Positions 1-40,526 of a stretch of 40,526 nucleotides of DNA are shown here, one piece after another. The stretch is from Ruminococcus sp. Lineage in GTDB: Bacteria > Bacillota > Clostridia > Oscillospirales > Ruminococcaceae. The notes under the pieces were generated by a model, which saw nothing but the letters and a program-made list of their open reading frames with translations, had not been told where the DNA came from and did no database searches. The stretch's first letter is position 1, and every line of letters starts with the position of its first letter. The translations under genes were made by a program, and so were the position numbers. The DNA is taken from the NCBI GenBank assembly GCA_017634275.1, contig JAGBNQ010000047.1:1-40526 (forward strand), given 5' to 3'.

Positions 1-57
1 CGCCCCCAAACCCCTTCGGTATGCCCCCTCCCAACACCTCGCCAAACTCCTATTTGT
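1..57. repeat. End fragment of GC-rich mosaic intergenic repeat (copy A)
   Basis: The first bases carry CCCCCAAACCCCTTCGGTAT and end in CAAACTCCTATTTG. The same block closes the copy at 34339-34540 and, in variant form, the copies near 12827, 10855 and 25330. Only the right end lies in the window. Confidence 0.7.
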
Positions 58-101
58 CTTTTTGCCGCATAAAACCTCAAAACTGCAATGTATAACCGAA
101 A

Positions 102-153
102 TAATGCAAGTTATAATAAATCGCTTGCATTATTTTTTTGTTTATGGTAAACT
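102..153 (+). promoter_or_regulatory. Promoter and inverted repeat upstream of the LytTR gene
   Basis: TTGCAT (125-130) and TAAACT (148-153) are separated by 17 bases, with a TG just upstream of the second box. The inverted repeat AATGCAAG (102-109) / CTTGCATT (124-131) overlaps the -35 box, so it may be an operator, perhaps for the LytTR protein itself. The sites are seen; the regulator is inferred. Confidence 0.5.
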
Positions 154-176
154 GTTTTTGAAAGGACGGTGGGGAG

Positions 177-623
177 ATGAAGATGACTCTTTCGGTGAGT
201 GAGCAGAGATATAAGGAGATCTTTGATGAGCTTACGGAGCTTGGTGTTGAGATCGAGGACGATGCCGATCTTCTGCTGACAGAGCGCAGATTAAGTCAGG
301 GCTTTCTGTCTGTCAGAAATGATAAGGGCGGGCGCGTTTCCATAAAAACCGAGGATATAATCTTTATCGAGAGCTTTGGAAATGAAATGCTCGTGCATAC
401 TGTGAGCGAGTGCTTTAAGGCGTATGACAGACTTTATAAGCTCGAAAGCCTGCTTGATGGGGGCTTTTTAAGGGTGAGCAACTGCGCGCTCGTAAATAAA
501 AAGGAAATAAAAAACATTAGACCTGCACTGTCAAGGAAATTCGTGCTGACCTTAAGCGACGGCACACTTGTTGATGTAACAAGGAGCTACTATGACAGCT
601 TTCGCAGAGCATTCGGAATTTAA
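177..623 (+). CDS. Stand-alone LytTR-type DNA-binding regulator
   Basis: This 148-residue protein has a C-terminal LytTR domain (about residues 45-148). It shows the family pattern: an IKTEDIIFIES strand, then FLRVSNCALVNKKEIKNI, then a final strand ending in TRSYYDSFRRAF. There is no receiver domain, so it belongs to the small stand-alone LytTR group that often pairs with a membrane protein and controls its own operon. The ATG at 183 is spaced better from GGGGAG (171-176) than the ATG at 177, so the true start may be two codons later. The next gene begins 14 bases downstream with its own GGAGG and encodes a membrane protein. That fits a regulator plus membrane-partner unit. Confidence 0.85.
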   Translation: MKMTLSVSEQRYKEIFDELTELGVEIEDDADLLLTERRLSQGFLSVRNDKGGRVSIKTEDIIFIESFGNEMLVHTVSECFKAYDRLYKLESLLDGGFLRVSNCALVNKKEIKNIRPALSRKFVLTLSDGTLVDVTRSYYDSFRRAFGI

Positions 624-637
624 GGGAGGAGAAAACT

Positions 638-1225
638 ATGAAATTTATTGAATTTATGCTTATTTATCTTATATCTTTTGTGGCTATTACGGGCACGGCT
701 TATTATGTGCTTGAAAGACGGCGCATAAAAAAGGCACTTGAAGACCCTGCCGCCGCAAGGCATTCAAACCTGCCTGCCCCCGATACCGTTGCAAGGTGTG
801 TCACTTTTGTTGTTATCTTCGTTATGTTCTGGGGGCTTTCAAACGCTTTAAGCAAAATGTCGGCTGATATCTCTCAGGCTATAGAAGACGGGGCATACAC
901 CATTGTTAATAATAACGGCGCAGATGAGCTCAATGAAACTCTTATGGAGCAGCAGAGCAATCTTGTGTACTTTTACACATCCTGCGAGAATCAGGCCTCG
1001 GGTAAATTTGAGATAGAAGCTGTTCCGAAAACCGTGAGCAAGAATACGACTGTTACAGTTACTCTCGGGAAAAGCCATGTTACCCTTACAAGGGGAGAGG
1101 GCGCAGAGTTTACAGGAACGCTTATGTTTAACGATGAGGATTTTGAAAGCGATTTTGTTATAAGCATTGAGACAGATGGCATTATATATTCGGAAATGGC
1201 AGAGAATGAATATAATTACATTTGA
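638..1225 (+). CDS. Two-helix membrane protein, probable partner of the LytTR regulator
   Basis: This 195-residue protein is not a family I recognise. It has two hydrophobic helices (about residues 3-25 and 50-70) joined by a basic loop (ERRRIKK). An external-looking C-terminal part of about 120 residues follows, rich in beta-prone stretches. GGGAGG sits just before the ATG, and the gene lies 14 bases after the LytTR gene, so co-transcription is likely. LytTR operons commonly encode membrane proteins that restrain the regulator. That role here is inferred from position only. Confidence 0.7.
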   Translation: MKFIEFMLIYLISFVAITGTAYYVLERRRIKKALEDPAAARHSNLPAPDTVARCVTFVVIFVMFWGLSNALSKMSADISQAIEDGAYTIVNNNGADELNETLMEQQSNLVYFYTSCENQASGKFEIEAVPKTVSKNTTVTVTLGKSHVTLTRGEGAEFTGTLMFNDEDFESDFVISIETDGIIYSEMAENEYNYI

Positions 1226-1244
1226 CGCTTTATTCATAATGAAT

Positions 1245-1275
1245 AAACCGCCCCTTTTTTTCGGGCGGTTTTCTT
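1245..1275 (+). terminator. Rho-independent terminator of the LytTR operon
   Basis: AAACCGCCC and GGGCGGTTT form a 9-bp stem around a T-rich loop, followed by TTCTTATTATT. It lies 20 bases after the membrane-protein stop. Confidence 0.85.
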
Positions 1276-1288
1276 ATTATTTGCGCTA

Positions 1289-1317
1289 TTGCATTTTCTG
1301 CCGCGTTATGCTATAAT
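1289..1317 (+). promoter_or_regulatory. Sigma-A promoter of the 1340 gene and proS
   Basis: TTGCAT (1289-1294), a 17-base spacer and TATAAT (1312-1317), with an extended TGC just upstream of the -10 box. Confidence 0.75.
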
Positions 1318-1339
1318 AATAAGGTATGGGGGTCTGTCT

Positions 1340-1627
1340 ATGGATAATGATACTTTGGCTATACTTGTAAAATTTGCGGTCAAGGCGCTTGTTATCATGG
1401 CGGCGATAGGGCTTATGGCTGTTATAACGCCTAAGATAGCAAAGATAATAGAAAAGCGCCACCCCGAGCTTAACGAAACAAAGCCCCCCGAGGGGGAGGG
1501 CGACGAAGTTAAGGGGATATACGATAAGCAGGTCGAAAAATACGATCTTAACTACAAGATCTATAATACTGATATATATGGAGTTGATTTTAAGCATGGC
1601 AAAAAAAGGAAACAAGATGGTAAATGA
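1340..1627 (+). CDS. Small single-helix membrane protein upstream of proS
   Basis: This 95-residue protein has an N-terminal hydrophobic segment (about residues 7-30) followed by a charged tail with KPPEGEGDE and a basic end. The ATG at 1340 is chosen because it follows the promoter and a GGGGG stretch; an earlier in-frame ATG lies over the promoter. Its 3' end overlaps the start of proS, so the two are probably translationally coupled. I do not recognise a family or function. Confidence 0.65.
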
Positions 1628-3041
1628 TATTACCGCTATGGACGAGGATTTCGCAAAATGGTATACCGATATCTGCAAAAAGGCAGAGCTTATTGAGTAT
1701 ACGAGCGTTAAGGGCTGTATGGTAATTCGTCCCTATGGCTACGCTATATGGGAGAATATCCAGCATATCCTTGATACTATGTTCAAGGAAACGGGGCATG
1801 AAAATGTTTGTATGCCTATGTTTATCCCCGAGAGCCTGCTCCAGAAGGAAAAGGATCACGTTGAGGGCTTTGCCCCCGAGGTGGCGTGGGTAACTCACGG
1901 CGGAAGTGAAAAGCTGGAGGACAGGCTTTGTGTCCGCCCGACTTCCGAAACGCTTTTCTGCGAGCATTATGCTAATATAGTACATTCCTACAGAGATCTT
2001 CCCAAGCTCTATAACCAGTGGGTATCTGTTGTAAGGTGGGAAAAGACCACAAGGCCTTTTTTAAGATCGCGCGAGTTTTTATGGCAGGAGGGTCACACTA
2101 TCCACGAAACAGCTCAGGAGGCGATAGATGAAACCGAGCGTATGCTAAACGTCTATGCAAAATTCTGTGAGGAAAGCCTTGCTATGCCCGTAGTCAAGGG
2201 CAGAAAGACCGATTCGGATAAATTCGCGGGCGCTGAGGCTACATATGCGATAGAGGCTATGATGCACGACGGCAAGGCTCTTCAGGCAGGCACATCTCAC
2301 TATTTCGGTGACGGCTTTGCAAGGGCTTTTGATATTCAGTTCACCAGCCGTGAGAATAAGCTCGAATACCCCCACCAGACCTCGTGGGGCGTTACAACAA
2401 GGCTTATCGGCGCTATCATTATGACACACGGCGATGATAACGGCCTTGTTCTTCCGCCTGCCGTTGCACCCGTTCAGGCTGTGATAATCCCTATCCAGCA
2501 GTTCAAGGAGGGTGTGCTTGAAAAGGCTAAGGAGATAGAGGAAAAGCTCAAAGCTCTCGGTATCCGCGTAAAGACAGATGACAGTGATAATTCCCCCGGC
2601 TGGAAGTTTGCCGAGCATGAGATGCGCGGCGTTCCCGTAAGGATCGAGATAGGCCCTAAGGATATTGAGAATAACCAGTGTGTTATCGGCGTAAGATACA
2701 GCGGTGAAAAGCTGACCGTTTCGCTTGATGAAATGGCTGATAAGGTCATGTCACTTCTTAAAAACGATATCCCGAAGGGAATGTTTGAAAAGGCTCTTGA
2801 AAACCGTAAAAACAGGACGTTTGCCTGCAAGACTATAGACGAGATGAAGGAGGCCCTTGCTAAGGAGGACTGCTTTATCCACGCTATGTGGTGCGGCGAC
2901 GAGGCCTGCGAGGACAAGGTCAAGGAAGAAACGGGCGCAGGCTCAAGATGTATGCCCTTTGAGCAGGAGAATATTTCCGACGTATGCGTCTGCTGCGGCA
3001 AGCCTGCTAAGGCAATGGTGCTTTGGGGCAAAGCGTATTGA
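1596..3041 (+). CDS. proS: Prolyl-tRNA synthetase, archaeal/eukaryotic type
   Basis: The enzyme charges tRNA-Pro with proline in the cytoplasm. The 481-residue protein has class II synthetase motifs: VRPTSETLF near residue 113 and [18 protein letters not shown] near 145. The anticodon-binding domain follows. The C-terminal part has four cysteines (CGDEAC and CVCC types, as in zinc-binding ProRS) and ends in tyrosine, a hallmark of the archaeal-type ProRS (type 3) found in some Clostridia. There is no bacterial YbaK-like insertion domain. The start at 1596 (MAKKGNK) resembles relatives, with GGAG at 1580-1583. An ATG at 1617 with AAAGGA six bases upstream is a credible alternative. Confidence 0.95.
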
Positions 3042-3050
3042 TAATTAATA

Positions 3051-3083
3051 AAACCCTTTCCGTCAGGAAAGGGTTTGACTTTT
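3051..3083 (+). terminator. Terminator after proS
   Basis: AAACCCTTTCC (3051-3061) pairs with GGAAAGGGTTT (3066-3076) around a 4-base loop. The following tract is only moderately T-rich. The 3' arm overlaps the -35 box of the next promoter. Confidence 0.8.
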
Positions 3084-3103
3084 CTGTTGGGGTATGCTAT
3101 AAT
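3075..3103 (+). promoter_or_regulatory. Promoter of the small toxin-like gene
   Basis: TTGACT (3075-3080), a 17-base spacer and TATAAT (3098-3103), with an extended TGC before the -10 box. This is near consensus and would start an RNA near 3110. Confidence 0.8.
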
Positions 3104-3140
3104 AATAGCGGTTCGAGTTCATTTATTGAAGATTTGGCGG

Positions 3141-3160
3141 TCTCCTTAGAGATAAGGAGG
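3141..3160 (+). promoter_or_regulatory. Hairpin sequestering the ribosome site of the toxin-like mRNA
   Basis: CTCCTTA (3142-3148) pairs perfectly with TAAGGAG (3153-3159) around a GAGA loop, which is a GNRA-type tetraloop. The paired 3' arm is the ribosome binding site of the ATG at 3170. Hiding the site in a 5' hairpin is typical of type I toxin mRNAs. Confidence 0.75.
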
Positions 3161-3169
3161 GTTGCACTG

Positions 3170-3277
3170 ATGTATCTTACACTTGAGGATTACATACTCT
3201 TGACTGAGTTGTTGTTGAAGGTGATAGAAATACAGATAATGTGCTACTGGTTCTTCCGTAACAAGAAGAAAAAGTAA
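3170..3277 (+). CDS. Candidate type I toxin peptide, 35 residues
   Basis: The ATG follows AAGGAGGG by 8 bases and opens a 35-residue frame. The product has a mostly hydrophobic or amphipathic helix (YILLTELLLK through IMCYWFF) and a very basic tail, RNKKKK. This is the build of Fst, TxpA and BsrG-type membrane peptides, but I see no direct match to any of them. Supporting context: it has its own near-consensus promoter, a hairpin over the ribosome site, and an opposing RNA promoter at 3447-3475 reading into its 3' end. It could instead be a leader peptide for the acyl-CoA ligase, but the convergent antisense promoter argues against that. Confidence 0.65.
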   Translation: MYLTLEDYILLTELLLKVIEIQIMCYWFFRNKKKK

Positions 3278-3316
3278 GCTGAAAGTGTAGCTCATTAAAA
3301 GTGAGACAACATGGGT

Positions 3317-3359
3317 AAAGCAAACACCGCCAAAACTCTAAGTGTTGGCGGTGTGCTTT
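3317..3359. terminator. Bidirectional terminator shared by toxin mRNA and antisense RNA
   Basis: AAAGC plus ACACCGCCAA (3317-3333) pair with TTGGCGGTGT plus GCTTT (3345-3359) in a long stem. The tail is short on both strands. A stem shared by two convergent RNAs is the arrangement of the Fst/par type I systems. Confidence 0.65.
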
Positions 3360-3440
3360 AAACACATAAAAAACCAATAACGAGGAGTGCCGCTTTAGAT
3401 CCTGCGGGGCTGCAACCCTGCAGGGCTCGGGCTATCCTCT
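3317..3440 (-). ncRNA. Candidate antisense antitoxin RNA
   Basis: A minus-strand RNA of about 120 bases should start at the A opposite 3440 and end in the shared stem. Near its 5' end is a strong hairpin (CCTGC/GCAGG with an inner GGG/CCC stem, 3401-3424). Two parts repeat the 5' leader of the toxin mRNA. TTGGCGGT occurs at 3134-3141 and 3345-3352. ATAAGGAGGGTTGCA (3152-3166) matches ATAACGAGGAGTGCC (3377-3391) at 11 of 15 positions. The antisense RNA could therefore also pair with the ribosome-site region. No protein is encoded. Function is inferred from architecture. Confidence 0.65.
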
Positions 3441-3446
3441 GAAATT

Positions 3447-3475
3447 ATTATAGCACATTACAAGTAATATGTCAA
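3447..3475 (-). promoter_or_regulatory. Perfect consensus promoter of the antisense RNA
   Basis: Read on the minus strand, TTGACA (3475-3470), exactly 17 bases, then TATAAT (3452-3447). It faces the toxin-like gene and has no coding region behind it. Confidence 0.85.
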
Positions 3476-3527
3476 GTCGTCCGCTTGGGGCGGCTTTTTA
3501 TTTTTATAATTTATTGCTTTAAAGCCC

Positions 3528-3556
3528 TTTACTTTTTTGCCGAAATATGTTATAAT
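3528..3556 (+). promoter_or_regulatory. Promoter of the acyl-CoA ligase gene
   Basis: TTTACT (3528-3533), 17 bases, TATAAT (3551-3556), with TGT immediately before the -10 box. Confidence 0.7.
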
Positions 3557-3615
3557 AACTATGTATTGTTGCAATAAGTCGCACTAAAACTAAATTGTAA
3601 AGGAAATGATAAAAA

Positions 3616-5250
3616 ATGCCGATAACCGAGCTTTTGGAAAGAAATGCGAGGGAGTGTCCCGAGGAGATAGCTCTCGTTGAGGTAAACCCCGAGATAAAGG
3701 AAAAAAGAAGAGTGACATGGAAGGAATATGAGCTTATCGAGCCCGATCAGGAAAGCCACTACAGAAGAGAAATAAGCTGGAGCGTATTTAATGAAAAGGC
3801 TAACCGCTTTGCAAACCTGCTTATCTCGCGCGGCGTGCAAAAGGGCGATAAGGTGGGTATCCTTCTTATGAACTGCTTAGAGTGGCTGCCTGTATACTTC
3901 GGCGCGCTTAAAATGGGCGCACTTGCCGTTCCGCTCAACTTCCGCTATACCGCTGATGAGATAAAATACTGCCTTGATCTGGCAGAAGTCGATGTTCTTG
4001 TTTTCGGCCCCGAGTTTATCGGCAGGATCGAGGAGATATGCGAGGAGATATCCAAAAACCGCCTGCTTTTCTATGTGGGCGAGGGCTGCCCGAGCTTTGC
4101 GGAGCATTACGATACCCTTACCGCTAACTGTTCAAGCATAACTCCCGATATCAAGCTTACCGATGATGACTATGCAGCTATCTATTTCTCATCGGGCACA
4201 ACGGGTTTCCCAAAGGCGATACTCCATAAGCATCAGAGCCTTATGCATTCCGCTAAGGTGGAGCAGAACCACCACGGCCAGACTAAGGATGATGTTTTCC
4301 TCTGCATTCCGCCGCTTTATCATACGGGCGCTAAGATGCACTGGTTCGGGTCACTCTATTCCTGCTCAAAGGCGGTGCTTTTAAAGGGAGCAAAGCCCGA
4401 GTTTATAATTGATACTGTTTCTAAGGAAAAATGTACTATAGTATGGCTGCTCGTTCCGTGGGCGCAGGATATCCTTGATGCGATAGATAGAGGGGATATC
4501 GACCTTTCAAAATACGAGCTTTCTCAGTGGAGGCTCATGCATATAGGCGCTCAGCCCGTTCCGCCGTCGCTTATCGCCCGCTGGAAAACGGTTTTCCCGA
4601 ACCATAAGTATGATACAAACTACGGCCTTTCTGAATCAATAGGCCCCGGCTGCGTACATCTGGGTGTCGAGAATATCCATAAGGTAGGCGCTATCGGCAA
4701 GGCAGGCTACGGCTGGGAGGTCAAGATAACCGATGAGAACTTCAATACCGTCAAAAGGGGCGAGGTAGGCGAGCTTTGCGTTAAAGGCCCCGGCGTTATG
4801 ACCTGCTACTACAGAGATGAAAAGGCCACAAATGAAACTCTTAAGGACGGCTGGCTCTTAACGGGCGATATGGCTCAGGAGGACGAGGACGGCTTTATCT
4901 ACCTTGTTGACAGAAAGAAGGACGTTATAATCTCGGGCGGCGAGAACCTCTACCCCGTTCAGATAGAGGACTTCCTGCGCGCTCACCCTGCGATAAAGGA
5001 CGTAGCTGTTATAGGCCTTCCCGATAAAAGGCTCGGCGAGATAGCCGCTGCTATAATCTCTGTCAAGGACGGAATGCAGTGCAGCGAGGAGGATATCAAT
5101 TCCTTCTGTGCTAAGCTGCCGAGATATAAAAGACCTCACAAGATAATCTTTGCAGACGTTCCCCGTAACCCCACGGGCAAGATAGAAAAGCCAAAGCTCA
5201 GAAAGATCTACTGCGGCGAGAGCTTGGTAGAGCAGCAGATAAAAAGCTGA
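3616..5250 (+). CDS. AMP-forming acyl-CoA synthetase
   Basis: This 544-residue class I adenylate-forming enzyme should activate a carboxylic acid to its acyl-adenylate and then transfer it to CoA. Visible motifs are SSGTTGFPK (about 192-200, phosphate loop), YGLSE (about 336), GWLLTGDMAQ (about 412), and NPTGKIEK near 518, which holds the catalytic lysine. Length is normal for the acetyl/acyl-CoA synthetase superfamily. An unusual charged N-terminal stretch (about 25-60) sits before the core. The substrate cannot be read from sequence; medium- or long-chain fatty acids and O-succinylbenzoate are both possible in this superfamily, but no menaquinone genes are nearby. AAAGGAAA precedes the start. 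Confidence 0.9.
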   Translation: MPITELLERNARECPEEIALVEVNPEIKEKRRVTWKEYELIEPDQESHYRREISWSVFNEKANRFANLLISRGVQKGDKVGILLMNCLEWLPVYFGALKMGALAVPLNFRYTADEIKYCLDLAEVDVLVFGPEFIGRIEEICEEISKNRLLFYVGEGCPSFAEHYDTLTANCSSITPDIKLTDDDYAAIYFSSGTTGFPKAILHKHQSLMHSAKVEQNHHGQTKDDVFLCIPPLYHTGAKMHWFGSLYSCSKAVLLKGAKPEFIIDTVSKEKCTIVWLLVPWAQDILDAIDRGDIDLSKYELSQWRLMHIGAQPVPPSLIARWKTVFPNHKYDTNYGLSESIGPGCVHLGVENIHKVGAIGKAGYGWEVKITDENFNTVKRGEVGELCVKGPGVMTCYYRDEKATNETLKDGWLLTGDMAQEDEDGFIYLVDRKKDVIISGGENLYPVQIEDFLRAHPAIKDVAVIGLPDKRLGEIAAAIISVKDGMQCSEEDINSFCAKLPRYKRPHKIIFADVPRNPTGKIEKPKLRKIYCGESLVEQQIKS

Positions 5251-5309
5251 TCGGTAACTAATTTGTCGGCCGCGCCGACTTAGCCCTACAGGGCAGGGAG
5301 GATAAGCAA

Positions 5310-5537
5310 ATGGCGTTTATCGGTGTTTCGCTGCTGCTGATAATAATTCTGGCAGCGCTTGGTGCGGCTGTGATAGCAGGTGTGGTGCTGATAATCATCG
5401 GCACTAAGCTTATAAAAAAGCCCGAGCGAAAAAAGCTCGGTGTTACACTTAGAATAGCTGGGTATGTAGTTTTGATACCTACCGTCTCGCTTGGCATTAT
5501 AATAGCTGCGGTTGTCATGATGTCAGGCACGAAATAA
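5310..5537 (+). CDS. Small two-helix membrane protein
   Basis: This 75-residue protein is almost entirely two hydrophobic helices (about 4-32 and 44-70). The short loop between them is basic (KLIKKPERKK), which would face the cytoplasm. AGGGAGG precedes the ATG. It lies 13 bases before purB and is probably co-transcribed with it. I do not recognise a family. A perfect GTCGGC/GCCGAC inverted repeat at 5265-5279, without a T tract, lies between the ligase stop and this gene. Confidence 0.75.
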   Translation: MAFIGVSLLLIIILAALGAAVIAGVVLIIIGTKLIKKPERKKLGVTLRIAGYVVLIPTVSLGIIIAAVVMMSGTK

Positions 5538-5550
5538 AGGAGTTGAAGTA

Positions 5551-6981
5551 ATGACAAATTCATATGAGAGCCCGTTTTGCACAAGATATGCAAGTAAGGA
5601 AATGCAGTTCGTTTTTTCGGCTGATAAGAAATTCACCACCTGGAGAAAGCTTTGGGTAGCGCTTGCAAGGGCTGAAATGAAACTCGGCCTGCCCGTTACT
5701 CAGGCGCAGGTAGATGAGCTTGAGGCTAATATCGAGAATATCGACTATGAAGTGGCTAAGGAGCGTGAAAAGCTCGTAAGGCACGATGTTATGAGCCACG
5801 TTTATGCCTACGGGCAGGTATGCCCGAATGCAAAGGGCATTATCCACTGGGGTGCTACAAGCTGCTATGTGGGCGATAATACAGATGTTATCATTATGCG
5901 CGATGCGCTTAAGATAGTAAAGAGAAAGCTTTTGGGCGTTATAAAGAATCTGTCCGAGTTTGCGGCTGAGTATAAGGCGCTCCCGTGCCTTGCTTATACC
6001 CATTGCCAGCCTGCGCAGCTCACAACCGTCGGCAAAAGGGCAACTCTCTGGTGCAATGAGCTTTTGTATGACCTTGACAGAATTGACCATGAGCTTGCAA
6101 GCCTTAAACTGCTCGGCTCAAAGGGAACTACGGGTACTCAGGCATCGTTTATGGAGCTTTTTGAGGGCGACAGTAAAAAGGTAAAGGAGCTTGAGCGCCT
6201 TATCGCAGAGGAAATGGGCTTTGACGGCGTTGTTCCCGTTTCGGGGCAGACCTATTCGAGAAAGGTCGATTCCTTTGTGGTTCAGGCACTTGCAGGTATC
6301 GCTCAGTCGGCCTCCAAATTCTCAAATGATATAAGACTTCTCCAGTCCTTCAAGGAGGTAGAGGAGCCGTTTGAGAAAAACCAGATAGGCTCGTCAGCTA
6401 TGGCATATAAGCGCAACCCCATGAGGTCTGAAAGAATAACATCTCTTGCAAGATATGTTATGGTAGATGTATTAAACCCCTACTTTACCGCAGGAACTCA
6501 GTGGTTTGAAAGAACGCTTGATGACTCTGCAAATAAAAGGATATCCGTTGCAGAGGCGTTCTTAGGCACTGATGCTATTCTCAATATCATGCTCAACGTC
6601 ACAAAGGGGCTTGTGGTTCACGAGAAGATAATAGAAAGACGCGTTATGGCAGAACTGCCCTTTATGGCAACAGAGAATATAATGATGGACGCTGTTAAGA
6701 AGGGCGGCGACAGACAGGAACTCCACGAGAAGATAAGGAAATACTCTATGGAGGCAGGCTCTAATGTCAAGGATAAGGGGCTTGATAACAACCTCTGCGA
6801 GCTTATTCTTGCTGACCCCGACTTTATGATAGACAAAGAGAAGATGGACAGCATAATGAAACCCGAAAACTTTATCGGCAGAAGTCCCGAGCAGGTGGAT
6901 GAATTTATAGCAGAGTGCGTTAAGCCAGTGCTTGATGCAAACGGCATCACCGAGGGCGAGGACGTAGAGATAAACGTGTAA
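5551..6981 (+). CDS. purB: Adenylosuccinate lyase
   Basis: PurB acts twice in purine synthesis. It removes fumarate from SAICAR and from adenylosuccinate. The 476-residue protein carries the fumarase/aspartase superfamily signature SSAMAYKRNPMRSE near residues 282-295. It also has THCQPAQLTTVGKRATLW and the GATSCYVGDNTD motif that lines the active site. Length is normal. AAAGGAG lies nine bases before the ATG. The amidase gene follows 18 bases later with its own ribosome site. Confidence 0.96.
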   Translation: MTNSYESPFCTRYASKEMQFVFSADKKFTTWRKLWVALARAEMKLGLPVTQAQVDELEANIENIDYEVAKEREKLVRHDVMSHVYAYGQVCPNAKGIIHWGATSCYVGDNTDVIIMRDALKIVKRKLLGVIKNLSEFAAEYKALPCLAYTHCQPAQLTTVGKRATLWCNELLYDLDRIDHELASLKLLGSKGTTGTQASFMELFEGDSKKVKELERLIAEEMGFDGVVPVSGQTYSRKVDSFVVQALAGIAQSASKFSNDIRLLQSFKEVEEPFEKNQIGSSAMAYKRNPMRSERITSLARYVMVDVLNPYFTAGTQWFERTLDDSANKRISVAEAFLGTDAILNIMLNVTKGLVVHEKIIERRVMAELPFMATENIMMDAVKKGGDRQELHEKIRKYSMEAGSNVKDKGLDNNLCELILADPDFMIDKEKMDSIMKPENFIGRSPEQVDEFIAECVKPVLDANGITEGEDVEINV

Positions 6982-6999
6982 ATTTGATTGGAGGAAATA

Positions 7000-8859
7000 A
7001 TGAAGGCAAGGAAGATCAAGGCATTTGCGCTGTCATTCTTAGCGGCGGCAGCGATAGTGTCGGGCGTCAGTGCATATCAGCCGTTGACTGTGTTTGCGGC
7101 AGATAAGCAGGTCGCGGCGGCAGATGAGGTCACTGAAAAGGTAACGATAGATGCAAAGGTCATTTCTCAGGCAAACGGAACAGTCACCCTCGGCTGGGAG
7201 GCTGAAGAGGGAGCAGACAGATATGCCGCCTATGAGATGACAGCCGACGGCAAGCAGGAGCTTAAAGGCTATGCCGATAACGGTAAGACGGAGTTTACCT
7301 TTACGGGGGTAACGGGAAATGTTACTCATAAATATGTGATAGTTGCCGAGAAAAAGGTCGGCGATGATTATGTTACAAATTGTGAGTTTAAGGAGACAGA
7401 GGTGGCTCAGCCGCTCTACGCGCCCGAGTTTGCACTCACCCCTGCGGCTGACAGCGTGAAGATAAGCTGGAAGGAATCGGTAGGTGCTACAAATTACAGG
7501 ATATATTCCTATGACCCCACCACTAAAAAGTATAAAAGGATACATACCTCATACCCCACAACAAGGAGCTATACTGTTAAGGGGCTTACCCCTGCAAACG
7601 GCTACAGCTTTGTTGTAAGGGCTGTGAGCAATGTTACCGGCAAGACCGTTTTTGATAAGAAAATGGCGGCAGTTAAGTCAACTGTTACAAAGTGCGTTAC
7701 CCCGAAATTTACATCACTTTCAAGCAGCATAAATACTGTAACGGCTAAGTGGAATACCTCGGGCGATGTTGCAGGCTATCAGGTGTGGGTGCTTGATAAT
7801 GCGACGGGTAAGTATAAAAAGGTATCAAACGTTTCAAAGAGTAAGCTTACCTATTCATGGAGCGCAGGTGTAACGCTTAACAAGAGCCTTAAGGTAAAGG
7901 TAAGGGCATATAAGAAGTATAACGGCGCGTGGGTCTATAGTTCATGGTCGGCTGTAAAGGCTGTAACGCCTAAGATAACCGCCCCTGCTATCACATCGCT
8001 TGCAACAAGCGGCGCAAATGTAAACATAGGCTGGTCAGCCTCTGACAGCGGTATTGACGGCTATCAGGTGTGGATGAAGGCTGACGGCGCTGAAAAGTAT
8101 GTAAAGCTGTGCAACGTATCCCCCAAAAAGCTGTCGAAGTTTATAAATGACGGCGTTCCTGCATCTACCCTTGTAAAGCTCAGAATGAGGGCATATAAGA
8201 AAATAGACGGCGTATGGAAATACAGCGCGTGGTCAGCTGTCAAGGAAATGAAAACGGGCGAGGCACCTTTGGCAAAAACTATAAAGATAGTTCTTGACCC
8301 CGGACACTTAAAGGGACTAAACGCAGCAGGCAATGACTACGATAACGTCTATATGGGCTACAGCGAGGCTACAATGAGCCTTACACTTGCAAAGTATATG
8401 AAAGCATACCTTGAGGATTATGGCTTTGAGGTAAAGCTCACAAGAGAAACAGATCAGGCTTATAACCTTGACTTAAACGACAGAGGCCGTATGGCAGAGG
8501 GCTATGACTTCCTGCTCTCGCTGCACTCTAACGCAGCAGGGGAGACTGCTCAGGCAGTATATGCATATTGCAGCATTGATAAAAAATCAAATGCATTGGG
8601 AAAACTTCTTTCCGCAGCAGTTGCAAAGACTATGGGCGTTCCCGACGGCGGCGTTGTAAACCTCTATTCCGATGACGGCGTTACGGATTACTACTGCGTT
8701 TTGAGAAATGCCGCAAAGGTAGGCGTTTCGAGCATAATGGTCGAGCATAGCTATCATACCAATACCTACAGCAGAGAATGGCTGCTTAAGGAGAGCAACC
8801 TCAAAAAGCTCGCCGCAGCAGAGGCAAGGGTATTGGCAGAGTATTACGGAATGATCTGA
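7000..8859 (+). CDS. Secreted N-acetylmuramoyl-L-alanine amidase with fibronectin-III-like repeats
   Basis: The 619-residue protein starts with a signal peptide (basic MKARKIK, then a hydrophobic run ending near VFAA, residue 31). About 400 residues of fibronectin type III-like repeats follow, each with conserved GYQVW...RAYKK...WSAVK patterns. An Amidase_3 domain occupies residues 426-619. The zinc ligands and catalytic glutamate are visible as DPGH, YSEATM, LHSN and VEHSY. The enzyme would cut the stem peptide from cell-wall muramic acid outside the cell. The ATG at 7000 is chosen because GGAGG (6990-6994) precedes it; an upstream TTG would overlap that site. Confidence 0.92.
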   Translation: MKARKIKAFALSFLAAAAIVSGVSAYQPLTVFAADKQVAAADEVTEKVTIDAKVISQANGTVTLGWEAEEGADRYAAYEMTADGKQELKGYADNGKTEFTFTGVTGNVTHKYVIVAEKKVGDDYVTNCEFKETEVAQPLYAPEFALTPAADSVKISWKESVGATNYRIYSYDPTTKKYKRIHTSYPTTRSYTVKGLTPANGYSFVVRAVSNVTGKTVFDKKMAAVKSTVTKCVTPKFTSLSSSINTVTAKWNTSGDVAGYQVWVLDNATGKYKKVSNVSKSKLTYSWSAGVTLNKSLKVKVRAYKKYNGAWVYSSWSAVKAVTPKITAPAITSLATSGANVNIGWSASDSGIDGYQVWMKADGAEKYVKLCNVSPKKLSKFINDGVPASTLVKLRMRAYKKIDGVWKYSAWSAVKEMKTGEAPLAKTIKIVLDPGHLKGLNAAGNDYDNVYMGYSEATMSLTLAKYMKAYLEDYGFEVKLTRETDQAYNLDLNDRGRMAEGYDFLLSLHSNAAGETAQAVYAYCSIDKKSNALGKLLSAAVAKTMGVPDGGVVNLYSDDGVTDYYCVLRNAAKVGVSSIMVEHSYHTNTYSREWLLKESNLKKLAAAEARVLAEYYGMI

Positions 8860-8881
8860 ACAATGCATGATCATTAATTGT

Positions 8882-8913
8882 AAAAAGTCCTCGCTTAAGC
8901 CGAGGACTTTTTT
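8882..8913 (+). terminator. Terminator after the amidase gene
   Basis: AAAAAGTCCTCG (8882-8893) pairs with CGAGGACTTTTT (8901-8912) in a 12-bp stem that runs into a T tract. Confidence 0.9.
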
Positions 8914-8924
8914 GAAGGTGAATT

Positions 8925-9734
8925 ATGGATAAAAACTATGAACTGAGTATCAGTAACGATTTTGAAAAAAGTATATGGCAGCCCTTTTTAAAGGCGATAG
9001 AGGACTATGACCTTGTGAGGGATAAGGATAATATCGCCGTGTGTATCTCGGGCGGTAAGGATTCCATGCTGCTTGCCCTGCTGTTTAAAATGCTTAAAGG
9101 ACGCAGGCTTTACGATATAGGTGTTACTTACCTTTGCATGGACCCCGGCTATACGGCGAAAAACCGTGCGATGATAGAGCAAAATGCCGCAAAGCTCGCT
9201 ATCCCCGTCGATATTTTTGAAAGCTCTATCTTCGAGAGCGTTTTTGAAATAGAGAAAAGCCCCTGCTACCTCTGCGCACGCATGAGGCGAGGCCACCTCT
9301 ATAAAAACGCGCAGGACAGGGGCTGCAATAAAATAGCCCTCGGCCACCATTTTGATGACGTGATAGAAACTATACTTATGAGCAGCCTTATGAGCGGACA
9401 GACAAGAACCATGATGCCGCGCCTGATGTCAGAAAACTTTGAGGGAATGCAGCTTATCCGCCCACTTTACCTTGTTGCAGAGCGCGATATCATTTCGTGG
9501 CGCGATAAAAATGAGCTTGAATTTTTGGCCTGCGCCTGCAAATTCACCGAGCAGACCTCGTCAAAGGAGCATGAGAGCGACTCAAAGCGCCTTGTGATAA
9601 AGCGCCTTATCGAAAGCCTTGAAGGGGATATACCGAATGTTCGTGAAAATATCTTTAATAGTGTCACGGATATTGATGTTTCTCACCTTATCAGCACAAA
9701 AAACGCACCTAAAAATCATAATTTTTTAAAATAA
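8925..9734 (+). CDS. TtcA/TilS-type PP-loop tRNA thiolase
   Basis: The 269-residue protein has the PP-loop ATP-binding motif SGGKDS at about residues 42-47, a CYLC pair near 114-117 and a CACAC cluster near 204. TtcA enzymes bind an Fe-S cluster through one CxxC pair plus a third cysteine, and use it with ATP to make 2-thiocytidine in tRNA. That arrangement fits here. A broader TtcA-like role on another substrate cannot be excluded. It starts only 12 bases after the amidase terminator, and the ribosome site is weak (GAAGGTG). Confidence 0.85.
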   Translation: MDKNYELSISNDFEKSIWQPFLKAIEDYDLVRDKDNIAVCISGGKDSMLLALLFKMLKGRRLYDIGVTYLCMDPGYTAKNRAMIEQNAAKLAIPVDIFESSIFESVFEIEKSPCYLCARMRRGHLYKNAQDRGCNKIALGHHFDDVIETILMSSLMSGQTRTMMPRLMSENFEGMQLIRPLYLVAERDIISWRDKNELEFLACACKFTEQTSSKEHESDSKRLVIKRLIESLEGDIPNVRENIFNSVTDIDVSHLISTKNAPKNHNFLK

Positions 9735-9748
9735 AGTGCAAAAAGCTA

Positions 9749-9777
9749 TTGACATTTTAGCTGTTTTAGTATATAAT
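9749..9777 (+). promoter_or_regulatory. Perfect consensus promoter of the DUF4234-like gene
   Basis: TTGACA (9749-9754), 17 bases, TATAAT (9772-9777). Confidence 0.85.
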
Positions 9778-9809
9778 TTACATATAATATTGATAGGAGG
9801 AGAAGTAAT

Positions 9810-10142
9810 ATGTTTACACAGAGAAGTGTTGTAGTAGTTATTCTGCTTACAATAGTTACCTGCGGCATCTATAGCCTTTATTGGTATTGGAGTGCAATGC
9901 ACGAGCTTAACAATGCAGGCGGCAAGAGCCTTGGTAATCTCTCACCCGAGATACAGTTCGTTCTCTTGTTCCTGTATGTCGGCGGCGTAGTATTTGCTAT
10001 CAACGCTGATGATAACATCAATGCTGTTAAGCAGTCAAGAGGTCTTACAGCGGCTGATAACAAGGTCATCTACGTTCTTTTGGCTCTCTTGTTCCCGATA
10101 GCTATGATAGCTCTCATTCAGAATGAGATGAATCAGCTTTAA
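9810..10142 (+). CDS. DUF4234-like membrane protein
   Basis: This 110-residue protein begins with a short tail followed by a helix with the TCGIYSLYWYW pattern typical of DUF4234. Two more hydrophobic segments follow (about 48-65 and 88-104) around a charged loop. The function of the family is not known. AGGAGGAGAAG precedes the ATG. The perfect promoter suggests strong, possibly constitutive, expression. Confidence 0.8.
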   Translation: MFTQRSVVVVILLTIVTCGIYSLYWYWSAMHELNNAGGKSLGNLSPEIQFVLLFLYVGGVVFAINADDNINAVKQSRGLTAADNKVIYVLLALLFPIAMIALIQNEMNQL

Positions 10143-10159
10143 TTGAAAGCACACAAAGC

Positions 10160-10395
10160 CGTCCGTTAAAGCGCAGGCGCAATAAAGAAGTTTAATTCGG
10201 GCACTTCTGCTGTATCATGGCGGAAGTGCCTTTGCGTTACCACAAGTTTTGCGCCTGCTAAAAGAAAAAAGAAGAAAGAATAAATAAGAAATAATGATCA
10301 ACGTATCGCTTTTGGCGATGATCATTAATATTGTCCGCAAAGCGGACACCTTTTTTATTATTTATTATTTATTCTTTCCTTATTTCTTATTTTAG
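10160..10395 (+). other. Gene-free region with four nested or tandem inverted repeats
   Basis: No gene is seen between 10143 and 10481. Instead there are successive inverted repeats. AGCGCAGGCGCAA (10170) pairs with TTGCGCCTGCT (10249-10259) and encloses GGCACTTC (10200)/GAAGTGCC (10223-10230). An A-rich arm (10262-10295) and a T-rich arm (10354-10393), sharing GAAAGAATAAATAA, flank AATGATCA/TGATCATT (10293 and 10319-10326), which has an inner ATCGC/GCGAT stem. The right part includes a terminator. It may be a structured RNA or a decayed palindromic element. Confidence 0.6.
10333..10356 (+). terminator. Terminator-like hairpin
   Basis: GTCCGC and GCGGAC (10333-10347) form a 6-bp stem, followed by ACC and six T residues. 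It could end the transcript that starts at 9785. Confidence 0.7.
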
Positions 10396-10481
10396 AGGGC
10401 GCGCAGAAGATATTCGATAGGTAATACTTACTTTAGCGCCCTCGCTTAAGTCGGGCGGCTTATTTTTAGGCAGGTGAGAAA

Positions 10482-10856
10482 ATGAAAGCAAGGGCAATAA
10501 AGGCGGCGGTAGTTTACGCTGTGGTTTTGGGTGTGCTTTTTGCATATTTATTATTTACTCAGCTAACAGGGATAGGCATTCCCTGCATTTTTCATAAAAT
10601 AACAGGCCTTGACTGCCCCGGGTGCGGCAACTCGCGCGCGCTTGTGGCACTTTCGCATTTTGAGGTGAAAAAGGCGGCAAATTACAATCTTTTCATTTTC
10701 CCCGAGCTGATATTTGTAGGGTTTATTGCGGTTTCGGTGACTGTTAGGTATATAAAGAGCGGCAAGGTCAGTCTGCGCCTTAAGCACGAATGGGCAGGCT
10801 GGGTATTTTTAGCCGTGCTTATCATATGGACAGTGGTTAGGAATGTGATAAGATAA
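10482..10856 (+). CDS. DUF2752 family membrane protein
   Basis: The 124-residue protein has three hydrophobic helices (about 8-28, 65-85 and 102-120). It carries the DUF2752 core ITGLDCPGCGNSRALVAL, with paired cysteines and a basic residue. The biochemical role of the family is unknown. Spacing GGTGAG to ATG is acceptable. The stop codon abuts the left end of mosaic repeat copy B. Confidence 0.85.
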   Translation: MKARAIKAAVVYAVVLGVLFAYLLFTQLTGIGIPCIFHKITGLDCPGCGNSRALVALSHFEVKKAANYNLFIFPELIFVGFIAVSVTVRYIKSGKVSLRLKHEWAGWVFLAVLIIWTVVRNVIR

Positions 10857-11033
10857 ATTGGAGCTTGTGGGGGCGATGCGCATACCGAAGGGGGTACGGG
10901 GGGCGACCGCAAAGCCCCCCGAAAAGCCCCTCGGAGCGATGAACAAAACCTTAGCTCTACGCTCGGAATGGCTCTACCTAACCCCCCAGCCCCCTTCCCT
11001 TCAAAGGGAAGGGGGAGTTACAAACTCCGATTT
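10855..11033. repeat. GC-rich mosaic repeat, copy B
   Basis: The ends are AAATTGGAGCTTG and CAAACTCCGATTT, an imperfect inverted pair. Inside are the shared blocks CATACCGAAGGGGGTACGGG and CCTCGGAGCGATGAACAAA. A perfect hairpin CCCCCTTCCCTT/AGGGAAGGGGG lies near 10990-11015, matching the copy at 34339 in the opposite orientation. Confidence 0.8.
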
Positions 11034-11064
11034 CCCTCAGAACAAATAAAAGGAGAGAACAATA

Positions 11065-12822
11065 ATGGCTCTTGATGGAGTATTTTTAGGAATAGTAAAG
11101 GACGAAATAAGTATCCTCCTTGACGGCAGGGTGGATAAGATACATCAGCCCTCGCGTGAGGAGCTGCTTATCACCTTTCGTACAAGGGAGGGCGGCTATA
11201 AGCTGCTCGTAAATACCTCGGCAGGCGGTGCAAGAGTGCATATCACGCGCGCTCAGATAGATAATCCGCGCGTGCCGCCGATGTTTTGTATGCTTATGAG
11301 AAAGCTGCTCTCATCAGGTAAGCTTGTGAGTATTCGGCAGGACGGGCAGGAGCGTATCCTTATGCTCGATTTTGATTCGTCAAACGAAATGGGCGATATA
11401 GTTCGTATCACCCTTGTTATAGAAATTATGGGCAGACACTCAAACCTTATCATCTTAGACGGCGAGGGGAAGATAATTGATGCGATAAAGCGCGTCGGGC
11501 AGGATATGTCAAGCGTGCGTCCCGTGCTGCCGGGAATGATATATGAGGCACCCCCAAAGGAAAAGCGCTTATCACTTTTTACGCTAACAAGGGCAGAGCT
11601 TAAAAGCGCACTTGAACAAAACGCCCATTCAGAGCTTTCTAAGGCGATCCTTAAAAGCATAGAGGGGCTTTCCCCCGTGTTTGCAAGGGAGTGTGCGCTG
11701 CAATGCAGTAATGACACTATCCCGGCAGGCGAGCTTTCCGATGAGGGCTTTGAAAGACTTTTCCTGTTCCTTTCAAGAGCCGCGGCGCTTATAGAGAGCC
11801 ATACAAATAAATTCACCGTGCTTAAATCAACAGACGGCCTGCTTAAGGATTTCTGCTTTGCGGATATAAACCAGTACGGCGCGCTTATGGAGAAAAAGCA
11901 ATTCCCCTCAGCGTGCGAAACGCTTGACTATTTCTTTACCGAGCGCGATATCACCGCACGAATGAAACAGCGCGCAAGCGACCTCTATAAATTCCTGCAA
12001 AACACTAAGGAGAGGATAACGAGGCGAACCGCCAACCAGCGGCAGGAGCTTTTGGAGTGCGCTGACAGAGATAAGCTTAAGGTTTGCGGCGACCTGCTTA
12101 TGGCTAACCTCTATAATTTCAAAAAGGGCGACAGCTTTGCCGAGGTAGATAACTACTATGAGGAGGGCAGCCCGAGGCTTAAAATAAAGCTCGATGTCCG
12201 CCTTACCCCCTCGCAGAACGCACAGCGCTATTATAACGAATACCGCAAAGCCGACACCGCCGAGAAAAAGCTTACCGCCCTGATAGAGCAGGGCGAGCAG
12301 GAGCTTAAGTATATCGACTCGGTGTTTGATAACCTGACCCGTGCGCAGAGCGAAACGGATATCGACGAGCTGAGGATAGAGCTGCACGAGCAAGGCTATC
12401 TTAAATCGGCAAGGCTCTCAAAGGGCGCTAAGAATGTCAAGACCCAGCCGCCTATGAGATTTGTTTCATCTGACGGCTTTGAGATAAGGGTAGGGCGCAA
12501 CAACAAGCAAAACGACAAGCTGACCTGCAAGGACAGCGAAAAGCTTGATATGTGGCTGCACGTCAAGGATATCACGGGCAGTCATGTCATAGTAAGCGCG
12601 CACGGCGGTGAGCTGCCCGACAACACGATAATGGAGGCGGCAAAGATAGCCGCATACTACTCCTCAGCGCGCAGCTCCGCGCAGGTGCCCGTTGATTACA
12701 CGCTTGTAAAGTTTGTCAAAAAGCCGAGCGGCGCAAAGCCCGGAATGGTCATCTTCACAAACAACCGCACCCTCTACGTCAAGCCCGACGAGGAGCTTAT
12801 CGAAAGGCTGAAAAAGAAATAG
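11065..12822 (+). CDS. rqcH: RqcH (NFACT/Rqc2-family ribosome quality control protein)
   Basis: RqcH binds stalled large ribosomal subunits and recruits tRNA-Ala to add C-terminal alanine tails that mark nascent chains for degradation. The family was earlier annotated as fibronectin-binding protein. The 585-residue protein begins with the NFACT-N pattern MALDGVFLGIVKDEI. It has helical central domains and a coiled region (about 285-440). It ends in the NFACT-R (DUF814) domain with LDMWLHVKDITGSHVIV near 494. Length is normal. AAAGGAGAG precedes the ATG. Repeat copy B ends about 30 bases upstream, so the promoter may lie inside that repeat. Confidence 0.95.
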   Translation: MALDGVFLGIVKDEISILLDGRVDKIHQPSREELLITFRTREGGYKLLVNTSAGGARVHITRAQIDNPRVPPMFCMLMRKLLSSGKLVSIRQDGQERILMLDFDSSNEMGDIVRITLVIEIMGRHSNLIILDGEGKIIDAIKRVGQDMSSVRPVLPGMIYEAPPKEKRLSLFTLTRAELKSALEQNAHSELSKAILKSIEGLSPVFARECALQCSNDTIPAGELSDEGFERLFLFLSRAAALIESHTNKFTVLKSTDGLLKDFCFADINQYGALMEKKQFPSACETLDYFFTERDITARMKQRASDLYKFLQNTKERITRRTANQRQELLECADRDKLKVCGDLLMANLYNFKKGDSFAEVDNYYEEGSPRLKIKLDVRLTPSQNAQRYYNEYRKADTAEKKLTALIEQGEQELKYIDSVFDNLTRAQSETDIDELRIELHEQGYLKSARLSKGAKNVKTQPPMRFVSSDGFEIRVGRNNKQNDKLTCKDSEKLDMWLHVKDITGSHVIVSAHGGELPDNTIMEAAKIAAYYSSARSSAQVPVDYTLVKFVKKPSGAKPGMVIFTNNRTLYVKPDEELIERLKKK

Positions 12823-12826
12823 CGAT

Positions 12827-13153
12827 ACAAACCGGAGTTTGGCGCTGCGTTTTTCGAGGGAGGGGGGCAATGCGAAGGGGGTACGGGGGGCGACCGCCAA
12901 GCCCCCCGACACTAAGCGCGGTTTACCGCGCGCATACCGAAGGGGTTCGGGGGCGAACGGAAAGCCCCCGAAAAAGGGCGCGCGACTTGCTTTGCTTTTA
13001 ATTTAGCTTTGAGCGTGAAACAAGCTAAGAAAACTTGTGGCACGCGCAAAGCTTACTTATAAGGCTACAATTAGTTCGCGCCTATTTCGGGGGGCTTTCC
13101 GGTCGCCCCCCGTACCCCCTTCGGAACGCGCACCCCCACAAACTCCGGTTTGT
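12827..13153. repeat. GC-rich mosaic repeat, copy C, with perfect 15-bp inverted ends
   Basis: The 327-bp element is bounded by ACAAACCGGAGTTTG and its exact reverse complement CAAACTCCGGTTTGT. It contains two GGGGG(CG)...CCCCC hairpin blocks and a middle block with AGCTTTGAGCGTGAAACAAG that recurs reversed in copy D. No transposase or convincing reading frame is present, and no clear target-site duplication was found. It follows rqcH by 4 bases. Confidence 0.85.
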
Positions 13154-13161
13154 CCTTATAA

Positions 13162-13189
13162 AAACCCCCTCGGGAGCCCGAGGGGGTTT
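13162..13189 (-). terminator. Terminator of the minus-strand XRE regulator
   Basis: AAACCCCCTCGGG and CCCGAGGGGGTTT form a 13-bp stem. On the minus strand it is followed by a TTTTTAT tract. Confidence 0.85.
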
Positions 13190-13194
13190 GTGCT

Positions 13195-13806
13195 TTATTC
13201 CTTTGTGATTACTTTTTTCTGCCAGCTCTTCTTGCCGCATTTGGGGCATTTCATTCTCTTTGTCCTGCCCATGTGGGGCGCAAACATCGAGGGAATGAAC
13301 TCGGGCTCGTAGCGGTGGCCGCACTCTGCGCATTCGTAGTAGCCGGCAGCCTTTTCAATGTAAAAGCAAAACATTGCCCCTACTAAGAATTGTAAAACGC
13401 CAAAAGCTGCCAGTATCCCTGCCCAGATGTCGCTTACGTCCGCAAAAGCTGCCGTCAATATGCATATAAACATAGTCGGCGCTGATATAAGTCCTATTAC
13501 TACCTCAAGCCTCAGCATAGCTTTGTTGCTGCGTTCCTCGTTCTTTCTCATTTCGAGAAGATTTTTCTCTGCAATTTCCTTGTAGTTCTCCATAGTAGTT
13601 TTCCTCCCTGTAAGTAAGTCGTTTACCGTTATGCCCAAAATGTCACAAAGCTCAAGCATAATTGACGAGTCAGGCATCGAGCGCCCCGTTTCCCACTTTG
13701 AAACAGCTCTGTCACTTATACCTAAGCGTTCAGCAAGCTGAGCCTGGGTCAGCCCTTTTTCCTTTCTTAGTGATGCTATGAATCTTCCGATCTTTTCCTG
13801 ATCCAT
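13195..13806 (-). CDS. XRE-family regulator with membrane segment and zinc ribbon
   Basis: The 203-residue protein has an N-terminal XRE helix-turn-helix (about 5-60, with LTQAQLAERLGISDRAVSKWETG). Two hydrophobic helices follow (about 95-145). The C-terminal zinc-ribbon-like part has CAEC and CPKC pairs. Membrane-anchored XRE proteins of this build are common in Firmicutes, but their signals are rarely known. The start at 13806 is supported by GAAGGAGGTAA just upstream; an earlier in-frame start would lie upstream of that site. Confidence 0.85.
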   Translation of the reverse strand: MDQEKIGRFIASLRKEKGLTQAQLAERLGISDRAVSKWETGRSMPDSSIMLELCDILGITVNDLLTGRKTTMENYKEIAEKNLLEMRKNEERSNKAMLRLEVVIGLISAPTMFICILTAAFADVSDIWAGILAAFGVLQFLVGAMFCFYIEKAAGYYECAECGHRYEPEFIPSMFAPHMGRTKRMKCPKCGKKSWQKKVITKE

Positions 13807-13915
13807 ACTGCTTACCTCCTTCTGTGACTTTATCATATCACAGCCTTATAAAAAAGTACACGAACCATTGGTTGAATATGGCGTTTTTGGGGGAAAACTA
13901 CTTAAAATCTATCTC

Positions 13916-14191
13916 TCAACCTCTGGTAGAGTGCGTATAAAGTGCCGCTTTACGGGGCTTTTTGGTGCCTGTAAGAATCTTCGGGCCGATCTGAAAATAG
14001 GTGCATATGAAAAGCCCTGCGAATATCTGTGTGGTACTATCCGATCGCTGCCTTCGTCCGGCACTTATCATCTTCTGAACAGTTTCAAAATCTTCCTTGC
14101 TTACGATACCCTCATGAGTATTCCCGACACGCAGCCACTCGCTTTCGGGCTTGTCACCGTTAATTCTGTCAGCATTGTCATTGACCGCTAT
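13916..14191 (-). pseudogene. Remnant of a large serine recombinase
   Basis: A 91-codon frame without a start codon (preceded by TGA) encodes IAVNDNADRINGD and then ESEWLRVGNTHEGIVSKEDF, a stretch ending in RRQRSDSTTQIFAGLF. The first part matches the end of the resolvase catalytic domain (IAVND). The second matches the recombinase domain just before the zinc ribbon. The sequence that normally lies between them is missing, and the cysteine ribbon after IFAGL is lost. It is best read as an internally deleted, truncated integrase of a Tn4451/Tn916-like element. Confidence 0.7.
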
Positions 14192-14272
14192 TCACCTTAC
14201 ATTCTTGCTCGGAAAAAGCTCGGTGTATATAGCTACATTATACCATAAGTGCGCGCTTGAATCAAGTTTTAT

Positions 14273-14392
14273 CTACGATATTTTTCTGTCCTTTACTATA
14301 GTGTAAGGATCCACCGCAGCGTTTCTTTCGATAGCATTCCCGTCAAGCTCCATAAACGGTTTCCACCTTGACCCGTCAGAGCGTGCAAAATA
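14273..14392 (-). pseudogene. C-terminal gene fragment of unknown family
   Basis: On the minus strand a frame encodes YFARSDGSRWKPFMELDG and continues through VDPYTIVKDRKIS to a stop at 14273. Codon use looks coding, but the frame has no start, and the 5' side runs into a hairpin repeat. With the adjacent recombinase remnant it may be cargo or a conjugation gene of the same lost element. The family is not recognised. Confidence 0.4.
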
Positions 14393-14413
14393 TAAGTGAA
14401 AACTAAATGAATT

Positions 14414-14450
14414 GCTTTGCGGCATACCTGCTATGTGCGGGTATGTCGCA
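14414..14450. repeat. Hairpin repeat, copy 1
   Basis: GCGGCATACC and GGGTATGTCGC form an imperfect stem. A nearly identical, better-paired copy lies at 15671-15703, just after the regulator gene that this pair flanks. Confidence 0.65.
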
Positions 14451-14488
14451 TTCTCACTTTAGTTGAATTTTTATCATCAAATAAGTGA

Positions 14489-14516
14489 TTGACCTTATCA
14501 AAAAATCTGCTATAAT
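14489..14516 (+). promoter_or_regulatory. Promoter of the XRE/TPR-like regulator
   Basis: TTGACC (14489-14494), 16 bases, TATAAT (14511-14516), with TGC just before the -10 box. Confidence 0.75.
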
Positions 14517-14558
14517 AATTATAACGACGTCGGAATAAAACACTTGGAGGACATACTT

Positions 14559-15665
14559 ATGAACATAAATTTCAGCGAGGTTTTCAAGAAACTAAGACGT
14601 GAGCGTGAGCTTACGCAGGAACAGGCAGCGGAGGTCTTCTGCGTATCACCGCAGGCAGTCAGCCGCTGGGAGAACGATCAGACAAGCCCCGATATATCGC
14701 TTTTGCCGATAATCGCAGAGTATTTCGGGGTGAGCATCGAAACGCTGCTGGGTGTGGAAAGCGAAAAGCGCAAGGAGAATCATGATAAATATATGCATGA
14801 ATTCTATCAGTCTTTGAAATCGGGAAAGATATATGACTGCATTGAGCTTGCCCGTGCAGGACTTAAGGAGTTTCCGCAGAGCTATGAGCTGATGAATGCG
14901 CTTATGTATGCGCTGTTTCTGACAGGCAGCAAGGAAATGAATGACTGGGAGGAAAATATTGAAAAATACAAGCAGGAGATAATCGACTTAGGCGAGCGGA
15001 TACTCAAAGGCTGCCACGATGACGATATTCGTCTTGAAGTCAAGGCAAGGCTCGGATATCACTACTGCGAGATAGGCGAGATCGACAAGGGCAGGGAGAT
15101 AATTATGACTCTGCCGACCGAAAATTTCACCAGAGATGAATATCTAAGGCACACTATGAGGGGCAAGGAGCTGCTTGACTATACGGGCAAGGGAATAGCA
15201 TATTATGCTGAAGTGATAAAGGCTTATATCTGCCGTCTGATAGACAATGACCCCGATCTGCAAAATGACCCGAAGGCTGTTCTTATGCATATCGGTGCTA
15301 TCGAACAGATAGACGATGCTCTTTTCCTTCCGGAAGACAAGGGGCAGGCGTTCATAGATATGGCAAAACGCTGGCTTAAATACAGTGTGCCTGCGCTGAT
15401 AAAGCTCGGTGAAAACGAAAAAGCAGTAGATGTGTGCGAAAAAGCGGCTGAGTACGTAGAAAAGTGGCACGCTCTGCCTGCTGAATACTACCACATATCA
15501 CCTATAACCAGAGGAACTATTTCTGCAAAGTATTGGGAAACAGTTGACCCTCGTCCAATGGAGCAGCGGATATATGAGGATATGCTCTGCGGCAAGGACT
15601 GTGCAGCGCTTGAAGGAAACGAACGGTTTGAAAGGGTGAAAGATAGGATAAAGAATCTGTATTGA
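14559..15665 (+). CDS. XRE-family regulator with helical TPR-like C-terminus
   Basis: The 368-residue protein has an N-terminal helix-turn-helix (about 5-62, with LTQEQAAEVFCVSPQAVSRWEND). About 300 helical residues follow with TPR-like spacing. Such proteins are often peptide- or stress-responsive regulators in Firmicutes; the ligand here is not evident. The ATG at 14559 follows TTGGAGGA by seven bases, and an upstream in-frame TTG is part of that ribosome site. The gene is bracketed by two copies of the same hairpin, so it may have moved as a cassette. Confidence 0.85.
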   Translation: MNINFSEVFKKLRRERELTQEQAAEVFCVSPQAVSRWENDQTSPDISLLPIIAEYFGVSIETLLGVESEKRKENHDKYMHEFYQSLKSGKIYDCIELARAGLKEFPQSYELMNALMYALFLTGSKEMNDWEENIEKYKQEIIDLGERILKGCHDDDIRLEVKARLGYHYCEIGEIDKGREIIMTLPTENFTRDEYLRHTMRGKELLDYTGKGIAYYAEVIKAYICRLIDNDPDLQNDPKAVLMHIGAIEQIDDALFLPEDKGQAFIDMAKRWLKYSVPALIKLGENEKAVDVCEKAAEYVEKWHALPAEYYHISPITRGTISAKYWETVDPRPMEQRIYEDMLCGKDCAALEGNERFERVKDRIKNLY

Positions 15666-15670
15666 TGCTT

Positions 15671-15703
15671 TGCGGCATACCTGCCGTGTGCAGGTATGCC
15701 GCA
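15671..15703 (+). terminator. Hairpin repeat copy 2, probable terminator
   Basis: TGCGGCATACCTGC and GCAGGTATGCCGCA form a perfect 14-bp stem with loop CGTGT, starting 6 bases after the regulator stop. The T tract is short (TTATTCT). Confidence 0.7.
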
Positions 15704-15770
15704 TTATTCTGACAGAGCTTTACCTAACTGCACTCGGCTGAGGATATTTCAGTGTATTATGCTCGGCATA

Positions 15771-15799
15771 TTGATTTCATACGCTAAAAGTGATATAAT
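15771..15799 (+). promoter_or_regulatory. Promoter of the 15863 gene
   Basis: TTGATT (15771-15776), 17 bases, TATAAT (15794-15799). Confidence 0.7.
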
Positions 15800-15862
15800 G
15801 TACTAAACACCAAGTTAAGGGGGGACAGTATATCTAACTGTGTTTTTAGTATGGAGGTTCAA

Positions 15863-16264
15863 ATGAAAAAGGATATTACACCTGTGGAAAGAAAGCTCTT
15901 ATCTTCGATCAAACAAATGCCCGGTATCTATATCGGCACAAAGAATTTGTTGTTCTTAGAGCATTTTATTCATGGTTACGATTTTGCGATGCTATGCCAT
16001 GATATAAAAGATATGCATAATATCATGCCCGAAGGCTTTGAGGAATACATAGAAATAAAATACAGATCAAATACGACTAAAAATCTGTTTATGATCATTA
16101 CAGAGAATTCAGAGAATGACAGCGATGCGTTCGATACCTTTTTTGAATTGCTTGACGAATACCTGCTAAGTGTTGATTTGCAGCCGCTGCCAATATGGGA
16201 TAGTACGGTAGACAAGATAGAGGACATCAAAAACTCTTTTGCAAAAGAAAGGAACGCACTATAA
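15863..16264 (+). CDS. Hypothetical cytoplasmic protein, possibly immunity-like
   Basis: The 133-residue acidic protein has no signal peptide or membrane helix. Its N-terminal stretch (SIKQMPGIYIGTKNLLFLEH, then FIHGYDFA) resembles small proteins containing a PGMYLG...GY pattern that sit beside secreted toxins in other genomes. This is a weak resemblance from memory. GGAGG six to eight bases upstream supports the ATG at 15863 rather than 15851. A broken lipoprotein gene follows. Confidence 0.65.
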   Translation: MKKDITPVERKLLSSIKQMPGIYIGTKNLLFLEHFIHGYDFAMLCHDIKDMHNIMPEGFEEYIEIKYRSNTTKNLFMIITENSENDSDAFDTFFELLDEYLLSVDLQPLPIWDSTVDKIEDIKNSFAKERNAL

Positions 16265-16289
16265 TACGATAATTTAGAGATAAACAGTA

Positions 16290-16636
16290 ATGAAAATACT
16301 TAGCAAAACAATTTCTGTAATACTCATTTGTCTATTATTTGTTTCGTGTAGTGTGACAGATAATAGTTCAAATGAAAGTGCGCCTGATCCGCATGAAAAT
16401 AGTGTTGAATCGTATCATTATGAGCAGGAACAAACTGAGAAGATACTTTTAAACTTATAGAATGCTTTGATAACAAAGACAAGGAAAGTATAAAAGCAAT
16501 GTTTTCAGTTAAGACCGCAAAAGAATTTGACCTTGACTCACAGATCGATAAGGTTTTTGAGATATATGACGGCAAATCTGTGTCTTATGAGATCGATAAC
16601 GGTGGCATAGATGTAAATCTGTTTACCTATGGGTGA
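16290..16636 (+). pseudogene. Frameshifted DUF5104-like lipoprotein
   Basis: The first frame encodes a lipoprotein signal with lipobox LLFVSC and stops at 16460 after TEKILLNL. The reading continues in another frame with ECFDNKDKESIKAMFS and EIYDGKSVSYEIDNGG, then stops at 16634. Restoring one base near 16450 joins them as KILLKLIECFDNKD, the conserved DUF5104 start. The usual C-terminal part is also missing. Extracytoplasmic lipoproteins of this family have unknown function. Confidence 0.7.
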
Positions 16637-16663
16637 TAATACAAGTAGGTATGATATTAGCAT

Positions 16664-16704
16664 AAGACCTGACTGTGCAATTGTAAGTACAGTCAGGTCT
16701 TTTT
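16664..16704 (+). terminator. Strong terminator hairpin
   Basis: AAGACCTGACTGT (16664-16676) pairs with ACAGTCAGGTCTT (16689-16701) in a 13-bp stem, followed by TTTAT. Confidence 0.85.
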
Positions 16705-16790
16705 ATGCCCATAAATATATGGAGGGCTGGGAGAACAGCACGCGGATAAACGAGCTGGGATAATATTGGGATTCCTGCTTTTAACTATGA

Positions 16791-17168
16791 TCAATACTCT
16801 CCTTCATAATGCAGTCCAAATGCATATAATGCATTCCTCATTTCTTTGCCATTACGACAATTCAAACCTAACAGAGAATTCAAATCACCTCTGGCATATT
16901 CTTTTCCAGCTTGTAGCTCAACACCAAACTTCTCTTTTACTATTTTGATATCATCAGGAGTGAATCTGAATCTCATTTGCCAGAATATTCCCGGATCGTG
17001 CATTTCAAATCCTCCGGCGATGTTCTCTAAAGCATCAAGCGGCAGCTCAACATCGTATTCCTCGATGAGTGCTTTGATCTCTTCTGCGCTCTTGGCAGAG
17101 CTGAATTTTTCCTGTACTTCTGGTGACAGGCTCTCGATGTACTTTTCATAATTTTCGTTAATGTTCAT
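16791..17168 (-). CDS. Orphan peptide precursor with Nif11-like double-glycine leader
   Basis: The 125-residue product has an acidic helical leader (MNINENYEKYIESLSPEVQE onward) ending in ELPLDALENIAGG, with the two glycines at residues 52-53. This is the leader layout of Nif11-type and other double-glycine RiPP or bacteriocin precursors. The 72-residue remainder has one cysteine (GLNCRNG) and looks like a small folded domain, not a short modified core. No modifying enzyme or peptidase-transporter is in the window. The ATG at 17168 follows ATAGGAGGTTC. It could also be a non-RiPP protein with a Nif11-like N-terminus. Confidence 0.7.
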   Translation of the reverse strand: MNINENYEKYIESLSPEVQEKFSSAKSAEEIKALIEEYDVELPLDALENIAGGFEMHDPGIFWQMRFRFTPDDIKIVKEKFGVELQAGKEYARGDLNSLLGLNCRNGKEMRNALYAFGLHYEGEY

Positions 17169-17234
17169 AATTATGAACCTCCTATATAAAATATTTCGCA
17201 AGCGGGGCAGTGTCCGCCTTTAGCTTACGATTAC

Positions 17235-17266
17235 ATTATAGCATACCGCCTGCTACAAAAGTGCAA
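17235..17266 (-). promoter_or_regulatory. Promoter of the double-glycine-leader gene
   Basis: On the minus strand, TTGCAC (17266-17261) and an extended TGCTATAAT (-10 at 17240-17235) are 20 bases apart. The extended -10 element would compensate for the long spacer. Confidence 0.55.
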
Positions 17267-17411
17267 CAAATCGACAAATTTGATGCCGTGATTTTAAACA
17301 AAGTTTTATTGCCACTTTTGTGCATAACGTATAATACAGAGCGTGTGCAGTTATTACAGTACCTTTTGTACCTCGGGTCTATGCTCTGTCTGGGTGCGAT
17401 TTGGAGGTTTT

Positions 17412-17823
17412 TCGATCACTGAGCTGACAGAGCAGGAATAGGCAGGGCAACATATTTCAGACATTTTTCTTCAAAGGAAGATGTACTGATCTTTAAGCTG
17501 AGGTATCTTTGGCTAAAACGACTTGAAACTGAGGATTTTCTGCTGACAAGCGATCATGCTAAGTCGCTTTAGTTTTTCTCATACTGTGAAGAAAACAAAG
17601 AACTCCTGACACTTATACATAAATCGGGGCTTGATATGGTACTGATAAAAGCCTGCCTTGATATTACTATGCTGCCTGATGAACAATCCCTGCTTTCTGA
17701 TGCTGAACTTTTTAATCGAGCCTTCTACGGTTACAGTATGGTAGGCATCATTATACAGTCGGTTAAGTCAAACTTCAAATATTCACCAAAAGAACTGGCA
17801 GATATATATGCTGAGAATCAATG
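17412..17823 (+). pseudogene. Decayed TetR/AcrR regulator
   Basis: The remnant begins in one frame with SITELTEQ and continues in another with AGIGRATYFRHFSSKEDVL, the helix-turn-helix of TetR proteins, so a frameshift lies near 17435. A TAG interrupts the frame at about 17570 after SDHAKSL. The C-terminal domain then continues (FFSYCEENKELLTLIH to ADIYAENQ) and stops at 17823. The N-terminus is not recognisable. At least two independent inactivating changes are visible. Confidence 0.8.
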
Positions 17824-17835
17824 AGAATGCACCTG

Positions 17836-18621
17836 TTATTCAAGTGCATACACCCTCCCCGAAAACGGCGGCAGCAGAACGACTGCTTTTCCGTTCTTCA
17901 CCGATACCGCCTTATCGGGAACGCCCTGACCGCCAAAGCGAACAGTTACGAAGTCCATGATAACGCCGATATTATTCTTATGGCACTCGTTCACAAAGGC
18001 TCTCAGCTCGTCGGGCGTTCCGTAGCGTGATGTGGGCGAGAAAAAGCCCGTAGCCTGATAGCCCCACGACTCGTCAGCAGGATATTCATTCAGCGGCATA
18101 AGCTCCACATAGTTATAGCCGTTTTCTTTGAGATACGGTATCAGCACATCAGCAAGCTCGGCATAGGAATAGGTTGTATTTGCGTCCTTTCTTTTCCAGG
18201 AGCCGAAATGTATCTCGTAGATATTGACGGGCTTTTCAAAGTGACCGCCCCTGCTGTTCAGCCAGCGTTTATCGTGAAAAGCGGCGGTATTCAGCTTTGT
18301 GATGCGTGAAGCATTGCCCGGACGAAGTTCGGAATAAAAAGCGTAGGGGTCTGCGTGGTCGATGTATGTGCCGTCCGCCTTGTAAATACGGTATTTGTAC
18401 ATCTGTCCCTCTTGTGTATGCGGTATCACGCACTCCCAGAAATTGCCGTCGTACACCTTGTTCATCGGTGTTTCCGTCCAGCCGTTGAATTCTCCGATCA
18501 CAGCGATCATGCTTGCTTTCGGGGCAAAGGTGCGGAATGTGGTCGTACCTCCTGCGAAATGTGCGCCTAAATACCGATAGGCTTCAAACTCATTGCCCAT
18601 GTAAAAATTATAGAAATCCAT
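17836..18621 (-). pseudogene. glgB: Internally deleted 1,4-alpha-glucan branching enzyme
   Basis: The 261-residue frame begins as a normal GlgB: N-terminal CBM48 part (about 20-105), then the start of the GH13 barrel (IYEIHFGSWKRK, YVELMPLNEYPADESWGYQA, GVIMDFV). At about residue 225 it jumps to RFGGQGVPDKAV...VLLPPFSGRVYALE, the last strands of the C-terminal domain. Roughly 370 residues holding the catalytic Asp, Glu and Asp are gone, so activity is not expected. The frame, start and ribosome site (GAGGTGATAGT) remain intact. A working glgB would be expected elsewhere, given the intact glgP here. Confidence 0.85.
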
Positions 18622-18644
18622 ACTATCACCTCAAAAAAGTTATC

Positions 18645-18709
18645 CGACGGTAGTTGCTTTTTTATTCTAAACATAGTACAATAGAAATTGGAAGAAAAAA
18701 CAACCGTCG
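18645..18709. promoter_or_regulatory. Imperfect inverted repeat between divergent genes
   Basis: CGACGGTAGTTG (18645-18656) and CAACCGTCG (18701-18709) form an imperfect inverted pair in the 140-bp gap between the glgB remnant and the TetR gene. Its place suggests an operator for the adjacent regulator. Confidence 0.4.
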
Positions 18710-18761
18710 ATGTTATCGGGGAGTTGGATAACCGACTAAAAGGCAAAATAGTGGGGTATTT

Positions 18762-19334
18762 ATGGATAAGAGGATAGAGAAAACGAAGCACGGGATATTT
18801 AACGCATTTATCGAGCTGAGGTCAAAAAAGGCTTTGGAGCGCATCAGCGTCAAGGAGCTTTGTGAGCTTGCCAATATCAACAAGTCCACATTCTACGCAC
18901 ATTATCTTGATATATACGATCTGTCGGACAAGATCGAGAATGAGATCGCAGAACAGGTCATGCAGGGAATAGACATTGACGATCTGATAAAAAAGCCCGA
19001 AAGCCTGCCGAGAGAGCTTGCTCTCATCTGCACTTCCAAGCAGCCGCTGATCAGCACGATCTTTTCAGGCAGCAGAACGCAGGAACTGCCGAGAAAGATA
19101 CTCTCTGCTGTCATATCACAGCTTTGTGAAAAGCACCCTGAACTTGCGAATGATGAGAAACTGAAGATCATGCTGACATACAGCGTTTTCGGCGGCTATT
19201 ATGCATTCAACGAAAACAGGGATTGCTCTGATGAAGCGGTCATTGAAACGCTGGGGGAAATTTCGGGGAATCTGCGGATTTATGTGGGATTGACAGGGCA
19301 GATGATCTGTTGTATAATGAAAATATTACTCTGA
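18762..19334 (+). CDS. TetR/AcrR-family regulator
   Basis: The 190-residue protein has a TetR helix-turn-helix at about residues 5-55 (ISVKELCELANINKSTFYAHYLDIYDL) and a helical ligand-binding C-terminal domain. The last residues (YVGLTGQMICCIMKILL) depart from the usual family end, so a late frameshift is possible. It is divergent from the glgB remnant and precedes a group of redox-gene remnants. Ligand and targets are unknown. The ribosome site is weak (GTGGGG). Confidence 0.8.
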   Translation: MDKRIEKTKHGIFNAFIELRSKKALERISVKELCELANINKSTFYAHYLDIYDLSDKIENEIAEQVMQGIDIDDLIKKPESLPRELALICTSKQPLISTIFSGSRTQELPRKILSAVISQLCEKHPELANDEKLKIMLTYSVFGGYYAFNENRDCSDEAVIETLGEISGNLRIYVGLTGQMICCIMKILL

Positions 19335-19353
19335 ATCTAATGGAGGCATTCGT

Positions 19354-19482
19354 ATGACAATATCAAAGTTTCGGATTATTTACACCGTAATTATGATCGT
19401 TATCATTGCGATCATGGTCGTTACGATTCTTCACGATCCATCAGACATAAAAGTTCTGGCAAAATGTGCGGTGTTGCCTTAA
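19354..19482 (+). pseudogene. 5' fragment of a membrane protein gene
   Basis: GGAGG precedes an ATG opening 42 codons: MTISKFRII, then one very hydrophobic helix, then HDPSDIKVLAKCAVLP and stop. The helix looks like the N-terminal anchor of a larger protein. Its last 20 codons run antisense through the LysR remnant, so the frame appears to be cut by a rearrangement. TGTGCGGTGTTGCCT at 19465 recurs at 21764. Confidence 0.45.
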
Positions 19483-19720
19483 GCACAAGTTTCCTGCTCT
19501 CGGACTTGTGAGTGTAGAGTGCGCAGGGCATTTTTTCTTCGCAGTCAAATGGTATCCACACAAACTCTCCCGTGTGGTCATTAAGGAACCCGGGTGATAG
19601 GCAGATACCGCGCTCTGATGCAACATTCGTCAGCGTGGTGTTGTGGTCGGGGCTGTTGAAATAGCTGAAATTCTGCATCCGTGCAAGCTCGGCGGCATAG
19701 GTAAGCGGCTTTGTGGTCAT
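19421..19720 (-). pseudogene. Remnant of a LysR-family regulator
   Basis: The 99-residue frame contains SPDHNTTLTNVASERGICLS, then PGFLNDH and CALYTHKSESRK. These resemble the C-terminal effector domain of LysR regulators. The helix-turn-helix domain is absent: the start codon with GAGGTGATACC is followed almost at once by effector-domain sequence. The last 20 residues appear to be read from foreign sequence past a junction. It is likely another gene with its middle deleted. Direct family assignment is from pattern memory. Confidence 0.6.
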
Positions 19721-19766
19721 GGTATCACCTCAATAAAAAAATTCTATCGGTAATCTAAAAATCCTA

Positions 19767-19796
19767 TTGGACATTTTCACCGAGGCATAGTATAAT
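19767..19796 (+). promoter_or_regulatory. Promoter of a short orphan transcript
   Basis: TTGGAC (19767-19772), 18 bases, TATAAT (19791-19796). The surrounding block, TTCTATCGGTAATCTAAAAA then CCTATTGGAC, is a diverged copy of the block before the aldo/keto reductase gene. Confidence 0.6.
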
Positions 19797-19835
19797 AAAA
19801 ATGTAAAGAGTTGATTTCTTTACTTCGCTTTTTCA

Positions 19836-19866
19836 GGGACGTTCCATTGTGAGCGTCCCCGATTTT
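19836..19866 (+). terminator. Terminator of a short orphan transcript
   Basis: GGGACG (19836-19841) and CGTCCC (19854-19859) form a stem followed by CGATTTTTG. With the promoter at 19767-19796 it would define an RNA of only about 65 bases and no gene. Confidence 0.65.
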
Positions 19867-19888
19867 TGCACATAGCGATTTAAAATTT

Positions 19889-19941
19889 CTATCGGTTATT
19901 AAAGTTTTCTATTAGACTTATCATAATTTATGTGATAAAAT
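19889..19941 (+). promoter_or_regulatory. Promoter and LysR-box-like block of the aldo/keto reductase gene
   Basis: TTCTATCGGTTATTAAAGTT (about 19887-19906) and CTATTAGAC mirror the block at 19742-19772. TTAGAC (19912-19917), 18 bases, TAAAAT (19936-19941) form the promoter. Duplicated blocks with conserved spacing suggest one activator, plausibly the adjacent LysR whose gene is now broken. Confidence 0.5.
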
Positions 19942-19971
19942 ATAATCAAAGAAACTTGATGAGGTGATATT

Positions 19972-20817
19972 ATGACAAACTTTACACTCAACGATAACAC
20001 AACGATTCCCGTAACAGGCTTTGGTGTATTCATGGTGCCGAACAACGGCCCTACGGAGGAGGCTGTCACGACTGCGCTCAAAGAGGGCTACCGCCTGATC
20101 GATACGGCGGCGGCTTATCAGAACGAGAGCGATGTCGGCAAGGCGATGAAAAAGTCGGGCATTCCCCGTGAGGAAATTTATGTGACCTCTAAGCTGTGGC
20201 TACAGGACTACGGCTATGAGGCGGCGAAAAAGGCGATCGACACCTCGCTTTCAAATCTCGGCTTGGATTACATGGACTTGTATCTGCTCCACCAGCCCTA
20301 CGGTGACACCGCAGGTGCGTGGAAAGCCCTTGAAGAGGCAGTCAAAGCAGGCAAGATACGCTCTATCGGCGTGAGCAATCACACGGTCAAATTCCTTGAA
20401 AAGCTGCTGCCGAAAATGGGGATACTCCCCGTTGTCAACCAAATGGAATGCAATCCGTATTTCCAGCAAAAGGAGCTGCGCGAGTATCTTGCAAAGTACA
20501 ATATCCGCATGGAGGCGTGGTATCCCCTCGGTCACGCAAATAAGCAGCTGCTGACCGACAAGGTGCTTGTGGGGCTTGCCGAAAAGTACGGAAAAAGCGT
20601 GGCGCAGATAATCTTGCGCTGGCACTATCAGGAGGGCATCATCGCACTTCCGAAAGCTACTTCTATTGAACATATTCGTGACAACATCAGCATTTTTGAT
20701 TTTGAGCTGACAGATGAGGATATGACCTCTATCCGTGCGCTTGACAAGGGCAAGGGAACCCATGACCCCGAGGATATGTCAAATGCGGTGACGCTTGGAA
20801 TGTATAAAATTCACTGA
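19972..20817 (+). CDS. Aldo/keto reductase
   Basis: The 281-residue NAD(P)H-dependent carbonyl reductase has a complete (beta/alpha)8 barrel. The family tetrad is visible: Asp and Tyr in LIDTAAAYQNE (about 42-52), Lys in VTSKLW (about 75) and His in LLHQPYG (about 107). The NADPH-binding PKATSIEHIRDN motif lies near 225. It resembles the AKR5 2,5-diketogluconate/prostaglandin F reductase group; the substrate is not known. GAGGTGATATT precedes the ATG. The next gene starts 9 bases after the stop. Confidence 0.92.
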   Translation: MTNFTLNDNTTIPVTGFGVFMVPNNGPTEEAVTTALKEGYRLIDTAAAYQNESDVGKAMKKSGIPREEIYVTSKLWLQDYGYEAAKKAIDTSLSNLGLDYMDLYLLHQPYGDTAGAWKALEEAVKAGKIRSIGVSNHTVKFLEKLLPKMGILPVVNQMECNPYFQQKELREYLAKYNIRMEAWYPLGHANKQLLTDKVLVGLAEKYGKSVAQIILRWHYQEGIIALPKATSIEHIRDNISIFDFELTDEDMTSIRALDKGKGTHDPEDMSNAVTLGMYKIH

Positions 20818-20826
20818 GGTGAGAGT

Positions 20827-21459
20827 ATGAAAATATTAAACTGCATTTTAGCACTTGCAATATGTGCCGCACTCGCATCCTGCGGTGCAAACGGCAGCAG
20901 CTCAGCAGCATCAAAAGAAGAAACATCAGCTGCAAAAACGACTGTTTCCGAAACGAACAGTCAAGCGAATAATACATCAAAAATTATAGATCCGCAGACT
21001 GAGATATCGGGCTATCCCGAATTTGATTTCGACACGAAAACAGTCACTCTCAACAGCGGCTATGAAATGCCGATACTTGGGATCGGCTGCTTTTCCCTTT
21101 CGGACGAGGAGGCGGAAAACTCAGTTTACCGGGCTCTCTCCGACGGCTATCGGCTTATCGACACAGCCCGTATTTACGGCAATGAGGAGGCAGTCGGCAG
21201 AGCAATAAGCAGGGCGATAAATGACGGCATCGTCACCCGTGAGGAATATTTTGCAGATATAGAGAACGGCAGCCTGCGGTATTTCACGATAGGTATTGAC
21301 AGCCCCGAAGTTGTTGTAAGCGGTGATACCGCAAGTGTGACTTATACCTCGGTGCTGAACGCCAACGCCTACGGCGCAAAAGGAACTTACCGCATGAAAG
21401 GCACACACCATTACAAAAAGCGTGACGGCGAATGGATAGCTGTCAATGCCCCGAAATAA
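20827..21459 (+). pseudogene. Chimeric lipoprotein: aldo/keto reductase head joined to NTF2-like tail
   Basis: The 210-residue frame begins with a lipoprotein signal (lipobox LASC at about residue 19) and a Ser/Thr-rich linker. It then has the first third of an aldo/keto reductase ([40 protein letters not shown]). After about residue 138 it switches to a SnoaL/NTF2-like fold ([15 protein letters not shown] to [17 protein letters not shown]). The reductase lacks its catalytic Lys and His. An in-frame deletion between two neighbouring genes is the simplest origin. It may still be expressed behind the intact reductase. Confidence 0.75.
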
Positions 21460-21465
21460 GGTGAT

Positions 21466-21640
21466 ATGATGAAACCGTTAAAGCTGATACCAACAGCTGT
21501 TGCTATGCTGATTTTAGGCGGCTGCGGGCAGCTTTCATATCGAAACGGTAACACCTTATCCTGCGGATTATGATGAATGCTGCGATGTGGCAAAGCAGGA
21601 GCAGGCTGTCCGTGACTGGCTTGACGGATTGGGCTTTTAA
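21466..21640 (+). pseudogene. Deleted and frameshifted flavodoxin-like lipoprotein
   Basis: The first frame gives MMKPLKLIPTAVAMLILGGC, a lipoprotein signal, and stops at 21573. The next frame continues with FHIETVTPYPADYDECCDVA, matching the edge of flavodoxin domains. It then jumps to AVRDWLDGLGF, the usual flavodoxin C-terminus. Both a frameshift near 21535 and an internal deletion are visible. AAGGTGAT precedes the start. Confidence 0.7.
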
Positions 21641-21646
21641 TATTAA

Positions 21647-21880
21647 ACATAAAAACGGCGGTTCAGTAAAGGATCGCCCTTTTGATTTCATGGACAGTAT
21701 CATCGAAATTCTGTAAAGTCCGAACACTTTTTGAATTTTTGCAGTGGTAAAATATATCGCCTTTGTGCGGTGTTGCCTAAGAAAAAATACGACCTTGTGC
21801 TTGTGGCAAGGAATGAGGGCAAGCTCTACGCTCTGAAAAATGAATTGGAGAAACAGTATCATATCACGGCTCGTTCCGAG
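21647..21880 (+). pseudogene. Fragments of an unknown gene and a short-chain dehydrogenase
   Basis: 21647-21716 encodes a coding-like tail (GSVKDRPFDFMDSIIEIL, stop). From 21779 the frame KKKYDLVLVARNEGKLYALK followed by NELEKQYHITARS matches the N-terminal Rossmann region of short-chain dehydrogenases, after the GxxxGxG turn. The frame ends in sequence antisense to the next fragment. Neither piece can be functional. Confidence 0.6.
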
Positions 21881-22228
21881 GTCGGTGTCAAGGAAATTTG
21901 CAAGAAAAATGAACGGATAAACAGGCATTACGATCATATAGTTCGTCATTTCGTTATACTCTGGTTCGGAGATTGAACAGGTGAATAATGCCGGTTCAGC
22001 GCTGAAAGAGGTTTCTCCTGCATCGGTAAGCTCCTGAAAAACAGATGCTGCCTCCTCGTCATTAACCTTGTTCGATTTTAATACCCATTCCGCGGTTGTG
22101 GACATTATGCTTTGATCGTATGCGATATGTGAGAAAGCTCCGAATGCTGTGAATATCAAGCAGAGCGCTGTGATGATACCATAGGCAGCTTTCGGCTTTG
22201 TTTTTCTGCGACACGGAAAGCTCGGCAA
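21880..22228 (-). pseudogene. N-terminal fragment of a membrane protein
   Basis: On the minus strand a frame opening at a TTG encodes a basic start (RRKTKPK), a hydrophobic helix (YGIITALCLIFTAFGAF) and a soluble stretch to MIVMPVYPFIFLANF. It then reads antisense through the dehydrogenase fragment. No ribosome site is seen before the TTG. The family is not recognised. Confidence 0.45.
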
Positions 22229-22250
22229 TTAGGTATTATATCCGACAAAT

Positions 22251-22289
22251 AACAGGCTCAGATGCGTCCAAATTGCATCCGAGCCTGTT
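22251..22289. terminator. Terminator between the decayed zone and glgP
   Basis: AACAGGCTC and GAGCCTGTT flank an inner GATGC/GCATC stem. T-rich sequence follows on the plus strand; on the minus strand it lies 110 bases past glgP and may end that transcript too. Confidence 0.7.
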
Positions 22290-22400
22290 TATCTTTATTT
22301 TATAATATACAGAATATCGAAAAGTGCGTAGATACGTTGCTTTTATCTGTATCCTTAATTGCGGTAAACTCCCGTATAATGGTTTTTTTCTTTTGCCAAA

Positions 22401-24809
22401 TTATTTTGAAAGACACCATATCTCCCTTGCATAATCCTCAACAGATCTGTCAGCCGAGAATATGCCTGCGCCCGAGATGTTGTAAAGGCTCATCTTGTTC
22501 CACTTCAAAACATCTCTGTAAGCCTCGCTTGCATAAGCCTGCGCTCTCTGATAGGAATCAAAATCAGCGAGTGCCATGTAGGGGTCTTTTGTTTTGAGCG
22601 AGGTGGCTATCTCATTGAACTGCTGACCGTTGATGCCGTGTGTCATTCTGTCGATAGCAGCCTTTACGACCTGATTCTGATTGTAAACATTCATCGGGTT
22701 GTAGCTGCCTTTAGCTGCATTCACCTCGTCAACGTTCATACCGAAGATGATGATGTTGTCATCACCTACCTGCTCGTGTATCTCAACGTTAGCACCGTCA
22801 AGAGTACCCAGCGTGATAGCACCGTTTATCATCAGCTTCATGTTGCCCGTACCGCTTGCCTCTGTTCCTGCAAGGGATATCTGCTCTGATATCTCAGCCG
22901 CAGGCATGAGCCTCTCGGAAAGCGATACGCAGTAGTTTTCAAGGAAGATGACATTAAGCTTTTCTGAAAGCTTTTTGTCCTTCTTAAGCTCCTCGGAAAT
23001 GTTCCATATAAGCTTGATTATCTGCTTTGCCATGTAGTAGCCGGGTGCTGCCTTTGCCGCAAAGATGTATGTTTTGGGCGTAAAGTCTGCGTTCGGGTTC
23101 TCTTTGAGGTAGTTGTATTCTGCGATGATGTTAAGTGCATTTAACTGCTGCCTCTTGTACTCGTGCAGTCTCTTTACCTGAACGTCAAATATAGAGTCTG
23201 TGTTCAAAACAGAGCCGTATTCGTTCTTTACATACTTTGCAAATTTCTGCTTGTTTTCTTTCTTTATCGCGGCAAGCCTTTCGAGAACCTCCTTGTCCTC
23301 GGCAAAGAGCGAGAATTTTGAAAGCTCGCTTGCGTCCTTAAGGAATCCCGTTCCGATCTTCTCTTTAAGCAGCTCGGTAAGCCCCAGATTTGACTGCTGT
23401 AACCATCTTCTGTATGCAATGCCGTTTGTTACGTTTTTAAACTTTGTAGGTGTGTCAAGATACTCGTCCTTGAAGGTCTCGTGCTTGATGATCTCGGAGT
23501 GTATCTTTGCAACGCCGTTTACGCTGTGGCAGGCGTGTACGCAAAGTGTAGCCATTTTGCACATATTGTTCTCAATGATAGACATATGCGAAACCTTCGG
23601 CTCGTCATGATATCTCTCCCACAGATCCTTGCAGTAGCGCTCGTTTATCTCAACGATTATCGAGAAGATTCTCGGTGTAACGCTCTTTAAGAGGTTGCAG
23701 TCCCACTTTTCAAGCGCCTCGGGCATTACCGTGTGGTTTGTGTATGCAAAGGTATTCTGAACTATGTGCCATGCCTTGTCCCACGAATATCCGCAGTCAT
23801 CGAGCAGAACTCTCATAAGCTCGGGGATAGCGAGCGTCGGGTGAGTGTCGTTGATGTGGATAGCTACCTTTTCGTGCAGATTGTCAAGCGTGCCGTAGGT
23901 GTTCATGTGCTGGTTTACTATATCGCCTATAGATGCAGCGCACATAAAATACTGCTGCCTTAGCCTTAAGCTCTTGCCCTCCTGATGATTGTCATTAGGA
24001 TAAAGCACCTTTGTGATAGCCTGCGACATGATGTTCCTGCCTAAAGCCTTTGAATAATCGCCCTGATTGAACATAGGCATATCAAAGCTTGCTACCTCAG
24101 CCTTCCAGAGCCTTAGCTTTGAAACAGCCTTTGAGTCGTAGCCCGAAACGTACATATCATAAGGAACAGCTAAAACTGTTGTGTAATTCTCGTGAGTTAC
24201 GCAGTGGTACTGATTATCCCAGTACTCCTTAAGCTCGCCGTCAAAGTGTACTTCTATCGCCTTGTCGGGGTAGCTCCTGAGCCACGAAGAGCCGCCGGGC
24301 AGCCAGTTGTCGGGCAGCTCGGTCTGCCAGCCCTCTTCAAGCTTTTGCTTGAAAATGCCGTACTCATAGCAGATAGAATAGCCCGTAGCATGATAGCCCG
24401 TAGCTGCAAGCCCGTCAAGATAGCAGGCAGCAAGTCTGCCAAGGCCGCCGTTTCCAAGGCCTGCATCAGGCTCCTGCTCGTAGATCGAGTTTATGGAAAT
24501 GCCATACTCCTTAAGCACCTCTGTTGCCTCATCTATCATCTCTAAGTTGTAAAGGCTCGTTTTGAGCGACCTTCCCATAAGGAACTCCATAGAAAGGTAG
24601 TAGACCTTTTTCTTGCCTGCCGAATGGGTAGCTACCGTGAACTTGCGCCTTTTGTCCTTTAAAATGTTTACCACTATAGTTGTAAGCGCCCCGTATACCT
24701 GCTTGTCAGACGCATCCTCAGGAGTGGTCTGATAATCATTGTGCAGTATATCGACAAATCTCTCTTTAAGCTCCTTTGCCGATATAGTCTTGCTTACTGC
24801 TTTTGCCAT
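22401..24809 (-). CDS. glgP: Glycogen/maltodextrin phosphorylase
   Basis: The 802-residue GT35 enzyme releases glucose-1-phosphate from alpha-1,4-glucans using pyridoxal phosphate. Visible are YYLSMEFLMGR near the N-terminus, the active-site stretch GLGNGGLGRLAACYLDGLA, and the PLP-lysine signature EASGTGNMKLMINGA near residue 650. Length is normal. The start at 24809 (MAKAVSK) follows GGGAGG. It is transcribed alone, away from the deleted glgB. Long inverted repeats upstream suggest tight control. Confidence 0.95.
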   Translation of the reverse strand: MAKAVSKTISAKELKERFVDILHNDYQTTPEDASDKQVYGALTTIVVNILKDKRRKFTVATHSAGKKKVYYLSMEFLMGRSLKTSLYNLEMIDEATEVLKEYGISINSIYEQEPDAGLGNGGLGRLAACYLDGLAATGYHATGYSICYEYGIFKQKLEEGWQTELPDNWLPGGSSWLRSYPDKAIEVHFDGELKEYWDNQYHCVTHENYTTVLAVPYDMYVSGYDSKAVSKLRLWKAEVASFDMPMFNQGDYSKALGRNIMSQAITKVLYPNDNHQEGKSLRLRQQYFMCAASIGDIVNQHMNTYGTLDNLHEKVAIHINDTHPTLAIPELMRVLLDDCGYSWDKAWHIVQNTFAYTNHTVMPEALEKWDCNLLKSVTPRIFSIIVEINERYCKDLWERYHDEPKVSHMSIIENNMCKMATLCVHACHSVNGVAKIHSEIIKHETFKDEYLDTPTKFKNVTNGIAYRRWLQQSNLGLTELLKEKIGTGFLKDASELSKFSLFAEDKEVLERLAAIKKENKQKFAKYVKNEYGSVLNTDSIFDVQVKRLHEYKRQQLNALNIIAEYNYLKENPNADFTPKTYIFAAKAAPGYYMAKQIIKLIWNISEELKKDKKLSEKLNVIFLENYCVSLSERLMPAAEISEQISLAGTEASGTGNMKLMINGAITLGTLDGANVEIHEQVGDDNIIIFGMNVDEVNAAKGSYNPMNVYNQNQVVKAAIDRMTHGINGQQFNEIATSLKTKDPYMALADFDSYQRAQAYASEAYRDVLKWNKMSLYNISGAGIFSADRSVEDYAREIWCLSK

Positions 24810-24883
24810 ATAAAAACCTCCCAAATATTGTGCCGCGAACGGCGACGATCTTAAAACCCGCCCCCGGCAGGAAAACTATTCTT

Positions 24884-24962
24884 ATTATACACCATTTTGC
24901 CTATTATTACATCAAAATGAGTTTAATAAATAAATATATGTAACCAAAGGCAAAATGGTGTA
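24884..24962 (-). promoter_or_regulatory. glgP promoter with a 14-bp perfect inverted repeat
   Basis: On the minus strand a TATAAT lies at 24889-24884. TACACCATTTTGCC (24888-24901) and its exact reverse complement GGCAAAATGGTGTA (24949-24962) are 61 bases apart, start to start. The near site touches the -10 box. The pair could be two operator sites bridged by one repressor. A second inverted repeat, TATGTCA/TGACATA, lies at about 24977-24999. Confidence 0.6.
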
Positions 24963-25123
24963 AAAGCCTGCATAAATATGTCAATACCGCGTAATGACAT
25001 AATATCACACTGTATTATTATAAACTAAAGCTCAAAAAAAAGCAAGTCAAAAACAAAACTCCTCCCGAAATTTATTAAAAGTTTACATAAGATTTGGGAT
25101 TTTTAATAAAATTTTAATAAAAC

Positions 25124-25143
25124 TTACGAAAACGTTTGCGTAA
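25124..25143. promoter_or_regulatory. LacI/CcpA-type operator palindrome
   Basis: TTACGAAAACGTTTGCGTAA is a 20-bp palindrome with one mismatched pair and a central AAACGTTT, typical of LacI-family operators. It is about 315 bases from the glgP start and 550 from the next plus-strand gene. Confidence 0.55.
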
Positions 25144-25203
25144 ATTTTTAACTATTTTACGCGGCGTTTTCCTTTTTATGGCAATTTTTTCGTCAAGCTG
25201 TAT

Positions 25204-25293
25204 ATTTGTTGCATATCCATTTTGTGCATCACTACAAATCTAAGCATTTTTCAAAAAAAGATTCTCATTTGTTGCATTAAAATATGCAACAAA
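25204..25293. promoter_or_regulatory. Repeated TTTGTTGCAT sites, one as a palindrome
   Basis: TTTGTTGCAT (25268-25277) and ATGCAACAAA (25284-25293) are exact inverted repeats with a 6-base centre. A further TTTGTTGCATAT lies at about 25205. The rest of 24825-25330 is AT-rich with no gene seen. Confidence 0.5.
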
Positions 25294-25329
25294 CCCCCAT
25301 TTTGGCGCTGTAAGTGAAAGGAGTTTTTT

Positions 25330-25666
25330 CAATGCACAATGCACAATGCACAATTCACAATTAAGGCGCGCTGCTGCGAAGGGGGTCGGGGGCACTTGCT
25401 TACTTCGTGAGCAGGCAAAGCCCCCGTCCGAAGGGGTTTGGGGGCGAGCGGAAAGCCCCCAATGCCGCCGCAAGGCGGCTTGCTCCCTCGGAGCGATGAA
25501 CAAAGCCTTAGCGTATTGCTCGTTATTTGGTTTTTTTAGCTTGTTTCACGCTCAAAGCTAAGGTAATGTCAAAGCAAGCCGCGCGCCCTTTTTCGGGGGG
25601 CTTTCCGGTCGCCCCCCGTACCCCCTTCGGGTTCGCATCGGCAAAGCCCCTGCAAACTTCAATTTC
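25330..25666. repeat. GC-rich mosaic repeat, copy D, with 7-bp tandem repeat left end
   Basis: The left end is a TGCACAA tandem repeat leading into CACAATTAAGGCGCGC, a left end related to the second repeat family. Inside are CTCGGAGCGATGAACAAAGC, GCTTGTTTCACGCTCAAAGC (reversed in copy C) and GGGGGGCTTTCCGGTCGCCC. The right end GCAAACTTCAATTT matches other right ends. No gene is seen inside. Confidence 0.8.
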
Positions 25667-25692
25667 CATTGCAAACGAAAGGAGAACCACAT

Positions 25693-26184
25693 ATGCAGTT
25701 ATTACCAAAACGTATCCCGCCCGAAACGGTCGAGAGATTTACCCTGAACCTATTTTTGTGCGGCTCGCCCGTCGAGGCCGCGCGCAGGACGGGGATAGAT
25801 GAGTGCGCAGGGCTTAAGCTCTCGCTCTCGCGCAGGGTGCAAAGACGCCTTGCAAAATATTATAAGTCGCGTGAGCTTACCCTCTACCGCGCAAGAGCAG
25901 GCCTTGAACGTATAGCGTTCGGGCGGATAAACGATGCGGCCGAGCTTGCACTTTCGGGCGATGAGGAGAATTTCTCCCGCTTTGACGGCGCCGATCTCTT
26001 TAACGTATCTGAGCTTAAGCGCGTAAAAGGGGGCGGCGTTGAGATAAAATTCTTTGACCGCCTTAAGGCGATAGAACAGCTCATAGCTCTTGATGAGGTC
26101 ATACTTAATAACGCATCATCTGAGGAGTTTATGAGCCGGTTTGCCGCCGCGGTCTCGGGGGACGGTGAGGAAGAGGATGAATAA
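25693..26184 (+). CDS. Phage terminase small-subunit-like protein
   Basis: The 163-residue basic protein sits directly before a terminase large subunit and overlaps it by 8 bases. Its N-terminal part (FTLNLFLCGSPVEAARRTGI) looks like the DNA-binding helix-turn-helix of small terminases. The rest is helical with an acidic end, SGDGEEEDE. It would recognise DNA for packaging. The assignment leans on position and size. AAAGGAGAACC supports the ATG at 25693. Repeat copy D ends 27 bases upstream. Confidence 0.75.
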   Translation: MQLLPKRIPPETVERFTLNLFLCGSPVEAARRTGIDECAGLKLSLSRRVQRRLAKYYKSRELTLYRARAGLERIAFGRINDAAELALSGDEENFSRFDGADLFNVSELKRVKGGGVEIKFFDRLKAIEQLIALDEVILNNASSEEFMSRFAAAVSGDGEEEDE

Positions 26185-27442
26185 GAGAATAAGAAAAAAG
26201 ACAGACCCACGCTTTTCAAAAAAGCAGCAGATAGTTATGAGGTGGTGGAAAGATGATAAGTATAAGCACCACGATGCTATCCTATGCGACGGCTCTGTCA
26301 GGAGCGGCAAGACTACCGCTATGTCGCAGTCCTTCCTTATGTGGGCTATGGAAAGCTTTAACGGGCAGAATTTCGGCATCTGCGGCAAAACGCTCATCAC
26401 CCTGCGCCGCAACGTTATTGACCCCCTTGTAAGCTTTGCCAAAAGCCTCAGAATGAATGTCGATATAAAGGTGTCAAAAAACTATTTCGATGTCAAAAGC
26501 GGCGCCCGCAAAAATCGCTTTTACCTCTTTGGCGGCAAGGACGAATCCGCCGCCGCACTCATTCAGGGTATCACGCTTGCAGGCGTGCTTATCGACGAGG
26601 CTGCACTTTTGCCAAGGAGCTTTATAGAGCAATCCTTTGCAAGATGCTCTGTTTCAGGCTCAAAGCTCTGGCTCAACTGCAACCCCGAGGGTGAGTTCCA
26701 CTGGCTCAAGCGTGAGTGGATAGATAAAAGGGAGGAAAAAAACCTCCTCTACCTCCACTTTACCCTTGATGATAACCCATCGCTCTCGCAAAGTATCAAA
26801 AGGCGCTATCACAGGCTCTACAGCGGCGTTTTCTATGAGCGTTTCGTTCTCGGTAAATGGGTCAGCGCCGAGGGGCTTGTCTACCCTATGTTTGATAAGG
26901 CGCGCCATACCTTTGCTTTACCGCCCGAAAATATCACACGCTTTGCCGTAAGCTGTGACTACGGAACGGTAAACCCCACAAGCATAGGCCTGTGGGGCGA
27001 AAGCGGCGGAGTGTGGCTAAGGCTTAAGGAATACTACTTTGACTCACGCCGCGAGGGCTGCCGCAGAACTGATGAGGAGCATTACACAGCCCTTGAACAG
27101 CTCTGCGAAGGAGCAGATGTCGAGCGTATCATAGTCGATCCGTCAGCATCGTCATTTATAGAATGCATCAAGCGGCATAAACGCTTTACGGTAACAACAG
27201 CTAAGAATGACGTTTTGGCAGGCATCGGCAGAGTTAGTGATGCGCTTGCGGCAGGGAAAATAAAGATAAGCTGTACCTGCCTTGACACTATACGCGAATT
27301 TGCCCTCTACCGCTGGGACGGCAATGGAAAGGATGCCCCCTTAAAGGAAAACGATCACGCGATGGATGATATCCGCTACTTTGTATCGGAATATCTCACC
27401 GACAAAGAAGACAGTTTCTTTGTCATGGCACTTGACAGATAA
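26177..27442 (+). CDS. Phage terminase large subunit
   Basis: The 421-residue ATP-driven packaging motor and nuclease has Walker A as DGSVRSGKTTA (about 37-47) and Walker B as GVLIDEAALL (about 134-143). Motif III is near LNCNPEG. RNase H-like nuclease acidic residues lie in SCDYGT (about 260), IIVDPSASSF and ENDHAMDDIRYF. It resembles the PBSX/Terminase_6 group. All catalytic residues are in place and the length is normal. The start at 26177 follows GAAGAGG and overlaps the stop of the small subunit. Confidence 0.93.
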   Translation: MNKRIRKKTDPRFSKKQQIVMRWWKDDKYKHHDAILCDGSVRSGKTTAMSQSFLMWAMESFNGQNFGICGKTLITLRRNVIDPLVSFAKSLRMNVDIKVSKNYFDVKSGARKNRFYLFGGKDESAAALIQGITLAGVLIDEAALLPRSFIEQSFARCSVSGSKLWLNCNPEGEFHWLKREWIDKREEKNLLYLHFTLDDNPSLSQSIKRRYHRLYSGVFYERFVLGKWVSAEGLVYPMFDKARHTFALPPENITRFAVSCDYGTVNPTSIGLWGESGGVWLRLKEYYFDSRREGCRRTDEEHYTALEQLCEGADVERIIVDPSASSFIECIKRHKRFTVTTAKNDVLAGIGRVSDALAAGKIKISCTCLDTIREFALYRWDGNGKDAPLKENDHAMDDIRYFVSEYLTDKEDSFFVMALDR

Positions 27443-27459
27443 AAGAAAGGAGAATGCCA

Positions 27460-28608
27460 ATGAATCTATTTAAGTCAAAGCACGGGGCTGCCTATAACGG
27501 CGGCTTTGATGTGGGCGGCGGTGCGCTCAAAAGCGGCTTTAAGGTCGCCTACGGCAAAAGTGTCGAAACGGGGCTTTATGAGGCGCTGCGCGACAATGTT
27601 CCCGTAATTGATGCGTGCATATCAAAAATAGTCCGCCTTGCAGGGGATTTTAAGGTGGTCTGCGAGAACGAAGACAGCCAGCGCGCTGTCGATGAGTTCG
27701 CCCTTAACGTTCCCGTGGGTATATCGGGCAGGTCGCTCTATGCGTTTGCTGATATGTATCTTGACTCACTTCTTACCTACGGCAAAAGTGTGGGCGAGTA
27801 TACCGTTGACCCCGAAACGGGCAGAATGTCCTCACTCTTTGTGTGTGACCCCGAGCTTTTCGAGGTGATACCCGATAAAGCCACGGGCGAGCCCGTTTTC
27901 CGCTTTTGCGGCAGCAAGAAAACAGTCGATTTCAAAAACCCCGAGCGTATCCTTTATACGGCCTTGAACCCCACCCCCAAATGCCCCTCGGGGCGCTCTA
28001 TCCTCAAAGGCATACCTGCCCTTGCGGATATCCTGACGACTATCTATTCCTGCATAGGCACGAACTTTGACCGCGCAGGAAACCTGAGATATGCCGTCAC
28101 TTATAAGCCCTCGGGGGAAAGCGATGCGCAGTTTGCCTCAAAGCGCGCTAAGGAAATGGCGACACAGTGGACTGATGCCATGCAGTCGGCAAGAAACGGC
28201 GTTATGAAGGATTTCATAGCCGTAGGTGATGTAGGTATCAAGGTGATAGGTGCCGAAAGCGGCCTTATAGATACCGAGATACCTGTGCGGCAGCTTATCG
28301 AGCAGATGATATCAAAGCTCTCCATTCCGCCGTTTCTGTTAGGCCTTAACTGGTCAAGCACCGAGCGAATGGCCTCACAGCAGGCGGATATCCTGACGAG
28401 CGAGCTTGAATATTACCGCCGCCTTATCACCCCCGTGCTTATAAAGATATGCCGCACCTTCCTTACCCTTGCAGGGGAGGACAGCAATGTCGAGATAAGC
28501 TGGGCAAACATCAATTTGCAGGACGAGGAGGCTCTCGCCCGTGCAAGGCTCTATAATGCGCAGGCCGATGAGATAGAGCTGAGAGTAAAGGAAAAGAGAG
28601 GAGAGTGA
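27460..28608 (+). CDS. Phage portal protein
   Basis: The 382-residue portal forms the ring through which DNA enters the capsid. The pattern is that of HK97/SPP1-type portals: an N-terminal wing, a YADMYLDSLLTYGKS-like helix region (about 91-105), ILYTALNPTPKCPSGRSILK (about 165), and a clip and crown with STERMASQQADILTSE (about 310). Length is compact but complete. AAAGGAG precedes the ATG at 27460; the ATG six bases earlier is too close to that site. Confidence 0.9.
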   Translation: MNLFKSKHGAAYNGGFDVGGGALKSGFKVAYGKSVETGLYEALRDNVPVIDACISKIVRLAGDFKVVCENEDSQRAVDEFALNVPVGISGRSLYAFADMYLDSLLTYGKSVGEYTVDPETGRMSSLFVCDPELFEVIPDKATGEPVFRFCGSKKTVDFKNPERILYTALNPTPKCPSGRSILKGIPALADILTTIYSCIGTNFDRAGNLRYAVTYKPSGESDAQFASKRAKEMATQWTDAMQSARNGVMKDFIAVGDVGIKVIGAESGLIDTEIPVRQLIEQMISKLSIPPFLLGLNWSSTERMASQQADILTSELEYYRRLITPVLIKICRTFLTLAGEDSNVEISWANINLQDEEALARARLYNAQADEIELRVKEKRGE

Positions 28609-28612
28609 AAAA

Positions 28613-29461
28613 ATGAAAAGCTATGAATTTGAGCTTGATGATACCGAGCTTGAAAAGATAAACCGCTTTGCAAGAAAGCCGCTTTCAAAGGATAGGGTTT
28701 ATGCATTCCCCGTTATCCTCTGCGATAACGAGATAGACCGCGACGGTGAGCGCTTCAGCGTAAGCTCGCTTGAAAAGCTATCGGAGCTTTTTGTCGGCAA
28801 AACGGGCATCTTTGACCATGACCCCAAGGGCAGTAACCAGACCTCGCGCATCTATGAAACATTTATAGATAAGCAAACGGGCAGGACCACCTCATACGGC
28901 GAGGAGCTTGTCTGCCTTGCGGCTAAGGCCTATATGGTCAGGACTGATAAGAACAAGCCGCTTATCGACGAGATAGATGCAGGCATAAAAAAGGAGATAA
29001 GCATAAGCTGCTCCGTTGCAAAAAAGATATGCTCCGTCTGCGGTGAGAACATCTACAAAAAGCCCTGCTCGCACATAAAGGGCAAAAGCTACGGCGGCAA
29101 AAAATGCTTTGTGAGCTTAGAGGAGCCGCTTGATGCGTATGAGTGGTCATTCGTCGCAGTTCCCGCGCAGATAAATGCAGGCGTTAAAAAGACGCATGAG
29201 CCTGCCGAAAAAAGCTCAAAGCAGGCCTTTGACAGCAAGCGCCTCAGCGAATTCTACCTTTTGCAGGATAACCTTATCAAAAAGGTAAAAGCCCTCTATG
29301 AGCTTGCAAATGTTAAAGACGAGCAGCTTTTAAGCGTTACCGATAAGCTGTCGGTCACAGAGCTTATCGCCCTTGAAAAAAGGCTCAGCGAAGGCCTCAC
29401 AAGGCCATCACGCCCTCAGCTTGATATCGGGCACAAGGACATTGAAAACTACAGATCATGA
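28613..29461 (+). CDS. Prohead protease with scaffold-like C-terminus
   Basis: The 282-residue protein follows the portal by 4 bases. The N-terminal 190 residues fit HK97-type prohead proteases: a VYAFPVILCDNEIDRDGE start, a GKTGIFDHDP segment with the likely active-site histidine, and DAYEWSFVAVPAQ near 185. An inserted CSVCGENIYKKPCSH...C segment has four cysteines plus a histidine, a possible zinc site. The C-terminal 90 residues are helical and charged, as in protease-scaffold fusions. It would mature the capsid. Confidence 0.8.
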   Translation: MKSYEFELDDTELEKINRFARKPLSKDRVYAFPVILCDNEIDRDGERFSVSSLEKLSELFVGKTGIFDHDPKGSNQTSRIYETFIDKQTGRTTSYGEELVCLAAKAYMVRTDKNKPLIDEIDAGIKKEISISCSVAKKICSVCGENIYKKPCSHIKGKSYGGKKCFVSLEEPLDAYEWSFVAVPAQINAGVKKTHEPAEKSSKQAFDSKRLSEFYLLQDNLIKKVKALYELANVKDEQLLSVTDKLSVTELIALEKRLSEGLTRPSRPQLDIGHKDIENYRS

Positions 29462-29483
29462 TTTAAGAAAGGAAAATAAACTT

Positions 29484-30461
29484 ATGAATTTTGAAAACAT
29501 CAGACTTGAAAAGGAACTTTACGGAATAACAGGAAAGAGCTTTACAAAGGCTTTATCAGCACTTGACCCCGATGAGAACTACATCGGCACACCTCTTGAG
29601 GGGCTTGATGCCTTTGAAAGACAGCTAAAGCGCTTTGACATCAAGGTGTCGGGGCAGGACTGCGACAAGGTCGAGAAATTCTTCCTCACGACCGAGTCGG
29701 CGGTGCTTTTCCCCGAGTTTGTAAGAAGGCAGATAAAGAAGGGCATGGACGAAACATCTATCCTCCCCGACATAGCGGCTGCTACATCTTATATCGACGG
29801 CGTTGATTACCGCGCGCTCGTTATGACAGAGTCGGGCTCTAACACAGTAGCGGAGGGCGGTACGCTCCCCTCAACTACCGTTACACTTGCAAGCACAGCC
29901 ACAAGGCTCTCAAAGTTTGCAAGAAAGCTCTCCTGCACCTACGAGTCGGTAAGAAAGCAGAGGATAGAGGCATTCGGCATTGCCCTGCGCGCACTCGGCG
30001 CTCAGATATCAAAGTCCTGCAATGAGCTTGCAGCCTCCTCGCTTGCAAGCGGCATCACCCCTACAACTATCGCAGGCAATACCCTTGCTTATTCCGACCT
30101 TGCGGCATTCTGGGCATCTATGACCGATGCGAATATGGACGTTATGCTTTGCAGCCCTGCTGTAATGGCGGCTATATTGGCGCTTGACGAGATGAAGTAT
30201 GTGGTAAGCGACTATATGAAAACAGGCCGCGCTGTTACACCCTACGGCGTTACGCTTGTAAAGTGCCCGTCACTTGCAGCCTCGGGCGATATCGTGGGGA
30301 TAGACTCCACAAAGGCCGCCGAGATAATCTTCGGCTCGGACGTAGTCGTTGATACCGACAGCCTGCTCTCCACCCAGAACAGAGAGATAGCCTGCTCTGT
30401 ACTTATAGGCGTTGCAAGAGTTTCAAACAATGCCGTAAAGGTACTTAAGACAGTTAAATAA
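29484..30461 (+). CDS. Major capsid protein, HK97 fold
   Basis: The 325-residue protein follows the protease, as in HK97-like heads. It has an N-terminal helical arm (about 1-60) and the FFLTTESAVLFPEFVRRQIK transition. A beta-rich core follows, with KFARKLSCTYESVRKQ and the A-domain end (CSVLIGVARVSNNAVKVLKT). GAAAGG seven bases before 29484 sets the start. The gene is intact. It is followed by a 190-bp repeat-bearing gap before the next module gene. Confidence 0.88.
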   Translation: MNFENIRLEKELYGITGKSFTKALSALDPDENYIGTPLEGLDAFERQLKRFDIKVSGQDCDKVEKFFLTTESAVLFPEFVRRQIKKGMDETSILPDIAAATSYIDGVDYRALVMTESGSNTVAEGGTLPSTTVTLASTATRLSKFARKLSCTYESVRKQRIEAFGIALRALGAQISKSCNELAASSLASGITPTTIAGNTLAYSDLAAFWASMTDANMDVMLCSPAVMAAILALDEMKYVVSDYMKTGRAVTPYGVTLVKCPSLAASGDIVGIDSTKAAEIIFGSDVVVDTDSLLSTQNREIACSVLIGVARVSNNAVKVLKTVK

Positions 30462-30597
30462 TGAAAAATGAATAATTAAGGTGCGTCTGCGGCGATACCC
30501 CACTCCACCGCGACCAAACGGCCGAATGGCCGGATCATCGCCGCAGGCAATACCATAATAATGAATAATGAATAGTGAATAATGAATAATTGATGAG
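30462..30597. repeat. AT-flanked palindromic repeat element inside the phage module
   Basis: The core 30474-30559 runs from AATTAAGGTGCG to ATACCATAAT. It contains CTGCGGCGAT (30487)/ATCGCCGCAG (30546) and an inner CGGCCGAATGGCCG hairpin. It is flanked by 7-base TGAATAA tandem repeats. A sister copy lies at 38971-39047. Confidence 0.75.
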
Positions 30598-30630
30598 GCA
30601 GGGGGCAGGCATTCTTACCTCCTGCCTCTT
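30595..30630 (+). terminator. Hairpin between capsid and connector genes
   Basis: GAGGCAGG (30595-30602) pairs with CCTGCCTC (30621-30628), followed by TTATTTCTT. It may end part of the head-gene transcript. Confidence 0.6.
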
Positions 30631-30657
30631 ATTTCTTACATCTAAAAGGAGGACAAA

Positions 30658-31032
30658 ATGGTTTATATCGACAGGATAAAGGTAATGGCGCTTTTTCTGC
30701 GCCTTAGCGGTATAGAGGATTCAAGACGAAATGAATTTGATGATATCATCGAAAACGCTTGCTTTTATATCGCAAAGCGCGTTAAAGAGGATATTCTGGT
30801 GACAGACCTTGAAAGGCTTGAATTTGCAAGTGCTGCTGTGGCGGTGTATGATAATACTCTGCTGCGGCTGATAAATGATAAAACGCTCTGCACAGCCGAC
30901 GGCAGACAGACTCTGAGCTATAAGGACGCTGATGCTTACAAATATGCCGTAAAGCTGAGAGAACACGCGCTTATCTCAATAAGCGACCTGATAGCGCAGG
31001 ATACCTTTTATTTTGCGGCGGCAGAGGGGTGA
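30658..31032 (+). CDS. Head-tail connector-like protein
   Basis: The 124-residue helical protein follows the capsid gene, where gp6/gp15-type adaptor proteins are usually encoded. The pattern of a short helix, an ENACFYIAKRV helix and a long charged C-terminal helix fits that fold. AGGAGGA precedes the ATG. The role is inferred from order and size. Confidence 0.65.
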   Translation: MVYIDRIKVMALFLRLSGIEDSRRNEFDDIIENACFYIAKRVKEDILVTDLERLEFASAAVAVYDNTLLRLINDKTLCTADGRQTLSYKDADAYKYAVKLREHALISISDLIAQDTFYFAAAEG

Positions 31033-31036
31033 GGAT

Positions 31037-31447
31037 ATGCTTGATGTTATTATAAATGCGCTAAGTGCTTTTTTAACGGCGGCAGGCTTTACTGTCCTTA
31101 AGCCCTGCGATGCGCCGCGTGACAATGAACTTAAGGGCAAGCCTATAGCCTTTTTGCAGATAAGCGAGGCAAGAAACGTGCAGACGGGCTACGACTTTGA
31201 TACGGGGCGAAAAAAGCAGGCCTATGAGTTTGATGTAAAATGCAGGCTTATGGGAAAAGAAGGCGACTGCTCCGACAGAAGGGAGCTTTTGAGCCGTGCA
31301 TTTGATGCGCAGGAGGCGCTTATTGATGCAGGCTATAAGGTTAAGCTTAAAAATGATATGAGGATAAATAAGGCACTTTCAAGGGCGGAGTGTGAGTTAG
31401 ATGTGACCGATGCCTATATACTTATACCCGAGGGGGGAAATATATGA
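31037..31447 (+). CDS. Phage neck or tail-terminator-like protein
   Basis: The 136-residue protein begins MLDVIINALSAFLTAAGFTV and has the alternating helix/strand pattern of tail-terminator (gpU-like) proteins. Its middle YEFDVKCRL strand is followed by a helix near 90. It is 4 bases after the connector gene and overlaps the next gene by 4 bases. GGTGAGG precedes the ATG at 31037. Family assignment is tentative. Confidence 0.6.
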   Translation: MLDVIINALSAFLTAAGFTVLKPCDAPRDNELKGKPIAFLQISEARNVQTGYDFDTGRKKQAYEFDVKCRLMGKEGDCSDRRELLSRAFDAQEALIDAGYKVKLKNDMRINKALSRAECELDVTDAYILIPEGGNI

Positions 31448-31788
31448 TAAACAAAGAAATAAACGCATCTCTTGGCGGAAAGGCGCTTAAGCTGACAGGC
31501 CTCAGCTTTCGCACCGATTCAAAAATAGCCGAGACACAAACGCTCGGCGGCGGGATCATCAGGCGCGTGACGGGCTGCCGCAAAAACTTTTTTACGCTGA
31601 AGGGGAAAATGTCATTTTTCAGCTTTCTGAGCTTTTGTGACTATATAAACGAGCTTGCCGCAAGCTCGCTCACCCTTGAAATTGACGGCGACGAGGCGGC
31701 AGAGCTTATACTTACAAAAGGCGAGTGTACCCTAAGCGGCGACGGAATGTGCGACTACACCTTAGAGCTGGAGGAGGCGGAGATATGA
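31444..31788 (+). CDS. Small tail-associated protein
   Basis: The 114-residue beta-rich protein starts INKEINASLGGKALKLTGLS and ends DYTLELEEAEI. Its start overlaps the previous stop (ATGA) and its stop overlaps the next start, so the three genes are coupled. I do not recognise a family. Position between a terminator-like gene and a hub-like gene suggests a tail or baseplate part. Confidence 0.55.
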   Translation: MINKEINASLGGKALKLTGLSFRTDSKIAETQTLGGGIIRRVTGCRKNFFTLKGKMSFFSFLSFCDYINELAASSLTLEIDGDEAAELILTKGECTLSGDGMCDYTLELEEAEI

Positions 31789-32738
31789 GCGAAAACGGCT
31801 TTACGCTTGAAATATATAATTCCATAGGCTCTTTTACCGAGAGGTACAAAGCTCTTTTATACCTGACCCTTACAAGGGAGCGCTACACGCCGTTTGTAAC
31901 GCTTGATTACAGCTTTCTGGCGGACTTTGACAGCAGAGTTTCAACGGCGGATATATGCTCGGTAAGGCTTTTTTACGGGGGCGAGCGGATATTCCTCGGC
32001 AGGAGCAGCGACATAAGGCTTACCAAAACCGCAGGCGGCTATATTTTAAGCGGCAGGGCGGTAAGCTACACTAAAACAGTTTCAACGAGCGATGCCGTTC
32101 CGGGAATGATGTTTGACTGCACTCTAAGCTCGCTTGTATCGGCTAACACGGCTATGCCGAATGTAAGCTATCAGCAGGTGAGCGAGAGTGCGTCATACAT
32201 CTTTGTCAAGGAGAGTGACACTATATGGAGCGCTATTGCCGCACTTAGCATAAAGCTCTTTGACAACTACCCCTACATAGTGGGGGAGAACACGGTAAAC
32301 ATAAAAAAGACGGGGCAGGCAAGCTTTGATTACAGCAGTGATGTGATAAGTGATACATTTTACGGGTCAAGCCTTAAAAATGCGGTGTCAAAGATATATA
32401 TGCAGGGCACGCAGGGAACGTATGACTACAGCTTTGCCGACAGCGAGGCGATTAGGCGCGGAGTTATAAGAGAGCGCTACATTCCGCTTGACAGACAGTG
32501 GCTTTCAGACCCCGAGAGGGGGCTTAAGCATAAAATGCTCTTTGCGCGGCGCGGCGGTATTTTCCGCGGCTTTACCTACAAGGGCTTTAAAAACGAGCAG
32601 CTTTGCGACAATGTAGCCTTTTCGCTCGGGAGCGTTCACTACACGGGCGAGGTATCAAAGCTGACGGTCAAAGCCGACAAGCGCGGCATTTTTACTACGA
32701 TAACATCTTATCATGACGGGTACAGCAAAATAGTGTAG
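31785..32738 (+). CDS. XkdQ/gpD-like baseplate hub protein
   Basis: The 317-residue protein resembles the XkdQ-type hub proteins of PBSX-like phages. It has a beta-rich start (LTLTRERYTPFVTLDYSF), a central ESDTIWSAIAALSIKLFDNY segment followed by PYIVGENTV, and a C-terminal beta region (VSKLTVKADKRGIFTTITSY). Hubs join the tail tube to the spike. The tail tube, tape measure and spike genes that normally accompany it are not seen. GGAGGCGGAG precedes the ATG. Confidence 0.7.
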   Translation: MSENGFTLEIYNSIGSFTERYKALLYLTLTRERYTPFVTLDYSFLADFDSRVSTADICSVRLFYGGERIFLGRSSDIRLTKTAGGYILSGRAVSYTKTVSTSDAVPGMMFDCTLSSLVSANTAMPNVSYQQVSESASYIFVKESDTIWSAIAALSIKLFDNYPYIVGENTVNIKKTGQASFDYSSDVISDTFYGSSLKNAVSKIYMQGTQGTYDYSFADSEAIRRGVIRERYIPLDRQWLSDPERGLKHKMLFARRGGIFRGFTYKGFKNEQLCDNVAFSLGSVHYTGEVSKLTVKADKRGIFTTITSYHDGYSKIV

Positions 32739-32782
32739 AAAATGCGCTGTGTTTAAGAAGTATAGTTTATTCCGTGAGCTTG

Positions 32783-32925
32783 ATGAATAATGGTCATCTC
32801 TTTGGCAAACCTTGCCTTTTCACTGAAAAAGCCGATGTATCGGTTGGTGACGATATAATTAAGGGATACTTTATATGAGGTTTGAATTTTATGAAATGCC
32901 ATGTCGGGCTTTCAACACCCCGTAA
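32783..32925 (+). pseudogene. Truncated downstream phage genes
   Basis: Two short coupled frames follow. 32783-32878 encodes MNNGHLFGKPCLFTEKADVS and continues to GDDIIKGYFI. Its stop overlaps an ATG at 32875 (ATGA) that opens MRFEFYEMPCRAFNTP and stops at 32925. Overlap and codon use look phage-like, but the second frame ends abruptly at the terminator. They are probably the broken continuation of the operon. Confidence 0.5.
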
Positions 32926-32933
32926 AAATACAA

Positions 32934-32959
32934 AAAGCCCCCGAAAACCCGGGGGCTTT
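32934..32959. terminator. Bidirectional terminator between phage module and fucO
   Basis: AAAGCCCCC (32934-32942) pairs with GGGGGCTTT (32951-32959). On the minus strand it is followed by TTTTTGTATTTTT, so it serves fucO well. Confidence 0.85.
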
Positions 32960-32974
32960 ATCTATGCCGTTTTA

Positions 32975-34120
32975 TCAGAATGCTTTCTTATATATTTCAA
33001 GAATGCTCTCGACTGTGCAGGGTCTTGGGTTGCCGCCCGTGCAGACGTCTGCCATAGCCGCCTCGGAGAGTGCTTGCAGGTCTTCCTCCTTAACACCTAT
33101 CTCGTGGAGCTTTTCGGGAATGCCTACGTCCTTTGAGAGCTGCCTTACAGCGTCAACCGCTGCCTTTCTGTACTCCTCCTGCGACATACCCTTGACATCA
33201 ACGCCCATAGCCTTTGCTATGTCCCTGAATTTTTCGCCCGTATAGGGTGCGTTATATTCCATAACGTAGGGGAGCAAAACTGCGTTTGCTATGCCGTGAG
33301 GGGTATCATAAAATGCGCCTAACGGATGAGCCATTCCGTGAACTACACCGAGCCCGACATTTGAAAAGCCCATGCCTGCGATATACTGACCGAGCGCCAT
33401 ATCCTCTCTGCCCTTTGGCTCGTTAGCCACAGCAGACCTCAGCGAGCGGCCTATTATCTCTATTGCTTTAAGGTGCATCATATCTGTAAGCTCCCATGCG
33501 GCAAGGGTGGTGTAGCCTTCGATCGCGTGGGTGAGTGCGTCCATACCCGTTGAGGCGGTAAGGCCTTTGGGCATTGATGACATCATATCGCTGTCAACTA
33601 CCGCAACTATCGGGATATCGTGAGGATCGACGCAGACGAATTTTCTCTTTTTCTCCTCATCGGTGATAACGTAGTTTATTGTTACCTCTGCCGCTGTTCC
33701 TGCTGTTGTGGGAACTGCGATTATCGGAACGCTCGGGTTTTTTGTGGGGGCAACGCCCTCTAATGAAACAACATCAGAAAACTCGGGGTTATTTATGATA
33801 ATGCCTATGCCCTTAGATGTGTCGATAGGCGAGCCGCCGCCGATAGCTATAAGATAATCAGCGCCCGATGCCCTGAACACCTCGACACCCTTTTTAACTA
33901 TTGCGACAGTAGGGTTAGCCTTTACCTCGTCATAGATCTCATAAGCCATGCCCTCCTTATCAAGCAGGTCAGTCACCTTTTTTACAACGTTAAACTTAAC
34001 AAGGTCTTTATCCGTTACGATAAGCGCCTTTGTAAAGCCCCTGTTCTTAGCCTCGGCGGTGATATTACTGATAGCGCCCGCGCCGAAGTAAGATGTTTCG
34101 TTAAGGATCATTCTTGCCAT
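32975..34120 (-). CDS. fucO: Lactaldehyde reductase, iron-dependent alcohol dehydrogenase
   Basis: The 381-residue group III alcohol dehydrogenase matches FucO along its whole length from memory: MARMILNETSYFGAGAI start, GGGSPIDTSKGIG nucleotide motif (about 95), AVPTTAGTAAEVTINYVITD, and metal ligands in DALTHAIEGY and HGMAHPLGAFYDTPHG. FucO reduces lactaldehyde from fucose or rhamnose to 1,2-propanediol with NADH. No fucose isomerase, kinase or aldolase genes are in the window, so it is an orphan here. AAGGAGTGG precedes the ATG. Confidence 0.93.
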   Translation of the reverse strand: MARMILNETSYFGAGAISNITAEAKNRGFTKALIVTDKDLVKFNVVKKVTDLLDKEGMAYEIYDEVKANPTVAIVKKGVEVFRASGADYLIAIGGGSPIDTSKGIGIIINNPEFSDVVSLEGVAPTKNPSVPIIAVPTTAGTAAEVTINYVITDEEKKRKFVCVDPHDIPIVAVVDSDMMSSMPKGLTASTGMDALTHAIEGYTTLAAWELTDMMHLKAIEIIGRSLRSAVANEPKGREDMALGQYIAGMGFSNVGLGVVHGMAHPLGAFYDTPHGIANAVLLPYVMEYNAPYTGEKFRDIAKAMGVDVKGMSQEEYRKAAVDAVRQLSKDVGIPEKLHEIGVKEEDLQALSEAAMADVCTGGNPRPCTVESILEIYKKAF

Positions 34121-34296
34121 TTCAAAACCACTCCTTTTTGAAAAATCATTATTTAATTTACGGAAAAATTGCCGTTAAATATATTATACAACATTGCCAA
34201 AATAATTTCAAGAGGATTTTGTAAATTTATGCAAGTTATCACAATATTTTCACTTTCAGCAAAGCGGCCGCCGCGTTTTTTACCGAAAAACCGCCA

Positions 34297-34333
34297 TGTA
34301 AACGTTGACAAAAGGTTAAAAACGTGATATTAT
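34297..34333 (+). promoter_or_regulatory. lacI-type gene promoter with operator on the -35 box
   Basis: TTGACA (34305-34310), 17 bases, TATTAT (34328-34333). ATGTAAACGTTGACA (34296-34310) covers the -35 box. It matches 13 of 15 positions of the reverse complement of the site before the sugar-binding gene. Autoregulation by the adjacent LacI protein is likely. Confidence 0.75.
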
Positions 34334-34338
34334 AGTAT

Positions 34339-34540
34339 AAATCGGAGTTTGTAACGCCCCCTTCCCTTTGAAGGGAAGGGGGCTGGGGGGTTAGGTAGAG
34401 CCCCTCCCGAGCGATAGTCTTAGGCTTTGTTCAGCGCTCCGAGGGGGGCAAGCCGCCTTTGGGCGGCTTGTTGGGGGCTTTCCGGTCGCCCCCAAACCCC
34501 TTCGGTATGCCCCCTTAACACTTCTGCAAACTCCGGTTTA
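34339..34540. repeat. GC-rich mosaic repeat, copy E, in the lacI-type leader
   Basis: It is bounded by AAATCGGAGTTTG and CAAACTCCGGTTT, a near-perfect inverted pair. Inside are the CCCCCTTCCCTT/AAGGGAAGGGGG hairpin and the GGGGGCTTTCCGGTCGCCCC block. It lies between the promoter and the start codon, so it should be transcribed as a 5' leader of about 200 bases. Confidence 0.8.
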
Positions 34541-34573
34541 CAGACACATACATCAAATTTAAGGAGCATTAAT

Positions 34574-35572
34574 ATGAGTGTAACAATAAAAGACGTGGCA
34601 AGAGAGGCAGGCGTTTCTGTAGCGACTGTTTCAAGAGTTTTAAACGGCAGCGCTAATGTGAGCGAGGCATCCTCAAAGCTTGTCAATGAAACTATAAAAA
34701 GGCTCGGCTATTCGCCTAACTTCCTCGGGAGAAACTTAAGGAAAAGGGAAACGAATGTGATTCTCGTTATCATGCCGTCGTCGGAGCATTCGCTTTACGG
34801 CACTATCATCTCGGGAATGCAGGATTATGCTAACAAGGTGGGGTATGATATCATCTCGGCGGTGTCAAATTCGGCATCTTATATCGAAACAAGGCAGATG
34901 AATATGCTCTTTAACAGAACTGTTGACGGGGCGGTAATGCTCGGCTCATCGCTTTCCGCGCAGGAGCTTAACGAGCTTGCGGAGAATTACAACATCGCAC
35001 TTTGCTGTGAGGGCGTTGAGGGGGCGAATGTGCTTACTGTTGCTGTTGATGACGAGCAGGCAGGGTATGACGCGGCTAAGGCGCTTATCTCCCTCGGGCA
35101 CAGAAAGATAGCGCTGATAAGCGTTGACTCGGCGGTGGTTTCCTCACGAAAGAGGGAAAACGGCTACATATCAGCCCTTAAGGACGCAGGGATAGAGATA
35201 AGAGAGGATTACATCTGGCACGGCACCTATCTTGCGCACAACGGTGCGGACGCTATGGAGCATTTTATGAGCCTTGATGACAAGCCCACGGCGGTTTTCG
35301 CGGTGTCAGACCTGCTGGCGGTAGCGGCGTGCAAAAAGGCGCAGAGCTTAGGGCTGACAGTCGGCAAGGATATTTCTGTTATGGGGTTTGACAACATTTC
35401 TATGTGCGAGATGTTTACGCCCTCGCTTTCGACCGTTTCGCAGCCCTGCCGCAAAATGGGAGAGTTCGTTATCAAAAAGCTTATCGAGAACCTTGCAACC
35501 GACAACAAGGACAACAAATATTACGCCGTAGGTCACGAGGTCATTTTAAGGGAATCAACAGGTAAAATATGA
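34574..35572 (+). CDS. LacI/GalR-family regulator
   Basis: The 332-residue protein has the LacI headpiece TIKDVAREAGVSVATVSRVL at residues 3-22, the hinge helix near 50, and a periplasmic-binding-like sugar domain. Its C-terminal half includes the usual GFDNISMCEMFTPSLSTV segment. AAGGAG precedes the ATG at 34574. Its own promoter and that of the sugar-binding lipoprotein carry the same 15-bp operator, so it probably represses both until a sugar or sugar phosphate binds. The identity of that ligand is unknown. Confidence 0.92.
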   Translation: MSVTIKDVAREAGVSVATVSRVLNGSANVSEASSKLVNETIKRLGYSPNFLGRNLRKRETNVILVIMPSSEHSLYGTIISGMQDYANKVGYDIISAVSNSASYIETRQMNMLFNRTVDGAVMLGSSLSAQELNELAENYNIALCCEGVEGANVLTVAVDDEQAGYDAAKALISLGHRKIALISVDSAVVSSRKRENGYISALKDAGIEIREDYIWHGTYLAHNGADAMEHFMSLDDKPTAVFAVSDLLAVAACKKAQSLGLTVGKDISVMGFDNISMCEMFTPSLSTVSQPCRKMGEFVIKKLIENLATDNKDNKYYAVGHEVILRESTGKI

Positions 35573-35596
35573 ATTAACGCGAAAATATGAAACTGA

Positions 35597-35633
35597 AAGG
35601 CCGCTCTTTTTTAAGGGCGGTCTTGTAATTTTG
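35597..35633 (+). terminator. Terminator after the LacI-type gene
   Basis: AAGGCCGC and GGCGGTCTT pair imperfectly around a T-rich loop, followed by GTAATTTTG. Confidence 0.65.
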
Positions 35634-35693
35634 TGTAACTGCGGCAAAAATGCCGTGATGATGATATTTATGCTTACTTAACCGTTTTCGCTG

Positions 35694-35768
35694 ATGGCAA
35701 GGGCGTATGGCAGCGCCCCTAAATATGAGCAGATGGGTGAACTTTTGTGCAAGGCGGTTAAAAGGTGA
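35694..35768 (+). other. Short coding-like fragment
   Basis: Between the LacI gene and the sugar-binding gene, 25 codons read MARAYGSAPKYEQMGELLCK and AVKR, then stop. There is no clear ribosome site. It may be the tail of a lost gene; nothing else is seen in 35640-35860. Confidence 0.25.
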
Positions 35769-35864
35769 TAACAAAATAATGTACTATATTCACAAATCAT
35801 AGTATGCAAAATTGTGCAACCCACCAAAACTTATGACAAAAAATATACATAGCCTTTTTATTTC

Positions 35865-35893
35865 TTGACATCGTTTACATTCTTTGATATACT
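35865..35893 (+). promoter_or_regulatory. Sugar-binding gene promoter with LacI operator
   Basis: TTGACA (35865-35870), 17 bases, TATACT (35888-35893). TGACATCGTTTACAT (35866-35880) is the reverse complement of ATGTAAACGATGTCA, nearly the same site as at 34296. It sits between the two boxes, where a bound repressor would block polymerase. A leader of about 95 bases with a GGG/CCC hairpin follows. Confidence 0.75.
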
Positions 35894-35990
35894 TAAATTC
35901 GGGTAAGGGGGATCGTGCCCTTTTGCCCGTAAGAAGGAAAGCTTTTATTTTCAGATACAAGTATCGTATTTGTAAGGAGGAAACAGCATT

Positions 35991-37427
35991 ATGAAGAATA
36001 TCAAGAAAGCGCTTGCAGGCTCAATGGCGCTGCTTATGGCGTTCGGCATTGTGGGCTGCGGCAAGGGTGACAGCAGCGATTCAAGCAGCTATGTTCAGCA
36101 GGTAGAGGTAGATACCGAGGCTATCAAGGACAGCATCAAGCCCCTTCCCGATTCGCTGAGCGAGGACGAAAAGACACTTACATGGATGTCCTATTTTGAC
36201 ATCAACCCCGGCAAGAACGTTCCCGAGAAGAGAACAGACCTCACACTTTTTGAGTCACTTGGCGGCAAGATAAGCTACAGCAGAACAACATCGCTCAACA
36301 AGTTTGAAAAGCTTGCTACAGCGGTAATGTCAGACCAGGTGCCCGACATATTCTGGTATGAGCAGGGCATGACATTCCCCTACAGCGTTATCGCAGGAAT
36401 GTTCCAGCCGATAGACAGCATCGTTAACTTTGAGGATCCGCTCTGGTCGGGCGTTAAGACAACGGCAGATCAGTTCGTACTCAACGGCGAGCATTATGTT
36501 GCACCTATCAATATGCTGCCGCTTTCTGTAATGACATATGACAAGCACATATTAGAGGCTGCAAACCTTGATGACCCCTATGAGCTTTATCAGAAGGGCG
36601 AGTGGGACTGGAATGCTTGGTATGACATGATGGAGGAATACTGCGCTCAGTCAACAGAGGAAGAGCCGCTTTACGGTGTAAACGGCTGGTTTGCACCCTT
36701 CTTCTTCCATTCCACAGGCTCTACACTTGTTAAGTATGACGCTGAGAAGAACGAGTATGTAAACAACCTTGATGACGGCAACCTCACAAGAGCTGCTGAG
36801 TTCCTTTCAAACGTTCAGAAGAACGGCTACTATGACCCCGAGTGGATAGGCGGCGCTCCCGAGGCGTTCCAGAAGAAGATTCTGTTCTACGCTATGGGCC
36901 CGTGGGCATCGTTTGATGACCACACACCTGCTGACGGCGAGGAGTGGGGCATGGTACCGATACCGAAGGATCCTGATTCCGACACACTTTATCAGTCTAT
37001 CGACGTTAACGCTTATATGTGGGTAAAGGGCTCGAAGAAGGCTGACGCTGTTAAGTGCTGGCAGGAGTGTGCAAGAATTGTTTATGTTGACGATGCCTAC
37101 AAGCAGACCGAGAAGGAGAAGTTTGACGTTACCAACCCGAACTGGACTGACGAGATGTATAACCTCGTTTATGATGAGCTTATCAGCGACAAGTACACTC
37201 AGGTGTTCGACCCCAGCTACGGTATCTCAACAAGACTTTCCGATAACGACGCTGCAACTAACGATACCAAGGAGGCTTATACCGCACTTACCTACAGAGG
37301 CGTTCTTACGACCGATGAGGACGGCAACCAGCTTACATGGACACAGATCAAGGAGCAGAATTCAAACGTATTTGATTCCGAGCTTGCAGAGTTCAACAAG
37401 AAACTCAAGGAGTTCTCGAACAAGTAA
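35991..37427 (+). CDS. ABC transporter sugar-binding lipoprotein
   Basis: The 478-residue extracellular solute-binding protein (family 1) has a lipoprotein signal with lipobox FGIVGC, a Ser-rich linker, and the two-lobe binding fold. Aromatic-rich segments (EWDWNAWYDMMEE, NGWFAPFFF) are typical of oligosaccharide binders. It would capture a sugar outside the membrane and hand it to permeases. No permease genes follow; a terminator comes 15 bases after the stop. The partner transporter must therefore be elsewhere. AAGGAGG lies before the ATG. Confidence 0.92.
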   Translation: MKNIKKALAGSMALLMAFGIVGCGKGDSSDSSSYVQQVEVDTEAIKDSIKPLPDSLSEDEKTLTWMSYFDINPGKNVPEKRTDLTLFESLGGKISYSRTTSLNKFEKLATAVMSDQVPDIFWYEQGMTFPYSVIAGMFQPIDSIVNFEDPLWSGVKTTADQFVLNGEHYVAPINMLPLSVMTYDKHILEAANLDDPYELYQKGEWDWNAWYDMMEEYCAQSTEEEPLYGVNGWFAPFFFHSTGSTLVKYDAEKNEYVNNLDDGNLTRAAEFLSNVQKNGYYDPEWIGGAPEAFQKKILFYAMGPWASFDDHTPADGEEWGMVPIPKDPDSDTLYQSIDVNAYMWVKGSKKADAVKCWQECARIVYVDDAYKQTEKEKFDVTNPNWTDEMYNLVYDELISDKYTQVFDPSYGISTRLSDNDAATNDTKEAYTALTYRGVLTTDEDGNQLTWTQIKEQNSNVFDSELAEFNKKLKEFSNK

Positions 37428-37441
37428 TAAAGCAAACAAAG

Positions 37442-37468
37442 GCGGCAGGGCTTTCCTGCCGCTTTTTT
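37442..37468 (+). terminator. Terminator after the sugar-binding gene
   Basis: GCGGCAGG (37442-37449) pairs with CCTGCCGC (37455-37462), followed by six T residues. Confidence 0.9.
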
Positions 37469-37535
37469 GTGCGGTAAGGTTTTCTATTCGCCTTTTCAAC
37501 AATATTACAAATTGAATACATTTGCCTTAAAGCTA

Positions 37536-37564
37536 TTGAAAAATATTGGAAAGCATTGTATAAT
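37536..37564 (+). promoter_or_regulatory. Promoter of the epimerase-dtd operon
   Basis: TTGAAA (37536-37541), 17 bases, TATAAT (37559-37564). Confidence 0.75.
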
Positions 37565-37613
37565 AATTATGATTGGATAAATATATACTATTATATATAA
37601 AGGGGCTAATGTT

Positions 37614-38474
37614 ATGAAACTTACTGTCAGGACTGATACACTTGAAATATCTGCAAATTCCGCAGGTGCGGAGCTTTGCTCGGTGAAGAAGGACGGGGTG
37701 GAATACCTCTGGCAGGCGGGTGATGCCTGGAAAAGGTATGCGCCGATACTCTTTCCGTTTATCTGCTCGCCTAAAGGAAAAAAGTACAAAGCAGGCGGAA
37801 AGGAATATACCATGCCCTCAAACCACGGCTTTGCAAGGGATATGGAATTTACCTCGGAGGGAACTGATGATAACAGCATAGCATTTAAGCTGACATCTGA
37901 TGAAAACACGCTTAAGGTATACCCGTATGAATTTGAGCTGACGGTAAAGTTTACTGTTAAGGGCGACAGCGTTGAGGTGCTGAACTCTGTCAGGAACACG
38001 GGGGATAAGGATATGTATTTCTACCTCGGCGGACACCCTGCATTCAACTGCCCGATTGAAGATAACTTATGCTTTGATGACTACAAGGTGATATATGAAA
38101 AGAACGAAACTATAATTCAGCCGCTGCTGACGGGCGGTGAGAGGGTAGTTCTTGATAATGAGAACACGCTGCCGCTTACGCGCACGCTGTTTGACCACGA
38201 TGTTATAATGAAAGACAAGCCGAACTCAAAGAGGATAACGCTTGCAAGCGACAAGGGCAGCAGGAGCGTGACACTTTACTACCCCGAGAGCGAGTGCATA
38301 GCGGTATGGTCAACTACAGCAAATGATGATGCGAGATTTGTATGCTTAGAGCCGTGGACGAGCGTGCCCGTTTACTGCGATGACGAATTTGAGGACATTG
38401 AGAAAAAGCCGCACGCGATAAGGCTTTCGGCAGGCGAGCGGTTTGATTACAGATATTTCATCGAGGTGAAATAA
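37614..38474 (+). CDS. Aldose 1-epimerase-like protein (LacX type)
   Basis: The 286-residue beta-sandwich protein belongs to the galactose mutarotase superfamily. Motifs include the FPFICSP segment, [11 protein letters not shown] (about 64-74, catalytic His), YLGGHPAFN (about 140-148, second His) and VCLEPW near 242 with the catalytic Glu. Such enzymes interconvert alpha and beta anomers of sugars or sugar phosphates. The stop overlaps the dtd start (TAATG), which couples the two genes. Confidence 0.88.
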
Positions 38475-38944
38475 TGAAGGCGGTCATACAGAGGGTAAAT
38501 TACGCGAGAGTGAAAGTCTGCGGCGACACGGTAGGGGAGATAGACAAGGGCTTTCTTATCCTTTTCGGCGCAGGCGAGGGCGACACAAAAGAGGACGCTG
38601 ACAAGCTCGCTGCGAAAATTACAGGACTGAGGATATTTTCGGACGAGAATGACAAGATAAACCTTTCCCTTAAGGACGTTTCGGGGGATATTTTATGCGT
38701 TTCACAGTTTACGCTGCTTGCTGACTGCCGCAAGGGCAACAGGCCGAGCTTTATCGGGGCAATGCAACCTGATGAGGCGGATATGCTCTACAGATACTTC
38801 TGCGAGAAATGCGCCGAGCTTTCGGGCGCGAGGGTTGAGCGCGGAGTATTCGGGGCGGACATGAAGGTGAGCCTTGAAAATGACGGCCCGTTTACGATAG
38901 TGCTTGAATGCAGGAACGGAAAGATAGTCGGAAATAATGAATAA
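38474..38944 (+). CDS. dtd: D-aminoacyl-tRNA deacylase
   Basis: Dtd removes D-amino acids wrongly attached to tRNA. The 156-residue protein matches the family end to end: [15 protein letters not shown] start, the [18 protein letters not shown] motif near 76-93 with the SQFTL active-site element, and the late [11 protein letters not shown] motif with the (G)P that faces the substrate. Its last codons (GNNE, stop) are read from the beginning of a TGAATAA tandem repeat, so the repeat fixed the C-terminus. Confidence 0.95.
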
Positions 38945-39060
38945 TGAATAGTGAATAATGAATAATGAATAATTAAGGTGCGCGCGGAATTTAAAATAAG
39001 CGGCTGCCCGAATGGGCATATGTGCGGCTAAGCTGCATACCATAATTGTGCATTGTGAAT
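38935..39060. repeat. AT-flanked palindromic repeat element, second copy
   Basis: TGAATAA tandem repeats lead into a core (38971-39047) from AATTAAGGTGCG to ATACCATAATT, with a TGCCCGAATGGGCA hairpin. The ends form an imperfect inverted pair. The copy at 30474-30559 has the same ends and the same GAATGG loop. Confidence 0.75.
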
Positions 39061-39085
39061 TGTGCGTTGATAAAGAGGAATGTTT

Positions 39086-39433
39086 ATGAATATACAGATC
39101 TTCGGGAAGGCGAAATGCTTTGATACTAAAAAGGCCGAGCGCTTTTTTAAGGAGCGTGGGATAAAGTATCAGTTTATTGACCTTAAGCAAAAGCCTATGA
39201 GCCGCGGCGAGCTTGAAAGCGTTATCAAGGCGGTCGGCGGACTTGAAAAGGTGATAGATGAAAACTCGGGGTCAAAAAACGCGGCACTTGTGAAATACTT
39301 AGCGTCAGATGAGGCGAAAAAGGAAAAGCTGCTTGAGGACGGGCTGCTTTTAAAAACGCCTATCGTGCGAAACGGCAGGCAGGCGGCTGTGGGGTATCAG
39401 CCCGATATATGGGATAAATGGACAAAGGAGTAG
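39086..39433 (+). CDS. ArsC/Spx/MgsR-family thioredoxin-fold protein
   Basis: The 115-residue protein has the ArsC-family core: IQIFGKAKCFDTKKAERFFK at the N-terminus with the single conserved cysteine (residue 10), GIKYQFIDLKQKPMSRGEL, and TPIVRNGRQAAVGYQPD near the end. It has no CxxC pair, so it is more like reductase-type family members than Spx itself. Arsenate reduction is not assured. GAGGA lies six bases before the ATG at 39086. Confidence 0.85.
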   Translation: MNIQIFGKAKCFDTKKAERFFKERGIKYQFIDLKQKPMSRGELESVIKAVGGLEKVIDENSGSKNAALVKYLASDEAKKEKLLEDGLLLKTPIVRNGRQAAVGYQPDIWDKWTKE

Positions 39434-39448
39434 AATGGAGACAGGGTT

Positions 39449-40526
39449 ATGAAAAGGTCAGTTTGTTTACTGCTAAGTGCGGCGCTTGCAGGCAGTATGC
39501 TTGCAGGGTGCGGAAATAGTGACGAAAGCTCAAAGCACCCATCGCTGCTCGATGAGATAAATAATTCCTCGCAGGGGGAGAATGCAGGCGGCGGAGACAG
39601 CTCACGCTCGGTAAGCTACGAGTGGGTGATAGACCCCTCGGTAAGTGCTGAAAACATCATTGCGCCTGACGGAGCGCAGGTAAACACGGAGGGCGTTATC
39701 AACAACGCTTACTACCGCGTAGCTATAATCAAGCGCGACGGGCTTTATGGGTTTATTGATTACAAGGGCGTTGTGATAGTAAAGCCCGAGTACAATGACT
39801 ACTACATAGGCTATGACGGCAAGATGACGCTCTCAAAGGTGACGAATGAGGGAACGCAGTACTGCGCGATAGATGAATTCGGAAACATCATCTACACGGG
39901 TGATGACAGAGCAATAAAGGACAGATATTTCTTCTATGACGATGCAAAGCAGCAATGCTACTACCAGAACTACAAGGACAAATATGCAAAGGCATATGGC
40001 GGCAAAAAGCTTGTGGCTGTGCAGAGCATAAATGCCGAGGAAAAGGGCGAGAACAAATACAGCGTTGAGATAACCAATGAGAGCTTTGCACTTTGCCAGA
40101 ACGGCGTGCTTTTGAGCGGATATGAGTATGACGACGCTTACCTGCCTATATATAAAGGTACGGGCAGCACGGGAATAGCACTTTGCAAGGGCGGAAAGTG
40201 GGGCTACGTCAACGGCAAGGGCGAGCTTATCATTGATTTTATATGTGATGCCATACCGCAGTCATCTCTTGCAGGGTCGATGCTCGTTTCGGAGGGACTT
40301 CACCCCTACCTTTTCTCGGGGGATTATGTAGTTGTTTCGGTAAACGGAAGATTCGGCTACTATGACAAGAAGGGAAATGTTGTGGTAAGCCCGGGCGAGT
40401 TTGAGCAGGCAAGACCCGTACTAAACGGACTTGCGTGGGTGAGAAAGGACGGATTATGGGGAGTTGTTCAGATAGGTGAGATAGACGAAACGCTCAACAT
40501 AACAACTACCACCACAACGACCACCA
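39449..40526 (+). CDS. WG-repeat lipoprotein, cut by window end
   Basis: At least 359 residues begin with a lipoprotein signal (MKRSVCLLLSAALAG, lipobox MLAGC). A Ser-rich linker follows, then WG-type repeats with patterns KRDGLYGFIDYKG, KGGKWGYVNGKGELI and NGRFGYYDKKGNVVV. The final visible part is a run of threonines (ITTTTTTTTT), a linker suggesting another domain outside the window. The protein would be anchored outside the membrane. WG repeats form beta-propeller-like surfaces, often for binding. The partner is unknown. Confidence 0.88.
   Translation, partial: MKRSVCLLLSAALAGSMLAGCGNSDESSKHPSLLDEINNSSQGENAGGGDSSRSVSYEWVIDPSVSAENIIAPDGAQVNTEGVINNAYYRVAIIKRDGLYGFIDYKGVVIVKPEYNDYYIGYDGKMTLSKVTNEGTQYCAIDEFGNIIYTGDDRAIKDRYFFYDDAKQQCYYQNYKDKYAKAYGGKKLVAVQSINAEEKGENKYSVEITNESFALCQNGVLLSGYEYDDAYLPIYKGTGSTGIALCKGGKWGYVNGKGELIIDFICDAIPQSSLAGSMLVSEGLHPYLFSGDYVVVSVNGRFGYYDKKGNVVVSPGEFEQARPVLNGLAWVRKDGLWGVVQIGEIDETLNITTTTTTTT

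What the first reader, a model, noticed from the sequence alone, without database searches (positions are those of the whole stretch)
3075..3475. Candidate new type I toxin-antitoxin locus with convergent RNAs
Between proS and an acyl-CoA ligase lie a near-consensus promoter, a ribosome site locked in a GAGA-loop hairpin, a 35-residue hydrophobic/basic peptide gene, a shared stem terminator, and a perfect TTGACA-17-TATAAT promoter pointing back at it. Two blocks of the peptide mRNA leader (TTGGCGGT and ATAAGGAGGGTTGCA) recur in the antisense part, so the small RNA could pair with both the 3' end and the ribosome site. This is the logic of Fst/par and BsrG/SR4, but the peptide matches none that I know.
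Basis: partly seen in the sequence, partly recalled or inferred. Interest (0 to 1): 0.85.

Follow-up and report, generated by a model that had tools for sequence, protein, structure and literature searches.

The report
Repeated toxin–antitoxin locus in rumen Ruminococcus
Between two ordinary genes of a rumen Ruminococcus lies a tiny self-poison gene faced by a small RNA gene that very probably keeps it silent; related species carry up to eleven diverged copies, and in many more distant relatives the silencing RNA looks like a copy of the poison message's own front end.

Summary
The 35-codon gene at 3170-3277 is under purifying selection (dN/dS about 0.09) and belongs to a multicopy family in 7 of 7 genomes of its genus: 37 copies, three peptide types. 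Of 33 copies with enough downstream sequence, 32 have an opposing TTGACA/TATAAT-like promoter; the exception is a truncated gene. A small-RNA covariance model matches all 7 genomes. The leader hairpin hiding the ribosome site and the small RNA's outer stem both covary (0 of 5000 permutations). All 30 intact toxins with flank face the antitoxin promoter; of 6 damaged sites 4 keep it. Best reading: a type I toxin-antitoxin system with the RNA layout of Fst/par but another peptide. The window peptide matches no library family; one of 13 type B paralogues scanned passes Pfam Hol_Tox. Corrections: the second repeated block is only 11 of 15 identical, and the shared stem is a poor terminator for the mRNA, which may run on to 3496. 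New: in 15 of 26 family and 9 of 12 order loci the antitoxin's 5' end is a same-sense near-copy of the toxin leader. In the window's genus this is weak. No expression or toxicity data exist; function is inferred.

The parts
3075..3103 (+). promoter of the toxin mRNA (TTGACT-17-TATAAT)
   Evidence: 11/12
3110..3169 (+). toxin mRNA leader: 5' stem-loop, TTGGCGGT element (3134-3141), then hairpin hiding the ribosome site (anti-SD arm 3142-3148, loop GAGA, SD arm 3153-3159)
   Evidence: folds; covariation of the hairpin arms
3170..3277 (+). 35-residue peptide gene (type A toxin)
   Evidence: dN/dS
3317..3359 (.). hairpin shared by both transcripts; terminator of the small RNA, weak one for the mRNA
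   Evidence: tails
3313..3440 (-). antitoxin small RNA (about 125 nt): outer stem, inner hairpin, linker, terminator hairpin
   Evidence: covariance-model match 3313-3440, E 2.6e-20 (this copy is one of the 14 the model was built from); folds
3381..3388 (-). second anti-Shine-Dalgarno segment, inside the small RNA
   Evidence: duplex with the leader SD arm -11.7 kcal/mol, 2 of 100 shuffles as good
3447..3475 (-). promoter of the small RNA (TTGACA-17-TATAAT)
   Evidence: 12/12; conserved in 32 of 33 copies
3474..3496 (+). plus-strand terminator-like site just behind the small-RNA promoter; possible true end of the toxin mRNA
   Evidence: same kind of site in 20 of 30 units against 0.7 expected from shuffles

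Best explanation
A chromosomal type I toxin-antitoxin module. The plus-strand mRNA encodes a 35-residue hydrophobic, lysine-tailed peptide that probably acts on the cell's own membrane (inferred). Its leader folds so that the ribosome site is hidden (predicted; supported by covariation). The convergent small RNA overlaps the mRNA's 3' end through the shared hairpin, or through its whole length if the mRNA runs to 3496, and carries a second anti-Shine-Dalgarno segment that can pair with the leader's ribosome site. Together these keep translation off and probably recruit RNase III (inferred). If the small RNA is lost, toxin can be made (inferred).
For: Homologues in the genus. Purifying selection (peptides of the 30 assembled units): type A 11 of 11 usable pairs dN<dS (4 of 15 saturated pairs dropped), type B 89 of 89 (46 of 135 dropped), type C 5 of 5; identical pairs skipped. 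Opposing promoter in 32 of 33 copies found by peptide alone (37 copies, 4 cut by contig ends). Small-RNA model matches in 7 of 7 genomes, one of them (G002) not used to build it. Covariation: leader hairpin cognate -10.81 against permuted -8.98 kcal/mol, 0 of 5000; small-RNA outer stem -11.20 against -9.55, 0 of 5000 (29 of 30 units). Asymmetry: 30 of 30 intact toxins with flank have the antitoxin promoter; of 6 damaged sites 4 keep small RNA and promoter. Window SD arm/anti-SD duplex -11.7 kcal/mol. One type B paralogue passes Pfam Hol_Tox.
Against: No RNA-seq, toxicity or pairing data. Type A peptides are less hydrophobic (best 19-residue mean 1.49 and 1.64) than the type B and C ones measured (2.10-2.71). 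The SD/anti-SD pairing hardly prefers the cognate partner (403 of 5000 permutations; within type 115 of 5000) and reaches 5 of 100 shuffles or better in only 11 of 29 units. Copies are related paralogues, so permutations are not phylogeny-corrected. The small RNA's individual folding scores are modest. Two of 6 damaged sites have lost the antitoxin too.
Confidence: 0.78

Rival explanations
1. Leader-mimic variant: the antitoxin works mainly because its 5' part is a same-sense copy of the toxin leader. In a long mRNA the 3' UTR, which is the complement of the small RNA, could pair with the leader and free the ribosome site; the small RNA takes the leader's place on the 3' UTR, so the leader folds back into its closed form.
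For: Outside the genus, leader and small RNA resemble each other in the same sense (36 loci: cognate alignment score 20.8 against 14.4 permuted, 0 of 5000; antisense control 13.2 against 13.1, 1863 of 5000; cognate best for 16 of 36); same-sense match at 2 of 100 shuffles or better in 15 of 26 family loci, 9 of 12 order Hol_Tox loci and 1 of 2 Ruminiclostridium loci. Within the genus 12.48 against 10.91, 1 of 5000. Plus-strand terminator beyond the small-RNA promoter in 20 of 30 genus units.
Against: In the genus only 1 of 30 units reaches 2 of 100 shuffles, the window 5 of 100, while 5 of 30 reach it in the antisense direction, the window 3 of 100; within peptide types 315 of 5000. Outside the genus the far terminator is found in only 5 of 32 loci (0.6 expected), so the long mRNA is not general. 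Same-sense similarity could be a leftover of inverted duplication.
Confidence: 0.25
2. A regulatory small peptide with an antisense RNA that is not a toxin, for example a membrane stress peptide.
For: The window copy and one in G006 keep the same place next to proS; no toxicity shown.
Against: Many paralogues, tandem copies, presence and absence, and damaged toxin genes that keep the antitoxin fit toxin-antitoxin better.
Confidence: 0.12
3. Chance promoter-like and hairpin sequence between two genes.
For: Consensus matches do occur by chance (mean 1.9 promoter-like sites in shuffles of the region).
Against: Conserved frame, opposing promoter in 32 of 33 copies and covarying RNA folds.
Confidence: 0.01

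Closest known systems
par of plasmid pAD1 (Fst / RNA I-RNA II)
   Same: Convergent promoters, shared hairpin at the 3' ends, SD-hiding stem-loop, repeated elements that let the small RNA pair at the translation start (features as given in PMC7472228, passages seen, and PMC4147584, passages seen).
   Different: The peptide lacks the PXXXG motif and has no Pfam or NCBIfam match; small RNA about 125 nt rather than about 40, with a two-stem 5' domain; one repeat imperfect; multicopy chromosomal family.
Bacillus subtilis type I systems of the TxpA/BsrG/BsrE kind (Hol_Tox; that grouping is recalled)
   Same: Convergent RNAs overlapping at the 3' end; small hydrophobic peptide; one type B paralogue passes Pfam Hol_Tox, and that family rings in B. 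subtilis.
   Different: There the RNAs share 100-140 complementary bases and the antitoxin supports decay of the toxin mRNA (PMC6562991, passages seen); here the sure overlap is the 43-nt hairpin, and the small RNA carries a second anti-SD segment.
Clostridioides difficile type I modules (CD2517.1-RCd8, CD2907.1-RCd9, CD0956.2-RCd10)
   Different: Sequences were not compared here; the word Ruminococcus does not occur in the main text of that review.

Membership tests
type I toxin-antitoxin | small hydrophobic peptide gene under selection | tested here: met
type I toxin-antitoxin | conserved opposing small-RNA gene overlapping the mRNA | tested here: met
   promoter in 32 of 33 copies, RNA model in 7 of 7 genomes; by sequence only, no transcript data
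type I toxin-antitoxin | peptide toxic, small RNA neutralises it by pairing | not testable with these tools
   no wet data; genetic asymmetry only
Fst/par | convergent promoters and bidirectional terminator | tested here: inconclusive
   promoters met; T-run behind the shared hairpin on the small-RNA side in 29 of 29 units, on the mRNA side in 13 of 29, not in the window
Fst/par | direct repeats giving complementarity at the translation start | tested here: inconclusive
   TTGGCGGT exact, SD block 11 of 15; pairing energy fair, weak cognate preference
Fst/par | SD-hiding stem-loop in the toxin leader | tested here: met
   covariation 0 of 5000
Fst/par | Fst peptide with PXXXG(C) motif | tested here: not met
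   no proline in the 35 residues; no Pfam or NCBIfam hit
Hol_Tox (PF16935) | profile match above the curated cut-off | tested here: not met
   window peptide 0 hits, two other type A and two type C peptides none; of 13 type B peptides scanned one passes (24.2 against 23.3 bits, L047) and three match weakly (E 0.013-0.062); types A and B linked by profile comparison, probability 96.9

The most novel reading that the evidence does not exclude
In many gut and rumen Clostridia the antitoxin RNA of Hol_Tox-like type I systems is a same-sense mimic of the toxin mRNA's own leader, made by inverted duplication, and silences the toxin by replacing the leader in its pairing with the message rather than by plain antisense pairing alone; the window locus is a diverged member.
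Probability: 0.3. Interest if true: 0.78.

Novelty: new variant of a known kind. Interest (0 to 1): 0.62.

Why it matters
Type I systems are hard to find because peptide and RNA are both short. Here a family with up to eleven copies per genome in Ruminococcus can be followed across an order, linking an unnamed peptide to Hol_Tox and giving a testable RNA rule: the antitoxin's 5' end resembles the toxin leader. In the listings of paper searches (titles and abstract starts, some lists capped) I saw no paper describing such a system in Ruminococcus or a leader-like antitoxin; six papers were opened and only passages were seen. The library holds open-licence papers only, so this is weak evidence of novelty.

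Tried and rejected
Rfam: no match at gathering score in the window or in 19 related loci; weak matches up to E 10 near the locus looked like chance. A type B peptide had no convincing relative in phages (2 records, E 0.4) or plasmids (none); the type B profile had none in viral contigs. Type A was not searched in those collections. An order Hol_Tox peptide matched 29 phage and 511 plasmid records at E up to 10. Two Bacilli plasmid Hol_Tox loci taken as outside comparison have a downstream opposing promoter-like site of 9 and 11 of 12 and a weak same-sense leader likeness (7 and 5 of 200 mononucleotide shuffles; antisense 26 and 19 of 200). RNAalifold on the 30-row alignment found only 13 pairs because MAFFT misaligns the arms, so arm-swapping permutations were used instead. 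My simple terminator scan misses bulged stems, so its counts for the shared hairpin say little; T-runs were counted instead (29 of 30 units, one without a recognised arm). I first took the palindrome in three G001 leaders for an insertion; the 3 places in the genus genomes are all such leaders, so it is a leader variant, and I do not count that copy as damaged. Searches were scripts that crashed; replace them. The first 29 units were picked with a promoter pattern and one was added by hand, which biases their promoter count; the unbiased count is. In one search the family set is one locus from each of 26 of the 40 non-genus genomes with hits; of 15 order Hol_Tox hits 12 were scored, two were left out as cut by contig ends (L124, L128), and one is the same place as family locus L109. 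Some rows are probably not toxins (L115, L117, L126, by long frame or missing promoter), but were kept in the counts.

Full report
What is there. In the gap between proS and an acyl-CoA ligase gene the sequence shows, in order, a forward promoter (3075-3103), a leader whose ribosome site is inside a hairpin with a GAGA loop (3142-3159), a 35-codon gene (3170-3277), a strong hairpin (3317-3359) and a perfect reverse promoter (3475-3447). The stretches 3110-3362 (+) and 3315-3440 (-) fold better than dinucleotide shuffles (z -3.63 and -4.43).

Relatives in the genus. A peptide search found close relatives in the same genus, and a profile of a second, shorter peptide type found copies in 7 of 7 genus genomes at E up to 0.1. 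I count 37 copies, damaged and cut ones included, of three types: 7 A (35 residues, the window), 25 B (mostly 31-32) and 5 C (36); the most in one genome is 11 (G005). Four records of these relatives are named Ruminococcus assemblies, one titled sheep rumen; that the RUG names mean rumen is recalled. Neighbouring copies occur in G003, G004 and G005. Types A and B are related by profile comparison (probability 96.9).

Is the peptide made? dN/dS from ratios of means is 0.089 (type A, 6 sequences), 0.151 (type B, last 29 codons) and 0.157 (type C); every usable pair has dN below dS (11 of 11, 89 of 89, 5 of 5), after dropping saturated pairs (4 of 15, 46 of 135, 0 of 5) and skipping identical ones. 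Only peptides of the 30 assembled units were used.

Is the small RNA real? Among the 37 peptide copies, 33 have at least 200 bases downstream; 32 of these have an opposing promoter (all at least 11 of 12, spacer 17); the exception, G001:C285 (9 of 12), has a truncated peptide. A covariance model built from 14 small RNAs gives 36 matches at E up to 1e-5 in all 7 genomes (150 candidates scored per genome); the 14 match by construction. The predicted fold, an outer stem plus an inner hairpin, appears in 28 of 30 by my reading, with modest individual scores. Swapping arms between copies weakens the outer stem (cognate -11.20, permuted -9.55, 0 of 5000; within type 28 of 5000) and the leader hairpin (-10.81, -8.98, 0 of 5000; within type 0 of 5000) (29 of 30 units, one with an altered leader left out). 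These permutations do not correct for descent.

Do the two RNAs pair? The small RNA has a second anti-SD segment. Its duplex with the leader's SD arm averages -10.0 kcal/mol against -6.9 for shuffled small-RNA arms, but only 11 of 29 units reach 5 of 100 shuffles; the window does (2 of 100). Cognate preference is weak (403 of 5000; within type 115 of 5000), so cross-talk between copies is likely (inference). Leader anti-SD arm with the small RNA's 5' arm: 5 of 5000, within type 294 of 5000. Two control combinations: 852 and 4486 of 5000.

Toxin-antitoxin asymmetry. All 30 intact toxins with flank have the antitoxin promoter; one of them has the altered leader. Six damaged sites turned up. G002:C10 second copy (early stop) and G004:C26 middle copy (shortened end) keep it; so do G005 near 3429.3 kb (only the toxin's end left) and G003:C28 (toxin gone), each with a small-RNA match and a promoter of 11 of 12. 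G001:C285 and the remnant G000:C72 (9 of 12) do not. Keeping the antitoxin more often than the toxin is what one expects if losing the antitoxin alone is harmful; the numbers are small.

Where the mRNA ends. Behind the shared hairpin, at least 5 T in 8 bases are found on the small-RNA side in 29 of 29 units and on the mRNA side in 13 of 29; the window has 6 and 4. In 20 of 30 units a plus-strand terminator lies over or just behind the small-RNA promoter, against 0.7 expected; in the window it is 3474-3496. The toxin mRNA may therefore run through the whole small-RNA gene. Outside the genus such a site is found in only 5 of 32 loci, 0.6 expected.

Wider family. A combined profile hits 44 of 297 family genomes, 27 of 126 genera, at E up to 0.01, and 11 of 245 order genomes at E up to 0.001. 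Of 13 type B peptides scanned, one passes the Pfam Hol_Tox cut-off (24.2 against 23.3 bits). Five of these match a phage protein family of unknown function weakly (phrog_25294, best E 5.6e-5). Hol_Tox itself is found in 10 of 245 order genomes, 9 over the cut-off, and in 2 of 14 control genomes, B. subtilis and L. lactis. One place, G157:C54, is hit by both profiles. Opposing promoters of at least 10 of 12 occur in 20 of 26 family loci, 10 of 12 order Hol_Tox loci and 2 of 2 Ruminiclostridium loci.

Leader mimicry. In these relatives the small RNA's 5' end resembles the toxin leader in the same sense: 15 of 26 family loci, 9 of 12 order loci and 1 of 2 Ruminiclostridium loci at 2 of 100 shuffles or better, against 1 of 26, 0 of 12 and 0 of 2 in the antisense direction. 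Over 36 loci the cognate score is 20.8 against 14.4 permuted (0 of 5000), antisense control 1863 of 5000; the cognate small RNA is the best match for 16 of 36. In the window's genus the likeness has shrunk to the anti-SD segment (1 of 5000 overall, 315 of 5000 within type), and single units are not significant in the same sense (1 of 30; antisense 5 of 30). Two Bacilli plasmid loci show a weak likeness. This is the most novel part and the least certain for the window itself.

Place in the genome. The window copy and the G006:C23 copy share the site between proS and the ligase. It is absent in the 109 (G002) and 163 (G003) bases seen before a contig end, and in about 700 bases in G004 and G005; no proS match was found in G001. 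The type B profile found no relative in viral contigs.

Compared with what is known. The layout matches par/Fst as described in PMC7472228 (passages) and PMC4147584 (passages), but the peptide fails the Fst motif. By paralogues the peptide lies near Hol_Tox; the B. subtilis antitoxins share 100-140 complementary bases with their toxin mRNAs (PMC6562991, passages). I file it as a type I toxin-antitoxin candidate, a new variant, not as a member of Fst. That Hol_Tox includes TxpA and BsrE is recalled, supported only by the B. subtilis control. Passages of PMC6563280, PMC11264685 and PMC8040213 were also seen; none of them describes this family.

Noticed in passing
L076 108-132 and 1598-1623; L057: A near-perfect palindrome GTATCAAATGC..GCATTTGATAC occurs at three places in G001 and none in the six other genus genomes, each time inside the leader of one of these toxin genes.
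   Followed up: partly
L175 (G003:C28 71400-72400): An antitoxin with its promoter but without a toxin gene: an orphan that may silence other copies in trans.
   Followed up: partly
L087, L088 around 5001-5102: A Ruminiclostridium assembly (name Lapin) carries related loci with a MYLTLSDF peptide and a shorter small RNA.
   Followed up: partly
L092: In another genus of the family a related toxin locus also seems, by eye, to follow the proS gene.
   Followed up: no
small-RNA promoters of many copies, e.g. L070: The -35 box of the small-RNA promoter is part of a CCCTTG..CAAGGG stem followed by a T-run, so promoter and opposite-strand terminator share bases.
   Followed up: partly
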